64,000 bases of DNA, taken from the NCBI RefSeq assembly GCF_900172365.1, contig NZ_FWFJ01000018.1, forward strand, positions 1 to 64,000, given 5' to 3'. Under the pieces are notes generated by a model that saw only the letters and a program-made list of their open reading frames with translations, did not search any database and was not told the origin of the DNA. Positions 1 through 64,000 of this stretch are shown in pieces. Made by a program: the position numbers and the translations under genes. The first letter of the stretch is position 1; each line of letters opens with the position of its first letter. Source of the DNA: Roseovarius gaetbuli. Lineage in GTDB: Bacteria > Pseudomonadota > Alphaproteobacteria > Rhodobacterales > Rhodobacteraceae.

Positions 1-124
1 ACATGAATTTCCAGAACTGGGGCCGTGTCAGTTTTTTGCGGAATTGTTCCTTCCCCGACAGCAATGCCCCGTGAACCTGGAAAATACTCTTCGCCAGATC
101 TACACCAATCATTGTATCCTTCAT
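1..124 (-). CDS. IS110-family transposase, N-terminal fragment cut by window edge
   Basis: Reading the minus strand from the ATG at 124 gives 41 codons that run off the left edge. The start, MKDTMIGVDLAKSIFQVHG, is the signature opening of IS110-family DEDD transposases (RuvC-like fold, first catalytic Asp in IGVDLAK). The following RKKLTRPQFWKFM also fits the family. These enzymes use a DEDD plus serine active site and recombine without flanking inverted repeats. Only about one tenth of the usual 320-400 residues is visible, so intactness cannot be judged. It is too short to stand out as an open frame and is recognised only by motif. Confidence 0.8.
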   Translation of the reverse strand, partial: MKDTMIGVDLAKSIFQVHGALLSGKEQFRKKLTRPQFWKFM

Positions 125-264
125 TTTGCCGTCCTCTCCGTTAGATGGTCTACAGACCACCATCTTGGCACATTGCGATGCCGTCAGGGGAGGGCGGCAA
201 CCACCCCATCTTCAGTACCTGGAACAGCACATCGCTGATCCTACCGGCGCCAGCCGGTAGTGGT
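125..264 (-). ncRNA. candidate IS110 bridge RNA region
   Basis: IS110-group elements encode a structured bridge RNA in the non-coding stretch 5' of the transposase; this guides target and donor recognition (established for IS621). Here that stretch contains a perfect 8-bp stem with a 4-base loop (CTACCGGC 241-248 / GCCGGTAG 253-260) and a smaller hairpin around 146-158 (GGTCT/AGACC). Position and structure fit, but I cannot identify target- and donor-binding loops without both element ends. IS1111-group elements carry the RNA on the other side, which would refute this. Confidence 0.25.
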
Positions 265-292
265 TCAGTATTTTTGGAACGATGAAAGGGCT

Positions 293-399
293 TAGAGCAT
301 GTTGCTCAAAAGTGGGCACCGGTTTTGAGGTTCTCGAACATGCGACATCAATACCTTGGAGTATGTCGCGTGAATTTTGAGTGAACGCGACATGCTCTA
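293..399. repeat. RIME-like palindromic intergenic element, full-length copy
   Basis: A 107-bp element bounded by inverted termini TAGAGCATG (293-301) and CATGCTCTA (391-399), with internal GCGACAT/ATGTCGC inverted segments. The left half (about 298-347) reappears at 49261-49311 with few changes. Size, termini and the internal phrase CAAAAGTGGG..CCGGTTT resemble the Rhizobium intergenic mosaic element (RIME). The right terminus overlaps the stop codon of the minus-strand gene ending at 397. Confidence 0.7.
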
Positions 400-1122
400 G
401 TCGGTAAAGCCCAAGACCCCTGCGAGGGCCGCAAGCGCGTCGGGCAAAAGGGTTTCGGGATCATGCTGCGCGACCGGCACGCCCTGTGCCTTGAGGGCGT
501 CGCCATATCCCGAGGCGCCCGCGTCAGGGGCGATGAGGGCCACGCTCTGACCCAGCCAATAGGGCCGTGCGGCGGCAAGTTCGGCGCCGAGCAGGTGCCC
601 GCTCAATGCGCCGGGGGTGGCGCTGACCTGCGCGCTGCGCAGATGCGCGGCCAGACGTTCAGGGCGGCTTAGACTATCGGAAATCGCGGCGCTGTCGGGT
701 GGCATCGCGGCGCCAAGGGCCGAGGCCAGCATCGGGGTCAGGAAGCTTTGACAGCTCACGGCCTCATCTGCGCTCAGGTGCACCCAATGGCTCAGGGTTT
801 GGGACAGAACGCAGGCGACCCCATCCCAATTGGGATGACGCGCGGCAAAGCCCATGAGGATCAGCCGCACCCAGCCGTCGATAACATCCGCAGGCTGATC
901 CTGCGTCAGCCCGGCAAGCCCGCGGCCGGGGCCGGGCAAGAGCGGGCAGGGCAGGGCATCGGGCCGCCCCTCGCCAATTCGGTAGAGCCGTGCCGTGGCC
1001 CCAAGCCCGGCAAGTGCCGCCGCCTCATCCGCGCCAGAGCTTTGATGCGTCACCTTTGGGCCGGACATGGCAAAGGCCCGGTGAGCTTGCCCGTCATGAC
1101 CGATAACGGCCCAATCGGTCAT
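397..1122 (-). CDS. 2-dehydro-3-deoxygalactonokinase (DgoK)-like protein, probably catalytically degenerate
   Basis: A 241-residue protein. Residues about 75-192 follow the DgoK fold of the KDGal kinase family: a WDGV stretch, WVHLSADE.VSCQSFLTPML, a SRPERLAAHL helix and the highly characteristic SGHLLGAELAAARPYWLGQ (174-192). Family members are about 290-300 residues, start with a DWGT-type phosphate loop and carry a PGTHTKW motif. Here the N-terminal phosphate loop is absent and the second motif reads SQTLSHW (107-113), so ATP-dependent kinase activity is doubtful. The start overlaps the end of the upstream TIGR01244 gene by 4 bases (translational coupling). The TAG stop lies in the terminus of the RIME-like repeat. 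Function unknown; a diverged paralogue is the best reading. Confidence 0.6.
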   Translation of the reverse strand: MTDWAVIGHDGQAHRAFAMSGPKVTHQSSGADEAAALAGLGATARLYRIGEGRPDALPCPLLPGPGRGLAGLTQDQPADVIDGWVRLILMGFAARHPNWDGVACVLSQTLSHWVHLSADEAVSCQSFLTPMLASALGAAMPPDSAAISDSLSRPERLAAHLRSAQVSATPGALSGHLLGAELAAARPYWLGQSVALIAPDAGASGYGDALKAQGVPVAQHDPETLLPDALAALAGVLGFTD

Positions 1123-1538
1123 CGTGCTTGTTGCATCTGGCGCATGAGGCCGGACATGTCATAGCCCGCCGCCGAGGTTGCCTTGACGATCTCATCGGCG
1201 TCCAGATCGCCGAAGCTCGTCATGCTCCAGAGCATGGTGCAGCGCGTGCCGCTTCGGCAATAGGCGAGGATCGGTTTTGGCAGTTCATCAAGCGCCGCGC
1301 GAAACGCTGCAAGGTCAGCCTCTGACAGCATGCCGGATACGATCGGCACCGAGCGCACGGCAAGACCGGCCGCCTGTGCCGCCTCGGCCACCGCATCATA
1401 GGCGCATTGGCCAAATTCTTCGCCGTCGGGCCGGTTGCACAGGATCGAGCGAAACCCGGCCTCGGCGATGTCGGCCACATCCTCGCATTCGATTTGCGGG
1501 GAGACAGAGAAATCATCGGTGATCTTGCGCAGGTCCAT
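1119..1538 (-). CDS. TIGR01244 / DUF442-type sulfurtransferase-phosphatase
   Basis: A 139-residue cytosolic protein with a dual-specificity-phosphatase-like fold. The nucleophile loop is AYCRSGTRC (Cys93, Arg96-Arg98 region), as in the beta-lactamase-hydrolase-like (Blh) family linked to sulfide and persulfide metabolism. The opening MDLRKITDDFSVSPQI and the GFRSILCNRPDGEE stretch are typical of the family. The ATG at 1538 follows a GGAGGGCCC ribosome site. It is the first gene of a two-gene operon with the DgoK-like gene. The substrate cannot be inferred from sequence; no rhodanese or sulfide:quinone reductase gene is adjacent. Confidence 0.8.
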   Translation of the reverse strand: MDLRKITDDFSVSPQIECEDVADIAEAGFRSILCNRPDGEEFGQCAYDAVAEAAQAAGLAVRSVPIVSGMLSEADLAAFRAALDELPKPILAYCRSGTRCTMLWSMTSFGDLDADEIVKATSAAGYDMSGLMRQMQQAR

Positions 1539-1656
1539 CGGGCCCTCCTTGCCGCTGTTTTGTCCAGCATATGCGGGAAAAAGGCGCCAAGTTCAATGGG
1601 CCGACAGCGCGCCGTGTCGCGGGCTGCGACGGGAGAGGTGCCGGGGGCGTGGTCTG

Positions 1657-1682
1657 TGAAATGCGAATATTTTTGCATTTCT
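1657..1682. promoter_or_regulatory. inverted repeat in the uspA upstream region
   Basis: GAAATGC (1658-1664) and GCATTTC (1675-1681) are perfect 7-bp arms around a 10-base AT-rich spacer in the divergent region between the TIGR01244 gene and uspA. The geometry suits a dimeric regulator; the regulator is unknown. The rest of 1539-1822 is AT-rich promoter-like DNA without another gene. Confidence 0.3.
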
Positions 1683-1773
1683 CACCAAAACTCGAGGAAA
1701 TTTGAGGCGATTGCGTCATGAATCCAGAGATTTCGGGAAAAACAAAAAAGAAACCTCTGGTAGAGTGATGTAT

Positions 1774-1800
1774 CGGGTCCCGCCAAGAGGGCCCGTTTTT
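1774..1800 (+). terminator. intrinsic-terminator-like hairpin in the uspA leader
   Basis: CGGGTCC (1774-1780) pairs with GGGCCCG (1789-1795, one G-U) and is followed directly by TTTTT (1796-1800). It lies only 23 bases before the uspA start and just upstream of its GGAAGAGGGAG ribosome site. It may be an attenuator, or the end of a short transcript starting in the upstream AT-rich region. Confidence 0.5.
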
Positions 1801-1822
1801 CAAGGAAGAGGGAGTACCCAAC

Positions 1823-2257
1823 ATGTCTGGAAAATTCGTCGTCGGCTACGACGGCAGCGCGTCATCGCAGCGCGCGCTTGAGTTTGCGGTGGACCGCTCG
1901 CAAGCCCAGGGAGGAACGATTGTTCTGGCTCACGTGCTGGAGTGGTCGCCATATTCGTTTCTGACGCCAAACGAGCTCGAAGAGCGTCACAAGCGGCGCG
2001 AGGAAGAGCTTCACCGCGCAGAAACAGCGATCATGACGACCGTCGTAAAAGACCTGCGCGACAAGGGCGTGACGGTTGAGACCGTGATCAAATACGGCAA
2101 TATCCCGGAGCTTCTGGCGAAGATCGCAAAGGATTGCGGTGCGATTCAGATCGTGATCGGGCGCAGCGGGCATTCCGCCCTTGGTGCGCGGGTGTTCGGC
2201 TCGGTTGCTGGCGCACTTGTGCAAGCGGCGCCAGTGCCGTGCACCATCGTTCCATAA
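1823..2257 (+). CDS. Universal stress protein, UspA family
   Basis: A 144-residue single-domain Usp protein. It starts VVGYDGSASSQRALEFAV (Asp10 of the first strand) and ends in the ATP-binding motif G-2x-G-9x-G-S (Gly113, Gly116, Gly126-Ser127) followed by VQAAPVPCTIVP. The charged helix around residues 50-70 (NELEERHKRREEELHRAE) is typical. Such proteins are induced by starvation, oxygen limitation or other stress, and many bind ATP. The ATG has a strong GGAAGAGGGAG site. It sits 27 bases before the symporter gene, so the two are probably co-transcribed; a role in modulating that transporter is possible but not shown. Confidence 0.9.
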   Translation: MSGKFVVGYDGSASSQRALEFAVDRSQAQGGTIVLAHVLEWSPYSFLTPNELEERHKRREEELHRAETAIMTTVVKDLRDKGVTVETVIKYGNIPELLAKIAKDCGAIQIVIGRSGHSALGARVFGSVAGALVQAAPVPCTIVP

Positions 2258-2284
2258 ATAAGAATTCTGACAGGGATGAATCAT

Positions 2285-3826
2285 ATGCATCGAAAGAATT
2301 TCAATGCGGCAATTGCCGCAGCCGGGCTATTGATGGCCAGCGCGCCGGCTTATGCGCAATCGGTTGACGAAAAGGTCAATCAGATCTTCGCCAGCTCGAC
2401 GGGCTGGTTTGTGAACCTTATCTTCTCGAACTTTCCGGGCACCTCCTTTCCGTGGATCGTGGCCTGGCTTGTGGTTGGCGCGACCGTGTTCACGCTCTAC
2501 TTCGGCTTTGTCCAGTTTCGCGCGATCGGGCATTCGATTGCCTTGGTGAAGGGTGATTACTCCGATCCCAATGACGCCGGCGAGGTCAGCCACTTTCAGG
2601 CGCTTGCGACCGCGCTTTCGGGCACGGTGGGTCTTGGCAACATCGCCGGTGTGGCGGTTGCCGTGAGTATCGGCGGGCCGGGGGCGACGTTCTGGATGAT
2701 CCTTGCGGGTCTGATGGGGATGGCGTCAAAATTCACCGAATGTACGCTTGGTGTGAAATACCGCAATGAATATCCCGATGGCCGGGTGTCGGGTGGTCCG
2801 ATGTATTACCTGACCAAGGGCTTTGCCGAGCGCGGTCTTCCGGGCGGCAAAGTGCTTGCGGTGCTGTTCTCGATCTTCTGTATTCTGGGCGCACTTGGCG
2901 GGGGCAACATGTTCCAGGCCAATCAGGCGCATCAGCAGATTTCGGGCATCGTGGGCGCGTATCCGGGTTGGATCACCGGAGTGGTCTTTGCGGTCGTGGT
3001 CTTTGCGGTGATCGTCGGCGGCCTCAAGTCCATTGCAAAGGTGACCGAAAAGGTCGTGCCGTTCATGGGCATCCTTTACGTCGGCACCGCCTTGATCATC
3101 ATCCTGATGAACGCGGATCAAATCGGGTGGGCCTTTGGCCAGATCTTTGCCGGCGCCTTTACCGGGCTTGGCGTTGCCGGCGGTATGGTTGGCGCGCTGA
3201 TCCAGGGCTTCAAGCGGGCGGCGTTTTCGAACGAAGCCGGCGTTGGCTCGGCGGCGATTGCGCACTCTGCGGTGCGCACCAAAGAGCCGATCACCGAGGG
3301 CTATGTGTCGCTTCTTGAGCCGTTCATCGACACCGTTGTGATCTGTACCATGACGGCGCTTGTGATCATCATCACCGGTCAGCTGGTGGCGGGCCCGGAT
3401 GGCAATTACCTGCTGAATGAGGCCGGCACGGCGATTCAGACCGTTGGCGGCACCTCGGGCGTTGGCCTGACCTCGGCGGCCTTTGGCAGCGCGATCAGCT
3501 GGTTCCCCTTCGTTCTGGCGATTGCGGTGGTTCTGTTTGCCTTCTCGACCATGATCAGCTGGTCCTATTATGGCCTCAAGGCCTGGACCTATCTGTTCGG
3601 GGAAGGCGAGACCACGGAACTGGTGTTCAAGGTGATCTTCTGCGTCTTCGTGGTGATCGGTGCGGCGGCCAATCTTGGGCCGGTGATCGACTTCTCGGAT
3701 GCGGCGATCTTTGCGATGGCGGTGGTCAATATCATCGGCTTGTATGCCCTGATGCCGATCGTCAAGCGCGAGCTGAACAGCTATGTCAGCCGCCTGAAAT
3801 CGGGTGAGATCAAGAAGTTCGAGTAA
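2285..3826 (+). CDS. Alanine/glycine:cation symporter, AGCS family
   Basis: A protein of about 513 residues that co-imports alanine or glycine with Na+ (H+ in some members) across the inner membrane. The family consensus is clear: GTVGLGNIAGVAVAVSIGG, then PGATFWMILAGLMGMASKFTE, SGGPMYYLTKG, GLKSIAKVTEKVVPFM, and AAFSNEAGVGSAAIAH. About 10-11 membrane segments are visible. The N-terminus has a cleavable-looking signal (AAAGLLMASAPAYAQ), common for these proteins in Rhodobacterales. I chose the ATG at 2285 over the one at 2276 because the AGG site is 10 bases from 2285 but abuts 2276; the other start adds three residues. It is followed by two hairpins ending in a T-run. Confidence 0.9.
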   Translation: MHRKNFNAAIAAAGLLMASAPAYAQSVDEKVNQIFASSTGWFVNLIFSNFPGTSFPWIVAWLVVGATVFTLYFGFVQFRAIGHSIALVKGDYSDPNDAGEVSHFQALATALSGTVGLGNIAGVAVAVSIGGPGATFWMILAGLMGMASKFTECTLGVKYRNEYPDGRVSGGPMYYLTKGFAERGLPGGKVLAVLFSIFCILGALGGGNMFQANQAHQQISGIVGAYPGWITGVVFAVVVFAVIVGGLKSIAKVTEKVVPFMGILYVGTALIIILMNADQIGWAFGQIFAGAFTGLGVAGGMVGALIQGFKRAAFSNEAGVGSAAIAHSAVRTKEPITEGYVSLLEPFIDTVVICTMTALVIIITGQLVAGPDGNYLLNEAGTAIQTVGGTSGVGLTSAAFGSAISWFPFVLAIAVVLFAFSTMISWSYYGLKAWTYLFGEGETTELVFKVIFCVFVVIGAAANLGPVIDFSDAAIFAMAVVNIIGLYALMPIVKRELNSYVSRLKSGEIKKFE

Positions 3827-3892
3827 CCAAAGGGTCGCCCTTTGGATTTGAGCAAAAGGAAAGGGCCGGTGCGTTATGCACCGGCCCTTTTT
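3827..3892 (+). terminator. Terminator region of the uspA-symporter operon
   Basis: Two consecutive hairpins follow the stop codon. The first is CCAAAGGG..CCCTTTGG (3827-3845). The second is a 13-bp stem AAAGGGCCGGTGC (3860-3872) / GCACCGGCCCTTT (3878-3890) with loop GTTAT and a five-T run, a textbook intrinsic terminator. Confidence 0.85.
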
Positions 3893-3925
3893 ACGTGGAT
3901 CGCAAGGCGGGGCTCAGAGGGGCCT

Positions 3926-3948
3926 CGTAGGGTGGGTGAAACCCACGC
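3926..3948. repeat. REP-like repeat, single half
   Basis: GTAGGGTGGGTGAAACCCAC occurs here once and again at 36027-36049, where it is joined to its own inverted copy. The internal GTGGGTT-type palindrome (GTGGGTGAAACCCAC) can itself fold. It lies between the symporter terminator and the convergent M16 gene. Confidence 0.65.
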
Positions 3949-3969
3949 GCCCCGACATCCACCCCCGCA

Positions 3970-5283
3970 TCAATTGATCGTGCTCTCAATGCCCTCTGGT
4001 TTGCCCACCACCACGAATGTAAGCTTTGCCGGATCAAGCAGATCGCGCGCGACGCGGTTCACGTCGTCAAGCGTGACGGCATTCAACTTGTCGTTGCGGG
4101 TGGTGATGTAATCGGTCGGCAGTCCTTCCATCTGCATCCCCACGGCGATATCGGCAATCGGGCCGTTGCCCTCGAACCGAAGCGGATAGGCCCCGGTCAG
4201 ATAGGTCTTGGCATCCTGCAACTCTGCCTCGGTGACGCCCTCTTCGCGGATCTTGGCCCATTCATCGCGAATGACCGACATGGCCTCGGCGACGCGATCA
4301 TTGGCCGAGGCCACGGATCCCATCCAGAGCGCGGCACCGTCCTTGTCCAAGAGGTAGGAATAAACCCCGTATGTCAGCCCGCGCTTTTCGCGCACCTCAT
4401 TCATCAGCCGACTTTCAAACGACCCACCCCCAAGGATGTGATTCAGCAGATAGGCGGCAAAGAAATCGGGGTGATCGCGATCAATGCCCGGTTGGGCAAA
4501 GGCGGCGATGGATTGCGGCGTGTCAAAGTCGACAACCTTGACCCCACCGGGCAGGTTGAGCGTGGCCTCGCCCGCGAGCGGCGCGCCAATGGCGGGCAGA
4601 TTGCCCAGCAGGTCGTCAAGCAGCGCCGACAGCTCATCGCCGGTGATATCGCCCACCGCGCTGATATAAAGCCGATCGCGGGCCATGGCCGCGCGCTGTG
4701 CGGCAAGGATATCCTCGCGGGTCAGCGCCGCGACACTTTCAAGCGTGCCGTTAAGCGAGGTTGCATAGGGGTGATCGCCGTACACCAATGCGTCAAACGA
4801 CATCCCCACAAGATCGCGCGGGTCTTTCTGGCTTGATTGAATGATCGAGGTGATCTGCGCACGCACCCGTTCAATCGCATCGGGGTCAAAGCGGGTCTCA
4901 AGCAGGCTCGCGCGCAAGAGCGTCATCGCCTGATCGCGGTTCTCGGTCAGAAAATGGGCCGAGATGCTGACGGCGTCATCGCTGACGCCATAGCTGAAAT
5001 TCGCGGCAAGAGATTCGGTCGCGCGTGCGAAGCCCTGCGCATCCAGATTCCCGGCGCCTTCTTCAAGCAGCCCGACCATAAGGTTCGTCGCACCGCGTTT
5101 GCCCGGCGCATCCAGTGATCCGCCCCCGCGAAAGCGAAGCTCAAGCGCCACGAAGGGAATCGAATGATCTTCGACCAGCCAGGCCTCGAGCCCGCCGGGG
5201 GTGGTCAGCTCCTGCACCTCGACCCCGGCCCGTGCGGGCAGGGCGGCGAGAAGCATCACCACGGCAAGCACAAAGCGGATCAT
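3970..5283 (-). CDS. M16 family peptidase-like protein, non-catalytic partner
   Basis: A 437-residue secreted M16 (pitrilysin/processing-peptidase) homologue. The start at 5283 (MIRFVLAVVMLLAALPARA, signal peptide) overlaps the upstream M16 stop as ATGA. The two M16 lobes are present (for example RLMNEVREKRGLTYGVYSYL in the second half), but the HxxEH zinc site is replaced by VGLLEEG around residues 70-76, so it should not bind zinc by itself. Paired genes of an active and an inactive M16 subunit are common in alphaproteobacteria, by analogy to mitochondrial processing peptidase. Periplasmic peptide degradation is likely; substrates are unknown. Confidence 0.9.
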   Translation of the reverse strand: MIRFVLAVVMLLAALPARAGVEVQELTTPGGLEAWLVEDHSIPFVALELRFRGGGSLDAPGKRGATNLMVGLLEEGAGNLDAQGFARATESLAANFSYGVSDDAVSISAHFLTENRDQAMTLLRASLLETRFDPDAIERVRAQITSIIQSSQKDPRDLVGMSFDALVYGDHPYATSLNGTLESVAALTREDILAAQRAAMARDRLYISAVGDITGDELSALLDDLLGNLPAIGAPLAGEATLNLPGGVKVVDFDTPQSIAAFAQPGIDRDHPDFFAAYLLNHILGGGSFESRLMNEVREKRGLTYGVYSYLLDKDGAALWMGSVASANDRVAEAMSVIRDEWAKIREEGVTEAELQDAKTYLTGAYPLRFEGNGPIADIAVGMQMEGLPTDYITTRNDKLNAVTLDDVNRVARDLLDPAKLTFVVVGKPEGIESTIN

Positions 5284-6611
5284 TGGGTCACCTCCGGCGC
5301 CATAAGCCATCCGGTGACGGATGTGTTACGATCAAAAACCTTGCGAGCAGCGGCCATGATATCGTCCTCTGTGGTATTTTGCAGAATCTCGGGCCAGGCC
5401 TGAACATCGGCCACGCTCAACCCCTGTGCCAGGGCGCGGCCATAGCGATTGGCAAGCCCGCCGACATCGTCGCGCGCATAGATTTCCGAGGCGCGCACCT
5501 GCATCTTGATCCGCTCAAGCTGATCGGGATCAATGCCGGTTTCAAGGAAGGTGGTCAAAACGTCATCCATCGCCGCCTCGGCCTGTTCAAGGGTCACACC
5601 CGCTGCGGGCACGACCACAAGGCTAAAGGTGGTATCATCAAGCGAAAGCCCCGAATAATATACCCCGGTCTGCACCGCGATGCGGCTGTCAAACTGAAGT
5701 TTCTGGGTCAGCACGGAGGTGCTTCCGCCGCCAAGGATTTCGGCCAGAAGGGTAAGCGCGGCCGCCTCTTCCTGTGCGCCGCTGTCGCGTTCCGGCGCAA
5801 TATAGGAGCGGCTCACATAGGGTTGTGCCACCCGGTCGTCGCGAAAGGTCATACGCCGCTCGGCCATCTGGCGCGGCTCTTGGGGGCGCACCCGCTCGGG
5901 CAGGTCGGGATTGGCCGGGATCGGGCCATAATAGGTCTCGGCGAGCTGGCGCACATCCTCGGGGGTGACATCGCCCGCAACCACCAGAATGGCATTATTG
6001 GGCGCGTAAAAGGTGCGATAATAGGCAAGCGCATCCTCAAGCCCCAGATCATGCATTTCATGCTGCCAGCCGATGATCGGCACGCCGTAGTGGTGGTTCA
6101 GGTACTGAACCGCATTCTTTTGCTCGCGAAACAGGGCCGAGGGATTGTTTTCCACCCGTTGATTGCGTTCCTCGATGATCACATCACGCTCGGTGGCGAT
6201 GTCGCCTTCACCCAGTTGCAGATTGACCATGCGGTCGCTTTCCATCCGCATCATCAATTCAAGGCGGTCGGCCGCGATGCGCTGAAAATAGGCGGTGTAA
6301 TCATAGCTGGTAAAGGCGTTGTCAGAGCCGCCATTGCGCGCCACGGTGGCCGAAAACTCGCCCGGCTCTATCGTTTCGGTGCCCTTGAACAGCAGGTGTT
6401 CGAGAAAATGCGCCACGCCCGAGGCGCCCGGTGGTTCATCCGCTGATCCGGCGCGATACCATACCATTTGCGTGACGACCGGCGCGCGGTGGTCTTCGAT
6501 CACCACCACCTCAAGCCCGTTCTCAAGGGCAAAGGTTGTCACCTGATCCTCGGCCATGGCGGGCGCAAGAGGGGCGATGGCAAGCAGAAAACTGGCAAAA
6601 AGGCTACGCAT
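5280..6611 (-). CDS. M16 family zinc metallopeptidase, catalytic subunit
   Basis: A 443-residue protein with signal peptide MRSLFASFLLAIAPLAPAMA and the inverted zinc motif HFLEH (68-72), the glutamate about 75 residues downstream (ERDVIIEERNQRVE), and a second M16 lobe. The ATG at 6611 follows GGAG at 8 bases; an upstream ATG at 6629 has no ribosome site. It overlaps its inactive M16 partner by 4 bases, so the two probably form a periplasmic heterodimer. A 6-bp hairpin (CTGACG/CGTCAG, 6679-6694) separates it from bamF. Confidence 0.92.
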   Translation of the reverse strand: MRSLFASFLLAIAPLAPAMAEDQVTTFALENGLEVVVIEDHRAPVVTQMVWYRAGSADEPPGASGVAHFLEHLLFKGTETIEPGEFSATVARNGGSDNAFTSYDYTAYFQRIAADRLELMMRMESDRMVNLQLGEGDIATERDVIIEERNQRVENNPSALFREQKNAVQYLNHHYGVPIIGWQHEMHDLGLEDALAYYRTFYAPNNAILVVAGDVTPEDVRQLAETYYGPIPANPDLPERVRPQEPRQMAERRMTFRDDRVAQPYVSRSYIAPERDSGAQEEAAALTLLAEILGGGSTSVLTQKLQFDSRIAVQTGVYYSGLSLDDTTFSLVVVPAAGVTLEQAEAAMDDVLTTFLETGIDPDQLERIKMQVRASEIYARDDVGGLANRYGRALAQGLSVADVQAWPEILQNTTEDDIMAAARKVFDRNTSVTGWLMAPEVTQ

Positions 6612-6707
6612 ATAGTGTCTCCGGTCCATGCTGGGCGTCTGACAATAGATACGCTTTAGCTTCGATGTTTCAAGCGCTCTGACGGGATCGTCAGCGCCCC
6701 GAGCGGT

Positions 6708-7241
6708 TTATTTCGGCGGCGGCGGGCTTGACGGGGTGACGATGCCATTGCGGCGCAGGCGGCGCTCTTCTGCGTAGGCATCAAGCCACTGGCGTTTGTA
6801 GGAGTTTGTGTAATCGTCACTTGCCGTGATGCGCAGGATGTTCACGCGGCCATGGCGGCGGCGGACGTCCTTGTCCTCTTCGGCAAGAGTCTGGCGGATA
6901 TCTGCCGTCGCGCCATAGCGACTGGCATGATTGACCAGCGCGCCATCGCGGGCGCTCGGCGCACCAGCGGTCAGTGCGGCGGGGTTGCCGCCAAGGGCCG
7001 CCACGCCATCGGCCAGCGGGTTCTGGTCGGTGCGGTTGGCGCCGCCGGGGGTGGGGCTCGGCAGGCTGGCGTAATCTTCGGGTGCCTGCAAGGGCTTGCC
7101 CGGTATGATCGAAAACTCGTCCGGTCCGTTCCCGGTATGGCGAATGCGGGTCAACGTCACATCATCACGACCGCCGCAGCCCGCAAGCACGGTTGCCACA
7201 AGAAGCGCCAAAACTGTTTTATGCGGCATCGCCATCGCCAC
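6708..7241 (-). CDS. bamF: DUF3035 lipoprotein, BamF-type outer-membrane assembly subunit
   Basis: A 177-residue lipoprotein: after MAMAMPHKTVLALLVATVLAGC the lipobox LAGC places the acylated Cys near residue 22. The segment DEFSIIPGKPLQAPEDYASLPSPTPGGANR is the DUF3035 hallmark. In alphaproteobacteria this family has been described as BamF, a component of the beta-barrel assembly machinery. It lies between lspA, which cleaves lipoprotein signals, and a pair of secreted M16 peptidases, so this block is envelope-directed. The C-terminal tail is Pro-rich. The likely start could be the second or third Met (MAMAMP). Confidence 0.85.
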   Translation of the reverse strand: MAMAMPHKTVLALLVATVLAGCGGRDDVTLTRIRHTGNGPDEFSIIPGKPLQAPEDYASLPSPTPGGANRTDQNPLADGVAALGGNPAALTAGAPSARDGALVNHASRYGATADIRQTLAEEDKDVRRRHGRVNILRITASDDYTNSYKRQWLDAYAEERRLRRNGIVTPSSPPPPK

Positions 7242-7286
7242 TCTCCTGCAACTTTCGAACAGCCTTATCGCATAGCTGCGCCAAGG

Positions 7287-7757
7287 TCACGAGGGCTTTT
7301 TGCCCGAAGGCAACAGTACCATGCCAAATGCGCCGATGAAAACCGCGATATCGGCGATATTGAAGGCAAACGGATTGTCGATGCCACAGCACGAAACGTT
7401 GATGAAATCCGCCACCGCGCCATAGATCAGCCGGTCAATCACATTGCCAAGCGCCCCGCCGACCAGAAGACCGGCGGCGATTTTTTGCCAGCGGCCTGCC
7501 GGGTCGGTATGGACCCACCACAAGACGGCGCTGGAAATCACGAGGGCCACGGCGATCAGAACCCACCGCGTCAGCGGATTATCCCCCGCCATCAGGCCGA
7601 AATTGATCCCGTAATTCCAGGCCATGCGCAGGTTGAAGAGCGGCGGCCAGACGTCAATCGCACCCAGCTGGCGCAGGCTCAGGGTATGGACAACAAGATA
7701 CTTGCTGGCCTGATCAAGCAGGAAAACCCAAAACCCGGTCCAAAAGACGATGCGCAT
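7287..7757 (-). CDS. lspA: Lipoprotein signal peptidase (signal peptidase II)
   Basis: A 156-residue inner-membrane aspartic protease that removes signal peptides of diacylglyceryl-prolipoproteins. Four membrane segments are visible. The first conserved box is LDQASKYLV (Asp15, Lys19), the Asn motif is NYGINFG, and the catalytic dyad is Asp108 in GNVIDRL and Asp117 in AVADFIN. Length is normal. It starts 10 bases after purH ends and precedes bamF, itself a substrate by its lipobox. Probably co-transcribed with purH and bamF. Confidence 0.95.
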   Translation of the reverse strand: MRIVFWTGFWVFLLDQASKYLVVHTLSLRQLGAIDVWPPLFNLRMAWNYGINFGLMAGDNPLTRWVLIAVALVISSAVLWWVHTDPAGRWQKIAAGLLVGGALGNVIDRLIYGAVADFINVSCCGIDNPFAFNIADIAVFIGAFGMVLLPSGKKPS

Positions 7758-7767
7758 GGCGGGGCCC

Positions 7768-9357
7768 CTAGTGACGGAAATGGCGCATGCCGGTCAACAC
7801 CATGGCAAGGCCCGCCTCGTCTGCCGCGGCGATCACCTCGTCATCGCGCATCGAGCCGCCGGGATGGATCACGGCCGTGGCCCCGGCCTCAGCGGCGGTC
7901 AGCAACCCGTCGGCAAAGGGAAAGAACGCATCCGAAGCCACGACACTGCCCTTAGTCAGCGGCGCGGGCAGGCCAAGCGCCTCTGCCATGTCCTGCGCCT
8001 TGCGCGCGGCAATGCGGCAACTGTCAACGCGGCTCATCTGCCCGGCCCCCACACCGACGGTGGCGCCATCCTTGACGTAAACGATGGCATTGGATTTCAC
8101 GTGCTTGGCAACTTTCCAGGCAAACAGCATATCCGCCATTTCCTGATCGCTCGGCGCGCGCTTGGTCACGACCTTAAGGTCATCCGCTGTGATATGCCCG
8201 TTGTCCTTGTCTTGCACAAGATACCCGCCCGAGACCTGCCTCCAGGTCCGTGCCGCCTGTCGCGGATCGGCAAGGCCCTCGGTCACCAAAAGCCGCAGGT
8301 TCTTCTTCTTGGCAAAAATACTCATAGCATCGGCATCGGCGCCGGGCGCGATCACGACTTCAGTGAAAATCTGGCTGATCTCTTCGGCGGTGGCCCCGTC
8401 AAGCGGCTGATTAAGAGCGATAATCCCGCCAAAGGCCGAGGTGCGGTCACAATCAAACGCGCGGCTATAGGCCTGCGTCAGGGTCTCGCCGCGCGACACG
8501 CCGCAGGGATTGGCATGTTTGATGATCGCACAGGCCGGGCCCGCTTCGGGGGCGAATTCACTGACAAGCTCGAACGCCGCATCGGTGTCGTTGATGTTGT
8601 TATAGCTCAGTTCCTTGCCCTGGATCTGGGTCGCGGTGGCAACACCGGGGCGCAGGCTGCCATCGGTATAGAATGCCGCTGCCTGATGCGGGTTCTCGCC
8701 ATAGCGCAGGGTCTGCGCCAGCTTTCCGGCCACGGCGCGACGGCGCGGCGCGGCCTCTGCCAGGGCATCGCCCATCCAGGTCGACACGGCGGCGTCATAG
8801 GCCCCGGTGCGCGCATAGGCGGTCAGCGCCAGACGCTGGCGGAAGCCATAGGAGGTCTGCCCGTCATGGGCCTCAAGTTCTGCCAGAAGCGGCGCGTAAT
8901 CCTCGACATCGACCACGACGTTGACAAAACCGTGGTTCTTGGCGGCCGCGCGGATCATCGCGGGGCCGCCAATGTCGATATTCTCGATGCAGGTCTCGTA
9001 ATCGGCGCCCTTGGCGACGGTTTCCTCGAACGGATAGAGGTTCACCACCAGCAGATCAATTGCGCCAATGCCGTGCTCCTGCATCGCCGCCTTGTGATCG
9101 TCATTGTCGCGCAGCGCCAACAGGCCGCCATGCACCATCGGGTGCAGGGTCTTGACCCGGCCATCCATCATCTCGGGAAAGCCGGTAACCTCGGCCACAT
9201 CGCGCACCGCGAGGCCCGCCTCGCGCAGGGTCTTGGCGCTTCCGCCGGTGGACAAGAGTTCGATCCCGCGCGCCGCAAGGGCACGTCCAAGATCGACCAG
9301 TCCGGTCTTGTCGGAAACAGAAAGAAGGGCGCGGGTGACGGGCGCGAGATCGGTCAT
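7768..9357 (-). CDS. purH: Bifunctional AICAR formyltransferase / IMP cyclohydrolase
   Basis: A 529-residue cytosolic enzyme for the last two steps of IMP synthesis. The N-terminal IMP cyclohydrolase domain (about 1-200) begins [20 protein letters not shown] and contains [11 protein letters not shown] and [13 protein letters not shown]. The C-terminal AICAR transformylase domain has the Lys-His pair region [20 protein letters not shown] and [15 protein letters not shown], and ends [24 protein letters not shown]. Full length. It lies between a heparinase-like gene and lspA, a usual order in Rhodobacterales. Confidence 0.97.
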
Positions 9358-9390
9358 GATAGGGCAGTCCTGCGTTTGGCGTTTGCCAGG

Positions 9391-11133
9391 TTAGTCGTCA
9401 GTCGCCGGCTCAAGCGCATCTTCTGTCAGATCGCGGATACCAATCGGGGTGTCCTGCGCCTTTGCCAGTGACCATCTAATAGGGGTCGCATACTCCATCG
9501 CGCGGCCAGAGAGAACGATCTGTTTGGTCGCACGCGGTTTGAGGCGCGTTTTTTCAAGATACACACTGGGTTGCAAGGACAAAGCGGCCCGTCCGTCGTT
9601 GCGGAAGATCCATATTTCACCGCTGCGCAGCGCAAGCGAGACCGCCGCGCCCCCCAAATCGACCGAGGCGTCGACATCCGGGTGCAAATGAAAGCGGATC
9701 TCAAAATTGATGCCATGCAGGCGGACCTGATCCATTACCTGGTCAAACCGGCGCCGGTCGCCGGTCTCCACCGCCAAAAGCATGTCTTCACCGGCAAGAC
9801 CGCGCCCGTCGGTGGTAAGCTCAAGCCGACGCACATGCGTCAGGCCGTGACTGCGCAGATAGCCGTCATGCGCACCCTCGAACCGCACCCCGTCCGGGGC
9901 CTTCGAGAGTTCAACCGGCACCTTGCGCGGCGCCTCGATAAGCCAGTCACTGTGGCGCGGATCATTGCTGAGCCGCGCGCTCGACCCGGCCGCGAGAACA
10001 AGGGTGGAATGCGATGGCGTCGCGCGCCCGGCCCGCCGCCATTCGGGGCCAAAGCTCTGCCCCGAGCCGCAATTCACGATCAGGGGCCTGCGCCCCGAGG
10101 TCAGCTCGAACGCCAGTGTCGAGGCATGCGCCCCGGCCGAGGCGGCCCCTGTGGGTGGCGGGCTTGCGTCGATGATCACACTGGTGCGCCCGGCGCTGAG
10201 CCGCGCAAATCCCATGGCAAGCCCGTCGGCGTGCCGCCCCTTGACGCCGCTGGTGGCAAGCGCGCTGTCAAGCCGCCCCTCAAGCCCGCGCCCGCCGCCA
10301 TGAAACCGCGCCAGCCCACCATCGGCATGGCGCAGCGTGCGCAGGGTCGGGGCGATCCGTTCAATCGCGCGCCAATGGGCCTCACCGGCGGTTTGGCCTG
10401 ATTCGCTGAGGGCGACAGCGGCCCAGGTCAGCAAGGTGAACACCTCAAGCAGGTCTTCGGGATTGCGTGTCGGCAAGCCGCCCTGCGCGTCGATCTGGCT
10501 GTCGCATTCGCGCGCCAGCGCGGTCATCGCCGGGGCTACATGCGCCTGCATCCCCTCAAGCGAGAGGCCTGCGTAAATCAGCCCGGTCAGCGCCTCGAAC
10601 CGGGGCAGGCCGGGGCTCGCACTCTGCCAGCGGCGCGCCAGAAAGGTGGTTTGCTGCGCCAGCGAGCGCAAAAACGGCACCGAGGCATCATTGGGTGATC
10701 CGCTCAGCATAAAGAGCGCGTGGTTGATCCAGCGAATAAGCCGCCGCCCGGTCAGGTCCGGCGTCCAGCCGGGGCCGCGCCCGTTGCCATAGCGCGTGAT
10801 CCAGTCCCAGAGCCAATCCTGCGCCCGCGCCCGCGCGGCACCGTCGCCAACCGCCGCCAGATCATCAAGCCAGCCAAAGCCGTGTTGTTCATCGGCAAAG
10901 GACGGATCCTTGACCTTAAGATCCCAGATGGATGTCTCGGGGGCGGCCACAAGCCGACCGGCAAAGACGAAATTACCGGCGCAAAGCTGGCGGCCTCGGG
11001 CAAAGCTGCCGATGGTGCGCGGTTCGGGTTGTGACAGAAAGGCCGTGGCCGGGCGGCTCAGCGCCGCACGCCGTGCCGCGACACGGTTCAAAAGGCGCGT
11101 CCAGCGCGCCGACAGGTTCTCGGGTTTCGACAT
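9391..11133 (-). CDS. Heparinase II/III family protein
   Basis: A 580-residue protein. The N-terminal half (about 70-320) is an alpha-helical toroid (WDLKVKDPSFADEQHGFGWLDDL, WITRYGNG, GRRLIRWINHALFM). The C-terminal half (about 330-560) is the beta-sandwich heparinase II/III-like domain (RPLIVNCGSGQSFGPEWRRAGRATPSHSTLVL). Family members are polysaccharide lyases, but this lineage is a near-universal Rhodobacterales neighbour of purH and rsmB and has no clear secretion signal here. The GRATPSHST stretch matches the region holding the catalytic/metal His in the family. The natural substrate is unknown. Confidence 0.85.
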   Translation of the reverse strand: MSKPENLSARWTRLLNRVAARRAALSRPATAFLSQPEPRTIGSFARGRQLCAGNFVFAGRLVAAPETSIWDLKVKDPSFADEQHGFGWLDDLAAVGDGAARARAQDWLWDWITRYGNGRGPGWTPDLTGRRLIRWINHALFMLSGSPNDASVPFLRSLAQQTTFLARRWQSASPGLPRFEALTGLIYAGLSLEGMQAHVAPAMTALARECDSQIDAQGGLPTRNPEDLLEVFTLLTWAAVALSESGQTAGEAHWRAIERIAPTLRTLRHADGGLARFHGGGRGLEGRLDSALATSGVKGRHADGLAMGFARLSAGRTSVIIDASPPPTGAASAGAHASTLAFELTSGRRPLIVNCGSGQSFGPEWRRAGRATPSHSTLVLAAGSSARLSNDPRHSDWLIEAPRKVPVELSKAPDGVRFEGAHDGYLRSHGLTHVRRLELTTDGRGLAGEDMLLAVETGDRRRFDQVMDQVRLHGINFEIRFHLHPDVDASVDLGGAAVSLALRSGEIWIFRNDGRAALSLQPSVYLEKTRLKPRATKQIVLSGRAMEYATPIRWSLAKAQDTPIGIRDLTEDALEPATDD

Positions 11134-11235
11134 ATGCCGTGCCTCTGGACGCTCTTTGCGGCGTTGATGCAGGCAATATAGACCGGGCGCGCGCGCAAGT
11201 CACCGCTTGATTGCAGCGCGCGGCCCCTGTGGCGT

Positions 11236-12504
11236 TTATCGGCGCAGGCAGGCGATATAAAACCCGTCCATGCCGCCCAGATCGGGCCAGTAATCCGGCC
11301 GCAGGCGCAATCCCCCCTCGGGCGTGATCCAGGTCGGGTCGATGCCGGGGCGCTCAAGGGCGTCGCGATCGGTGACAAGGCCGGGATGGCGCGCAAGCGC
11401 CTCGTCGACCTGGCATTCGCCCTCGTCGGGCAACAGCGAGCAGGTGCAAAACACCAGCCGCCCGCCGGGTTTCAACAGGGTCAGCGCATGGTCGATCATC
11501 GCTGCCTGCAACTCGATCAGCGCGCCGAATTCCGAGCCGTCCTTGGCATGGGGCAGGTCCGGGTGACGCCGGATCGTGCCGGTGGCCGAACAGGGTGCAT
11601 CGAGCAGAATGGCGTCATAGGGCCCGCCCTCGTGCTCAAGCGCATCGCCCACGACACATTTGGCCGAAAGACCGGTGCGGGTCAGGTTTTCAAGCACCCG
11701 CGCCATGCGTTTATCGGACAGGTCAAGCGCCGTGACATCGGCCCCCGCCGCCGCCATTTGCAGGGTTTTGCCGCCCGGAGCGGCGCAAAGATCAAGCACC
11801 CGCTCGCCCGGCTGTGGCGCAAGCACCTTGACGGGCAGGGCGGCGGCGGCATCCTGCACCCACCACGCCCCCTCGGCAAAGCCGGGCAGGGCCGAGACCT
11901 GGCCCTGATCGCCAAGGCGCAGGGTGCCGGTGGGCAAGAGCGTGCCGTTGAGATCTTTGATGCAGTCTTCGGCATCGGATTTGAGCGTCAGGTCAAGCGG
12001 AGCCCCGGCAAAATGCGCCTTTTCCATCTGTCCGACCGCGGCCCCGCCCCAGGCCTCTACCAGCGGATCGCGCAACCATTTCGGCAGGCGCGGCAGGCGC
12101 AGGTCATTCCACGAGCGCGGCGCCTCTTCGGCGGTCTTGCGCAGCACCGCGTTGACCAGCCCCTTGTGACGGCCATAGCGCGGGTGGTTGGAGATGATGG
12201 CGACGGCCTCGTTCACCACGCCATGCGGCTCGCCGCCCTGGGCAAGCTCGACCGTGGCAAGGCGCAGGATATTGTGAACCGCCAGTGGCGGGGCTTTGCG
12301 CAGATGACGACCCAACAGGCGGTCAGCGCGATCAAGCCCGCGCAGGGTGTCGCTGGCAAGGCGCTGCGCGCGGGCGCGATCAGGCGGTGCAAGACGATCC
12401 AGAACGCCGCCCGCGATCAGATCAGACATCAGGCGGCCCTCGCCCAGAACCTGATCCAGCAGGTAAACCGCGCTTCGGCGGGCAGAAGAGGGGGGATTTT
12501 TCAT
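11236..12504 (-). CDS. rsmB: 16S rRNA (cytosine-5) methyltransferase RsmB-like
   Basis: A 422-residue protein with an N-terminal NusB-like RNA-binding domain (about 8-130) and a C-terminal Rossmann SAM methyltransferase. Motif I is VLDLCAAPGGKT (about 246-257). The two cysteines of the RNA m5C mechanism are Cys305 in DAPCSATGTIRRHPD and Cys355 in CTCSLLPDEGE. E. coli RsmB modifies C967 of 16S rRNA; the same target is inferred from domain layout. It precedes the heparinase-like gene by about 100 bases that contain nothing recognisable. Confidence 0.92.
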   Translation of the reverse strand: MKNPPSSARRSAVYLLDQVLGEGRLMSDLIAGGVLDRLAPPDRARAQRLASDTLRGLDRADRLLGRHLRKAPPLAVHNILRLATVELAQGGEPHGVVNEAVAIISNHPRYGRHKGLVNAVLRKTAEEAPRSWNDLRLPRLPKWLRDPLVEAWGGAAVGQMEKAHFAGAPLDLTLKSDAEDCIKDLNGTLLPTGTLRLGDQGQVSALPGFAEGAWWVQDAAAALPVKVLAPQPGERVLDLCAAPGGKTLQMAAAGADVTALDLSDKRMARVLENLTRTGLSAKCVVGDALEHEGGPYDAILLDAPCSATGTIRRHPDLPHAKDGSEFGALIELQAAMIDHALTLLKPGGRLVFCTCSLLPDEGECQVDEALARHPGLVTDRDALERPGIDPTWITPEGGLRLRPDYWPDLGGMDGFYIACLRR

Positions 12505-12571
12505 GGCATGTCCTTGGCGGCGGGCTAGGGGCGGCGTATATCAAGGGCAACACGACAAAGGAAGCCCGAGC

Positions 12572-12748
12572 ATGACCGAAGACACGCCAGACCTGCCGCC
12601 TGCCGCGCAACGCGCCCTCGCCGAGGCCGAAGAGCGCCGCAAGCAGGCCGAAAAGATGGAGCTTCCCAAAGAGCTTGGCGGGCGCAAAGGCCCCGAGCCG
12701 GTGCGCTATGGGGATTGGGAGAAAAAAGGCATCGCGGTCGATTTCTGA
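12572..12748 (+). CDS. DUF1674 protein, succinate dehydrogenase assembly factor 4 family
   Basis: A 58-residue protein. After a charged helix, its C-terminus is GPEPVRYGDWEKKGIAVDF, the invariant signature of the DUF1674/SdhAF4 family. In mitochondria this factor binds the flavinylated SdhA subunit and promotes its dimerisation with SdhB; the same role is inferred here. The ATG at 12572 gives the normal family length. No sdh genes are nearby. It diverges from rsmB. Confidence 0.85.
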   Translation: MTEDTPDLPPAAQRALAEAEERRKQAEKMELPKELGGRKGPEPVRYGDWEKKGIAVDF

Positions 12749-12778
12749 TCGCGAACGGGGATAGCGTGGCCTCGCCTT

Positions 12779-13132
12779 TTAGCGCAGATAAAGATCGGCA
12801 AATTGGCCGCTGCCTTGGTCCGAGATAAAACGCAGGGTGCTGCCCTGCACCTTGACCGCCTGACAATTCGGCCCGAGATCGCGCGCCCCCCAGTAAAGAT
12901 CACGGCAGAAATAGCCCTTGCTCCAGCGCCAGGCGCCAGTCACGTCGCGGCCAAAGGCGCGGCCCGTGATCTGGCCGTCGGGCCGGACAGTCAGGGTAAT
13001 GCCAAAGCGGGTCAGGTCGCGCCCCTCTATGAGAGACACAAAGCTGTCGCGCTCGGTGATCGGGTCAAACCCCTCGGCCATCGCCGGGGTGCTGATGAAA
13101 ACGCTTAGGATAAGGGCAAGGATGGCACGCAT
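12779..13132 (-). CDS. Small secreted protein of unknown function
   Basis: A 117-residue protein with signal peptide MRAILALILSVFISTPAMA. The mature part contains two Cys (GYFCRDLYWG and LGPNCQAVKV) that could form one disulfide in the periplasm, and a predicted small beta-rich domain (ITLTVRPDGQITGRAFGRDVTGAWRW). The start at 13132 has an AGGG site 9 bases upstream; a Met six residues earlier lacks one. It lies 62 bases downstream of dapB on the same strand, which may lead to mislabelling as a dihydrodipicolinate reductase; it has no nucleotide-binding motif. Function unknown. Confidence 0.8.
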   Translation of the reverse strand: MRAILALILSVFISTPAMAEGFDPITERDSFVSLIEGRDLTRFGITLTVRPDGQITGRAFGRDVTGAWRWSKGYFCRDLYWGARDLGPNCQAVKVQGSTLRFISDQGSGQFADLYLR

Positions 13133-13194
13133 GGGACGGTACCCTGTCATGAGTGGAGGTTCACTCAGAGTTACGACCCGTCGGCTCCTTTGGA

Positions 13195-14013
13195 TCAGTT
13201 TTCGCTCAGGCCCAGCACATCCAGCATGTCATATTCGCCGGGCTTTCGCCCCTGTCCCCAAAGCGCAGCCCTGAGGGCGCCACGGGCAAACACCGCCCGG
13301 TCGGTGGCGATATGGCGCAGAACGATCCGTTCGCCGGTGGCGGCAAAGATAACGTCATGTTCGCCCACGATATCGCCGCCGCGAATGGCCGAAAACCCGA
13401 TGTGACCGCGCTCGCGTTTGCCGGTGATCCCGTCACGCCCCCGGTCAGACACGTTATCAAGCGCCACGCCGCGCCCTTCGGCGGCGGCTTCGCCAAGCAT
13501 CAGGGCCGTGCCCGAGGGGGCATCGACCTTTTGGTTGTGATGGGCCTCGACGATCTCGATGTCGAAATCCTCATCCAGAGCGGCGGCCACCTTTTTCGTG
13601 AGCTGCGTCAAAAGGTTGACCCCGAGGCTCATGTTGCCCGCCCGCACCACCACCGCATGACGCGCGGCGGCGTTGAGGTGCTTGAGGTCGGCCTCGCTCA
13701 ACCCGGTTGTGCCGATCACATGCACACAACGGGCCTGGGCGCAGAGCGTAGCGAATTCAACGGTCGCGGCGGGGGCCGTGAAATCAATCACAGCATGGGC
13801 CTGGGCGATCATTTCAAGCGGGTCGTCGCTGACGTTCAGACCGATCTCGGCGCCACCCATGGCCGCGCCAAGATCGCGACCGATCCAGTCGTGACCGGGC
13901 CGCTCAAGCGCGCCGACAAGCCGGGCGTTGTTGCTGTTCAGCACGGTGTTGATCAGCATCTGGCCCATCCGGCCCGAGGCCCCGGTGATCACGATACCCG
14001 GCAGGTTGGTCAT
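13195..14013 (-). CDS. dapB: 4-hydroxy-tetrahydrodipicolinate reductase
   Basis: A 272-residue cytosolic enzyme of the diaminopimelate/lysine pathway. The N-terminal NAD(P)H site is [15 protein letters not shown] (about 6-20). The catalytic/substrate region is [22 protein letters not shown] with the conserved His pair, Lys and PSGTA binding loop, followed by [20 protein letters not shown]. Normal length. An AGGAGAG site precedes the ATG. Monocistronic or followed by the small secreted gene at 12779. Confidence 0.96.
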
Positions 14014-14106
14014 GTCAGCTCTCCTTTTCGCGGCTGCCCGTTCTTAGCGTGGAGGGGTGAGCGCAGCAAGTGGTTGGCGGTCTTTGCCCGTGACCGCGAT
14101 GTTGAT

Positions 14107-14154
14107 TGGGGGCCAGCCCCCAAGCCCCCGGAGTATTTGCCGGAACGGTGAAAG
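14107..14154 (+). repeat. Dispersed Rhodobacterales-type intergenic repeat
   Basis: A G/C hairpin block (GGGGGCCAGCCCCC) is followed by CCCCCGGAGTATTTG and GGAACGGTGAAAG. Tails of the same family are at 266-288, 55060-55080 and, on the other strand with a related GGGGGCGCTGCCCCC head, 23171-23252. It lies between the divergent dapB and rbfA genes. Confidence 0.6.
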
Positions 14155-14212
14155 AATGTAGAGGTGGATTTCTATGCTTGGAAATTGGCGTCCGAGGGAT
14201 TAAGTGCGGGTC

Positions 14213-14608
14213 ATGGCAAAGAACAAGTCTCATGACGGGTCCGGCCCGTCGCAACGGCAGCTTCGCGTGGGCGAGCTTATTCGGCGGACTTTGTCCGAGG
14301 TGCTTGCACGCGGTGACGTTCATGATTCCGACCTGAACCGGATTTCGGTCACGGTGGGAGAAGTGCGTATGTCTTCCGATCTCAAGATCGCGACCGCTTA
14401 CGTGATGCCTTTGGGCGGTGAGGGCCAGAAAGACCTGATCGCGATTCTGGCGCGCAACAAGGGTGAGTTGCGCCGTCTGATCGGTAAGCGGCTTGAGTTG
14501 AAATACGCGCCAGACCTGCGGTTTCGTCTGGATGAAACCTTTGATCAGATGGATGAGACCCGCCGCCTTTTTGCGCAAGAAAAAGTACGCAGGGATGTCG
14601 AGGATTAA
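14213..14608 (+). CDS. rbfA: 30S ribosome-binding factor A
   Basis: A 131-residue single KH-like domain protein that binds pre-30S particles and aids 16S rRNA 5'-end maturation, notably in the cold. The opening [20 protein letters not shown] and the [27 protein letters not shown] core are diagnostic; it ends [23 protein letters not shown] at 14204 has a better-spaced GAGGGA site and would add MRV; I kept the ATG because MAKNK is the usual family start. It overlaps the next gene by 14 bases and lies in the rbfA-truB order common in bacteria. Confidence 0.95.
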
Positions 14609-15350
14609 GGCCTTTTTGGCGCTCGTCGCCTTGGTGGCCCTAGGCGCGCCCGCACATGCCGTAAGCTGCGCCGTCGAAACATACGCGGGACAGCAGTACA
14701 CCGTTTGCACGGTTGATCTGGCCGAGGACGATCTTCGGCTTTTCCTGAATGATCGGAAAACCGGCGAGCCGCTTGGCAGTTTTTCCAATATTGACAGACA
14801 GTTGGAAACCGAGGGCCGCGCGCTTGTCTTTGGCATGAATGCCGGCATGTATCACGCAGATCGCCGACCTGTCGGGCTCTATGTCGAGGGGGCCGAGGCG
14901 GTATCCTCATTGGTGAAGCGTGCCGGACCGGGCAATTTTGGCCTTTTGCCGAATGGTGTCTTTTGCATCCGACAAGGGCGCGCTGATGTGATCGAGACCC
15001 TGCGTTTCGAGCAAGAGGCCCCAAAGTGCCGCGATGCCAGTCAATCGGGGCCGATGCTGGTGATCGACGGCGCGCTTCATCCACGCTTTTTGAAGGACAG
15101 CGACAGCCGCTATATCCGCAACGGGGTCGGCACCTCGGCGGATGGGCGTAAGGCGTGGTTCGTGATTTCCGACAGCCTGGTCAATTTTCACACCTTCGGG
15201 TCGTTCTTTCGCGATCACCTCAAGCTGCCGCAGGCGCTTTATTTCGATGGCAAGGTCTCGCGGCTTTACGCGCCGGGGCTTGGGCGGTTCGATCTTGGCT
15301 TTCCGCTTGGGCCGATGGTTGGGGTTGCGGCCCCGCGCGCGGCGCAATGA
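14595..15350 (+). CDS. Secreted phosphodiester glycosidase (DUF2233/NAGPA) family protein
   Basis: A 251-residue protein with signal peptide [22 protein letters not shown]. The NAGPA-like domain shows [21 protein letters not shown], the LPNGVFC stretch and [15 protein letters not shown]. The [29 protein letters not shown] block near the C-terminus is typical. Family members cleave N-acetylglucosamine phosphodiesters or act on related envelope or exopolysaccharide substrates; the bacterial substrate here is unknown. The start overlaps rbfA by 14 bases and has its AGGG site very close, suggesting coupled translation. It separates rbfA from truB. Confidence 0.85.
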
Positions 15351-15412
15351 TTGACGCGGGCGCGCGGGTCTACTAGGGGCTAGCGCCTTGGACGCATAAA
15401 AAAGGGCCGGGC

Positions 15413-16318
15413 ATGGCACGCAAACGCAAAGGACGCGATATTTCGGGTTGGCTGGTGGTGGACAAGCCCGCGGGCATGACCTCGACCAGCGTTGTCAACA
15501 AGGTGAAATGGGCGCTTCAGGCCAAGAAGGCCGGGCATGCGGGTACGCTTGACCCGGAGGCGACCGGCGTTTTGGCCGTGGCCCTTGGCGAGGCCACCAA
15601 GACCGTGCCCTATATTACCGACGCGCTGAAGGCCTATGAGTTTTGCGTGCGTCTTGGGCAGGCCACCAACACCGACGATACCGAAGGCGAGGTGATCGCA
15701 CAAAGTGACCTGCGCCCGGATGATGCAGCGATCAAAGCGGCCCTGGGCGCCTTTGTCGGCGACATCATGCAGGTGCCGCCAAAGTATTCCGCCGTCAAGA
15801 TCGACGGTCAGCGCGCCTATAAACTCGCGCGCGATGGCGAAGACTTTGAGGTCGAGGCGCGCCCCTTGTGGGTCGAGGAGCTTGTCATGACAGGTCGCCC
15901 CGACGCCGATCATGTGCTGCTTGAAATGATCTGTGGCAAGGGCGGTTATGTGCGCAGCATCGCGCGCGACCTTGGCGAGGCTTTGGGGTGTTACGGTCAT
16001 GTGGCCTGGCTGCGGCGGGTTTGGTCAGGGCCGTTCGAGGCCAAGGATGGGTTGAGCATCGAGCAGATCAACGAGATGGCCCATAGCCCGGACCTTGATG
16101 CCCATATTCGCCCGCTGGAAGAAGGCCTGGCCGATCTGCCGATGGTGAGCGCCACCGCAGAAGGTGCCGCGCGGTTGCGCAATGGCAATCCCGGCATGGT
16201 GATCGCGCAGGGTATTGAATATGGCGATGAATGCTGGGCCGCGTTTGACGGGCATGCGGTGGCGGTTGGGCGCTATAAAGTCGGCGAATTGCACCCTAGC
16301 CGGGTCTTCAACCTGTGA
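15413..16318 (+). CDS. truB: tRNA pseudouridine(55) synthase
   Basis: A 301-residue enzyme making pseudouridine at position 55 in the T-loop of tRNAs. It starts [22 protein letters not shown] and has the catalytic Asp47 in [53 protein letters not shown], and [16 protein letters not shown]. The C-terminus has the small PUA-like extension ([25 protein letters not shown]). The stop overlaps the next gene's GTG by 4 bases. Confidence 0.96.
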
Positions 16319-16884
16319 GCGCCGGGGCAGCGCCCGAGCACCTGCACGATCCGGGCGGCAAGGTGCGCCTGCGTCTGCCAGACGGGGTGATTGGCGGGGC
16401 GGCCTATTCTGAGTGCGGGCGCTATCGCCAAATGCTGTCGCGCGACTGGACGCCCGAGGGCAGCGCGCCGCGCACGGTTCTGTTCGTGGGCATGAACCCG
16501 TCGGTGGCGAGCGCCGAGGTGTCTGACCCGACCTGTCATCGCGAACTTGGATTTGCGCGCGATTGGGGATTTACGCGCTATCTCAAGGGAAATGTGCTGG
16601 ATTGGAGGGCGACCTCGCCCAAGGACATCCCACGTGATCCCGCCGAGGCATGTAGCGGGCTCAACATTCCGGCGCTGGTCGATATGGCGCAAGAGGCCGA
16701 GTTTGTCGTGCTCGCTTATGGCAAGTTGCATGCGCGCTATCAGCCGGTGGTCAGCGAGGCCCTCCGCGCGATTGCGCAAGCTGGTCGGCCGCTGAAATGT
16801 CTCGGGTTGAACAAGGACGGATCGGCCAAGCATCCGCTTTACTTGCGCAAGGATACCGCGTTGATGGATTGTCCCGGATTGTGA
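16315..16884 (+). CDS. DUF1643 domain protein
   Basis: A 189-residue soluble protein with the DUF1643 core: [63 protein letters not shown], and [31 protein letters not shown]. The biochemical role of the family is not established; its shape recalls uracil-DNA-glycosylase-like folds, but I do not claim activity. The GTG start overlaps the truB stop (GTGA), so it is translationally coupled. It is followed by three successive hairpins, the last a strong terminator. Confidence 0.88.
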
Positions 16885-16892
16885 GGCAGGCG

Positions 16893-16940
16893 CAGAAAAT
16901 TAGAAGAATTTTCTGAACCATTTTCTTCGCAGAAGAAAAT
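16893..16940. repeat. Two adjacent A/T-rich hairpins
   Basis: CAGAAAATT/AATTTTCTG (9-bp stem, 16893-16915) and ATTTTCTTC/GAAGAAAAT (9-bp stem, 16920-16940) lie in tandem before the terminator, between convergent genes. Confidence 0.5.
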
Positions 16941-16953
16941 GCCCCTGCGACGT

Positions 16954-16982
16954 AAAAGGGCGCTCAAATCGAGCGCCCTTTT
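16954..16982. terminator. Bidirectional intrinsic terminator
   Basis: Perfect 12-bp stem AAAAGGGCGCTC (16954-16965) / GAGCGCCCTTTT (16971-16982) with a 5-base loop. The A-run and T-run flanks allow function for both the truB-DUF1643 operon (plus) and degQ (minus). Confidence 0.9.
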
Positions 16983-17004
16983 ATCTTGATCATGGTTTTA
17001 ATGC

Positions 17005-18480
<1,476 letters not shown>

Positions 18481-18618
18481 ACCAAGATCTCCTTTGGTTT
18501 TTTGATCGGTATGGCGCGTTCGGCACCTGCCTTGCTTATAGATGTAGGTGCGCCTGCGCGGATCGCAAAGGGTGCAACATCATGTCACACTTATGTGAAC
18601 CGCTTTGCGCGGGATAAT

Positions 18619-18816
18619 TCAAGCGCCAAGCGTCTTGGCGGCCCAAACAAACAGCACCCCGATCACGATAGCAGTCAGGCCCAAAAGGCGGCGGGCATCC
18701 GGGGGCAGGGCAGAGAGCGCAATCAACAGCTGGTCAATAAGCGAAGGGGCCAGTGCGTACACCAGCCCCTCGACAATAAGCACCAGGCCGATGGCCAGAA
18801 GCGCGGTTTCGATCAT
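18619..18816 (-). CDS. DUF2065 small membrane protein
   Basis: A 65-residue protein with two hydrophobic helices (about 5-25 and 44-62) joined by a short polar loop. MIETALLAIGLVLIVEGLVYALAP and RLLGLTAIVIGVLFVWA are the DUF2065 pattern. It overlaps hflC by 4 bases and is followed by degQ. The location suggests a link to HflKC/FtsH membrane protein turnover, but no function is established. Confidence 0.88.
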   Translation of the reverse strand: MIETALLAIGLVLIVEGLVYALAPSLIDQLLIALSALPPDARRLLGLTAIVIGVLFVWAAKTLGA

Positions 18817-19691
18817 TCCGGCGCTGAGCCCGACCGCAGATAGTCGAAAAATTCGCTATCCGGGGTCATGACCATCGAGGAATTGTCGCCTTTCAGCGAT
18901 TTCTCATAGGCTTCGAGCGAGCGATAGAAGGCAAAGAACTCGGGATCGGCGCCAAAGGCCTCGGCAAAGATCGCGTTGCGCTCTGCATCGGCCTCGCCTC
19001 GGATCACCTGCGCCTGACGTTCGGCATCAGACATGGTTTCGGTCACGGTTCTGTCGGCGAGGGCGCGCACGCGCTGTGCGGCCTCGTTACCGCGGGCGAT
19101 CTCGTCGGTGGCTTCGCGCTCGCGCTCTGCGCGCATCCGGGCAAAGGTGGCCTCAAGGTTCTGCTCTGGCAGGTTGGTTTGCTTGAGACGCACATCGATC
19201 ACGTCAAGCCCGAGACCTGCGGCGCTGCGCTGTGCGGCGGCCTGAATGCGGCGCATCAGTCCGCGACGGTCCTCGGACAGGATCGTGTCTGATGTGACCT
19301 GATCAGCACCCAGAACCTCGCGGATTTGCGCGTTGAGGATCGACGACAGCCGGTCTTCGGCAACCCGCAGACCCCCAACACCAACCGCCTGGCGGAACTG
19401 CACCACATCGGCGATGCGGAACCGTGCAAAGGCGTCGACCACAAGACGGCGATCATCCGAGGGTGTGACCTCGATCGTGTCAGTGTCCAGCGACAGGATG
19501 CGGTCGTCATAGCGCACGACCTCCTGGATGAACGGGATCTTAAAGGATAGGCCCGGCTCTTCTTTCACCGCACGGATCTGACCGAATTGAAGCACCAGCG
19601 CCTTTTCGCGCTCGTCCACCACAAAGACCGATGACAGACCAAGAAAGCCCGCAATGGCCAGGATCGGAATAAGGAATTTTGTTTTACTCAT
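18813..19691 (-). CDS. hflC: Protease modulator HflC
   Basis: A 292-residue inner-membrane protein of the SPFH/band-7 superfamily with one N-terminal membrane helix (about 4-22) and the SPFH domain (about 25-190: VVDEREKALVLQFGQI, PGLSFKIPFIQEVVRYDDRIL). A long coiled-coil follows (about 175-255, RAEREREATDEIARGNEAAQRVRA). With HflK it forms a cage around FtsH and modulates its proteolysis. I chose ATG 19691 (MSKTKFLIP) over an upstream in-frame codon; it starts just after the hflK stop. Confidence 0.93.
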   Translation of the reverse strand: MSKTKFLIPILAIAGFLGLSSVFVVDEREKALVLQFGQIRAVKEEPGLSFKIPFIQEVVRYDDRILSLDTDTIEVTPSDDRRLVVDAFARFRIADVVQFRQAVGVGGLRVAEDRLSSILNAQIREVLGADQVTSDTILSEDRRGLMRRIQAAAQRSAAGLGLDVIDVRLKQTNLPEQNLEATFARMRAEREREATDEIARGNEAAQRVRALADRTVTETMSDAERQAQVIRGEADAERNAIFAEAFGADPEFFAFYRSLEAYEKSLKGDNSSMVMTPDSEFFDYLRSGSAPE

Positions 19692-19695
19692 GATC

Positions 19696-20859
19696 TTAGT
19701 TCCCCTGTCCGGTGGTCGAGCTATTGCGACGCAGTTCATTCAGCGGCAGATACGGCACCACATTGTTGCCGCCGTCGCTGCCGACGATCGAACTGTCGAG
19801 GATGGTCTTGTCGATACCGCCAAGAACACGTTCCATGGTCTCAAGATAAAGCCGCTTGCGCGTTACCTCGGGGGCCTTGCTGTATTCGGTCAGAACCGAG
19901 GTAAAGCGGCTGGCGTCACCAGAGGCCTCGTTGACAACGCGTGCGCGGTAGCCCTCGGATTGCTCAAGGGTCTGGGCCGCAAGACCACGGGCCTCGGCGA
20001 GAACTCGGTTGGCATAGGCATCCGCCTGACGCTGCAGGCGATCACGTTCCTGTTCGGCGGCCTGCACTTCACGGAAGCTGTCGATCACGTCGCGGGGCGG
20101 GTCGGCCTTTTCAAGGTTGACCCGGACGACCCGGATACCGCTATCATACTCGTCCATCGTGGCCTGGATGTTCTCCATCGCCGTATCGGCGATGACACCA
20201 CGGTCACGGTTGAGGATCGGCGCAAGGTTGGAGGCGGCGATAATCTCACGCATCACCGATTCAGACACCGCCTGAACGGTTTGTTGCGGGTCGCGGATGT
20301 TGAACAGCAACTTCGAGGGGTCAGAAATGTTCCAGACCACCTGGAAATCAATATCGACGATATTGGCGTCGGTGGTCAGCATAAGACCGTCATTTCGCGC
20401 GCCTTGTCCGCGACCGATCTCTTCGGTGCGTTCCGATGTGACATTGATCACCTCGGCACTGACAAATGGCCAGGGGGCAAAGTTAAGACCGGGATTGCCG
20501 GTCTTGTAATATTCCCCGAGGAAAAGCTCGACCGACTGTTCTTCGGGCTTCACGGTGTAAACGCTGGCAAACACCCAGAGCGCCACCGCGCCAAGCACCG
20601 CAAGGCCAATCGTGCCCTTGCCCAATTGCGGGCCGCCATCGCCGCCACCAGAGCCACCGCGATTGCCGCCGCCACCGCGACCGCCCATCAGAACGCGCAG
20701 CTGATCCTGGCCTTTGCGGACAAGTTCGTCGATCTCTGGCAATTGCGGTCCGCCTTCTGGCGGGCGTCGCCCACCACCGTTGTTGCGGTTGCGGTCATCA
20801 TCACCACCCCCGCCCGAGTTTCCGCCGCCGCCCCATGGGCCGCCAGAATTTCCAGCCAT
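19696..20859 (-). CDS. hflK: FtsH protease activity modulator HflK
   Basis: A 387-residue partner of HflC. The cytosolic N-terminus is Gly/Asn-rich (residues 1-75, including GGGRGGGGNRGGSGGGDGG), as in other HflK proteins. It is followed by a membrane helix (about 84-103) and the SPFH domain (VKPEEQSVELFLGEYYKTGNPGLNF), then a coiled-coil (EVQAAEQERDRLQRQADAYANRVLAEARG). The first gene of its cluster. ATG 20859 follows GGGAAGAG. Confidence 0.93.
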   Translation of the reverse strand: MAGNSGGPWGGGGNSGGGGDDDRNRNNGGGRRPPEGGPQLPEIDELVRKGQDQLRVLMGGRGGGGNRGGSGGGDGGPQLGKGTIGLAVLGAVALWVFASVYTVKPEEQSVELFLGEYYKTGNPGLNFAPWPFVSAEVINVTSERTEEIGRGQGARNDGLMLTTDANIVDIDFQVVWNISDPSKLLFNIRDPQQTVQAVSESVMREIIAASNLAPILNRDRGVIADTAMENIQATMDEYDSGIRVVRVNLEKADPPRDVIDSFREVQAAEQERDRLQRQADAYANRVLAEARGLAAQTLEQSEGYRARVVNEASGDASRFTSVLTEYSKAPEVTRKRLYLETMERVLGGIDKTILDSSIVGSDGGNNVVPYLPLNELRRNSSTTGQGN

Positions 20860-20926
20860 GCATCTCTTCCCTTTTTATCCCGTCTTAGACGACGTTGTTA
20901 TCTACCTGTGCAGTTTAGGCGAGAAA

Positions 20927-22282
20927 TCAACCCGTTCGGACCGGTGTTTTCATTGTGACAAGCTCTTCCGACATGGTCGGATGCACCGCAACGGTGCGAT
21001 CGAAATCTTCTTTGGTGGCGCCCATCTTGACCGCGATTCCGGCCAGCTGGATCATTTCACCCGCCCCCGGCGCGACGATATGACAGCCCAGAACCTTGCG
21101 GGTTTTCTGGCTGACGATAAGTTTCATCAACACCCGGTCGGGACGCTCCGCAAAGGCGGTCTGCATCGGGCGGAACGAGGTCGCATAGACCTCGATCGGC
21201 TCTTGCTCGCGCGCCGCTTCCTCGGAAAGGCCGACGGTGCCCATCTCGGGTTGGGTGAAGATCGCGGTCGGGATCAGGTCGTGATCGACCGGCGTTGGCG
21301 TGCCGTTGAACACGGTCTCGACAAAGGCCATGCCTTCGCGGATCGCAACCGGCGTCAGGTTGACACGGTCGGTCACATCGCCAATCGCATAGACCGATGG
21401 CACGGCAGTCTGGCTATACTCATCTACCAGGATTTCGCCCTTGCGCCCGGTTTTGACACCCGCCGCCTCAAGGCCAAGATCCTCGGTGTTGGGCGCGCGC
21501 CCGGTGGCGAACATGACCTGCTCGAACACCTCTTCGCTTCCGTTGGTCGAGGTCACGCGATAGCCGCTCTCCTCTTCGACCATATCGACGATATTGGTGC
21601 CAAGATGCAGGTTCACACCCGACTGGATCATCTCCTCGGACACAAGCCCGCGCGCCTCTTCATCAAAGCCCCGCAAGATTTGTGCACCGCGGTAAAATTG
21701 CGTCACCTTTACGCCCAATCCGTTGAGAATACAGGCGAATTCACAGGCGATATAGCCGCCGCCGATGATCAGAATGGATTTCGGCAGGCTCTCAAGATGG
21801 AAAATATCGTTGCTTGTGATGGCGTGCTCTGCCCCCGGAAGGTCGGGCTTTACCGGGCGCCCGCCGGTGGCGATCAGGATGTGCTTGGCGCTCTTGCGGC
21901 TGCCATCCGAGAGTTCGACCGTATGCGGATCGACAAGGCGTGCACGCGCATCGAAACTCTCGACGCCGTTGGTCTTGAGAATGCCGCGATAGACATTTTC
22001 AAGCCGGTCCAACTCGGCATGCAACTTGCCTTGAAACACCGACCAGTCAAAGCCGCCCGCATGCACGGTCCAGCCATAGGCCTGCGCATCGGCAATCGCT
22101 GCGGGATATTCCGAGGCAAACACCATCAGCTTTTTGGGCACGCAACCGCGGATCACGCAGGTGCCGCCATAGCGGTCTTCTTCGGCCAAGGCCACTTTTG
22201 CGCCGCCCTGTGCGGCCACGCGCGCCGCGCGAACCCCGCCCGAGCCGCCGCCGATTACGAAAAGATCATAGTCGAATGTCAT
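20927..22282 (-). CDS. gor: Glutathione-disulfide reductase
   Basis: A 451-residue flavoprotein that reduces GSSG with NADPH. FAD site IGGGSGGVRAARVAA (about 10-24); redox disulfide Cys42-Cys47 in GGTCVIRGCVPKKL; NADPH site IIGGGYIACEFACILNGLG; FAD motif VYAIGDVTDRVNLTPVAIREG. The dimerisation domain holds the catalytic His in VAVHPTMSEELV. It is 14 bases upstream of rpiA's stop on the same strand order rpiA-gor, so the two are likely co-transcribed. Confidence 0.95.
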   Translation of the reverse strand: MTFDYDLFVIGGGSGGVRAARVAAQGGAKVALAEEDRYGGTCVIRGCVPKKLMVFASEYPAAIADAQAYGWTVHAGGFDWSVFQGKLHAELDRLENVYRGILKTNGVESFDARARLVDPHTVELSDGSRKSAKHILIATGGRPVKPDLPGAEHAITSNDIFHLESLPKSILIIGGGYIACEFACILNGLGVKVTQFYRGAQILRGFDEEARGLVSEEMIQSGVNLHLGTNIVDMVEEESGYRVTSTNGSEEVFEQVMFATGRAPNTEDLGLEAAGVKTGRKGEILVDEYSQTAVPSVYAIGDVTDRVNLTPVAIREGMAFVETVFNGTPTPVDHDLIPTAIFTQPEMGTVGLSEEAAREQEPIEVYATSFRPMQTAFAERPDRVLMKLIVSQKTRKVLGCHIVAPGAGEMIQLAGIAVKMGATKEDFDRTVAVHPTMSEELVTMKTPVRTG

Positions 22283-22296
22283 GCCGCCCCCGGATG

Positions 22297-23085
22297 TTAG
22301 TCGTTCATATCGGTGAAAAGGTTGTCGGTTTCGACGAAATCCAGACGGTCCTCTTCAACGGTGCCCTCGTTGATGTCGCGCGTTTCCACCCGGCCATCGC
22401 CAAACCCGAGGATCACCACATCGCAGATATCCAGGAACAGCCCGTTTTCAACCACCCCCGGCATTTGATTCATCGCCATCGACAATTGATGCGGATTTCC
22501 GATGCGTCCCAGATGCAGATCGATGATGTAATTGCCCTCATCGGTGATAAAAGGGCGCTCGCCGTTCATCCTGAGGGTCGCATCGCGGCCCAGCACATCC
22601 ATCGAAATCAGCAACTCTTCGACCAGCGATTTGGTGGTCTGCCAGCCAAACGGAATCACCTCGACCGGAAGCGGGAAGGCACCAAGGCTTTCCACCTCTT
22701 TGCCGATATCCGCGATCACGATCATCTGGTCACTGGCCGTGGCGACGATCTTTTCCTGCAAAAGCGCGCCGCCGCCGCCCTTGATCAGGTTGAGATTGCC
22801 GTCAAACTCATCCGCTCCGTCAATCGTCACATCAAGCCATTTCGCCTCATCAAGGCTGATCACCTCGATGCCGACATCTCGCGCCAGCTCGGCTGTGCGC
22901 GTCGAGGTCGGCACGCCCTTGATCCGGAGCCCGTCATTGCGCACCATTTCACCCAGGCAGCGCACCATCCAGGCTGCCGTCGAGCCGGTTCCAAGACCGA
23001 CCCGCATGCCGTCTTCAACATAATCGACAGACCGCTTGGCAGCGACGAATTTTGCCTTGTCGATGGGCGACAATTCTCCGGTCAT
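22297..23085 (-). CDS. rpiA: Ribose-5-phosphate isomerase A
   Basis: A 262-residue enzyme interconverting ribose 5-phosphate and ribulose 5-phosphate. Motifs: GLGTGSTAAWMVRCLGE (phosphate loop), STRTAELAR, DVTIDGADEFD (catalytic Asp), LIKGGGGALLQEKIVA (catalytic Glu/Lys). ATG 23085 is chosen for its AGGAG site at 8 bases; the frame is open further upstream but runs through a repeat. Its neighbour gor is an NADPH consumer, consistent with a pentose-phosphate/redox pairing. Confidence 0.95.
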   Translation of the reverse strand: MTGELSPIDKAKFVAAKRSVDYVEDGMRVGLGTGSTAAWMVRCLGEMVRNDGLRIKGVPTSTRTAELARDVGIEVISLDEAKWLDVTIDGADEFDGNLNLIKGGGGALLQEKIVATASDQMIVIADIGKEVESLGAFPLPVEVIPFGWQTTKSLVEELLISMDVLGRDATLRMNGERPFITDEGNYIIDLHLGRIGNPHQLSMAMNQMPGVVENGLFLDICDVVILGFGDGRVETRDINEGTVEEDRLDFVETDNLFTDMND

Positions 23086-23170
23086 GAGGCGACTCCTATG
23101 CATGTTTGCAGGGGTTATATGAGACTTGGCCATAAGGTGCGAGAGCGAATTGCCGCGCTTTTTTCGGGCC

Positions 23171-23252
23171 TGCCTTCTTCTTGGAACAAATACTCCGGGG
23201 GAGTCCAAGAAAATTCGCCGAATTTTCTTGGATGGGGGCAGCGCCCCCGCTT
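23171..23252 (-). repeat. Dispersed intergenic repeat at the 3' end of dnaE2
   Basis: On the minus strand it reads GGGGGCGCTGCCCCC, an AAGAAAATTC/GAATTTTCTT hairpin, then CTCCCCCGGAGTATTTG. The head and tail are shared with the copy at 14107-14154. It begins within a few bases of the premature dnaE2 stop and fills most of the 172-bp gap before rpiA. Confidence 0.6.
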
Positions 23253-23257
23253 CTGCC

Positions 23258-26155
23258 TCACCCACCCGCGGGGGTGAGGATATCGCGCAACAGAGCCACC
23301 GGATGCGCCCGAAGCGTCAGGCGCAGGGCAACGTAATCCTCGATTACCTCTTCGCCCTCCGACATCTGCGGCAGATGCGTGAGCGGCTCGTCAATCGCCT
23401 CGCCGTCGATATCGCGCGCAAACAGCGGCAGCGGCGCATCCCCCTGCAACGCCTTGGCCTGCCAGAGCGCCTCGCGGCGGCTCAACCCGAGGACGGCAAA
23501 GGCATCGGCCTCGGCCAGCCGCGCCAGCGCACTCGGCACCAGTCCGGCGCGCCGCCAGACATCCTCGACCGTGGTATAGCCATTGCCGCGCGCCGCGATA
23601 AGCCAGCTGGCATCGTCCTGCGCCAGCCGCCGGATCAGGCGAAACCCAAGCCGAAGCGCCAGCCCGCCGCGCCCGTCGGGTTCCATCACATTGTCCCAAT
23701 AACTTGCCTGCACACAGACCGGGCGCACGCTCACCCCGTGTTCGCGCGCATCCCGCACGATCTGGGCCGGGGCATAAAACCCCATCGGTTGTGAATTCAG
23801 CAAAGCACAGGCAAACAGCCCCGGATGGTGGCATTTCAACCAGGCACTGGCGTAAACCAAAAGCGCGAAACTGGCGGCATGGCTTTCGGGAAAGCCATAG
23901 CTGCCAAAGCCCTCGATTTGCGAAAAACAGCGCTCGGCGAAATCCATGTCATAGCCATTGCCCTGCATCCCGCGCAAAAACCGCGCGCGAAACTCGGACA
24001 CATTGCCGTGGCGTTTGAAGGTGGCCAGCGAGCGGCGCAGGCGGTCGGCCTCTTCGGGGGTAAAGCCCGCGCCGATGATGGCGATCTGCATCGCCTGTTC
24101 CTGAAACAGCGGCACCCCAAGCGTCTTGCCCAGCACCTTGCCAAGCGCATCCGAGGGAAAGCTGGTCGCCTCTTCGCCATTGCGCCGCCGGATGAAGGGA
24201 TGCACCATATCGCCCTGGATCGGCCCCGGCCGGATGATCGCCACCTGGATCACCAGATCATAAAAACACCTTGGTCGCATGCGAGGCAGGAAATTCATCT
24301 GCGCGCGGCTTTCCACCTGAAACACCCCCAAACTGTCGGCGCGGCACAGCATGTTGTAAACCGGCCTGTCCTCTTGCGGCAGGCTGGCCAGCGTATAGTG
24401 CGCGCCGTGATGTTCGGCCAAAAGGTCGAATGCCTTGCGGATGCAGGTCAGCATGCCAAGCGCCAGAACATCGACTTTGAGAATGCCAAGCGTGTCGATA
24501 TCGTCCTTGTCCCAACAGATGACGGTGCGATCCTCCATGCTGGCGTTTTCAATCGGCACCAGCTCGTCAAGCCGCCCCTGGGTGATGACAAAACCGCCGA
24601 CATGCTGGCTCAGGTGGCGGGGAAAGCCGATGATCTCCTGCACCAGGGTCAGGGTCAGCGCGAGGCGGCGATCATCCGGATCAAGACCGATTTCGCGCAG
24701 CCGCCCCGGCGTCAGCGCGCCATCGCTGCCAAAGCCCCAGATTTGCGAGGAGAGCGCGGCAATCAGATCGCCCGACAGGCCCATCGCGCGCCCGACCTCG
24801 CGGATCGCACGTTTGCCGCGGTAATGGATCACTGTCGCACACAGCCCGGCGCGGTGGCGGCCATAGCGCTGATATATCCACTGGATCACCTCTTCGCGGC
24901 GCTCATGCTCGAAATCGACGTCGATATCGGGCGGCTCGTCGCGCGCCTCGGAGACGAAACGCTCGAACACCATGGTGCCGATCTCGGGGCTGACCGAGGT
25001 CACGCCAAGGCAATAACAGACCACCGAATTCGCCGCCGACCCGCGCCCCTGGCACAGGATGCCGCGCGAGCGGGCAAAGGCGACCACGTCATTCACGGTC
25101 AGGAAATAGGGCTCGTAGCGCAGCTTGCCGATCAGGCGCAATTCGTGTTCCAGAAGGGCGCGCACGCGTTCTGGCGCGCCGCCGGGATAGCGCCACTCCA
25201 GCCCCTCAAGCGCAAGACGACGCAGGCGGCCTGCCGGGCTTTCGCCCTCTGCGACCTCGCTGGGATATTCATGGCGCAGCTCATCCAGCGAAAAGGTCAG
25301 CCGCGCGGCAAGCGCGCCTGCACGCGCGACGGCCCCTTCACGGCCCTTGAACAGGCGGTGCATTTCAGCCCCCGAGCGCAGCCGTCGCTCGGCATTGCTC
25401 AGGGCGTCGCGGCCAAGATCATCCACCCGCGTGCCGAGCCGGATTGCGCTCAGCACATCCGCAAGCCTGCGCCGGTGCCCGCGATGCATGAGCGGCACCC
25501 CCGAGGCCAGCGTGGGCAGGCCGAGGGTTTTCGCCAGCCGGGTCAGCCGGGCAAAGCGGGCAGGGTCCTGACTGTCATAAAGCGGGGCGAGGACAAGGTG
25601 CATATGCCCGCCAAGGCGGCGCGTCAGCCGTTTCGCCTGTTGCTGCCAGTCATCCGCGCCGCGCGGCATCTGCTGCGTTTGTGGCGCATGTAGCAAAAGG
25701 TGAAGCCCCGAGGCCCCCGCCAACAGATCATCAAGGCGCAGCTCGCACCGGCCCTTTTTGCAGCGCAACCGCCCAAGGCTGAGCAAGCGGCACAGGCTGG
25801 CCCAGCCCGCACGATCATAGGGCAACGCAGTGAGCACCAGCCCCTCTGTCAGCACCAGCCGCGCGGCGGGTATAAGGCGCGGGGTGGTGGCCCATGCCGG
25901 ATGCGCGGCGGGGGCCACGGGCGGGGCCGGGCCGATCGGGCCATCGCGGGTCTCGATCTTGTGGCGCTCGCCGACCTGCCGTGCAATTTCGCGCGCCGCG
26001 CTATGGGCTCGCACGATCCCGGCCACCGAATTCTCGTCGGCAATGGCAAGCGCCGTGAGGCCAAGCGCGGCGGCACGATGGATATAGTCCTCGGGGTGTG
26101 CAGCCCCGGTGAGAAAGGTAAAGTTGGAAATGGCAGAGAGTTCGGCAAAGGACAT
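23258..26155 (-). CDS. dnaE2: Error-prone DNA polymerase DnaE2, C-terminally truncated
   Basis: A 965-residue C-family polymerase of SOS translesion synthesis. PHP domain (FAELSAISNFTFLTGAAHPEDYI at the start); polymerase Asp residues in EPPDIDVDFEHERREEV (about 400) and ILKVDVLALGML; fingers and helix-hairpin-helix region up to about 905. Usual DnaE2 length is about 1,050-1,100. Here the frame stops straight after HPVALLRDILTP, where the C-terminal OB-fold (about 110 residues) normally follows. The 172 bases downstream hold only a dispersed repeat, not a frameshifted remainder. No imuA or imuB lies upstream. A near-consensus LexA box lies 47 bases before the start. It may be functional, altered or decaying. 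Confidence 0.9.
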   Translation of the reverse strand: MSFAELSAISNFTFLTGAAHPEDYIHRAAALGLTALAIADENSVAGIVRAHSAAREIARQVGERHKIETRDGPIGPAPPVAPAAHPAWATTPRLIPAARLVLTEGLVLTALPYDRAGWASLCRLLSLGRLRCKKGRCELRLDDLLAGASGLHLLLHAPQTQQMPRGADDWQQQAKRLTRRLGGHMHLVLAPLYDSQDPARFARLTRLAKTLGLPTLASGVPLMHRGHRRRLADVLSAIRLGTRVDDLGRDALSNAERRLRSGAEMHRLFKGREGAVARAGALAARLTFSLDELRHEYPSEVAEGESPAGRLRRLALEGLEWRYPGGAPERVRALLEHELRLIGKLRYEPYFLTVNDVVAFARSRGILCQGRGSAANSVVCYCLGVTSVSPEIGTMVFERFVSEARDEPPDIDVDFEHERREEVIQWIYQRYGRHRAGLCATVIHYRGKRAIREVGRAMGLSGDLIAALSSQIWGFGSDGALTPGRLREIGLDPDDRRLALTLTLVQEIIGFPRHLSQHVGGFVITQGRLDELVPIENASMEDRTVICWDKDDIDTLGILKVDVLALGMLTCIRKAFDLLAEHHGAHYTLASLPQEDRPVYNMLCRADSLGVFQVESRAQMNFLPRMRPRCFYDLVIQVAIIRPGPIQGDMVHPFIRRRNGEEATSFPSDALGKVLGKTLGVPLFQEQAMQIAIIGAGFTPEEADRLRRSLATFKRHGNVSEFRARFLRGMQGNGYDMDFAERCFSQIEGFGSYGFPESHAASFALLVYASAWLKCHHPGLFACALLNSQPMGFYAPAQIVRDAREHGVSVRPVCVQASYWDNVMEPDGRGGLALRLGFRLIRRLAQDDASWLIAARGNGYTTVEDVWRRAGLVPSALARLAEADAFAVLGLSRREALWQAKALQGDAPLPLFARDIDGEAIDEPLTHLPQMSEGEEVIEDYVALRLTLRAHPVALLRDILTPAGG

Positions 26156-26201
26156 GGGATCGCGCGAATCTTTCAGGGGTCAGTGGGCTGCCCTGCATTA
26201 T

Positions 26202-26216
26202 ATTCACGTTTTGTTC
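26202..26216 (-). promoter_or_regulatory. Candidate LexA (SOS) box upstream of dnaE2
   Basis: Reads ATTC-ACGTTTT-GTTC on the plus strand (GAAC-N7-GAAT in the direction of dnaE2). The alphaproteobacterial LexA consensus is GTTC-N7-GTTC, so there is one mismatch. It lies 47 bp before the start codon of dnaE2, a classical LexA-regulated gene. Confidence 0.6.
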
Positions 26217-26248
26217 TTTTTCGAGTCCTGCCGTGCGGAAAGTGGTCT

Positions 26249-26674
26249 TCAGGGTGTCACAGGCGCACAAGGCCCGCCCTGGAAACAGGTTTTTACCCGG
26301 CCCAGCATCTCGGGGGTCGGATTGGTAAAGCCCATGCCGCCACAGGGATCAAGCGCAAGCACATAACCAGTTTCGCGCTGTTCGAGGAAGCCAAGATAGT
26401 CGGTTTCGGGAACTGCGCCTGCGCACCAGGGGCCGAAACATTGCACATCAAGGGTGATGTCGCGTTCAAACGGGTGATCAAAGCGGGTTGGTGACAAGGC
26501 TTGTCCGGTGATCCGGGCCGCAATCGGCGTATGAGGCGGCATGGCTTGCTGGTTTTGCCAGTCGGCCTTGGCCGCGCGGGCATAGGTTTTCGCCACATCC
26601 GGGGGCGTGCACGACAGCGCAAGCCCCGGTCCCGCCGTCAGGCACAGCGCGCCAGCAAGCGCCGCGCGGATCAC
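26249..26674 (-). CDS. Secreted cysteine-rich protein of unknown function
   Basis: A 141-residue protein with an N-terminal signal ([16 protein letters not shown]). The mature part has six Cys ([38 protein letters not shown]), suggesting up to three periplasmic disulfides. I recognise no characterised family with confidence. Its ATG overlaps the rppH stop by 4 bases, so it is translated from the rppH transcript; a 94-bp gap with the LexA-like box separates it from dnaE2. Confidence 0.8.
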
Positions 26675-27153
26675 AGCAACGGGCCGAACTCGGCCAGAAC
26701 GCGGGCATAAACCTTGCGTTTGAAGGGGACGATATTGGCCTCAAGATCCTGGGGTGGCAACCAGCGCCACTCTGAAAACTCGGGGTGATCGGTGACGATA
26801 TTCACATCGCTGTCGGTGCCCAGAAAGCGCAGTAGAAACCATTTCTGCTCCTGCCCGCGATAGCGTCCCTTCCAGAGGCGCGGCACAAGGTCATGCGGAA
26901 GTTCGTAGGGAATCCAATCCGCAGTTTCCGCCTCGATCCGCACCTTGTCGGCCGTGACGCCGGTTTCCTCCCACAATTCGCGCAGAGCGGCGTCGCGGGT
27001 TGCCTCTCCGGGATCGACCCCGCCTTGCGGCATCTGCCAGGCGGCGGTTTCACTGTCGATCCGTTGGCCGACAAAAACATGGCCCTCGGCATTGGTCAGC
27101 ATGACGCCGACGCAGGGACGATAGGGCAGTCTGGCAATCTCTTCGGGGGTCAT
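26671..27153 (-). CDS. rppH: RNA pyrophosphohydrolase
   Basis: A 160-residue Nudix hydrolase that removes pyrophosphate from 5'-triphosphorylated RNA and so starts 5'-dependent decay. It starts [22 protein letters not shown] and has the Nudix box [23 protein letters not shown] and the [14 protein letters not shown] end typical of RppH. The ATG at 27153 gives the normal length; the frame extends upstream without a ribosome site. It diverges from the GST gene across about 220 bases of promoter-like DNA with no other gene. Confidence 0.93.
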
Positions 27154-27372
27154 GGCGGGCCTTTTGAGGACAGGGTTGGCAGCAGAGTGCGGCGCGGCGC
27201 AGGCAAGGTCAAGCGGTGGCGGGTGCGGGGCGTCGATCGCTTTGAAATCCAGCCTCAAGACGGTTTGATTTGCGCGTGGCGTGATCCCCTTCTATCTTTG
27301 GGCTAGGTCTGAAGGGGCCAGGGTATGTGATCTGCGGTCGCGGCGATATGGCCCAGTGAAAAGGAGAGGAAA

Positions 27373-28008
27373 ATGACAGACAACCCCACGCTTTACGGCT
27401 TTGACGGGTCGACCTATGTGCGCACGGTGCGCATGGTTCTGGCCGATAAGGGCATCGAATATGATCAAGTGCCGGTCAATGTTCTGGAAGGCGAGCCGCG
27501 CCAGCCCGAGCATCTTGCGCGCCATCCTTTTGGCAAGGTGCCGGTGTTGGATATCGACGGGCTTCGCATCCGCGAGACCGATGCAATTTGCCGTTATCTT
27601 GAGGATATCGCGCCAGAACCGGCGCTGATCCCCAATGATGCCAAGGGGCGCGCGCACATGAACGAGGCGATTGGCCTGATCGACAGCTATGGCTATGGCG
27701 CGCTTGTGGGCGTGGCGGGCTATCACCTGTTTCCTGATTTCATCGGCGGGCAGAACGAAGAGGCCCGCAAGGCCGCGCTTGCGGCGTCGGAAAAGCTTTT
27801 GAAACTGCTGATGGAGAACAAGGGCGAGGCCAAATGGCTGGCGGGCGATGCGCCGACGCTGGCGGATTATTTCCTCGGGCCGATCATGTTTTATGTCTCG
27901 CTTACGCCGGATGCGGGTGAGGTCATGTCGGTGCCCGGCATCGCCGAGTGGTGGGAGGCCATGCACGCGCACGATACATTTGCCAAGACCGCGCCCGATC
28001 TGGGCTGA
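27373..28008 (+). CDS. Glutathione S-transferase family protein
   Basis: A 211-residue cytosolic protein. The N-terminal thioredoxin-like domain (about 1-80) has GSTYVRTVRMVLADKGIEYD, the cis-Pro in FGKVPVLDIDGL and the glutathione-binding ETDAICRYLED. The all-helical C-terminal domain follows (KWLAGDAPTLADYFLGPI, N-capping motif). The class and substrate cannot be assigned. ATG 27373 has a strong AAAAGGAGAGG site. It is converged on by trpS. Confidence 0.9.
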   Translation: MTDNPTLYGFDGSTYVRTVRMVLADKGIEYDQVPVNVLEGEPRQPEHLARHPFGKVPVLDIDGLRIRETDAICRYLEDIAPEPALIPNDAKGRAHMNEAIGLIDSYGYGALVGVAGYHLFPDFIGGQNEEARKAALAASEKLLKLLMENKGEAKWLAGDAPTLADYFLGPIMFYVSLTPDAGEVMSVPGIAEWWEAMHAHDTFAKTAPDLG

Positions 28009-28018
28009 CGACCGGCTG

Positions 28019-29047
28019 TCACACCTCGCGAGGGCCGACCATGCCCATGATCTCATAGGTCTGGCGCAGGATCGGCGCGGCGATGGCGCGGGCGCGGTCC
28101 GCGCCGTTTCCTAGGATACGGTCGATCTCGGACACATCAGTCATCAGCCGGGACATTTCGCCAGAAATTGGCGCCAGCTTTTCAACCGCAAGATCGGCGA
28201 GCATCGGCTTGAACTCGGAAAACGCCTTGCCACCAGCCTCGGACATCACCTGATCGACGCTCATATCCGCCAGGGCGGCATAGATATTCACCAGGTTGCG
28301 CGCCTCGGGGCGCTCTTCCAGCCCCTTCACCTCGGAGGGAAGCGGTTCCGGGTCGGTCTTGGCCTTGCGGATTTTCTTGGCAATCGTATCGGCGTCATCG
28401 GTCAGGTTGATGCGGCTCATATCCGAGGGGTCGGATTTCGACATCTTCTTCGAGCCATCGCGCAGCGACATCACCCGCGTGCCGGTGCCCTCGATCACCG
28501 GCTCGGTGATCGGAAAGAAATCAACGCCGAAATCATTGTTGAACTTGGCCGCTATGTCGCGGGTCAGTTCGAGATGCTGTTTCTGATCCTCGCCGACCGG
28601 CACATGGGTGGCGTGATAGGCCAGAATATCGGCCGCCATCAGCGCGGGATAGGCAAACAGCCCAAGCGAGGCGTTCTGCGCATTCTTGCCGGCCTTGTCC
28701 TTGAACTGGGTCATGCGCTGCATCCAGCCCATGCGCGCCACGCAATTGAAAATCCAGGCAAGTTGCGAATGCTCGGCGACCTGGCTCTGGTTGAACAGGA
28801 TGGATTTTTCCGGATCAAGCCCCGAGGCAATAAAGCCGGCCGCAAGCTCGCGGGTGGAGTGGCGCAATTCGGCCGGGTCCTGCCAGACGGTGACCGCATG
28901 CAGATCGACCATGCAATAAATCGACGGAATGCCCTGGTTCTGTGCATCGGCAAAGCGCTTGAGCGCGCCAAGATAGTTGCCAAGATGCAGGTTGCCCGAG
29001 GGCTGAATGCCCGAAAAGACCCGCGGTGTGAAGCCTGCTTCGGTCAT
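28019..29047 (-). CDS. trpS: Tryptophan--tRNA ligase
   Basis: A 342-residue class I aminoacyl-tRNA synthetase. The HIGH-type motif is [14 protein letters not shown] (about 16-29); the KMSKS motif is [15 protein letters not shown]; the [15 protein letters not shown] segment and the C-terminal anticodon-binding helical region are normal. The start follows GGAGATGACAT. Divergent from the rhomboid-like gene, with only 73 bases between. Confidence 0.96.
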
Positions 29048-29120
29048 ATGTCATCTCCGTCTGGATTTCTTCGCCTGCCTCGCTTACCCATGCGTCAAAG
29101 CCCCGTCAAGGAGAGCAGGC

Positions 29121-29807
29121 ATGTCAGACCCCGTAAACGAAAGCCCCGTCAACCCGGTTCCGCCGGTTGTGGTGGCGCTTTTCCTGGTGATCGTCGGCGT
29201 CGAGGCGATCTTCTCGCTGGGTGCGCGCGGGTTTGTCGGTGGCCCCGAGGCCGTCGGCTGGCGCAGTGCGGCGATCGAGGATTACGGGTTCAACAGCGAT
29301 ATCATGGCGTGGATGCTGCAAAATCAGATCTTTCCCGCCGAGCACCTGCGCCGCTTTTTCAGCTATATCTTTGTCCATAGCAGCTTTACCCACGCGCTGT
29401 TTTCCGGCGTCCTGCTTCTGGCGATGGGCAAATTCGTCGGCGAGGTGTTTCGCCAATGGGCGGTTCTGGTGCTTTTCGTTCTCTGCTCGGCCATGGGCGC
29501 GGCGGTTTATGGCCTCACAGTCAGCGATCAGCCCTGGCTTATCGGCGCCTTTCCGGGGGTTTATGGCCTGATAGGCGGCTTTACCTACCTGATGTGGCTC
29601 CGCCTGGGACAGCTTGGCGCAAAGCAATCGCGCGCCTTTAGCCTGATCGGCATTCTGATGCTGCTTCAACTGACCTTTGCCCTGTTGTTTGGTGGCAGCA
29701 GCACATGGATCGCGGATGTATCGGGCTTTGCCACCGGGTTTCTGGCGTCGTTCTTCCTAAGCCCCGGTGGCTGGTCGAAAATCCGCGCCAAGATCCGGCA
29801 CGACTAG
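29121..29807 (+). CDS. Rhomboid-family membrane protein, predicted pseudoprotease
   Basis: A 228-residue protein with six membrane segments in the rhomboid order. TM2 keeps His86 and His91 (SYIFVHSSFTHALF), but the usual Asn is Ser. The catalytic Ser position in the GLSG-type loop reads IGAFPGVYGLIGG (Phe144, Pro145). The TM6 His (AHxxG in GlpG) reads IADVSGFATGF (Asp199). Both members of the Ser-His dyad are therefore replaced, so cleavage is not expected; it may act like an iRhom/Derlin-type binder of membrane clients. AAGGAG precedes the ATG at 29121. The end overlaps the convergent murJ gene by 4 bases. Confidence 0.85.
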   Translation: MSDPVNESPVNPVPPVVVALFLVIVGVEAIFSLGARGFVGGPEAVGWRSAAIEDYGFNSDIMAWMLQNQIFPAEHLRRFFSYIFVHSSFTHALFSGVLLLAMGKFVGEVFRQWAVLVLFVLCSAMGAAVYGLTVSDQPWLIGAFPGVYGLIGGFTYLMWLRLGQLGAKQSRAFSLIGILMLLQLTFALLFGGSSTWIADVSGFATGFLASFFLSPGGWSKIRAKIRHD

Positions 29808-31351
29808 GGCGGAGAGCGGCGCAACCTGCTGCGGATTTCCGACAGGCGGAAAGCGCCGAGCATCTGGCCGAAGGCACCGTAGGAGATCCCCCCTGCCACC
29901 AGCAGCACCAAAAGCGCCAGCCAACGCCAGCCGCCAATCGCGAACAGCGGGCCGAGCAAAACGCCGCCGCCCCAAAGCACCACGCCCATCAGGGCAGAGG
30001 CCAGAACGATCCGCCAGAGGCGGCGATAGAACTGGGCATCGAACCGCGCCACATCGCCAAAGCTGCGCGCGCCGCGCATCAACTGCCAGACCATGACCCA
30101 GCCCGCCAGCGTGGTGGCAAAGGCCGCAGCGATCCAGCCGATCCAGATCGCAAGCCCAATCGCGAGGGCCGCGTTGACGATCATCGCCACAACGGCATAA
30201 CGAAACGGGCTCTTGGTGTCTTCACGGGCGAAAAACAGCGGTTGCAGGATTTTCTGCATCACGAAGGCCGGCAGGCCGAGGCCGTAAATCGCCACGGCAA
30301 GGGCGGTGGCCGCGCTGTCATCGCTGCCAAAGGCGCCGCGTTCAAAAAGCACCGCCACAAGCTGAAGCGGGATCACGATCAGCGCCACGGCGCAGGGCAC
30401 GGTGAGGGCAAGCGACAGCTCTCCTGCGCGCGACAGCGCCATGCGCGCGCCGCTGTCGTCGCCCGCTTTCAGGCGTCGCGACAAATCGGGCAGCAACACG
30501 ATCCCCACCGCGATGCCCACCACGCCAAGCGGCAATTGATAGAGTCGGTCCGCAGAATAAAGCCAGCTCACCGCCTTGTCGTAATTCGAGGCGACTTGTT
30601 GGCCGACCAGAAGGTTGACCTGCATCACCCCGCCGGCAAGGGCGGCGGGCACGGCGACGCGCACCAGTTGCGACATCGCAGGGGTCCAGCGCGGGCGCAC
30701 CGGGCGGATATGCAGCCCCGCGCGGCTTGCTGCCTGCCAGACCAGCACAAGCTGCGCCACGCCGGCAAAGGGAATGGCCCAGACAAGCGCCGTGGCAACC
30801 TTGCCGCCCATGAGGGCCGCGACGGCCATCGCCGCGATCAGCATCACGTTCAACAGCACCGGTGCGGCGGCCGCGGCGGCAAAGCGCCCGGACGCATTAA
30901 GCGCCCCCGACAACAGCGCGGCCAGCGAGATGAACAGGATGTAGGGAAACACGATGCGCCCGAAATCAACCGTGATATCAAAGCGTTGATCGCCGACAAA
31001 CCCCTCTGCCGTGGCCCAGACAAGCGCCGGCATGAAGACCAGCGCCAGCCCGGTCAGCGCCAAGAGAACAAGCCCCAACCCCGAGAGCGCCAGCGAGGCA
31101 AAGCCAAACGGGTCTTCATCCGCCTCAAGCCGCTTGGAAAACATCGGCACAAAGGCCGCGTTGAACGCGCCTTCGGCAAAGAACCGGCGAAACATATTGG
31201 GCAGGCGAAAGGCGGCGACAAAGCTGTCCATCATCACGCCGGGACCAAGATAGCTTGCGATCATCACATCGCGGATAAAGCCCAGCATCCGACTAAGCAG
31301 CGTCCAGCCGCCGACGGTCAGGATACCGGTAAGCAGGCGGACGGGTTTCAT
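29804..31351 (-). CDS. murJ: Lipid II flippase MurJ
   Basis: A 515-residue MOP-superfamily transporter with 14 predicted membrane helices that flips lipid II for peptidoglycan synthesis. The start LTGILTVGGWTLLSRMLGFIRDVMIASYLG and DSFVAAFRLPNMFRRFFAEGAFNAAFVPMFS hold the conserved Arg residues of the central cavity. ATG 31351 follows AAAGG; an upstream Met extension has no ribosome site. The 3' end overlaps the rhomboid gene tail to tail. Confidence 0.95.
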   Translation of the reverse strand: MKPVRLLTGILTVGGWTLLSRMLGFIRDVMIASYLGPGVMMDSFVAAFRLPNMFRRFFAEGAFNAAFVPMFSKRLEADEDPFGFASLALSGLGLVLLALTGLALVFMPALVWATAEGFVGDQRFDITVDFGRIVFPYILFISLAALLSGALNASGRFAAAAAAPVLLNVMLIAAMAVAALMGGKVATALVWAIPFAGVAQLVLVWQAASRAGLHIRPVRPRWTPAMSQLVRVAVPAALAGGVMQVNLLVGQQVASNYDKAVSWLYSADRLYQLPLGVVGIAVGIVLLPDLSRRLKAGDDSGARMALSRAGELSLALTVPCAVALIVIPLQLVAVLFERGAFGSDDSAATALAVAIYGLGLPAFVMQKILQPLFFAREDTKSPFRYAVVAMIVNAALAIGLAIWIGWIAAAFATTLAGWVMVWQLMRGARSFGDVARFDAQFYRRLWRIVLASALMGVVLWGGGVLLGPLFAIGGWRWLALLVLLVAGGISYGAFGQMLGAFRLSEIRSRLRRSPP

Positions 31352-31427
31352 GGGCTGGCCTTTGGCTGGATGCGTCCCCGCAGGCTTAGCGGATCGCACT
31401 GACAGGGGAAAGGGGGCGTTGGTATGG

Positions 31428-31850
31428 CTAGCTGCGCGTCACTGGCATCATCGTGCCGGTCATCATCGCGATATGGGTTTCGGTGCCGCCCTCAAGCGCA
31501 AAGACATCCGCGCGCACGATCACAAGGCGGCGCCCGGCCTTTACCACATCGCCGCGCGCGATCAGGCTCTCGCCCTTGGCCGGGGCCAGAAGGTTGATCT
31601 TCATCTCGGTGGTCAGAACCTCGAACCCCTCTGGCATGACGGACAGTGCCGCATAGCCCGCCGCGCTGTCGCCGATGGCAAAGGTCAGCCCGGCATGGCC
31701 AAATCCGTGCTGCTGGCGGCTCGTTGCTAGGATCGGCGCTTCGATCTCGACATGTCCGGGTGAGACGCTGGCAAGGGTCGCGCCCAGGGTCTGCATCATG
31801 CTCTGCGCGGCAAAGCTTTTGCGAATTTTGTCGTCGGTGTCAGGGGACAT
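31428..31850 (-). CDS. PaaI-type hotdog thioesterase
   Basis: A 140-residue single hotdog domain. QQHGFGHAGLTFAIGDSAAGYAAL contains the HG-fold signature with the catalytic Asp/Glu helix, followed by VLTTEMKINLLAPAKGESLIARG. Members hydrolyse acyl- or aryl-CoA esters; with no paa genes nearby the substrate is unassigned. The start may be 31850 (MSPDTDD, usual family start) or 31868 (MGIKAR); neither has a clear ribosome site. Divergent from the LytTR gene. Confidence 0.85.
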   Translation of the reverse strand: MSPDTDDKIRKSFAAQSMMQTLGATLASVSPGHVEIEAPILATSRQQHGFGHAGLTFAIGDSAAGYAALSVMPEGFEVLTTEMKINLLAPAKGESLIARGDVVKAGRRLVIVRADVFALEGGTETHIAMMTGTMMPVTRS

Positions 31851-31964
31851 TCTGGCTTTAATTCCCATTGCTTACGCTGCGTCATTAGGATGACGATAAA
31901 GTTATGTGATGTCACTGTCCATTATTGGAATACTGGGTGACGGCTGATACATGCATAAGTGGTA

Positions 31965-32774
31965 ATGTGTGATAAGGGGAATGAGTTGAACTGGTCTGAC
32001 TTTCGCAACCATTTGGTGGAAACGTTTTCCACGTTGTTATCCTCCGTGACGCTGCTGACGGTTGCGGTTTCTATTGCCGTTGCTGTCATTGCGGGACCTT
32101 TTGGCACCTATGAAACCATGCCCCTTGCGGCGCGTGCCACCTATTGGAGCATGGCGATTTTCAGCGGTCTGCTGGTGGCTTATTTAAGTCGTGCCACCAT
32201 GGCTACGGTGTTCGGCAAGCGGCGTCCGATCCTGTTTGATCTCGGCGGGGGCCTGATGGTGAGTGTCATTCTGGCGCCGCTGATCTGGGGGCTGCGTGCC
32301 TGGATGGACCCGGTTCTTAAACTGCAGCAGCTGCGCCTGTTAAGTATTGCGCTCAACATCTTCGTGATTTCCTGGTGCATCTTCATCCTGCGCCGCCAGA
32401 TCGGCCTTGAACAGCCGGCGGGCTATCGGCGTCGCGATGGGGATGAGGATGTGCCAACGACGCGCCTGCATCGGCGGCTTTCGGATCTGGAGGGTGTCGA
32501 AATCATGCGCCTCTCGGCCAATGATCATTTTGTCGATGTCTCGACCGATCGCGGGGTCGAAACCCTGCGCCTTCGGCTTGGGGACGCGATTGATGAAATG
32601 GACCCGATCGAAGGCATCTGCACCCATCGCTCGCATTGGGTGGCGCTGTCTGCGGTTGTCGGGGTCGAGCAGGCCGGGGCAAACAAGACATTCGTCATCC
32701 TGCGCAACGGTGACCGCGTCCCCGTCAGCCGCAAATACCGCCCGCGTCTCGTAGAGGCAGGGCTGCTTGAGTGA
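31965..32774 (+). CDS. Membrane-anchored LytTR-domain regulator
   Basis: About 269 residues. The N-terminal half has four predicted membrane helices (about 20-145). The C-terminal half (about 165-268) is a LytTR DNA-binding domain: LEGVEIMRLSANDHFVDVSTDRG, RLRLGDAIDEMDPIEGICTHRSHWVAL and the closing RNGDRVPVSRKYRPRL. No receiver domain is present, so signals probably enter through the membrane part. The start is uncertain: GTG 31959, ATG 31965, or TTG 31986, the last having AAGGGG six bases upstream. No partner kinase is adjacent. Likely a DNA-binding regulator; targets unknown. Confidence 0.85.
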   Translation: MCDKGNELNWSDFRNHLVETFSTLLSSVTLLTVAVSIAVAVIAGPFGTYETMPLAARATYWSMAIFSGLLVAYLSRATMATVFGKRRPILFDLGGGLMVSVILAPLIWGLRAWMDPVLKLQQLRLLSIALNIFVISWCIFILRRQIGLEQPAGYRRRDGDEDVPTTRLHRRLSDLEGVEIMRLSANDHFVDVSTDRGVETLRLRLGDAIDEMDPIEGICTHRSHWVALSAVVGVEQAGANKTFVILRNGDRVPVSRKYRPRLVEAGLLE

Positions 32775-32804
32775 CACGCCGGTTGAGCGACACGAGGCAG
32801 CCTG

Positions 32805-33515
32805 TCAGGGCCGAAGAGTGCCCTGGCGCGGCATTGGCGTGGCATGCACCATCGCCCCGGTCAAAATCGCCAGGGCCTCTTGCCGCATGAGTGTGCTCAA
32901 CACCTCGTCGTGGCTGTAAAGACCGCCCGTATAAGTGCCATAAGCCGGCAGGATCACGCGGTTGCTGTCTACCAGAAACGCCGGACGGCTCAGGCTGCGG
33001 CCGCGCAGCGCAAGCCGGACCTTGGGGTGATAATGGCCCGAGATCTCACCGCTCTGGCCGGGACGGGCGATATGGCGAAACACCAGCGGCGGCACCGGCA
33101 ATTCAGCCAAATGCGCGCCGCCAAGGTCGACCGGGCCGGGATCATGATTGCCCTCGATCCAGACCCACCGCCGCCCCGCCTGAAGCTTGGCAATCCAAAG
33201 CTTTTCCGCCTCGGGCAGGGCCGCCGCCGCGGCGCTGTCATCAAAGCTGTCACCAAGACAGATCACTGTGCTTGCCCCGGTCTGGCGCAAATCGTTTTCC
33301 AACCGGCTTAGCGTATCGCGGGTCTCATAGGGCGGCAGCGGTGGTTCGCCCAATCGGGCGCGGCGTTCTGCCTTGCCCAGGTGAAGATCCGACACGCACA
33401 GCAAATTCCGCGCATCCCAATAGAGCGCGCCCGAGGCCAGCGCCGTCAATTCGGCCCCGGCAAGGGTGAAAGGATATCCGTCCATATCCCCTTGGTGGCG
33501 CGATGCGCGCGTCAT
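32805..33515 (-). CDS. pdeM: Ligase-associated DNA-damage-response endonuclease PdeM
   Basis: A 236-residue calcineurin-like metallophosphoesterase. Metal-binding motifs in order: VSDLHLGKAERRA, CLGDSFDDSAA, WIEGNHDP and ISGHYHPK. This arrangement and the C-terminal PAYGTYTGGL match the PdeM family that accompanies an Lhr-type helicase, an exonuclease and an ATP-dependent ligase. Only the helicase is present here, 43 bases upstream on the same strand. The start may instead be 33485 (MDGYPF) with AAGGGG very close. Confidence 0.88.
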   Translation of the reverse strand: MTRASRHQGDMDGYPFTLAGAELTALASGALYWDARNLLCVSDLHLGKAERRARLGEPPLPPYETRDTLSRLENDLRQTGASTVICLGDSFDDSAAAAALPEAEKLWIAKLQAGRRWVWIEGNHDPGPVDLGGAHLAELPVPPLVFRHIARPGQSGEISGHYHPKVRLALRGRSLSRPAFLVDSNRVILPAYGTYTGGLYSHDEVLSTLMRQEALAILTGAMVHATPMPRQGTLRP

Positions 33516-33558
33516 TGCAAGGGCGGCGCGTCATCGAGCGGGCGCCAGAGGGCAGCGA

Positions 33559-35967
33559 TCACCCCGTCAGCCCCGCCGCCTGCATCAGCCGCGCGGTTTC
33601 CTCGGCCAAAAGCCGCTCTTCCGCAGCACCCTTGACCGGGGTGCGCCCTGCCTCAAGAAAAAGCGGCGCGGCAAGCGGGCTTACCCGCGCCAGCCGCCGG
33701 TGGGTGATGCGCCCATCCACCCGCGCCAGCATCTCTTCGATGCGGCCAAAATCGACCAGACCGCGCATCGCCTCTTGCCGGGTGATATCAAGCAACAGGT
33801 GGCCGGGGTCATATTTTGCCAGCGTGTCATAGAGGATATCCGACGACATCGTCGCCTGTCGCCCGTTCTTGCGCGCGCTCGGGATGTTGCGTTGTATAAG
33901 CCCGGCGATTGTCGCCGAGGCCCGAAAGGTGCGTTTCATCACGGCGTTGCCGGCAAGCCAGCTCTCAAAGCCGACGCGCAGGCTCGCGGCGTCAAACAAA
34001 GGCGCTGCGTCGGTCACCGCCTCAAGCCCCCAGATCAGCGTGGCATAATCCGTTGCCACAAAACCAAGCGGCGCAAGGCCAAGCTCTTCCATCCGGTTTG
34101 TGATCAAAAGGCCAAGCGTCTGTTGCGCGTTGCGCCCGGAAAAGCCATAAATACAGGTCTTTTCGCGCCCGTCATGGGCAAAACTCTCAACCAGCAGATG
34201 CCCCGCCTTCGGCATCTCTGACACGCGCCTCTGCAGGTGCAGCCAGTCGCGGATCACCTCTGGCAAATCGGGCCACTCGGGCTGTGCGAGAAGCGCAAGA
34301 ATACGCTCTGAAAGCTGGGTCGATGTGGCGAATTTGGTGCCCGTGAAGGTCGCGATCTTTGGCTTGCGACCCGCATCGCGGCTGACCTCGACCACCATTT
34401 CGCGCAGGCTCTCAAAGCGCACGATCTGGCCGCCGATCAGGAAGGTGTCACCGGGGCTAAGCGTGGCGGCAAAGCCTTCTTCGACCTCGCCAAGGGGCTT
34501 GCCGCCGCGCGCGCGTTTCATCCGTACCTTGAGGGTGTCACTGTCCTGAATGGTGCCGATGTTCATCCGGATCAGGCGCGCGCTGCGCGGGTCGCGCAAG
34601 TGCCACGCCCCATCGGCGCGCTGCACCAATCGCTGCCATTGGTCATAGGCGCGCAGGGCGTACCCGCCAGTGGCGCAAAACTCCAGGCAGGCGTCAAACT
34701 CGGCCCGTGTCAGCCCCGCGTAAGCGCCGACACCGGCGACCTCTTGATAAAGCACACCGGCCTCAAACGCCCCGGCGCAGGCGCGGATCAGGATATGCTG
34801 GCACAGCACATCGCGCGGCCCCGGCCCGCGCGCCTCGCCGTCAAGATCATGCGCGCGCACGGCCTCTAGCGCGGCCAGACATTCGACCACCTCAAAGCGG
34901 TTGGCGGGCACCAAAAGCGCCTTGGACGGCGCGTTATAGCGGTGATTGGCGCGCCCGATCCGCTGCACCAACCGCTTGACGTTCTTGGGCGCGCCGACCT
35001 GAATGACAAGATCGACATCGCCCCAGTCGATGCCGAGATCAAGGCTTCCGGTGCAGACAATCGCTCGTAGCTCGCCGCGGGTCATCGCCGCCTCGACGCG
35101 GGCGCGTTGCACGCGGTCAAGGCTGCCGTGATGGACCGCGATGGGAAGGTCGTCTTCATTGGCAAGCCACAGATTGTGAAAGAAAATTTCCGCCTGCGCG
35201 CGGGTGTTGTGAAAGATCAGCGTGGTCTTGTGGCGCTTGATCTGATCCAGCACCGCCGGGATCGCATAAGCGGCCCCACCGCCCGACCAAGGCGGCGGTT
35301 CGGACACCTCAAGCATGGCAATATCCGGGGCAGGGCCGGGATCGGCCAACAGGATGTCACAGGCATTTTCGCCATGCGCCAGATAGCGCGCAAGCGCGGG
35401 CGGGTCCTCGACCGTGGCCGAGAGGCCGACGCGCCGCAGGTCCGGGCAAAGCGCCTCGAGCCGCGACAGCGCCAGCATGAGCTGATCGCCGCGCTTGCTT
35501 TCGGCGAGGGCGTGGATTTCATCAATCACCACCCGTTTCAACCCGGCGAAAATGCGCGGCGCATCCTCGTAAGAGATCATTAAGGCGAGGCTTTCGGGGG
35601 TGGTCAAAAGGATATGCGGCGGGTCGGCGCGTTGACGGCGTTTGGCGTGGGCCGAGGTGTCGCCGGTGCGATCCTCAACCCGGATGGCAAGGCCCATTTC
35701 ATCAACCGGGGCGGTCAGGTTGCGCTTGATATCGGCCGCAAGCGCTTTGAGTGGCGAGATGTAAAGCGTGTGGAGCCCGGCATGCGGGCCCTCGGCCAGA
35801 TCAACCAGCGTCGGCAGGAAACCGGCCAGCGTCTTGCCCCCGCCGGTCGGCGCAATCAGCAGCGTCGCGGGCGCATCGGCACGCGCCAGCATCTCGCGCT
35901 GATGCGGGTGAAGGTGCCAGCCACGGGCAGAAAACCAATCGGTGAAACAGGCGGGAAGCGGCGTCAT
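33559..35967 (-). CDS. Lhr-like, ligase-associated DEXH-box DNA helicase
   Basis: An 802-residue superfamily 2 helicase. Walker A APTGGGKTLAGF (about 38-49); DEIHALAESKRGDQL (motif II, DEIH); SATVEDP (motif III); STGSLDLGIDWG-type motif V (CTGSLDLGIDWGDVDLV); QRIGRANHRYN (motif VI). A winged-helix and DUF1998-like Lhr core follow. It matches the short Lhr form clustered with pdeM and a DNA ligase in repair operons. ATG 35967 gives the usual MTPLPACFTDWFSARGW start. No ligase or exonuclease gene precedes it; a REP-like hairpin and the tad AAA+ gene do. Confidence 0.92.
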   Translation of the reverse strand: MTPLPACFTDWFSARGWHLHPHQREMLARADAPATLLIAPTGGGKTLAGFLPTLVDLAEGPHAGLHTLYISPLKALAADIKRNLTAPVDEMGLAIRVEDRTGDTSAHAKRRQRADPPHILLTTPESLALMISYEDAPRIFAGLKRVVIDEIHALAESKRGDQLMLALSRLEALCPDLRRVGLSATVEDPPALARYLAHGENACDILLADPGPAPDIAMLEVSEPPPWSGGGAAYAIPAVLDQIKRHKTTLIFHNTRAQAEIFFHNLWLANEDDLPIAVHHGSLDRVQRARVEAAMTRGELRAIVCTGSLDLGIDWGDVDLVIQVGAPKNVKRLVQRIGRANHRYNAPSKALLVPANRFEVVECLAALEAVRAHDLDGEARGPGPRDVLCQHILIRACAGAFEAGVLYQEVAGVGAYAGLTRAEFDACLEFCATGGYALRAYDQWQRLVQRADGAWHLRDPRSARLIRMNIGTIQDSDTLKVRMKRARGGKPLGEVEEGFAATLSPGDTFLIGGQIVRFESLREMVVEVSRDAGRKPKIATFTGTKFATSTQLSERILALLAQPEWPDLPEVIRDWLHLQRRVSEMPKAGHLLVESFAHDGREKTCIYGFSGRNAQQTLGLLITNRMEELGLAPLGFVATDYATLIWGLEAVTDAAPLFDAASLRVGFESWLAGNAVMKRTFRASATIAGLIQRNIPSARKNGRQATMSSDILYDTLAKYDPGHLLLDITRQEAMRGLVDFGRIEEMLARVDGRITHRRLARVSPLAAPLFLEAGRTPVKGAAEERLLAEETARLMQAAGLTG

Positions 35968-36026
35968 TGCGCTAAGGTAGGCGCGCGGTGCCGCAAAGCA
36001 AAGATATCTCCGACACTGCGGCAATC

Positions 36027-36086
36027 CGTAGGGTGGGTGAAACCCACGCTGCTTGCGGAGAATGCGTGGGTTTCACCCACCCTACA
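36027..36086. repeat. REP-like doublet forming a long perfect hairpin
   Basis: GTAGGGTGGGTGAAACCCAC (from 36028) faces its inverted copy ending at 36085, giving a perfect 22-bp stem with a 14-base loop (36050-36063). The same half-unit occurs alone at 3926-3948. It lies 17 bases after the end of the AAA+ gene and may act as a transcript barrier before the helicase gene. Confidence 0.8.
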
Positions 36087-36101
36087 GAGAACCTGCAAGG
36101 T

Positions 36102-37412
36102 TCAGTGAACGATTTCTTCCTCTTTCACGAACATGTTCGCCCAGGCACGATCAAGCAAGTCGGGGGACATCTGATAGGGGATGCCCTCGAACTCACAAAT
36201 CGAGATCATCTGGTCGATCAAAAAGACCGGCTGATAGTTGGCATAGACATTGTCGATCGTCGGATATTTTTCCTTGATCAGGTGAATCAGCGAGGCCTCA
36301 TCCAGAGGCATGCCCTTTTTGCGCGCGACCATGGCAAAGATTTTAAGGAAATCCTGCTGGCACGGCCCGTCGATCTTGATCTTGTAGAAAATCCGGCGCA
36401 GGGCGGCCTTGTCGAAGATTTCATTCGGGTGAAAGTTGGTCGAGAAAATCACCAGCGTGTCGAAGGGCACTTCGAATTTCTCACCCGATTGCAGGGCCAG
36501 GATATCCTTGCTTTCTTCAAGCGGAACGATCCAGCGGTTCACAAGGCTTTGCGGCGGTTCGGCCTGACGGCCAAGGTCATCCACGATAAAGATGCCGCCG
36601 GTCGACTTGAGCTGAAGCGGCGCCTGATAGGTGCGCGCGGTGGGGTTATAGACCAGATCAAGCATCGACAGGCTCAGCTCACCACCGGTGATCACGGTCG
36701 GGCGTTCACAGCGCACATAACGCGTGTCAAAGGTGCGGCGACGGCGCAGGGAATTGGGATCATCGACCTCGACCTCGGCCGAGGAATGCACGATCGGGTC
36801 ATAGACGGTGATCACCTGACCGGAATATTCAATCGCCCGCGGCACAAAGATCTTGTCGCCCATGGCGTCACGTATGCCATTGGAAATACTGGATTTACCA
36901 TTGCCCGGCGGGCCATACATCAGGATCGAGCGCCCGGCGCTGACCGCAGGCCCGAGGTGATCCAGAAGGCTATTTGGCAGGATCAGGTGCCCCATCGCAT
37001 TGGTCAACTGATCGCGTGTGATCTGGATATTGCGGATCGACTGGCGTTTGACCTGTTCGCGGTAAACCGCCAGGGGCACCGGCATCGCGCCGAAATATTC
37101 CGACTGACTCAGGGCATCAAGCGCGCGGGATTTGCCGGCATCGGTGAGCTGATAGCCCATTTCGCCACCGGAATTCGCATTCAACGTACCCGTCGCCTCA
37201 AGCAGTTTCTGCACCCGCGCCATATCAATCAATTCCTGCGTCACCGCACGCGGCAGACAGATGGCGACCGCCACTTCCGACACAAGGTCAAGGTTCTTGC
37301 GGAACATGGTCTTGAGCAGGATATCCCGCATCATCACCACCGGAAGCTGCATGTCTTCGATGCTGCTCGGGGGCGGGGGGGGCTGAACGCCGGTGCTGAC
37401 TTGCATGTTCAT
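36102..37412 (-). CDS. AAA+ ATPase closing the tad pilus locus
   Basis: A 436-residue soluble ATPase. Residues 1-20 include PPPPP; a helical, winged-helix-like region spans about 20-120. The AAA+ core has Walker A GPPGNGKS (167-174), Walker B IFIVDD (274-279), a sensor-1 Asn in FSTNFHP (Asn326) and paired Arg (339-340). A helical C-terminal domain follows. The glycine-rich insertion between Walker A and B (EYSGQVITVYDPIVHSSAEVEV) suggests a closed-ring remodelling ATPase. It is transcribed with the tad genes (141 bases after the prepilin peptidase). It is distinct from TadA/CpaF and TadZ; its role is unknown. The start may be 37412 or 37406. Confidence 0.85.
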   Translation of the reverse strand: MNMQVSTGVQPPPPPSSIEDMQLPVVMMRDILLKTMFRKNLDLVSEVAVAICLPRAVTQELIDMARVQKLLEATGTLNANSGGEMGYQLTDAGKSRALDALSQSEYFGAMPVPLAVYREQVKRQSIRNIQITRDQLTNAMGHLILPNSLLDHLGPAVSAGRSILMYGPPGNGKSSISNGIRDAMGDKIFVPRAIEYSGQVITVYDPIVHSSAEVEVDDPNSLRRRRTFDTRYVRCERPTVITGGELSLSMLDLVYNPTARTYQAPLQLKSTGGIFIVDDLGRQAEPPQSLVNRWIVPLEESKDILALQSGEKFEVPFDTLVIFSTNFHPNEIFDKAALRRIFYKIKIDGPCQQDFLKIFAMVARKKGMPLDEASLIHLIKEKYPTIDNVYANYQPVFLIDQMISICEFEGIPYQMSPDLLDRAWANMFVKEEEIVH

Positions 37413-37553
37413 GTGATGTGCCTGTTCTGCGCCTGATATGCTGCTTTTATCCTGCGCCGCGCGAAAAGCGGGCAGGGCCTGGTCGTAACCATGCCGGGCA
37501 AAGGTGCAGAAATTAAGGAAACCCTCGGGCAGGGGTGCGGCAAAGGCGAAGGT

Positions 37554-38054
37554 TTACGCGCCGCAGAGCACGCCAAGTCCGAGGTAAATCGCAAGGGCGC
37601 CGCCAAGCGCATAGCCCATCGGAAACTTGTTGCCCGATGTCCAGCTTGCCCATTCCGGCGCAAGGCGGCGCAGCGGGCTTGCTTTGGCCAGGCGGTGGGT
37701 GACGTAAGCCACCACAAGCGTGACCGAAAAGATGATCGCGATATTGCCCGCATCCCCGAGGGGCACAAAGGGGGCGGCGGCGGCAACGAATTTGGCATCG
37801 CCCGCCCCGATGGCCCCGATGGCATTGGCCGCGATCCCGACCGCAAGCATCACCGCAAGATGGGCAAAGCGCCAAGCATAATCCGGCATTGGAAGCGCGA
37901 TAAGCCCGACCACCACGAAGATGCCCGTCAGGGTCAGCACCGCAGTGTTGGGGATTTTCATCCGCCGCAGATCGCTCCAGGCGACCCAGATGCAGACCGG
38001 CAAGACCAACGGCAGGAACCAAAGCGCCGACTGGGCGGAAATCTCAAGCGACAT
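37554..38054 (-). CDS. cpaA: Prepilin peptidase, CpaA/TadV family
   Basis: A 166-residue A24-family membrane aspartic protease that cleaves Flp prepilin leaders. The two catalytic Asp are in WSDLRRMKIPN (about residue 28) and GAIGAGDAKFVAAAAP (GxGD motif, about 85). About six membrane helices; no methyltransferase domain, as in other TadV proteins. It starts 14 bases after the upstream TPR gene. The presumed substrate is the pilin at 47850. Confidence 0.92.
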   Translation of the reverse strand: MSLEISAQSALWFLPLVLPVCIWVAWSDLRRMKIPNTAVLTLTGIFVVVGLIALPMPDYAWRFAHLAVMLAVGIAANAIGAIGAGDAKFVAAAAPFVPLGDAGNIAIIFSVTLVVAYVTHRLAKASPLRRLAPEWASWTSGNKFPMGYALGGALAIYLGLGVLCGA

Positions 38055-38068
38055 CGGCGTGGCCCGGC

Positions 38069-38926
38069 CTAGTTTGACACGTTCGCTTCAAGGGCGCGCA
38101 GGCTGCGCACGGCGTCCTCGAAGTGCTGGGGATGGGTCTCGATGGCGTCACGCAACAGGCCTTTGCCAATCGCGGTATCGCCCTGTTTGATCGCCGAAAG
38201 GCCAAGCGTATATAGCAATTGCGCGCGCTCTGACTGATTGGCGGACAACACGGGAAGCGAATATTTCTGTTGCGCACCACGGGCCAGAACAAGGTTGTTC
38301 TTGGCGGTGAACAGGGCCGGATCCTGACGGACGGCATCCGAGAAAAGCCGCTCTGCGCCGGGATAATCGCCACGCGTCAGCTTGGAATATCCCCAGTTGT
38401 TCATGACGCCGGCGGGCCGCGTCGTCAGGCCAACGGCGATTTCATAAAAGCTGTCGGCCTTTTTCCATTCCTGATTGCTATCGGCAATCATCGCCTCAAG
38501 GCGATAGCGCTTGAAGGTCTCAAAGGTCGGCGGGATACCGTCCAGCACCGTGTCGGCACGGTCCCATTCGTTGTTGCGGATCAATGCATCGGCAAAATCG
38601 ACGCGGTCATCGTTGGTGGCGTCTTTATGCTCGGCCACTTTCGACCAGACGGTCACTGCCTCGGTATGGCGTTTGGCCCGGATCAGGGATTTGCCAAGCC
38701 CGCGCAACAGATCAATGCGATCCGGCTTTTCGCCGACGGCACGCTGAAAATACGACACCGCCTCATTTGGGTCGGCCGCCGTCAGCATCACGTCGTTGAG
38801 GTTGGTTTCATCAATAACATTGATGCCTTGAAAAGCGCGATCAACATCATTGCCGTTGGGTTTCTCGCACGCAGACAGGGCAAACGCGCCCGTCACGCAC
38901 AGGGAAATTAGGATAGGGTGGCGCAT
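38069..38926 (-). CDS. TPR lipoprotein of the tad locus (TadD-like, second copy)
   Basis: A 285-residue lipoprotein: MRHPILISLCVTGAFALSAC gives a lipobox with Cys at about 20. Several tetratricopeptide repeats follow (for example AVSYFQRAVGEKPDRIDLLRGLGKSLIRAKRHTEAVTVW and WGYSKLTRGDYPGAERLFSDAVRQDP). TadD proteins are outer-membrane pilotins or scaffolds needed for Tad secretin assembly. It is 29 bases after a second, shorter TPR lipoprotein, so this locus has a tandem pair. It may be paralogous rather than redundant. Confidence 0.88.
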   Translation of the reverse strand: MRHPILISLCVTGAFALSACEKPNGNDVDRAFQGINVIDETNLNDVMLTAADPNEAVSYFQRAVGEKPDRIDLLRGLGKSLIRAKRHTEAVTVWSKVAEHKDATNDDRVDFADALIRNNEWDRADTVLDGIPPTFETFKRYRLEAMIADSNQEWKKADSFYEIAVGLTTRPAGVMNNWGYSKLTRGDYPGAERLFSDAVRQDPALFTAKNNLVLARGAQQKYSLPVLSANQSERAQLLYTLGLSAIKQGDTAIGKGLLRDAIETHPQHFEDAVRSLRALEANVSN

Positions 38927-38955
38927 TTTTGCGTCCTTTTACTGCCGCTGCCTCG

Positions 38956-39507
38956 TCATGGTATCTTGCGGACCAGATAGTCGCCACTGCCCCGCCGTAC
39001 CAATTTATAATCTTGCTCTTGCGTTTCATCATAGTAGGAATTTTCAGATTTTGCGAGCGCTAAGCGCAAATTGTCACGAATTGAGTCACTTTCGCCATTA
39101 TCAAGCGCGTAAGCCCGGCGAAAAACCTGTTCGGCCTCAAGATATTCGCGCTGTTCCACAAGAACGACGCCCAGATTGTTCCAGATTTCCGGCGAACTCT
39201 GGTCTTTCTCAACAGCTTTGCGCAGCAACCGTTCGGCCGTGACAAGCCGCCCGAGCCCGAGATTGGCGCTGCCAAGCCCGGCAAGAATATCGGCTGTCAT
39301 GCCCTGGGTGACGGCGGCGCGGGTATAGGCCTTTTGGGCCAGCTCGAATTCGCCCGCATCCATAAGGCGGTGACCGACAAGCAATCCACCGACCGCCTCA
39401 GCGCCGGGCACGAAACCCGGCGCATAAGGCCCCTCTGGTGGCTTGGGCTCGACACAGCCGGCCAATGCCAGGAAAACCGCCAGAAATACCCCCGCCCGTG
39501 GTGTCAT
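38956..39507 (-). CDS. tadD: TPR lipoprotein TadD-like, first copy
   Basis: A 183-residue lipoprotein with signal MTPRAGVFLAVFLALAGC (acylated Cys about 18). Three TPR units are visible (DAGEFELAQKAYTRAAVTQG, LGLGRLVTAERLLRKAVEKDQSSPEIWNNLGVVLVEQREYLEAEQVFRRAYALD). It starts 10 bases after tadC ends, so it is in the tad operon. Its role is inferred as pilotin/scaffold of the outer-membrane channel. Confidence 0.88.
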   Translation of the reverse strand: MTPRAGVFLAVFLALAGCVEPKPPEGPYAPGFVPGAEAVGGLLVGHRLMDAGEFELAQKAYTRAAVTQGMTADILAGLGSANLGLGRLVTAERLLRKAVEKDQSSPEIWNNLGVVLVEQREYLEAEQVFRRAYALDNGESDSIRDNLRLALAKSENSYYDETQEQDYKLVRRGSGDYLVRKIP

Positions 39508-39517
39508 CGTGCCCCGT

Positions 39518-40501
39518 TTATTTGCCCGCCATCTCGAAGAGTTTCATAATACCCAGAGCAGACGGTCCAACCAGAATGATCAGCAATGGCGGTACTGTAA
39601 GCATCATCGTGGCGAGTGTCATCTTTGTCGGAAGCTTGTTGGCTTTTTCTTCGGCGCGCATGACCCGTTTGTCACGCATTTCCGCCGCATAGACGCGCAG
39701 GGCCTCACCGACCGAGGTGCCGAAGGTCTGTGATTGCACCAGAACGGTCACAAAGCTCGAAATATCCTGAACGCCACAGCGTTCGGCCATCTCGTTGAGA
39801 ACCGAGGCCTTGTCGCGCCCGGCCTTGATCTGAAGCGAGACGATCTGAAATTCGTCGGCCAGAGCGGGATAAGAGGCACGGATTTCGTTCGAGACCCGGA
39901 TGATGGCCTGATCCATCGACTGCCCCGCTTCGATACAGACCAACATCATGTCAAGGCTGTCGGGAAAGCCATCCATGATCTCTTCCTGGCGCTTTTGCTG
40001 GCGCTTGGTGACCCAATATTTCGGAAGCATGTATCCGACGCCGCCGGGGCCTAGGATGTACATGATGGTCTGCTGGGTCGAAACCTCTTCGCCCGATTTG
40101 AACAGGACGAAATAGATCACACCCAAAAGCAAGAGACCGATGCCAAGGGCAAACTGGGCAAAGTGGAAATAGCGCACCGCGTCCTTGTCGCGATAGCCCG
40201 CCTGCATCAGGGTCAGGCGCATCTGCGACAGTTGCTTTTCATCCTGCGGCTCAAGAAAACTTGCGTATCTATCAAGCTTTTCGTTGCGAGATCCAGAGCG
40301 CAGGCGCTCGTTTGATGGCGCCTGGCCCTTCGAGGCAAGGTTCGCCTGCTTCAGCTTATTCAGCGGATCCTGCTTTTGCTTCAGCATGATTGGCAGGACC
40401 GCGAGGACAAGCATCACGCCAAGCGCGCCGACTGCAATCACCGGGCCAAAGGGGCCAAGCGCACCGGTCAGGACGTCTGTGATCAGGGTCAGAAGTTTCA
40501 T
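39518..40501 (-). CDS. tadC: Type II secretion F-family protein TadC
   Basis: A 327-residue inner-membrane platform protein with two N-terminal helices, a T2SSF domain (FPDSLDMMLVCIEAGQSMDQAIIRVSNEI, VLVQSQTFGTSVGEALRVYAAEMRDKR) and two C-terminal membrane helices. With TadB it forms the Tad pilus assembly platform driven by the CpaF ATPase. ATG 40501 follows AAAAGGAA. It is 13 bases after tadB. Confidence 0.93.
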   Translation of the reverse strand: MKLLTLITDVLTGALGPFGPVIAVGALGVMLVLAVLPIMLKQKQDPLNKLKQANLASKGQAPSNERLRSGSRNEKLDRYASFLEPQDEKQLSQMRLTLMQAGYRDKDAVRYFHFAQFALGIGLLLLGVIYFVLFKSGEEVSTQQTIMYILGPGGVGYMLPKYWVTKRQQKRQEEIMDGFPDSLDMMLVCIEAGQSMDQAIIRVSNEIRASYPALADEFQIVSLQIKAGRDKASVLNEMAERCGVQDISSFVTVLVQSQTFGTSVGEALRVYAAEMRDKRVMRAEEKANKLPTKMTLATMMLTVPPLLIILVGPSALGIMKLFEMAGK

Positions 40502-40514
40502 GGGATGTTCCTTT

Positions 40515-41483
40515 TCAGACCTTGATGTCCACAAGCGCGCGCATGACGATCAGGTTGAGCACAAGAAAGCCACCCACGATCAGCGTGGCGGGAATAAAGT
40601 AGGGGTGAAGCATCGCTTCGTCATAGTAATCAGGCTTGATCACCTGAATGCCAACCAGAGCCAGGATCGGAAAGCCCGACAGGAATTTGCCTGACCATTT
40701 CGCCTCGGCGGTGATCGCCTTGACGCGGCGGAACAGACGAAAGCGTGAGCGGATCACCTTGGCAAGACCGGCAAGGATTTCGGCAAGGTTACCACCTGAT
40801 TGCTGCTGGATGGCGACGGCGACCGCCAGAAAGCGCAGATCCTGCATATCAAGGCGCTCGGCCATGTCCTTGAGGGCCTCGCCCATGTCGCGACCATAGG
40901 CAGCCTCATCGGCGATGATGCCAAATTCGGTCGCCAGAGGGTCAGAGACCTCGGTTGCGACGATCCCGATGGCGGCGGAAAACGGATGGCCCACCCGAAG
41001 TGAGCGCACCATGAGTTCGATCGCATCGGGAAGTTGCTCTTCGAGCATGCCCATGCGTTTGTTCGCCTTCATGTTGATCCATGTGAAAATGCCACCCACG
41101 CCCATCCCGATTGCCGCTGCGATGCGCACGGGAATTGCGGTTTCGGTACCAATCGTCAGGCCAAGAAACGCAAGCACGCTGACCCCCGCCATCAGCATCA
41201 TCAGCTGATTTGGCGTAAAGGCGATCGCGGCCTTCTGGGCCTTGGTCGACAGGATCGAATAGAGCGGAATCTTGCGCGCTTTGAGGTGCTGCTGCATCTC
41301 TTTGCGCAGCTTTTCCATGACCTCTTCGCGGTTGCCGGTCTTGTCCAGCATCTCAAGGCGGCGGTTGACCCGGTTGTTGAGGCTGATCGAGCGGCCAAAT
41401 ACCGTCAGGTAAAGGCCTTCGACAAGGACCAGCACACCGATGAAGATCAGGCCGTAAATAATTGGTTCTGCGCTGATGGTCAT
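40515..41483 (-). CDS. tadB: Type II secretion F-family protein TadB
   Basis: A 322-residue inner-membrane protein with N-terminal helix (about 7-27), a central pair of helices (about 90-135), the T2SSF domain (LPDAIELMVRSLRVGHPFSAAIGIVATEVSDPLATEF, FLAVAVAIQQQSGGNLAEILAGLAKVIR) and C-terminal helices. It is 5 bases after cpaF, translationally linked, and it pairs with TadC. Confidence 0.93.
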   Translation of the reverse strand: MTISAEPIIYGLIFIGVLVLVEGLYLTVFGRSISLNNRVNRRLEMLDKTGNREEVMEKLRKEMQQHLKARKIPLYSILSTKAQKAAIAFTPNQLMMLMAGVSVLAFLGLTIGTETAIPVRIAAAIGMGVGGIFTWINMKANKRMGMLEEQLPDAIELMVRSLRVGHPFSAAIGIVATEVSDPLATEFGIIADEAAYGRDMGEALKDMAERLDMQDLRFLAVAVAIQQQSGGNLAEILAGLAKVIRSRFRLFRRVKAITAEAKWSGKFLSGFPILALVGIQVIKPDYYDEAMLHPYFIPATLIVGGFLVLNLIVMRALVDIKV

Positions 41484-41488
41484 CTGCG

Positions 41489-42928
41489 TTACTCCGCTGC
41501 GATGGGTTCAAAGATATGGGGCGGAAGGTCATAGCCCCAGAGGCGAAACCGCTCTGTAAAGTTCGAGCGCACGCCGGTGCCGGTGAAATGGCCGATGATC
41601 TTGTTGTCCGGGCTCAGGCCGACGCGCTGGAAACGGAAGATTTCCTGCATCGAGATCACGTCGCCTTCCATCCCGGTTATTTCGGTGATCGAGGTCATCC
41701 GGCGCGAGCCGTCCTGAAGTCGGCTGGCCTGAACGATCAGGTTCACAGCCGAGGCGATCTGAGAGCGCACGGCCTTGAGCGGCATTTCGATCCCGGCCAT
41801 GGCGACCATGTTTTCCAGGCGGCTGATGCCGTCGCGCGGGTTGTTGGCGTGGATCGTGGTCATTGATCCGTCGTGGCCGGTGTTCATGGCCTGCAACATG
41901 TCAATCACCTCTTCACCGCGCGTTTCCCCGACGATGATCCGGTCCGGGCGCATCCGCAGGGCGTTCTTCAAACAGTCACGCGGGCTGACCTCACCTTTGC
42001 CTTCCACGTTGGGCGGGCGGCTTTCCATCCGCCCCACATGGATTTGCTGGAGCTGAAGTTCGGCCGTGTCTTCGATGGTCAGAATGCGTTCGTCATTGTC
42101 GATGAAAGACGACAGAGCGTTCAGCGTGGTCGTTTTACCAGAGCCGGTCCCGCCGGACACGATCACGTTGAGGCGGGTGGCAACAGCGGCCTGCAAATAG
42201 GCGGCCATCTCTTCCGAGAAGGCGCCGAATCTGACCAGATCGTCGATGCCAAGCTTGTCCTTTTTGAATTTCCGAATCGACACCAGGCTTCCGTCGACCG
42301 CAACCGGCGGCACCATGGCGTTGAAACGCGACCCATCGGCAAGACGGGCGTCAACGTAGGGGTTGGATTCATCCACCCGCCGCCCCACGGCCGAAACGAT
42401 CTTGTCGATGATCCGCATCAGGTGCTTTTCATCCTTGAAGGTCACATCACTCAGGCTCAGGATGCCGGCGCGTTCCACGAAAATCTGATGCGGGCCATTG
42501 ACGAGAATATCGTTGACCGTGTCGTCTTTCAGCAGCGTTTCAAGCGGGCCAAGGCCTTTGACCTCGTCATAAAGCTCCTGCGTGAGGGTCACGCGATCCT
42601 CGCGGTTGAGGACGATGCCTTTTTCTTCAAGGATTTCCCCGGCAATCGAGCTGATTTCAGCCCGCAGATCATCCTCAGACGCCGTATCAAGCGCGGCAAG
42701 GTTCAGGTTGTCCAGAAGCGCGCGGTGCAGCTCGATCTTGATCTCGCCGATCCGATCCTTGCGCTTGCGTTCTTTATCCGCGCCAACAACCGCAGCGGGT
42801 GCGGTTGGCGACGGTTTGCGAAACGACAGCGCGGGCGCCTGTTCAATCGGGGCGGTCTTGGGGGTGTCAACAGCCTGAAGGTTGGCACCCGCCTTGGTGG
42901 CCGCAGGCTTTTTGTAACGGGAAAACAT
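41489..42928 (-). CDS. cpaF: Tad pilus assembly ATPase CpaF/TadA
   Basis: A 479-residue secretion ATPase of the PilT/VirB11 superfamily. The N-terminal domain (to about 190) is helical. The motor has Walker [16 protein letters not shown] (about 261-275), the Asp box [15 protein letters not shown], Walker B-region [16 protein letters not shown] and the His box [15 protein letters not shown]. It powers pilus extension and likely retraction in Tad systems. It starts 17 bases after cpaE. Confidence 0.96.
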
Positions 42929-42945
42929 TGGTTTTAGACCCTTTC

Positions 42946-44181
42946 CTATGCGGCTTCTGCATCGCTTTTGCCAAGCTCATGCAAAGAGCTGGCCAGCTTG
43001 GCAATTTCACGGCGTAATGGATTCTTGGAAGCCGCCGACGCAAGCGGCAGCCCATGATCCGCACTTTGGCAAACCGCGCGCCCACCATCGGGCAGCAACA
43101 GTTCAATGTTGATCTCTAGGCTTTCGGCCATGCGTTTGACGCGGCTTTTGCCATTCAAATCGGTGAACTTCGGGGCGCGGTTCAGACAGAAGCGCAGCTT
43201 TTCAACCGGCAGATCTTCGGTTTGCAACGCGCGTTTCATCCGAAGCGCGTTCTGCGCCGAGCGCATGTCCAGCTCTACGGTTGAAAAATAGATCTGCGAG
43301 GCGTTCAGCACCGCTTCGGTCCATTGCACCAGGGTGGTGGGCATATCGACGATCACGTAATCGAAATGCCGCCGCGCAACATCAAGGATCTTGTTGACGT
43401 CCTCGGATGTTACCATGTCCAGCGGGATCATGTCCTTGGGCGCGGTCAGCACCCAAAGCTTCTCCTCAAAGCACACAAGGGCCTGACGGAAAATGTCGTC
43501 GTCCATGGTTTCCGTATCGGACCACATTTCGAACACAACATCGCGGCGCGGCAGGTCAAGGTAGGTGGCGGTCGATCCGAACTGCAGGCTGAAGTCGAGC
43601 AAGCACACCTTGGGGGGATTCGCCTTTTCAACATTGGCCAGTTCCCAGGCAAGGTTGACCGCAAGCGTGGTTGCCCCGGTGCCCCCGGCAAGACCCTGAA
43701 CCGCCAAAAGCGCGCCGGTGCCCTCAGTGGCCCGATCTATCGCGACCGGGGCGGCACTTGGCGCGGGGGCCTGTGGTTTTTGCAGCCGCTCGATGGCAGA
43801 TTGCAATTCGTTCTCGGGAAGTGGGTAGGGCACGAATTCATCGGCCCCCTGACGCAGCAACTGGTGCAGAGCGGCGGGGCTCACATCTTCGGCGATCAGG
43901 ATGACCTTGATGCCTTTGCCGCTGGCCAGCGTGATGATTTCGCCCAGCATGACAAGGTCATCTTCGTCGGTTTCGTCAATGGCAACGGCCACGAATTCAA
44001 GAGAATTGGCTTCGGGCTGATTGAGAAAGGCCAGGGCCTCGGCAAAGCCAAGGTCACCCCAGTTTTCGCCAAGGGCCGTTTCCATGTCTTCGATCAGAAG
44101 GTCAAAGTTCTGGACGTCGCGGCTGATTGTGCAGGCGACGATCGGGCTTGGTTCGGGTTGTTTTAGCACAATGCTGCTCAT
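42946..44181 (-). CDS. cpaE: Pilus localisation ATPase CpaE/TadZ
   Basis: A 411-residue protein with an atypical receiver-like N-terminal domain (about 15-135) and a ParA/MinD-like C-terminal domain. The P-loop reads GLAGGTGATTLAVNLAWEL (about 164-182) and lacks the usual Lys of KGGxGKT, as is known for TadZ proteins. The CLLDFSLQFG and DYVIVDMPTTLVQWT motifs follow. TadZ/CpaE places the Tad machinery at the cell pole. It lies 251 bases downstream of the OmpA-like gene and its terminator, so a promoter within 44182-44360 is likely. Confidence 0.93.
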   Translation of the reverse strand: MSSIVLKQPEPSPIVACTISRDVQNFDLLIEDMETALGENWGDLGFAEALAFLNQPEANSLEFVAVAIDETDEDDLVMLGEIITLASGKGIKVILIAEDVSPAALHQLLRQGADEFVPYPLPENELQSAIERLQKPQAPAPSAAPVAIDRATEGTGALLAVQGLAGGTGATTLAVNLAWELANVEKANPPKVCLLDFSLQFGSTATYLDLPRRDVVFEMWSDTETMDDDIFRQALVCFEEKLWVLTAPKDMIPLDMVTSEDVNKILDVARRHFDYVIVDMPTTLVQWTEAVLNASQIYFSTVELDMRSAQNALRMKRALQTEDLPVEKLRFCLNRAPKFTDLNGKSRVKRMAESLEINIELLLPDGGRAVCQSADHGLPLASAASKNPLRREIAKLASSLHELGKSDAEAA

Positions 44182-44360
44182 TTAATCGGTCCTGTTTTTG
44201 CCATCGCCATGCCGGGGGGCGGAATTTGCCGCACACATGGAAAAGTCATGAAGTCTGCTTGGCGCCCCTTATGTGAGGGAACACTCATTACTGACTGAAG
44301 ATGGACTGAAATATTGGCGACATTTAGGCCAAAAGATCGTAATTGTGCGGTCTTAAGACA

Positions 44361-44392
44361 CAAAAAACCCGCCCAATTGGGGCGGGTTTCAG
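44361..44392 (-). terminator. Intrinsic terminator after the OmpA-like gene
   Basis: AAACCCGCCC (44365-44374) / GGGCGGGTTT (44380-44389) is a perfect 10-bp stem with a 5-base loop and, in the minus direction, a run of T (plus-strand AAAAAA). It separates the cpaB-cpaC-ompA part of the tad locus from the cpaE-to-AAA+ part. Confidence 0.85.
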
Positions 44393-44432
44393 TTGGCCCG
44401 GCTATGCCGAACAGGGAGAATTCGCTGTTGCG

Positions 44433-45080
44433 CTACTCGCTTGTGCCGCCGCCTTCGATTGTCATGAGGGTAGAGGCGGGCACGGCGCTATTGATGTATT
44501 CGCGATAGACAACCTGTGCATATTGGCCGTTCATGATGATCGGATCAGTTCCGACAAACCCCGAAACCTCGGTCACTGTGCGCCGGTTGCGGCGTTCGCG
44601 GCCCTGCGTCACGATCAGCGGCTGTGTCTCGCCGAATGAGGCAACGGCCTCGAGGCGCGAGCGGCTGATTCCCTGCGACGACAGGAACGAGACAACGGCC
44701 TGCGCGCGGCGCATGCCGAGGGTCTTGTTATAGCTGTTGGGGCCGACCGCATCGGTGTGACCGTAAACCCGGAAGCGGACCTCGGGGAACTGACGGATCC
44801 AATTGGCCTGCTCGCGCAGGGTGTCACGCGCCCCATTGTCCAGTTGGGCCGAGTTGAAGGCAAAGTTGACCGTGCTCATCACCTCGTTGGAAAACCGGTT
44901 CGAGAGGTCGTAGACATAGCTTTTCTCGCCACTCATCACCAATTGGTTGTTCATGGTGGCTTCACCGAAGCTTCCGGTATCCACCAACGACCCAATTTCA
45001 CCGTATGAACGGTAAAGCTCGCCCTGTTGTGAACAGGCAGAGGCTGCGACGAGACCTGCGATTGCTATAAGATGTTTCAT
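44433..45080 (-). CDS. OmpA-family lipoprotein of the tad locus
   Basis: A 215-residue lipoprotein with signal MKHLIAIAGLVAASAC (lipobox ASAC). The C-terminal OmpA-like peptidoglycan-binding domain (about 80-190) has VNFAFNSAQLDNGARDTLREQANWI, YGHTDAVGPNSYNKTLGMRRAQAVVSFL and RERRNRRT. It occupies the slot after cpaC where other loci have the cpaD pilotin, so it may anchor the channel to peptidoglycan. The ATG at 45080 follows AAAGG; a long upstream extension of the frame overlaps cpaC and is unlikely. Confidence 0.9.
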   Translation of the reverse strand: MKHLIAIAGLVAASACSQQGELYRSYGEIGSLVDTGSFGEATMNNQLVMSGEKSYVYDLSNRFSNEVMSTVNFAFNSAQLDNGARDTLREQANWIRQFPEVRFRVYGHTDAVGPNSYNKTLGMRRAQAVVSFLSSQGISRSRLEAVASFGETQPLIVTQGRERRNRRTVTEVSGFVGTDPIIMNGQYAQVVYREYINSAVPASTLMTIEGGGTSE

Positions 45081-45096
45081 TGACCCAGCCTTTCGA

Positions 45097-46515
45097 TCAA
45101 TCCATGACGTAGCCGTAAGAGCCGCTGAAATCCTGCTTGGCAACTTCGCCAACCGGTCCTTTGGATTTCGCGCCCTTGGCGACACGGCCATTCAGGAACA
45201 AGTCTTTTTCGCTCGGAATTTTCACGCGGTCCGTGGGCAGGGCAAGCGCCTCGCCACGTGTCGGCGACACGAGATGTGCCGAAACGATGATGACCAACTC
45301 TGTTTGCGAGCGCTGATAATCGGCGCTGCGGAACAGGGTGCCCAGGATCGGAATGTCACCCAACCACGGCACCTGACCGGCGTTATCACGGAAGTCATCC
45401 TGCAAAAGCCCGGCGATTGCAAAGCTGTCACCATCGCGAAGCGCCACGGTGGTTGACGTATCACGGCGACGGAAACCTGCAACCTGGAAGCCGTTTGCGA
45501 CGATCCCGTTGGCCGTATCAAGCGATGATACCGCTGCGGCGAGTTCAAGATTGATGATCCCGTCATCGACAACGCGCGGAACAAAGTTCAGCTCGACACC
45601 GAAGGGTTTGAATTCAATCGACGTGGTTCCGTTGTCCTGGGCCACCGGCACCGGGAATTCGCCGCCCGCCAGAAACTTGGCCTCCTGGCCCGACAGCGCG
45701 GTCAGGTTCGGTTCTGCCAAAGTGCGAACAACGCCTTTTGTTTCAAGGGCTTCCAGGAGAATGCCCACTTCGATCGAGCCAACATCAAAGCCAAAGGCAA
45801 ACGCCGCATTATTGCTATTCGCGGCCGGTACGGCACCCGAAAGCGTATTGAGAATGCTGCCTTGGGTGTTTGTCTGGTTGGTGCCGCCGATGATGCCAAG
45901 GCCATTGCCGCTTCGCCCGTCAATCGAGAGCGAGGTGGAAAGAGCCTTTGAAACGCTGCGCTGCATCTCGGCAAAGCGCACCTTGAGCATGACCTGCTGT
46001 TTGCCCGACACCGACATCAGGTTCGAGACCCGCTCCGGCGCATAGCGTTCTGCAAGCTCAAGCGCGCGCTGCATGCGCGAGGTGCTGGACACGGTGCCAG
46101 ACATGACGATCCCGTCATTGGCGGTGCGCACCTCAATGGTTTCGCCGGGCAGGATCTGGCGCAGGCGTTCCTTGAATTCAGAGATATCGGCGCTGACGTG
46201 CACGTCGATATTGGTGATCAGTCGCCCGGTGGCATCCAAAAGCGTAAGCGTTGTACGCCCAGGCGCCTTGCCCAGCACATAAATCGTGCGGTCGGACAGG
46301 GTTGAGAAATCTGCGATTGCGGGGTTTGCAATGCTGAGTTCAGCAAAGGGCACGTCGCTTTCCACGACGATGGCCCGGTTCATCGCCACACTCAGATTGC
46401 TGCCGGTTCCATTGCGAACCACTCGGATAGACTCGGCCTGTGCAGGGGCCGCGAACGGGCCCACGGCAAAAGAGAGTCCGGCCAGAGCCGCCCAGAAATA
46501 GCTACGAATTTTCAT
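45097..46515 (-). CDS. cpaC: Tad pilus secretin CpaC/RcpA
   Basis: A 472-residue outer-membrane channel protein. Signal peptide (about 1-27, ending APAQA); an N-terminal BON/N0-like region (MNRAIVVESDVPFAELSIANPAIADFSTLSDRTIYVLGKAPGRTTLTLLDATG); a secretin core (about 170-440) with LAEPNLTALSGQEAKFLAGGEFPVPV and FQVAGFRRRDTSTTVALRDGDSFAIAGL..VPWLGDIPILGTLFRS. The ATG follows AGGCAGG. Separated from cpaB by a weak terminator. Confidence 0.95.
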   Translation of the reverse strand: MKIRSYFWAALAGLSFAVGPFAAPAQAESIRVVRNGTGSNLSVAMNRAIVVESDVPFAELSIANPAIADFSTLSDRTIYVLGKAPGRTTLTLLDATGRLITNIDVHVSADISEFKERLRQILPGETIEVRTANDGIVMSGTVSSTSRMQRALELAERYAPERVSNLMSVSGKQQVMLKVRFAEMQRSVSKALSTSLSIDGRSGNGLGIIGGTNQTNTQGSILNTLSGAVPAANSNNAAFAFGFDVGSIEVGILLEALETKGVVRTLAEPNLTALSGQEAKFLAGGEFPVPVAQDNGTTSIEFKPFGVELNFVPRVVDDGIINLELAAAVSSLDTANGIVANGFQVAGFRRRDTSTTVALRDGDSFAIAGLLQDDFRDNAGQVPWLGDIPILGTLFRSADYQRSQTELVIIVSAHLVSPTRGEALALPTDRVKIPSEKDLFLNGRVAKGAKSKGPVGEVAKQDFSGSYGYVMD

Positions 46516-46663
46516 GTGACCTGCCTTTCCGATCACGCCTCATTTATCGGGTCTTTTCGCCCGTACTTGTGAACACTGTGAGGGAGTTCGGATTTTTTTT
46601 CAAGAATCAATGTGTTTTTATGCAGAATAATCCGCGATGTGACGAAATAGCTTCGCCATGACA

Positions 46664-46693
46664 AAGGGCACCCTGCGAGGGGTGCCCTTCATG
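46664..46693 (-). terminator. Weak terminator or processing hairpin between cpaB and cpaC
   Basis: AAGGGCACCC (46664-46673) / GGGTGCCCTT (46680-46689), a 10-bp stem with a 6-base loop and only three T on the minus strand. AT-rich, promoter-like DNA follows at 46516-46660 before cpaC. Confidence 0.55.
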
Positions 46694-46710
46694 ATTCGCC
46701 CGTTCTCGCC

Positions 46711-47577
46711 TTAGTTGGTGCAGGGAATCGGAGTAACGATCACCTCGGCACCACGGCGGGTGCGGATACTACAGGACTCTTGCTCAACACGTTCTTCGAT
46801 GGCGGCTGTGGTGATGCCCAAGAGACGTTTTTGGTCAACTTCAACGGCTTCGGCCACGGTGTCATCAAGCGCGCCGACAAGCGACAATGACAGACGTCCG
46901 GAGGATTGAGCCTGTGCAAGGGCCGCAACCTGCTGTGGGCGCAAGGATACGGTGACGGTGCGCGCAATCACGGCTTCGGTCATGTCACTATCCGTGACCT
47001 GATCCACCGCGATAAGCTTGACCCCGGTTTCAATAAGCTTGGTCACGGCGCCGGTCGAATTCTCGGCGGTGCGCTGATTGTTCGAGCCAACGTTGCCCGT
47101 CCAGTAGATGTCGACCGTATCACCGGGGCGCAGAAAGCCCGAAACGCCGCTTGTCACGTCAACCTTGATGGCAAAGGCGCGCATTCCACGCTCCAGTTGC
47201 GAGGTGATCCCGGCCTCTTCGCCCGGTGCCGTGACCTTGACGGCAAGAACCGGCTCGTTCGCTTCCATCCGGCGCAAAACGGTGCGCGGCGTGTTTTCGC
47301 CCTTGGGAAAAAGATCTTCCGGCTTGGTGAATACGCCCGCAGGAAGCGATTGCTTGGGGAATGCCGTCATGCGAACCGCGGTCTTGTCCAGCGGCTCGCC
47401 ATACTTCAGCGGTCGTGTGACCACGTAGATATCAACCGTCTCAATGTTCGGCACGCGCTGCTGACGTTCCAGCGCAAGCTGTGCCTGATAGCGGTCGATA
47501 TAAGATTTGGCCATGTATACGGCAAAGCCCGCAAGCCCAAGGCCCAGCATAAGTACCAGTCCGAATACCAAACGCAT
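46711..47577 (-). CDS. cpaB: Flp pilus assembly protein CpaB/RcpC
   Basis: A 288-residue periplasmic protein with one N-terminal membrane helix (MRLVFGLVLMLGLGLAGFAVYMAK) and a SAF domain (about 48-110: VDIYVVTRPLKYGEPLDKTAVRMTAFPK, GENTPRTVLRRMEANEPVLAVKVTAPGE). A second beta domain follows (FLRPGDTVDIYWTGN, RTVTVSLRPQQVAAL). SAF domains bind glycans; CpaB is thought to stabilise the channel across the periplasm. It ends with a disulfide-capable tail (SCSIRTRRG..TPIPC). ATG 47577 has AAAGGAAA. Confidence 0.93.
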   Translation of the reverse strand: MRLVFGLVLMLGLGLAGFAVYMAKSYIDRYQAQLALERQQRVPNIETVDIYVVTRPLKYGEPLDKTAVRMTAFPKQSLPAGVFTKPEDLFPKGENTPRTVLRRMEANEPVLAVKVTAPGEEAGITSQLERGMRAFAIKVDVTSGVSGFLRPGDTVDIYWTGNVGSNNQRTAENSTGAVTKLIETGVKLIAVDQVTDSDMTEAVIARTVTVSLRPQQVAALAQAQSSGRLSLSLVGALDDTVAEAVEVDQKRLLGITTAAIEERVEQESCSIRTRRGAEVIVTPIPCTN

Positions 47578-47729
47578 GGTGTTTCCTTTCCGTCGAAATC
47601 TATTGTCTGGCCAAATGACCAAACCATCAGGGCAAGACGTACCAATCGATTATGTCAAAAACAGGGAAACAGGGCGGCGCTGCGGCGGTTTGTTTCGCCT
47701 GCGCGGTCAATCCCATTCCCGCCAAGCCA

Positions 47730-47760
47730 ATGGCCGGAAATCCAAGGGATTTCCGGCCAT
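47730..47760 (-). terminator. Perfect 14-bp hairpin between pilin and cpaB genes
   Basis: ATGGCCGGAAATCC (47730-47743) / GGATTTCCGGCCAT (47747-47760) with a 3-base loop. No T-run follows on the minus strand, so it is more likely an RNA stabiliser/processing or Rho-related structure. It lies 90 bases after the pilin stop. Confidence 0.5.
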
Positions 47761-47849
47761 CAGTGTAAACGTCGGCCCCTGAAAAAGCCGGACGAGGATC
47801 AGGTCATGCCTAGGGCGACGCCCTGATCCGTGTCCCGGTATTAGAGACC

Positions 47850-48089
47850 TTATAGTGCAGGTTCGGTGGTGCCGGTGGTGCCGGTGTTCGCGATACCCAA
47901 GGTACCCAGATCGGCAACGCCCGCACCGCTCAGCTCGGAGCCGATCGAACCGGCAAGACCGGTGATCCCGGTGTTGACCGAAGCCACACCAGCAACGCCC
48001 AGACCAACAACAGCGGCGGTCAGAACAACCCAGTCAACTGTTACGGCGCCGTCTTCGTCTTTTACGAATTGGTTGATAAAGTTCATCAT
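47850..48089 (-). CDS. flp: Flp-type IVb pilin
   Basis: A 79-residue prepilin, the major subunit candidate of the Tad pilus. A short charged leader (MMNFINQFVKDEDG) precedes the processing site G|AVTVDW and a hydrophobic helix VVLTAAVVGLGVAGVASV. The residue five after the cleavage is Asp rather than the usual Glu of Flp pilins. The C-terminus is Gly/Thr-rich (GTLGIANTGTTGTTEPAL). GGAGGGA lies 9 bases before the ATG at 48089. It heads the minus-strand tad locus. Confidence 0.88.
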   Translation of the reverse strand: MMNFINQFVKDEDGAVTVDWVVLTAAVVGLGVAGVASVNTGITGLAGSIGSELSGAGVADLGTLGIANTGTTGTTEPAL

Positions 48090-48446
48090 TGTGTGTCCCT
48101 CCAAAGGATCAGTTTGCTCAGTTTAAACAACCGCTTCGGTGTAGGGCCCGTCGTGTTTTAATGGCCGGCTACCGTCGTGGTATGACCTGATATAGCCAGT
48201 GAAATCGGGCGGGAATTAGGCGGCATTAAAGCGATTTTCGTGAAGATTAACAAATGCGAAAGAATTTCGGTAAGTCGTTGAAAGTTAACAAACTAAAAAT
48301 TCAAAAAGATGAAGCAAGTACTTTTGCGATAGTGAATATGGCGAAAATATCCCCTAGGGGGCTAGCCTTTTGAATACAATACTGGCTAAAAATCCATACT
48401 TTTGCGATACTGTGGCCAATCAATCAGAGGCAGAGCAGAGCCCGCA
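48090..48446. promoter_or_regulatory. Divergent promoter region, flp pilin / lytic transglycosylase, with 13-bp direct repeat
   Basis: This 357-base AT-rich region holds no gene. TACTTTTGCGATA is repeated exactly at 48319-48331 and 48397-48409 (78 bases apart, about seven helical turns), and TTAACAAA occurs near 48247 and 48285. The repeats are candidate operator sites for one regulator acting on either gene. I checked the TTAA boxes for CtrA spacing and found none with a second half-site at 7 bases. Confidence 0.5.
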
Positions 48447-49259
48447 ATGAAAATCATTAAAGTTTTTGGAATCGCCGCGATTCTAGTCTGGCCTTTATCG
48501 GTGCAGGCCGGTGATCCGCCGCCCTTTCCCGAATTTACCTTCAAACGCCAGAAACCGCCCGCTGCCGGGGTCAAGCGACGAATCAATGTTCAGATCGAAC
48601 CGCAAAGCGCCGTACCCGCCCCGGCCGCGGCCGACAAAGACAATGCGGCCCCTGCGCCGCGCGTCACAAGTTACAGCTGGTTCTGGGATCTGGTGCCGCC
48701 AGAGCTGAGCGCTGATACGCCCGCGCGATTGCGCGCGGCCACGCAACAGCTCAGCAAGCCGCCCTCCGGCAAAAGCATAGGCGCGCCCCGCCTTCAGGTC
48801 CTGCAGGAGATCGCTTTGGCCGAGGGGCGTCACATTTTGCGCGAAACCATCGGCACGCGGGTATCGCCCGCCTTGGTGCTTGCGGTCATCGCGGTTGAAT
48901 CGGGCGGACGCGCTGATGCGATAAGCGGCGCCGGGGCGCAGGGCCTGATGCAGCTCATGCCCGCCACCGCCAGCCGCTTTGGCGTGAGTGACGCGATGCA
49001 GCCCGAGCAGAACATCAAGGGCGGTGTGGCCTATCTTGACTGGTTGCTCGGTGAATTCGAGGGTGACGCCCTGATGGCGCTCGCCGGATATAACGCCGGT
49101 GAGAACGCGGTCAAAACCCACAAGGGCGTGCCGCCCTATGCCGAGACCCGCGATTATGTGCCCAAGGTTCTGGCCGCTTACGAGGTGGCGCGGGGCCTGT
49201 GCAAAACTCGGCCCGAACTGATCACCGATGCCTGCGCTCTTAACCTTGCGATGAACTAA
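48447..49259 (+). CDS. Lytic transglycosylase (SLT domain)
   Basis: A 270-residue secreted protein. Signal peptide about 1-21 (ending VQAG), a Pro/Ala-rich linker (about 55-85) and a C-terminal SLT domain with the catalytic Glu in VIAVESGGRADA, GAQGLMQLMPATASRFGV, NIKGGVAYLDWLL and ALAGYNAGENAV. It cleaves peptidoglycan between MurNAc and GlcNAc. Its position, divergent from the pilin gene, suggests it opens the wall for the Tad channel. Its TAA stop overlaps the terminus of a RIME-like repeat. Confidence 0.92.
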   Translation: MKIIKVFGIAAILVWPLSVQAGDPPPFPEFTFKRQKPPAAGVKRRINVQIEPQSAVPAPAAADKDNAAPAPRVTSYSWFWDLVPPELSADTPARLRAATQQLSKPPSGKSIGAPRLQVLQEIALAEGRHILRETIGTRVSPALVLAVIAVESGGRADAISGAGAQGLMQLMPATASRFGVSDAMQPEQNIKGGVAYLDWLLGEFEGDALMALAGYNAGENAVKTHKGVPPYAETRDYVPKVLAAYEVARGLCKTRPELITDACALNLAMN

Positions 49260-49319
49260 AGCATGTTGCTCAAAAGTGGGAACCGGTTTCGAGCTTCTCG
49301 AACATGCGACATGCTCTAG
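49256..49319. repeat. RIME-like element, short copy
   Basis: CTAAAGCATGTTGCTCAAAA through CATGCTCTAG (49310-49319), about 64 bases, matches the left half and right terminus of the 107-bp element at 293-399; an internal part is missing. The terminal CTAA/CTAG supplies the stop codon of the preceding gene, as in the other copy. Confidence 0.7.
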
Positions 49320-49335
49320 CTCTTTCTCGTCGTTA

Positions 49336-49371
49336 TAAAAAGGCCGGGCCAGGGAAAATCCCGGCCCGGCC
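49336..49371 (-). terminator. Intrinsic terminator of the scoAB operon
   Basis: GGCCGGGCC (49342-49350) / GGCCCGGCC (49363-49371) with an inner GGGA/TCCC pairing; on the minus strand it is followed by five T. It terminates transcripts from the CoA-transferase genes. Confidence 0.85.
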
Positions 49372-49418
49372 AAAGGCGCCTGACAGGCCCCTATATATCC
49401 TATATATAATGTGTCGGA

Positions 49419-50045
49419 TCAGACAATTGTCGCCTCGGTTGCGGCGATCATGTCTTCGCGGGTGACGCCCGGGGCCAGCTCCTCGATATGCAGGCCCTTG
49501 TGGGTGACGTCCAGCACGCCCAGGTTGGTGATGATCCGGTCGACGACCCCGGTTCCGGTCAGGGGCAGGGTGCATTTCTTGAGGATTTTTGACTCACCAT
49601 GTTTGCTGGTGTGATCCATCACAACCACCACACGGCCGACGCCCGCGACAAGATCCATCGCGCCGCCCATGCCCTTAACCAGCTTGCCGGGGATCATCCA
49701 GTTCGCCAGATCGCCGTTCTCGGCCACTTCCATCGCGCCAAGGATCGCCATGGCGATCTTGCCGCCGCGGATCATGCCGAACGAAAGCGCGGAATCGAAA
49801 TAGGCGGTCTGGGGCAGTTCGGTGATCGTCTGCTTGCCCGCATTGATCAGGTCGGGGTCTTCCTCGCCCTCGTAGGGAAACGGGCCCATGCCAAGCATGC
49901 CGTTTTCCGACTGAAGCGTGACCTCGACGCCCTCGGGGATATAGTTGCTGACCAGCGTCGGGATGCCGATGCCAAGGTTGACATAGGTGCCATCCTCAAG
50001 TTCCTGCGCCGCGCGGGCGGCCATTTGATCTCGATCCCAAGGCAT
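49419..50045 (-). CDS. scoB: 3-oxoacid CoA-transferase subunit B
   Basis: A 208-residue subunit carrying the catalytic Glu in [14 protein letters not shown] (about residue 46). It starts [31 protein letters not shown] and contains the MAILGAMEV and [27 protein letters not shown] blocks typical of type I CoA-transferases. It moves CoA from succinyl-CoA to a 3-oxoacid such as acetoacetate. It overlaps scoA by one base. The exact acceptor cannot be fixed. Confidence 0.94.
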
Positions 50046-50749
50046 TATGCGGCTCCCTTCTGGCGGGTTGTGACTTTTTCGATCCGTTTCTCGTGCTCGC
50101 CCTGAATGATCCGGTGCACATAAATGCCCGGCAGGTGAATGTGATCGGGGTCAAGCGATCCGGTCGGCACGATTTCCTCGACCTCGACAACACAGACCTT
50201 GCCGCACATGGCGGCCGGCGGGTTGAAGTTGCGCGCGGTCTTGCGAAACACCAGGTTGCCGGTTTCATCGGCCTTCCACGCCTTGACGATCGAAAGGTCG
50301 GCAAAGATGCCTTCCTCAAGGATATAGGTCTCGCCGTTGAAATCCTTGTGCTCTTTGCCCTCGGCGATCACCGTGCCGACACCGGTCTTGGTGTAAAAGC
50401 CGGGGATTCCACAGCCTGCGGCGCGCATGCGCTCGGCCAGAGTGCCCTGCGGGTTGAACTCAAGCTCAAGCTCTCCGGACAGATACTGGCGCATGAATTC
50501 GGCGTTTTCGCCCACGTAGGAGCTTAGCATTTTCTTGACCTGCTTGGTCTGCAGCAGAATGCCGATGCCAAAATCATCCACGCCCGCGTTGTTGCTGGCA
50601 AAGGTCAGGTCCTTGGTCCCGGCCTCCTTGATCGCCTGCAACAGCAATTCCGGAATACCGCAGAGACCAAACCCGCCCGCCGCGATCATCATCCCGTCAA
50701 ATAGCAGCCCGTCCAGCGCTTCTGCCGCCGAGCCATAGACCTTTTTCAT
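50045..50749 (-). CDS. scoA: 3-oxoacid CoA-transferase subunit A
   Basis: A 234-residue subunit; [33 protein letters not shown] is the family start, with the glycine-rich CoA loop, [14 protein letters not shown] and the [13 protein letters not shown] stretch following. It pairs with scoB to form an alpha2-beta2 enzyme. The ATG has a near-perfect AGGAGG site. No PHB or acetoacetate genes are in the window. Confidence 0.94.
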
Positions 50750-50884
50750 GAGTAGCCCTCCTGAATTTCAGTTGCCACGGGTATGGGGTGCTTCGCCCGT
50801 CCATGTCAACGCAGGCGCCGCTGCATCGCAGGGAATTAGGGGTTACTACGTATCGCGGCAGGTCATTCAGCAGGGCAGGGCGGG

Positions 50885-53611
50885 CTATTCGCCCGCCGCC
50901 GTCTTCTTGGGGGCCGCTTTCTTGGCCGGGGCCTTTTTCGCCGCGGGTTTCTTGGCAGCGGTCTTTTTGGCAGCGGGTTTTTTCGCCGCCGTCTTGCGAC
51001 CCTTGCCCGCTTTACCGGCTTTCGCAGCAATCAATTCAACCGCCATATCCATGGTGACATCGGCGGGCTCGGTCCCCTTGGGCAGGGTCGCGTTGACCTT
51101 GTCCCACTTGATGTAGGGGCCATAGCGCCCTTCCATCACGTTGACCGGGCCGCCGCTGTCGGGATGCTCGCCAAGTTCACGCAATGCCTTGGCCGCTGTG
51201 CGCCCGCGCCCGCCGGGGTTGGCCCGCTTGGCCGCCAAAAGCTCGACCGCGCGGTTCATGCCAACCTCGAACACATCCGCCGGATCCTTGAGGTTGGCAT
51301 AAACGCCTTTCGCCTCATCCGGGGCCTTGTGGTGAATATAGGGGCCAAAGCGCCCGAAATTGGTGGTGATCATGCCGCCCTCGGGATGCTCGCCCACTTC
51401 GCGCGGCAGGCTCAGAAGGGTGAGCGCCTTTTCAAGGTCCATATCCTCGGCCTTCCAGCCCTTGGGCAGGCTGGCGCGGGGCGGCTTCTTGTTCTCTTCG
51501 GTGGCTTCGCCGCGCTGAACGTAAGGGCCAAACCGCCCCGAGCGCAGGCTGATCTCATCGCCGCCGTCTTCGCCCAAAACCCGGTCACCGCCATCGGCAC
51601 TATCGCCGCCAATCGGGCGGGTATAGCGGCACTCGGGATAATTGCCACAGCCGACAAAACCGCCGGTCTTGGAGGTTTTCAAATGCAACTGGCCAGTGCC
51701 GCAAAGCGGGCATTGGCGCGGATCGCTGCCGTCTTCGCGCGGCGGATAGAGCGTGGGCGCAAGCGCATCATCCAGCACATCAAGCACCTCGGTGATCCGC
51801 AGATCAGAGGCTTCGGCAATCGCCGCCGAGAAATCGCGCCAGAACCGATCAAGCACGGCCTTGTAATTGGCCTGGCCTGCGCTGACCTCGTCAAGCTCTT
51901 CTTCAAGGTTGGCGGTGAACTCATAGCCGACGTACTGGCGAAAGAAATTCAGCAGGAAGATCGTGACGATCCGGCCCTTGTCCTCGGGGATCAGGCGGTT
52001 TTGTTCCTTGCGGACATATTCGCGATCCTGAATCGTGGTGATCACGCTGGCATAGGTCGAGGGGCGCCCGATGCCGAGCTCTTCCATCTTCTTGACCAGC
52101 GTCGCCTCTGTATAGCGCGGCGGCGGTTGCGTGAAATGCTGAAGCGCAAGCACGGCCTCGTTGGCGGCCAGAACCGCCGCCGTGCTGCGCGTCATCGCGC
52201 CGCCCGCGCCCTCGACCACATCATCATCCTGATCGCTGGCCTTTGCGAATTGGTCGCGCAGCGAGGATTTGGCAAAGGCGGCTTTTTCACCTTCGGTGAT
52301 CTGGGGCAGGCGGCGATCATCATCGTCATCGCCCGACACATCATCGCGGCCCTCTTCATAGACCCGCAGAAAGCCGTCGAACATCATCACCTGACCGGTG
52401 GCGCGCAATTCGACCTGTTCGTCATCGCTGGCGATATCGACCGTGGTCCGTTCAAGCCGCGCCGCCGCCATCTGACAGGCCAGCGTGCGCTTCCAGATCA
52501 TATCGTAAAGCTTGCGCTGATCGGCGTCGGTGGTTTTGATCTTGCCGGCATCGCGGGTCATTTCGGTGGGGCGGATACATTCGTGGGCCTCTTGCGCGTT
52601 CTTGGCCTTGTTCTTGTACATCCGCGGGCTTTTGGGCAGGTATTCCTCGCCGAACCGATCCTTGATCGCATCGCGCGCGGCCATTACCGCCTCGGGGGCC
52701 ATGTCGATCCCGTCGGTCCGCATGTAGGTGATATAGCCCGCCTCATAGAGCCGCTGCGCCGCGTTCATGCATTGCCGCGCGCCCATGCCGAATTTGCGGC
52801 TGGCCTCTTGTTGCAGGGTCGAGGTCATGAAGGGCGCCGAGGGGTTGCGGGTGCCGGGCTTGGCCTCGACCGATTTGACCGTGAGGGCGCGGGATGTGAC
52901 CGCCTGAACCGCAAGCTCGGCCTGGGTGGCGTTGCTTAGGTCAAATTTATCAAGCTTCTTGCCCGCCAGAACCGTCAGGCGCGCCTCGTATTCCTGGCCG
53001 CGCGGGGTGGTGAACAAGGCCTTGAGCGACCAGTATTCGCGCGAATTAAACGCCTCGATTTCCATCTCGCGCTCGACGATGAGACGCAGACAGACCGATT
53101 GCACCCGGCCCGCCGATTTCGCACCCGGCAATTTGCGCCAGAGCACCGGCGAGAGGTTGAACCCGACCAGATAATCCAGAGCGCGGCGCGCAAGATAGGC
53201 CTCGACCAGCGGCGCATCAACCTGGCGCGGGTTCTTCATCGCCTCGGTGACGGCAGATTTGGTGATCGCGTTGAACACCACGCGGCTGACCGGCGTGTCC
53301 TTCTTGATGATCTTGCGCTTGCGCAGGGTGTCTTCCAGGTGCCAGCTGATCGCCTCGCCCTCGCGATCCGGGTCGGTCGCGAGAATCAACGCGTTGTCGT
53401 CTTTCAGCGCGTCGGCGATGGCTTTGACATGTTTGCGGCTGTCGGCGCCGATCTCCCATTTCATCTCAAAGCCGTTTTCGGTATCCACCGAACCGTCCTT
53501 GGGTGGCAGGTCGCGCACGTGGCCATAGCTTGCCAGAACGGTGTATCCCGGGCCCAGATATTTGTTGATCGTCTTGGCCTTGGCGGGGGATTCGACAACG
53601 ACAACGGGCAT
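50885..53611 (-). CDS. topA: DNA topoisomerase I
   Basis: A 908-residue type IA enzyme that relaxes negative supercoils. Toprim domain at the start (VVVESPAKAKTINKYLG, ILATDPDREGEAISWHLE) and the active-site Tyr in ITYMRTDGIDM (about residue 300). One four-Cys zinc ribbon (CPLCGTGQL..GCGNYPEC) follows at about 650-690, then three degenerate repeats (SGRFGPYVQRGE, FGRFGPYIHHKA, EGRYGPYIKWDK). The last about 45 residues are a Lys/Ala/Pro repeat tail, probably for DNA binding. It follows dprA by 104 bases. Confidence 0.96.
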   Translation of the reverse strand: MPVVVVESPAKAKTINKYLGPGYTVLASYGHVRDLPPKDGSVDTENGFEMKWEIGADSRKHVKAIADALKDDNALILATDPDREGEAISWHLEDTLRKRKIIKKDTPVSRVVFNAITKSAVTEAMKNPRQVDAPLVEAYLARRALDYLVGFNLSPVLWRKLPGAKSAGRVQSVCLRLIVEREMEIEAFNSREYWSLKALFTTPRGQEYEARLTVLAGKKLDKFDLSNATQAELAVQAVTSRALTVKSVEAKPGTRNPSAPFMTSTLQQEASRKFGMGARQCMNAAQRLYEAGYITYMRTDGIDMAPEAVMAARDAIKDRFGEEYLPKSPRMYKNKAKNAQEAHECIRPTEMTRDAGKIKTTDADQRKLYDMIWKRTLACQMAAARLERTTVDIASDDEQVELRATGQVMMFDGFLRVYEEGRDDVSGDDDDDRRLPQITEGEKAAFAKSSLRDQFAKASDQDDDVVEGAGGAMTRSTAAVLAANEAVLALQHFTQPPPRYTEATLVKKMEELGIGRPSTYASVITTIQDREYVRKEQNRLIPEDKGRIVTIFLLNFFRQYVGYEFTANLEEELDEVSAGQANYKAVLDRFWRDFSAAIAEASDLRITEVLDVLDDALAPTLYPPREDGSDPRQCPLCGTGQLHLKTSKTGGFVGCGNYPECRYTRPIGGDSADGGDRVLGEDGGDEISLRSGRFGPYVQRGEATEENKKPPRASLPKGWKAEDMDLEKALTLLSLPREVGEHPEGGMITTNFGRFGPYIHHKAPDEAKGVYANLKDPADVFEVGMNRAVELLAAKRANPGGRGRTAAKALRELGEHPDSGGPVNVMEGRYGPYIKWDKVNATLPKGTEPADVTMDMAVELIAAKAGKAGKGRKTAAKKPAAKKTAAKKPAAKKAPAKKAAPKKTAAGE

Positions 53612-53715
53612 GGATACTCCTTTTCAACTCTGGACGAGGCTTATGGCGGCGGACCATGTGGGCTGGCAAGGGGAATTGTCAATGCGGCGTGTTTTTGGTG
53701 GTGCCTCGGTGCGCC

Positions 53716-54864
53716 CTAGCGCGCAAGCGACAGCAAACCGCCGGGCTGTCGGGTGATATGCCCGTCAAGCTCGAGGTCCAAAAGCACCGGCGCCACCGAG
53801 CGGGCCGGGGCCGAGAGGTCGCGAATAAGCTGATCTTCGGCAAGAGGCGACGGGCCGAGACGGCGCAAAATCTGGTCATGCAGGGCAGCGGTTTCGCGCA
53901 GGCTTCGCTCTGGCGGCGCTTTTTGCGGCACCTCAAGCGGCAGGTCGGGCTGAACCTCTGGGGCCTGAACTTCGGGCAGGGCGTCGATGATATCGGCGGC
54001 GTTGCGCACCAGATGCGCGCCGTCGCGGATCAGCATATTGCACCCGCTGGCGCGCGCATCAAAGGGGTGTCCCGGCACGGCCATAACCTCGCGCCCCTGA
54101 TCAAGGGCATTGCGCGCCGTGATAAGCGAGCCGGATTTCGCGGCGGCCTCGACCACCACGACCGCCTGCGCCATGCCGCTGATAAGACGGTTGCGGCTTG
54201 GAAAATGGCGCGCTTGCGGGATAAGGCCGATGGGTTGCTCCGAGACGCGCACGCCTGTTTCGGCGATCTGATGTGCAAGCCGGGTGTTCTCGGCCGGATA
54301 GATGACATCAACCCCGCCAGCCATCACCGCGACAGTGCCGCCTTCTAGGCTGGCCAGATGCGCGGCGGTATCGACGCCGCGCGCAAGGCCCGAGGTGATG
54401 ACAAAGCCGCGAGCCGCAAGGTCAGCCGCCAGCGATTTGGCCATCCGAGTGCCAAGCGACGAGGCATTGCGTGCGCCCACTAGCCCGATCATCGGGCGTT
54501 GCAGAATGCTGCTATCGCCGATGCACCAAAGCAGCGGGGGCGCATCCGATATCTGTTTCAGAAATTCGGGATAATCCGCATGCCTGCAGGAGATCAACCG
54601 CGCCCCCGCTGCCTTGCCTGCGCGCAGCTCGGCCTCGATCACGCCAAGAGGGCAGATTTTGTAATCCTCGACGCCTGCGTCACGGGCGACGCCCGGCAGG
54701 GCGTCAATCGCCGCATCGGCGCTGCCGTGTTCGGACATGAGGCGGTGAAAGGTTGCCGGGCCAACCCGGCGAGAGCGCAAGAGGCGAAGCCACGAGACCC
54801 GATCATCTTCCGTGGTGGGTGGGAGTGGGGGGTGAGTGGAAGGATGTGTTTCCTCGGACATCAT
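53716..54864 (-). CDS. dprA: DNA-processing protein DprA
   Basis: A 382-residue protein that loads RecA on incoming single-stranded DNA during transformation. An N-terminal helical/SAM-like part (about 20-75), the Rossmann core (about 95-300; IGLVGARNASSLGTRMAKSLAADLAARGFVITSGLARGVDTAAH, MAGGVDVIYPAENTRL, FPSRNRLISGMAQAVVVVEAAAKSGSLITA) and a C-terminal winged helix (about 320-380). Starts at 54864 or 54861. A CtrA-like box precedes it. In related bacteria dprA belongs to the CtrA regulon that also serves gene transfer agents. Confidence 0.94.
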   Translation of the reverse strand: MMSEETHPSTHPPLPPTTEDDRVSWLRLLRSRRVGPATFHRLMSEHGSADAAIDALPGVARDAGVEDYKICPLGVIEAELRAGKAAGARLISCRHADYPEFLKQISDAPPLLWCIGDSSILQRPMIGLVGARNASSLGTRMAKSLAADLAARGFVITSGLARGVDTAAHLASLEGGTVAVMAGGVDVIYPAENTRLAHQIAETGVRVSEQPIGLIPQARHFPSRNRLISGMAQAVVVVEAAAKSGSLITARNALDQGREVMAVPGHPFDARASGCNMLIRDGAHLVRNAADIIDALPEVQAPEVQPDLPLEVPQKAPPERSLRETAALHDQILRRLGPSPLAEDQLIRDLSAPARSVAPVLLDLELDGHITRQPGGLLSLAR

Positions 54865-54906
54865 GGCCTCGCCTTCTTGCTGTATTCAGTAGTAGGGCGC
54901 GGATGG

Positions 54907-54922
54907 TTAACGGGCAGTAAAC
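54907..54922 (-). promoter_or_regulatory. Candidate CtrA box upstream of dprA
   Basis: In the dprA direction it reads TTTA-CTGCCCG-TTAAC. The CtrA consensus is TTAA-N7-TTAAC, so one half-site has a single mismatch. It lies 43-58 bases before the start codon, where a regulator could overlap the -35 region. Confidence 0.45.
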
Positions 54923-55193
54923 CAAGGACGTTAAAAAGGAAGGTCTTGCGAAAACGAGGTTAAGTATCGGAATTATAATGAAATAATAATTGAAATTACA
55001 GATTTGAACCCTTCAAACAGGTCCGCCGCCCGTGTTTTTCTGGGCGGGTATTGTGAAATGAGTATTTGAAGAACGGTGAATTCGGGCAGTGCGACAGGCT
55101 GTGCATCGCGTCACGCCGCGTCTAGCCTATCTTGGAATACGGCATGCGCGTGAGCGCATTCCGCTGGATCAGACCGGTTGGGTGCGCCGTTCG
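54923..55193. other. Gene-free AT-rich interval between dprA and tldD
   Basis: I see no gene here. It has an AT-rich core (54961-55005), a CCGCCC/GGGCGG hairpin (55026-55047) and one copy of the dispersed GTATTTG..GAACGGTGAA repeat tail (55060-55080). No tRNA fold was recognised. Confidence 0.6.
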
Positions 55194-56618
55194 CTAGCTG
55201 GTGGCCGATCCGCCAACCGTCAAACCGCCGATCAAAACCGTCGGCTGGCCCACGCCCACAGGCACCCATTGGCCCTGTTTGCCGCAATTTCCCATGCCGG
55301 GATCAAGCGCCATGTCATTGCCAAGCGCGCGAATCTGGTTGAGGGCGGTCGCGCCGTCACCAATCAGGGTGGCGCCCTTGACCGGGGCGCCGATCTTGCC
55401 GTTTTTCACGCGGTAGGCCTCGGTACAGCTGAACACGAACTTGCCATTGGTGATGTCGACCTGCCCGCCGCCAAAGCCAACGGCATAGATGCCGTCCTTG
55501 AGCTCGGCCACAAGATCGTCGGGCTCGGCCTCGCCGCCAAGCATATAGGTGTTGGTCATCCGCGGCATCGGCGCATGGGCGTAGCTTTCGCGCCGCCCGT
55601 TCCCGGTGGGCGCAACCCCCATCAGGCGGGCGTTCTGGCGGTCCTGCATATAGCCGACCAAAATCCCGTCCTCAATCAGCACGTTCTTACCTGACGGCGT
55701 GCCCTCATCGTCAAAGGTGATGCTGCCGCGCCGATCCGGGATCGTGCCATCATCCAGCACCGTCACGCCCGGCGCCGCAATCCGCTGGCCCATCAGCCCC
55801 GCAAAGGCCGAGCTGCCCTTGCGGTTGAAATCGCCCTCAAGCCCATGGCCGATCGCCTCATGCAGCAAAATGCCCGGCCAGCCGGGGCCAAGCACCACAT
55901 CCATCACGCCCGCAGGCGCAGGCTCGGCGCGCAGGTTCACAAGCGCGATGCGCAGCGCTTCGCGGGTCTTGGCCTGCCAATCGGCGGGATCAAGCATACC
56001 ATCAAGGCCCACGCGCCCGCCACCGCCCGCGCTGCCTTGTTCGCGCCGACCCTGGTCATCGACGATGATCGAGACATTGACCCGCGTCATCGGGCGTGTG
56101 TCGCTGACCTCGGTGCCATCTGGGCGCAGGATCGTGACCTCTTGCAAAGATGCCGCAATCGAGGCCGAGACCTGTACCACGCGGGCATCAAGATCGCGGG
56201 CGAAGGCGTCAATCTCGCGCAGGGTCTCAAGCTTGACCGGAAAGCTTGCCCCGGCAATCGGATCGGCATCCGTATAAAGGCGGCGGTTGGTCTGCGCGGG
56301 CGCCGCGGCCAGCGTGCCGCCGCCTTCGCCAACCGCAAGCCGGGCGGTTTCAACCGCGCGCATCAGGGCGGAGTCGTTGACCTCGGAGGAATGTGCATAG
56401 CCCGTGACCTCGCCGCGCACGGCCCGCAGCCCGAAGCCTTCGGAGGCGTCATAAGAGGCGGTCTTGACGCGACCATCGTCAAAAAGAAGGCCCTCGGAGC
56501 GGTGCCGCTCAAGAAAAAGCTCGCCATCATCGGCGCCTCTGGTGGCCTCTTGCAGGTGGCTCAGCGCCGTGTCGCGGTCAAGAAGGCTGTCGAATGGGCG
56601 AAAAGGGGTATCGGTCAT
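55194..56618 (-). CDS. tldD: Metalloprotease TldD
   Basis: A 474-residue TldD/PmbA-family protein. The zinc motif HEAIGH spans about 253-258 (LLHEAIGHGLEGD), with the third Cys ligand in the C-terminal part (FVFSCTEAYRV). TldD and TldE (PmbA) degrade unfolded peptides and mature some RiPP antibiotics and CcdA antitoxin. The partner tldE is not in this window. The gene diverges from ctaC; the FNR-type box lies 47 bases from its start codon. Confidence 0.94.
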   Translation of the reverse strand: MTDTPFRPFDSLLDRDTALSHLQEATRGADDGELFLERHRSEGLLFDDGRVKTASYDASEGFGLRAVRGEVTGYAHSSEVNDSALMRAVETARLAVGEGGGTLAAAPAQTNRRLYTDADPIAGASFPVKLETLREIDAFARDLDARVVQVSASIAASLQEVTILRPDGTEVSDTRPMTRVNVSIIVDDQGRREQGSAGGGGRVGLDGMLDPADWQAKTREALRIALVNLRAEPAPAGVMDVVLGPGWPGILLHEAIGHGLEGDFNRKGSSAFAGLMGQRIAAPGVTVLDDGTIPDRRGSITFDDEGTPSGKNVLIEDGILVGYMQDRQNARLMGVAPTGNGRRESYAHAPMPRMTNTYMLGGEAEPDDLVAELKDGIYAVGFGGGQVDITNGKFVFSCTEAYRVKNGKIGAPVKGATLIGDGATALNQIRALGNDMALDPGMGNCGKQGQWVPVGVGQPTVLIGGLTVGGSATS

Positions 56619-56664
56619 GGCGAAATTTGTCCTATATAGCGGCGTTAAGACGGTGGCGATTAAT

Positions 56665-56678
56665 TTGATCTAAATCAA
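56665..56678. promoter_or_regulatory. Perfect FNR/FnrL-type box between tldD and ctaC
   Basis: TTGAT-CTAA-ATCAA matches the FNR consensus TTGAT-N4-ATCAA at all ten conserved positions. It is 146 bases before the ctaC start and 47 before the tldD start. FnrL is the oxygen-sensing Fe-S regulator of Rhodobacterales. The interval 56619-56823 holds no gene. Confidence 0.75.
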
Positions 56679-56823
56679 AAAAGCGTCCGTTTGCCGCAAT
56701 GGTCTTTCTTGTCGTCTGGTGCAGAATATGGTTTTAGACGGCACTGAGACAATGGGATTCCGCCTTTGGGTGGGTCGACCCGTACAAAGATATATGAACC
56801 GCTTCAACCGATCAGGGGTTAAA

Positions 56824-57708
56824 ATGCGACTAACTTCAAGCCTTATGGCCGTTCTGGCCGCCCTTTCCGCCCTTCCTGCCATGGCGCAGGAGGGTCTAGA
56901 GATCGTCGGCAAACCCACAGATGGCGAGATGGGGTTCCAACCCGCCGCGACCGAGCTGGCCCGCGATCTGCAATGGCTCGACGGGATGATCAACGTGATC
57001 ATCATCGCCATCGTGCTTTTCGTGACCGTGCTTCTTGCGATCGTGGCCGTGCGTTATAACCGCCGCGCGAACGCAACCTCGGCGACCTTCACCCACAATT
57101 CCCCGGTCGAGATCGCCTGGACGATCATCCCGATTGTCATCCTGGTGTTCATTGGGGCGTTTTCGCTTCCCATTCTGTTCAAGCAACAGGAAATTCCCGA
57201 CGGCGAAGTGCACATCAAGGTCACCGGCTATCAGTGGTACTGGGGATATGAATATACCGACCATGATTTCGGCTTTGACAGCTACATGATCGGCGCGCCG
57301 GCCACCGGTGGTGAAAACCGTATGAGCCCCGAGGTCGAGGCGCAGCTTGTCGAAGCGGGTTACAGCAAGGATGAATTCCTTCTGGCCACCGACACATCGG
57401 TTGTCGTTCCGGTCAACAAGGTTGTCGTCATGCAGCTGACAGGCGCAGATGTGATCCACAGCTGGACCATCCCCGCCTTTGGCGTGAAGCAGGATGCGGT
57501 TCCCGGCCGCCTGAGCCAGCTTTGGTTCAAGGCCGAGAAAGAAGGCATCTATTTTGGTCAGTGTTCCGAGCTTTGCGGTCAGTCGCATGCCTACATGCCG
57601 ATCACCGTCAAGGTGGTGAGCGAAGCCGAATATGAAAAGTGGCTTGAGGGCGCGATCGAGGAATATGCCGGTACGCCGCGCTCGGTTAACGTGGCTTCGG
57701 CCAACTAA
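56824..57708 (+). CDS. ctaC: Cytochrome c oxidase subunit II
   Basis: A 294-residue subunit of the aa3 oxidase. Signal peptide (ending LPAMAQ), two membrane helices (about 50-75, 95-115) and a periplasmic cupredoxin domain. Electron-entry/CuA residues: YQWYWGYEY aromatic stretch; His in DVIHSWTIPAFGVK; CSELCGQSHAYMP with both Cys, His and Met. I chose ATG 56824 (AGGGG site) over an ATG 33 bases upstream, since it gives a normal signal. First gene of the cta operon; no subunit I gene here. Confidence 0.95.
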   Translation: MRLTSSLMAVLAALSALPAMAQEGLEIVGKPTDGEMGFQPAATELARDLQWLDGMINVIIIAIVLFVTVLLAIVAVRYNRRANATSATFTHNSPVEIAWTIIPIVILVFIGAFSLPILFKQQEIPDGEVHIKVTGYQWYWGYEYTDHDFGFDSYMIGAPATGGENRMSPEVEAQLVEAGYSKDEFLLATDTSVVVPVNKVVVMQLTGADVIHSWTIPAFGVKQDAVPGRLSQLWFKAEKEGIYFGQCSELCGQSHAYMPITVKVVSEAEYEKWLEGAIEEYAGTPRSVNVASAN

Positions 57709-57716
57709 GCCTAAAG

Positions 57717-57741
57717 GACTGCGCGCACCCTGCGCGCAGTC
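57717..57741 (+). terminator. Perfect 11-bp hairpin between ctaC and ctaB
   Basis: GACTGCGCGCA (57717-57727) / TGCGCGCAGTC (57731-57741) with a 3-base loop and no T-run. More likely an mRNA stabiliser or partial barrier that favours the structural subunit over assembly factors. Confidence 0.5.
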
Positions 57742-57779
57742 TCCCCAAATGTGACCCTCAGGGGCCAGCGGAGAGCCAG

Positions 57780-58736
57780 ATGAGCGACGCGACCATCAAC
57801 ACCAGCACCACCACCCAGACGGCGCAGCCCGGCGAGGCCGAGTTCGGCGATTTCTTCGCCCTGCTCAAGCCGCGGGTGATGACGCTTGTTGTGTTCACTG
57901 CGTTTGTCGGTCTGCTGGCGGCTCCGGTCGGTGTGCACCCAATTGTCGGCTTGGCCGCGATCCTGTTCATTGCGGTGGGCGGCGGCGCTGCCGGTGCGCT
58001 CAACATGTGGTGGGAATCCGATATTGATTCGCTGATGAAGCGGACAAGCAAGCGCCCGATTCCGGCCGGCAAGGTCACCCGAGACGAGGCCTTTGCCTTT
58101 GGTGTGACTCTCGCGGTGATGTCGGTCGTGATGCTCTGGCTGGCCACCAATGCGGTGGCGGCGGGCCTTCTGGCCTTTACGATCTTTTTCTACGTGGTGA
58201 TCTACACTATCGGCCTCAAGCGCTGGACCCCGCAGAATATCGTCATCGGTGGCGCGGCAGGGGCCTTTCCTCCGATGATCGGCTGGGCGGCGGCGACCGG
58301 ATCAATCAGCATAGAATCGGTGCTGATGTTCGCGCTTATCTTCATGTGGACCCCGCCGCATTTCTGGGCCTTGGCGCTTTTCATGAAAGGCGATTACCAC
58401 AAGGCCGGGGTGCCGATGCTGACCGTGACGCATGGGCGCAAATCAACACGGACACATATTTTCGTCTACACGGTGCTCTTGGCCATTCTTGCGGTTGGCG
58501 CGGCGTTTACCGGGATTGGCGGGCCGATCTATCTTGCGGTGGCATTGGTGTTCAACGCCCTGTTCCTGCGCGACGCCTATGTGATCTGGCGGCGCGACGA
58601 AGTCATGGCCGAGGCCGATGAATACCGGGTTGAGAAGAAGGCGTTCAAGCTGTCGCTGTGGTATCTTTTCGCGCATTTCACCGCAATTCTGGCCGAGGCC
58701 GCTCTGGCAGGCTTTGGGCTTGGAGGCTGGGTATGA
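57780..58736 (+). CDS. ctaB: Heme O synthase (protoheme IX farnesyltransferase)
   Basis: A 318-residue UbiA-family membrane enzyme adding a farnesyl group to heme B to make heme O, precursor of heme A. The two Asp-rich motifs are [21 protein letters not shown] and [19 protein letters not shown] region (second loop); [16 protein letters not shown] and [12 protein letters not shown] are typical. Nine membrane helices. It follows ctaC by 71 bases and overlaps the next small gene. Confidence 0.95.
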
Positions 58737-58897
58737 GCTTTCGCGAGGAACATGAACTTCACAAGCGCCGCTTTGGCCGCAATCTTGGCCTTGGTCTTGT
58801 GCTGGCGATTTTCGTGGCACTGGTGTTTGGCCTGACCATTGCCAAGGTGTCGAACAACGACTTCAAGGTTCCTGCTAAACAGGGGGCGACAAGCTGA
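58733..58897 (+). CDS. Small CoxF-like membrane protein of the cta operon
   Basis: A 54-residue protein with a charged N-terminus ([17 protein letters not shown]) and one membrane helix ([22 protein letters not shown]). Its ATG overlaps the ctaB stop by 4 bases, and its stop overlaps the ctaG start by one base. A short helix protein at this place is known in Paracoccus/Rhodobacter cta operons (coxF). Its role is in oxidase assembly by inference only. Confidence 0.8.
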
Positions 58898-59481
58898 TGG
58901 CGATGGATCCGAAACTCAAAACCGTGACCCGGCTCGTGGGTGTCGTGGTGCTTATGGGGGGGCTGGCCTGGGCCTCGGTGCCGTTTTACAACTGGTTCTG
59001 CCGGGTGACCGGCTTTGGCGGCACCACCGGCGTCGCCGCCGTCGCCAGCGATACCGTGCTGGAGCAGACCATCAAGATCCGCTTTGACGGCAGCAAGGAC
59101 CGCAACATGCCATGGGAATTCAAACCGGTCGTGCATGAGATGGAATTGAAGATCGGCGAGACCGGCCTGGCCTTTTACGAGGCCTATAACCCGACCGACC
59201 GCGTTGTTGCCGGCTCTGCCGCCTATAACGTCACCCCCTACGAGGCGGGTGGGTTTTTCACCAAGATCGACTGTTTCTGCTTCACCGAACAGGTGCTGCA
59301 ACCCGGCGAGCGGGTGCAGATGCCGGTGACGTTTTACGTCGACCCCGAAATCGTAACAGACAGGGACGCAAAATACGTGCATACGATCACCCTGTCCTAT
59401 ACGTTCTACGAAATTGATCTGCCCGAAGAGACCCAAGCGGCGCTTGTGCAGAGCAACAAAACCGATACACAATTGAACTGA
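58897..59481 (+). CDS. ctaG: Cytochrome c oxidase assembly protein CtaG/Cox11
   Basis: A 194-residue periplasmic copper chaperone that helps deliver Cu to the CuB site of subunit I. One N-terminal membrane helix (about 12-30), an [15 protein letters not shown] stretch with a conserved Cys, and a beta-domain with the copper-binding CFCF motif in [10 protein letters not shown]. It ends [19 protein letters not shown]. It starts by a one-base overlap with the small CoxF-like gene. Confidence 0.95.
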
Positions 59482-59506
59482 GCCTTCGACGAGGGAAAAT
59501 ACAAAG

Positions 59507-60307
59507 ATGGCACACGAAAAAAATCACGACTATCACATTCTGCCCCCCTCCCTCTGGCCGCTTCTCGGCTCTTTGGCGGGGTTCGTCATGCTGTTCGGCG
59601 CGGTCCTTTTCTTCCACGACCATGGTCCGTGGATGCTTTTGGCCGGGGTTGTCGGCGTTGTTTACGTCATGTTCGGCTGGTGGGCCGATGTGGTGAACGA
59701 AGGCGAGACCGGCGATCACACACCGGTCGTGCGGATCGGCCTGCGCTATGGCTTCATGATGTTCATCATGTCCGAAGTCATGTTCTTCGCCGCATGGTTC
59801 TGGAGCTTCTTCAAGCACGCAATGTACCCGATGGGCCCGCAAAGCCCGCTGGTTGATGGTGTCTGGCCGCCGGCTGGCATCGAGACTTTTGACCCCTGGC
59901 ATCTGCCGCTGATCAACACGCTGATCCTGCTGTGCTCTGGCTGTGCCGCCACATGGGCGCACCACGCGCTTGTGCATGACAACAACCGCAAAGACATGAA
60001 GTGGGGGCTTATCCTTGCGATTGCCCTTGGTGCGCTCTTCACCGTGTTTCAGGTCTATGAATATGGCCATGCGGCCTTTGGCTTCTCGGGCAACATCTAT
60101 GGCGCCAACTTCTTCATGGCGACCGGCTTTCACGGTGCGCATGTGGTCATCGGCACGATCTTCCTTTTCGTCTGCCTGATCCGTCTTCAGCGTGGTCATT
60201 TCACCCCCGAACAGCATGTCGGTTTCGAGGCGGCAGCCTGGTACTGGCACTTCGTTGATGTGGTCTGGTTGTTCCTGTTCGCCGCGATCTATATCTGGGG
60301 CGGCTAA
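59507..60307 (+). CDS. ctaE: Cytochrome c oxidase subunit III
   Basis: A 266-residue subunit with seven membrane helices. It starts [21 protein letters not shown] and has the conserved [39 protein letters not shown] (His/Asp proton-region residues) and [19 protein letters not shown] end. It follows ctaG by 25 bases with a GAGGG site. It is followed by a hairpin terminator, so downstream genes may be expressed at a lower level. Confidence 0.97.
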
Positions 60308-60364
60308 GCCAAACAGTCGGCGCGGAATGTGGTTGAACAATCCGCGCGGAACGGCAAAACATCA

Positions 60365-60390
60365 AGGCGCGCACGAGGGTGCGCGCTTTT
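60365..60390 (+). terminator. Intrinsic terminator after ctaE
   Basis: GCGCGCAC (60367-60374) / GTGCGCGC (60379-60386) with a GAGG loop and four T. Only 20 bases before the SURF1 start, so it may act as a partial terminator in the operon. Confidence 0.75.
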
Positions 60391-60409
60391 CCTTTGACGG
60401 AGGCCCGCG

Positions 60410-61093
60410 GTGCGCCGCTATATCATTCCTGTGATCTTTGGCCTGGCTGGCGCTGCGGTGCTTGTCGCCCTCGGCAGTTGGCAGCTTGACCGGCTGGCCT
60501 GGAAAGAGGCGATCCTTGCCGATATCCGCGCCCAGATTTCCGCCCCCCCGACCGAGATTCCTGAAACGCCGAGCATCGACGATCACCGCTATCTTCCGGT
60601 GCAGGTCAGCGGCACGGTCGGCGACACGGCCCTGCGCGTGCTTGTCAGCCAGAAACAGATCGGCGCGGGATATCGCCTGATTTCCGCCTTTGATACCGGC
60701 GCGCGCCGGGTTCTCTTGGATCGTGGTTTCATCTCGGTGAACGATCCGCTCCCGGCCCCGCCCGTGGGTATTATCGAGGTCACGGGTAACCTGCATTGGC
60801 CCGACGAGCGGCTAAGCTCGACGCCGGAAAACGACGTTGCCAAAAATATCTGGTTCGCGCGCGATCTTGCGCCGATGGCCGAGATCCTCAAGACTGAACC
60901 GATCTTGGTGGTCGCGCGCAAGATCTCGGTCTCCGAGCCGGGCCTTGCGCCGCTGCCGCTGGACATAAGCGGCATTCCGAACGATCACCTCAACTATGCA
61001 ATTACGTGGTATTCGCTGGCCGTTATCTGGCTGATGATGACCGGGTTTTTCCTGTGGCGGATGCGGCAGGCAGAGAAAGGCAAAACGACGTGA
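60410..61093 (+). CDS. SURF1 family protein
   Basis: A 227-residue inner-membrane protein with an N-terminal helix (about 5-22) and a C-terminal one (about 196-217) around a periplasmic domain; SWQLDRLAWKEA, ISAFDTGARRVLLDRGFI and LNYAITWYSLAVIWL are SURF1 motifs. It aids heme A insertion into subunit I. It starts with GTG (GGAGG site, 6-7 bases), and its stop overlaps the thrC GTG. Confidence 0.93.
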   Translation: MRRYIIPVIFGLAGAAVLVALGSWQLDRLAWKEAILADIRAQISAPPTEIPETPSIDDHRYLPVQVSGTVGDTALRVLVSQKQIGAGYRLISAFDTGARRVLLDRGFISVNDPLPAPPVGIIEVTGNLHWPDERLSSTPENDVAKNIWFARDLAPMAEILKTEPILVVARKISVSEPGLAPLPLDISGIPNDHLNYAITWYSLAVIWLMMTGFFLWRMRQAEKGKTT

Positions 61094-62478
61094 AATATAT
61101 CTCGACACGGGGCAATGCGCCCACGCTCAGCTTTGAAGAGGCGATGTTGACCGGGCTTGCGCGCGATGGCGGCCTTTATCTGCCCGAATCGATCCCGGAA
61201 ATGAGCCCGGCTGATATCCGCGCGCTTGAGGGACAAAGCTATGAAGAGGTCGCCTTTCGCGTGATGCGCCCGTTTCTGGGCGATGCTTTCACCGACGCCG
61301 AGTTTCGCGGCATCATCTCGCGCGCCTATGCCGGGTTTGGCCACGCGGCGCGCGCGCCTTTGAAACAGCTTGATAGCGGGCATTTCCTGCTCGAACTGTT
61401 TCACGGCCCGACGCTCGCCTTCAAGGATTTCGCGATGCAGCTGATTGGCCAGCTGTTCGAATTTTCTCTCAAGCGGTCTGGCAAGCGCGTGTGCATCGTC
61501 GGCGCCACCAGCGGCGATACCGGGTCAGCGGCGATCGAGGCGTTTCGCGGGCTTGATGCGGTGGATGTATTTGTCCTTTACCCGCATGGCCGCGTCTCCG
61601 AGGTGCAGCGCCGTCAGATGACAACTCCGTCTGAGGGCAACGTGCATGCGCTCGCCATCGACGGGCATTTCGACGACGCGCAGGCGCGGGTCAAGGATAT
61701 GTTCAACGATTTCGAGTTCCGCGATGCGGTCGGCCTTGCCGGCGTCAATAGCATCAACTGGGCGCGGGTTCTGGCGCAGGTGGTCTATTACTTTACTGCC
61801 GCCGTGTCGCTTGGCGCGCCGGATCGCAAGGTAAGCTTTACGGTGCCGACCGGCAATTTTGGCGATGTCTTCGCGGGCTTTATTGCGCGCCGCATGGGCC
61901 TGCCGATTGACCGGCTTGTGGTGGCGACCAATCAAAACGACATCCTGCATCGCTGTCTCTCGACCAGCGAATACAAGCCCGACGGCGTGATCCCCTCGAT
62001 CAGCCCGTCGATGGATATTCAGGTCAGTTCGAATTTCGAGCGCGCGCTTTATTACGCTTACGGCGAAGATGGTGGCGCGGTCGCTCAATTGATGGACGAG
62101 CTTAAGGCCGGTGGTTTTTCCGTGAGCCAGGGCGCCTTGCAGGCGTTGCGCGAAACCTTTGATTCGGGGCGCTGTGACGAGAATGAGACCCGCGCCACGA
62201 TTTCGCGCACCTGGGCCGGAACCGGCGAATTGCTCTGCCCGCATTCCGCCGTCGGTGTGCATGTCGCCGAGACCATGCGCCAGACCGGCGTGCCGATGAT
62301 CACGCTGGCCACCGCCCATCCGGCGAAGTTTCCCGACGCTGTGCAAGAGGCCTCGGGTCAGCACGCGCCCCTGCCGGAACGCATGGCCGATCTTTACGAC
62401 CGCCCAGAGCGCTTGACGCGGGTGGCCAACGACCTGAGCGCCATCGAAACCCTTATCAAGGAACGGATCGCCCATTGA
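61090..62478 (+). CDS. thrC: Threonine synthase
   Basis: A 462-residue PLP enzyme making threonine from O-phosphohomoserine. It starts VKYISTRGNAPTLSFEEAMLTGLARDGGLYLPE; the PLP Lys is in PTLAFKDFAMQLIG (about residue 115), the SGDTGSAAIEAF phosphate loop and FTVPTGNFGDVFAG follow. The GTG start at 61090 overlaps the SURF1 stop (GTGA). The stop overlaps the next gene's TTG. Coupling with oxidase assembly seems positional, not functional. Confidence 0.96.
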   Translation: MKYISTRGNAPTLSFEEAMLTGLARDGGLYLPESIPEMSPADIRALEGQSYEEVAFRVMRPFLGDAFTDAEFRGIISRAYAGFGHAARAPLKQLDSGHFLLELFHGPTLAFKDFAMQLIGQLFEFSLKRSGKRVCIVGATSGDTGSAAIEAFRGLDAVDVFVLYPHGRVSEVQRRQMTTPSEGNVHALAIDGHFDDAQARVKDMFNDFEFRDAVGLAGVNSINWARVLAQVVYYFTAAVSLGAPDRKVSFTVPTGNFGDVFAGFIARRMGLPIDRLVVATNQNDILHRCLSTSEYKPDGVIPSISPSMDIQVSSNFERALYYAYGEDGGAVAQLMDELKAGGFSVSQGALQALRETFDSGRCDENETRATISRTWAGTGELLCPHSAVGVHVAETMRQTGVPMITLATAHPAKFPDAVQEASGQHAPLPERMADLYDRPERLTRVANDLSAIETLIKERIAH

Positions 62479-63737
62479 GTGTCCAACTGACCACCCTTCC
62501 CAACGGATTTCGCATCGTCACCGAGCATATGCCGGGGCTGCAATCGGCGGCCATCGGTGTCTGGGTTCTGGCCGGGGCCCGCAACGAGCGGGCAGAGCAG
62601 AACGGCATCGCGCATTTCCTCGAACATATGGCGTTCAAGGGCACCAAGCGGCGCAGCGCGCTTGAGATCGCCGAGGCGATCGAGGATGTGGGCGGCTATA
62701 TCAACGCCTATACCAGCCGCGAGGTGACCGCCTATTACGTGCGTGTCCTGAAAGAGGACGTGCCTCTGGGGCTTGATGTGGTGGCCGACATCCTGCGCAA
62801 TCCGGTGTTTGATACCCGCGAGATAGAGGTCGAGCGGGGCGTGATCCTTCAGGAAATCGGACAGGCCGCCGATACGCCCGACGACATCATTTTTGACTGG
62901 CTTCAGGAAGAGGCCTATCCCGATCACCCGCTTGGCCGCACCATTCTGGGCGCCGAAGAGCGCGTGCGCGGCTTTGCGCGCCCCGATCTTGAGGGCTTTG
63001 TCGATCAGTATTACCGCCCCGGTCAGATGATCCTGTCGGCGGCGGGGGCGGTCGATCATGACGAACTTGTGCGCATGGCCACTGATATGTTTGGCGACAT
63101 GATCCCGAGTTCTGTGATCGAGCCGCCACTTGCCAGATTTCAGGGCGGCGAGGCGCGTCACATCAAGGATCTGGAGCAGGCGCATTTTGCACTGGCCTTT
63201 GAAAGCCCCAATTACGCCGATCCCGATATCTATACGACCCAGATTTACGCAAGCGCGCTTGGCGGCAGCATGTCCTCGCGCCTGTTTCAGGAAATCCGCG
63301 AAAAGCGCGGGCTGTGCTATACGATCTATGCTCAGGCCGGGGCCTATGCCGATACCGGGATGATGACGATCTATGCCGGCACCTCCGCCGATCAGCTTGG
63401 CGATCTGGCGGGCATCACGATCGACGAGATGAAGCGCGCCGCCGATGACATGAGCGCCGCCGAGGTTGAACGCGCCCGCGCGCAGATGAAGGCGGGGCTG
63501 TTGATGGGGCTTGAGAGCCCGTCAAACCGCGCCGAGCGTCTGGCGCGGATGCTTCAGATCTGGGGCCGGGTGCCGGAGCTTGCCGAAGTGGTCGGGCGGA
63601 TTGATGCGGTCACCTTAGAGGATGTGCGCCGGATTGCCGAGGCCACGGTTGAACGAGCGCCCTCGGCGCTTGCGCTTTATGGCCCGGTGGAGAATGCGCC
63701 AACCCTTATCGGGCTGAATGAGAGGCGCGCCGCCTGA
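62475..63737 (+). CDS. M16 family zinc metallopeptidase (processing-peptidase type)
   Basis: A 420-residue cytosolic-looking M16 peptidase without signal peptide. Zinc motif HFLEH at 47-51 (GIAHFLEHMAFKGTKRRSA), the EINAYTSREVTAYY-type stretch GGYINAYTSREVTAYY, the second Glu in ERGVILQEIGQAADTPDD. The C-terminal lobe has RLFQEIREKRGLCYTIYA. It is the alphaproteobacterial relative of mitochondrial processing peptidase beta. Unlike the pair at 3970-6611, it is single. The TTG start overlaps the thrC stop. Confidence 0.94.
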   Translation: MSVQLTTLPNGFRIVTEHMPGLQSAAIGVWVLAGARNERAEQNGIAHFLEHMAFKGTKRRSALEIAEAIEDVGGYINAYTSREVTAYYVRVLKEDVPLGLDVVADILRNPVFDTREIEVERGVILQEIGQAADTPDDIIFDWLQEEAYPDHPLGRTILGAEERVRGFARPDLEGFVDQYYRPGQMILSAAGAVDHDELVRMATDMFGDMIPSSVIEPPLARFQGGEARHIKDLEQAHFALAFESPNYADPDIYTTQIYASALGGSMSSRLFQEIREKRGLCYTIYAQAGAYADTGMMTIYAGTSADQLGDLAGITIDEMKRAADDMSAAEVERARAQMKAGLLMGLESPSNRAERLARMLQIWGRVPELAEVVGRIDAVTLEDVRRIAEATVERAPSALALYGPVENAPTLIGLNERRAA

Positions 63738-64000
63738 TGCTGATGTTGCCACGCCGGAAGTTGCGGATCGAGACCGAGCGTCTGACCCTGCGCCAGCCGG
63801 TGATTGGCGATTTTCGCCACTGGAGCGGGCTACGCGCCGAAAGCGCCGATTTCCTCACCCCTTGGGAGCCGCTCTGGGCCAGTGATCACCTTGCGCGCAA
63901 GGGATTTTCCAACCGGGTCTATTGGGCGCAACGCTCGATTTCCAACGGAAGCGCGATGCCGCTGTTTCTGATCCGGCGCGAGGATCAGGCGCTTTTGGGG
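63737..64000 (+). CDS. GNAT family N-acetyltransferase (RimJ-like), 3'-truncated by window edge
   Basis: The first 88 codons are visible, starting at the ATG that overlaps the M16 stop by one base (TGATG). LRIETERLTLRQPVIGDFRHWSGLRAES is the opening of the RimJ/RimL type (N-terminal or ribosomal protein acetyltransferases); the acetyl-CoA loop lies beyond the edge. The thrC-M16-GNAT order is usual in Rhodobacterales. The substrate is unknown. Confidence 0.8.
   Translation, partial: MLMLPRRKLRIETERLTLRQPVIGDFRHWSGLRAESADFLTPWEPLWASDHLARKGFSNRVYWAQRSISNGSAMPLFLIRREDQALLG

Follow-up and report, generated by a model that had tools for sequence, protein, structure and literature searches.

The ImuA-ImuB-DnaE2 mutasome is the described system closest to the locus reported here, and we know of no settled account of what the OB fold of DnaE2 contributes. 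A DnaE divided between two genes is known from cyanobacteria, in which the products are joined by a split intein. Several DnaE2 sequences devoid of the OB domain, as well as OB-less DnaE3 proteins, were reported by Timinskas and co-workers in 2014 (PMC3919608); the accessible part of that study names no taxon for them and mentions no separate OB gene. The same work describes a C-terminal SRDF[H/R] motif in about 77% of DnaE2s, the function of which was then called open. In the mycobacterial cassette, dnaE2 lies apart from imuA'-imuB rather than in one operon (PMC6511836). In AlphaFold models of the mutasome, DnaE2 and ImuB touch at PHP/ImuB-C and (HhH)2/thumb (PMC12926913). In the roseobacter P. 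inhibens, imuB and dnaE2 are said to share one operon and have the largest evolutionary-rate correlation among gene pairs (PMC10883770), and the accessible text of papers on the LexA and cassette genes of Dinoroseobacter shibae mentions neither an OB gene nor an insertion in ImuB (PMC6473078, PMC9426580).

The locus compared here with these systems lies in a 64,000-nucleotide stretch (the window) of genome G000, which is assembled in 144 contigs and is 99.98% complete. Its features are as follows:

23258..26155, minus strand: dnaE2 core gene, ATG at 26155, stop codon ending at 23258, 965 amino acids
26216-26202, minus strand: LexA-like box GAACAAAACGTGAAT, starting 61 bases upstream of the dnaE2 ATG
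23204..23232, no strand: perfect palindrome with 14-nt arms, a dispersed repeat just past the dnaE2 stop

Translation gives a protein that ends in ...LRAHPVALLRDILTPAGG and scores 1217.9 bits against the NCBIfam model NF004225, above the curated cut-off of 939, which identifies it as a DnaE2. The match covers model positions 5-938 of 1047, leaving about 109 C-terminal positions missing, in agreement with the initial annotation, according to which the frame ends about 110 residues early. PHP, polymerase core, fingers, HhH and a PLPLF clamp-like motif are present and the stop precedes the OB fold: a Pfam scan returned the polymerase, finger and HhH domains and no OB fold (no PF01336), which two full-length relatives (L118 and L120) carry at about 973-1050, so that the absence of this region from the chain was rightly noted. 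No OB remnant was detected elsewhere in the window by tblastn, so that neither a frameshift nor a sequencing error explains the short protein. We take D410, D412 and D562 to be the counterparts of the E. coli catalytic triad, which agrees with an alignment to PDB chains. All three are unchanged throughout 24 aligned rows, three of them long forms, with a mean column identity of 69%; the presumed catalytic aspartates are thus kept, as was first claimed. A second dnaE2 was sought in the genome and none was found, the other match being DnaE1. The nearest named relatives in the tree are Roseovarius proteins, and an AlphaFold model of the protein (mean pLDDT of 63) was too poor for use.

A short DnaE2 is encoded at all 80 named genome loci returned (the best 80 of 594 matches), in Roseovarius, Ruegeria, Leisingera, Shimia, Phaeobacter, Maritimibacter, Rhodobacter and others, and the DNA fetched for these best 80 loci contains no OB-encoding stretch. 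Being the most similar to a short-protein query, these loci are not a fair sample, which is provided instead by a family-wide set (the family sample) of 150 genomes, each from a different genus. Sixty-six of these genomes encode a short DnaE2 (67 rows minus one contig-end artefact, and counting G199, in which the gene lies in two contig pieces). Among 150 distinct DnaE2 proteins, 100 were labelled short and 49 long, and one was set aside. The tails after residue 955 measure 8-66 residues in the short and 122-275 in the long proteins, without overlap. Of the 49 long rows, 46 have an SRDF[H/R]-like end; of the 100 short-labelled rows, two of which (L016 and L254) break off at a contig end, none has one. 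L254 (G067:C2), the artefact mentioned above, was rejected as a short form because the contig ends there and the protein groups with long forms. With the tail left out, a 109-row tree (quick search) groups the remaining 65 short rows in a single clade with an SH-aLRT of 100. A 46-row mixture-model tree, also a quick search, supports the short clade at 93; next to it stand the long-form proteins of G063 and G075 (93), and within it G135 branches off first. OB-less DnaE2 thus appears to be a trait of single origin in a large clade of Rhodobacterales, mostly roseobacters and their relatives. Two unusual cases were observed: a short-type dnaE2 in two overlapping pieces (G023:C6:200617-203482), and, in the 2.5-Mb genome G142, a strongly diverged short DnaE2 (L250, about 50% identity) accompanied by an ImuA match and by no ImuB at E 1e-60.

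A search of G000 with the tail of the G063 DnaE2 returned a 155-residue frame at G000:C93:61813-62100 (E 7e-35, 63% over query positions 69-164); the remaining matches were the end of the window dnaE2 and DnaE1. This frame and its counterparts in two further genomes are stand-alone OB genes:

G000:C93:61771-62166 (L272:5772-6167), minus strand: OB gene of G000, open reading frame, 131 amino acids
L285:15685-16074: OB gene of G031, 81% by tblastn, same neighbourhood as in G000
L315:12692-13087: OB gene of G034, 76%, same neighbourhood, near the site expected from gene order

The G000 protein, 131 residues long if it starts at the ATG that follows its LexA box, begins with MLDRTSAPATRPTWPRPPSALVAARL..., continues with the OB fold and ends in ...SQAVKTG. 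It matches NF004225 at positions 944-1040 with 117.5 bits (next model, 31.6) and PF01336 with 54 bits; since the window DnaE2 fits positions 5-938, the two proteins are complementary pieces of one family model. On contig C93 the gene is divergent from a ferredoxin gene and near mrp- and purD-like genes, all named by resemblance. The three proteins measure 129-131 residues and all come from the window's GTDB genus, G031 having been sampled as 16 stretches (320 kb). With dN of 0.17-0.21 against dS of 1.0-1.4 (dN/dS of about 0.15-0.18, Nei-Gojobori), the OB gene appears to be under purifying selection. SRDF[H/R] is absent from all three OB proteins and from the core, and hence from both halves. 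In these three genomes, the domain absent from DnaE2 is thus apparently encoded by a separate gene elsewhere in the same genome. The OB identities are compatible with an origin of this OB stretch in the present dnaE2 as well as in some other dnaE2 of full length. Three further genomes, sampled in part (G008, 280 kb; G135, about 168 kb; G099, 560 kb), showed no OB gene in stretches that do not take in the fdx-purD neighbourhood; the mrp gene found in those of G099 and G135 has no adjoining OB gene. An intein-mediated split of the cyanobacterial kind was rejected: there are 3 residues after ILTP in the core and about 34 before the Pfam OB match in the small protein, and inteins are too large for such short flanks. 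The resemblance to cyanobacterial DnaE is therefore that of a DnaE made from two genes, unlike it in that there is no room for an intein.

The other components of the mutasome are encoded elsewhere in G000:

G000:C80:683-2338: imuB, on another contig than dnaE2
G000:C56:9591-10064: imuA, on another contig than dnaE2

The initial annotation was right that imuA and imuB do not adjoin dnaE2 and mistaken in describing the system as lacking them, as the genome search that it proposed found both, each on another contig, and G000 holds all three mutasome genes. In the family sample, imuA is close to the short dnaE2 in none of the 66 genomes and imuB lies within 3.5 kb in five, and matches to both ImuA (E 1e-8) and ImuB (E 1e-60) occur in 63 of them; at these thresholds ImuA is missing from G189, and ImuB from G142 and G202. 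For long DnaE2 rows, imuB and imuA are both close in 61 of 71 (71 rows from 67 genomes, a few of them fragments; six further rows fall in neither class). Counted among these 61 is G075, in which imuA-imuB is divergent from the gene for a full-length DnaE2 (L265). G063 (L264, L261) has a full-length DnaE2 that groups with the short clade, and its mutasome genes lie apart. A C-terminal truncation of ImuA, suggested by matches that end near model position 157-164 of 189, was dropped because the frames run past the match; the C-terminal ends of these ImuA frames differ from the long type. Compared with the described mutasome, the same three protein families are present and dnaE2, imuB and imuA each have LexA-type boxes; unlike it, the genes are dispersed, DnaE2 is without the OB fold and SRDF[H/R] tail, the OB fold is encoded apart and ImuB carries an insertion of about 45 residues. 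The mycobacterial cassette is similar in that its genes are not in one operon, and differs in that its dnaE2 gene, in the part of the account available, is not described as divided (PMC6511836).

The LexA-like box first noted upstream of the window dnaE2 is indeed kept, one base off the perfect GAAC-N7-GAAC, as are most dnaE2 boxes. A LexA-type box precedes dnaE2 in 96 of the 100 short-labelled rows, 30 of them perfect, against 2.2 per 100 expected from mononucleotide shuffles, a count that is partly post hoc, as the pattern was made to take in GAAC-N7-GAAT after the window's box had been seen. The four rows without a box are L047, L081, the mislabelled L254 and G135, in which none was found in the 200 bases upstream of dnaE2. 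Such boxes also precede insertion-bearing imuB at 51 of 52 loci and imuA at 20 of 21, nearly all of those listed being perfect GAAC-N7-GAAC, and all three OB genes have a perfect box (GTTC-N7-GTTC), GTTCTATATTTGTTC in G000 and G031 and GTTCTAGCTATGTTC in G034, located 1-2 bases from the ATG. The boxes suggest that the four dispersed genes share putative LexA control.

We consider it probable that these genes encode a naturally split error-prone polymerase made of a core and an OB subunit, and that what is usually an imuA-imuB-dnaE2 operon is here a regulon of four scattered genes. At the level of sequence, this reading draws on the complementarity of core and OB protein, the clade-wide short form, the LexA-type boxes, the apparent purifying selection on the OB gene and the dispersal of the genes. 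By inference, the OB protein would join DnaE2, the four products would work as a single complex, and the OB gene may occur throughout the clade. Upon DNA damage, relief of LexA repression would lead to production of the core, the OB protein, ImuA and ImuB; ImuB would recruit the DnaE2 core, ImuA and the clamp, and the OB protein would bind the template single strand in trans. Because the PHP and (HhH)2 contact regions are present here, core and ImuB could assemble without the OB fold. The initial proposal of a reduced mutasome was too simple, as the OB fold is encoded by another LexA-boxed gene.

That the truncation is confined to this strain, whether through a deletion at the repeat or through a mistake in sequencing or assembly, now has a negligible probability. 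The perfect palindrome about 25 bases beyond the dnaE2 stop had invited such an explanation, and the repeat is real: its 19-bp core GAAAATTCGSCGAATTTTC occurs at 14 places in G000 (a reversed control pattern at none), directly after both dnaE2 (23204-23232) and imuB (G000:C80:2350-2368) and at 12 other places. Among 354 loci, it is found in those of G000 and its sister G001 alone, and since the short form is clade-wide, the palindrome was rejected as its cause; possibly it is a REP- or terminator-like element. The comparison with close relatives recommended by the initial annotation shows the truncation to be lineage-wide, the 80 best named loci being equally short and free of an OB stretch, the short proteins forming a single clade and the window holding no OB remnant. 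The short DnaE2 is real; neither a defect of the strain nor faulty assembly nor a repeat-linked deletion accounts for it. We regard as very improbable that dnaE2 is decaying and that the short form is an early stage of its loss. Broken copies in some genomes (such as G023), the diverged DnaE2 and missing ImuB match of G142, and four genomes of the same genus (G007, G010, G016, G021) without a proper match to DnaE2, ImuA or ImuB would fit such a course, against which stand the invariance of the presumed catalytic aspartates, the mean column identity of 69% (24 rows, three of them long) and the boxes of 96 of 100 rows.

A weightier alternative, though in our view a doubtful one, is that the OB fold was simply lost from DnaE2 and that the small LexA-boxed protein has a job of its own outside the polymerase, such as that of an accessory single-strand-binding protein induced by damage. 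Both DnaE2 and DnaE3 are on record without an OB fold (PMC3919608), the ImuB contacts of DnaE2 in the accessible models involve PHP and (HhH)2 and not the OB fold (PMC12926913), and the OB gene was found in three genomes only. What this alternative leaves unexplained is that the small protein corresponds to the OB fold of DnaE2 and not to that of another family, as the gap between its two best model scores indicates, that it begins where the core ends and that its gene carries a LexA box like the others.

The ImuB sequences read from genomes with a short DnaE2 have 42-53 residues between palm and thumb (G135: 7), versus 1-15 in those from other genomes, the exception being an ImuB of G105 with 41 residues at this site and no DnaE2 at E 1e-150. 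The insertion was scored as the residue count between aligned flanks, a loose pattern having been dropped for its false positives. A 52-residue insertion query matched in 62 of the 150 family genomes and in 2 of 387 genomes of the class sample, namely the window's own genome and one other of its family. By search, the insertion is present in 60 of the 66 short-DnaE2 genomes, to which reading added G182 and G204; G135 is without it, G142 and G202 gave no ImuB match, and the ImuB of G177, which is in pieces, was left out. G089 is the only genome with both a long DnaE2 row and the insertion, and possesses both systems (L251, L252, L253): a short DnaE2 and an insertion-bearing ImuB on C1, and on C4, a contig of 126,304 bases, a full imuA-imuB-dnaE2 cassette with an ImuB without insertion. 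The insertion-bearing ImuBs form one clade (support of 100, quick search), with that of G135 outside. Residues 165-182 have a mean conservation of 0.90, compared to 0.72 for the whole protein (40 rows), and rank 11th of 532; in the AlphaFold model of ImuB (mean pLDDT of 77.9) the insertion is mostly under 50, with a possible helix at 167-183.

The distribution of these traits suggests an order in which dispersal (G075, G063) preceded loss of the OB fold from DnaE2 (G135), followed by the ImuB insertion in the crown. As each change looks like one event, their association is not a statistical proof of a functional link. Within the split-polymerase reading, we tentatively consider as possible, while not expecting it, a four-part mutasome in which an SOS-induced OB subunit works in trans and is held in place by the ImuB palm-thumb insertion GDAIDQEARATRSRAAKRRHWERGG, beside the DnaE2 (HhH)2 contact. 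ImuB would then have gained its insertion after the OB fold left the DnaE2 chain; a docking role is a guess. An apparent intermediate, G135 (L246, L242, L268) has its genes on three contigs, the earliest short DnaE2 and an ImuB without insertion.

OB-less DnaE2s, the SRDF[H/R] motif and split cassettes were already known. A separate LexA-boxed OB gene and a clade-specific ImuB insertion are apparently new, as we found no published account of a separate OB gene or divided DnaE2, or of such an insertion, in open-licence full texts, supplements aside. An OB fold encoded by a separate gene amounts to a natural domain-separation experiment, as it can be removed without touching the polymerase, and makes the marine bacteria of this clade tractable models for work on the mutasome. 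The four genes also offer a clear case of components that keep one type of regulator box after the breakup of their operon.

The OB protein had no match among viral contigs and matched 829 plasmid records; among the 60 listed, most matches lie under an annotated error-prone polymerase and the others are unannotated, and a second OB query gave a similar picture among the 60 listed of 826 records. A Tritonibacter plasmid match was rejected as a stand-alone OB gene, since it proved on reading to be a full-length DnaE2. A plasmid of Rhizobium sp. Kim5 carries an isolated gene annotated as an OB fold (L355:3710-4465), whose product shares 47% identity with the OB protein; the annotation shows no polymerase for about 4 kb around it. 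Finally, insertion-bearing ImuBs and ImuA matches were observed together with no DnaE2 at E 1e-150 in G105 (L257) and at G115:C12.
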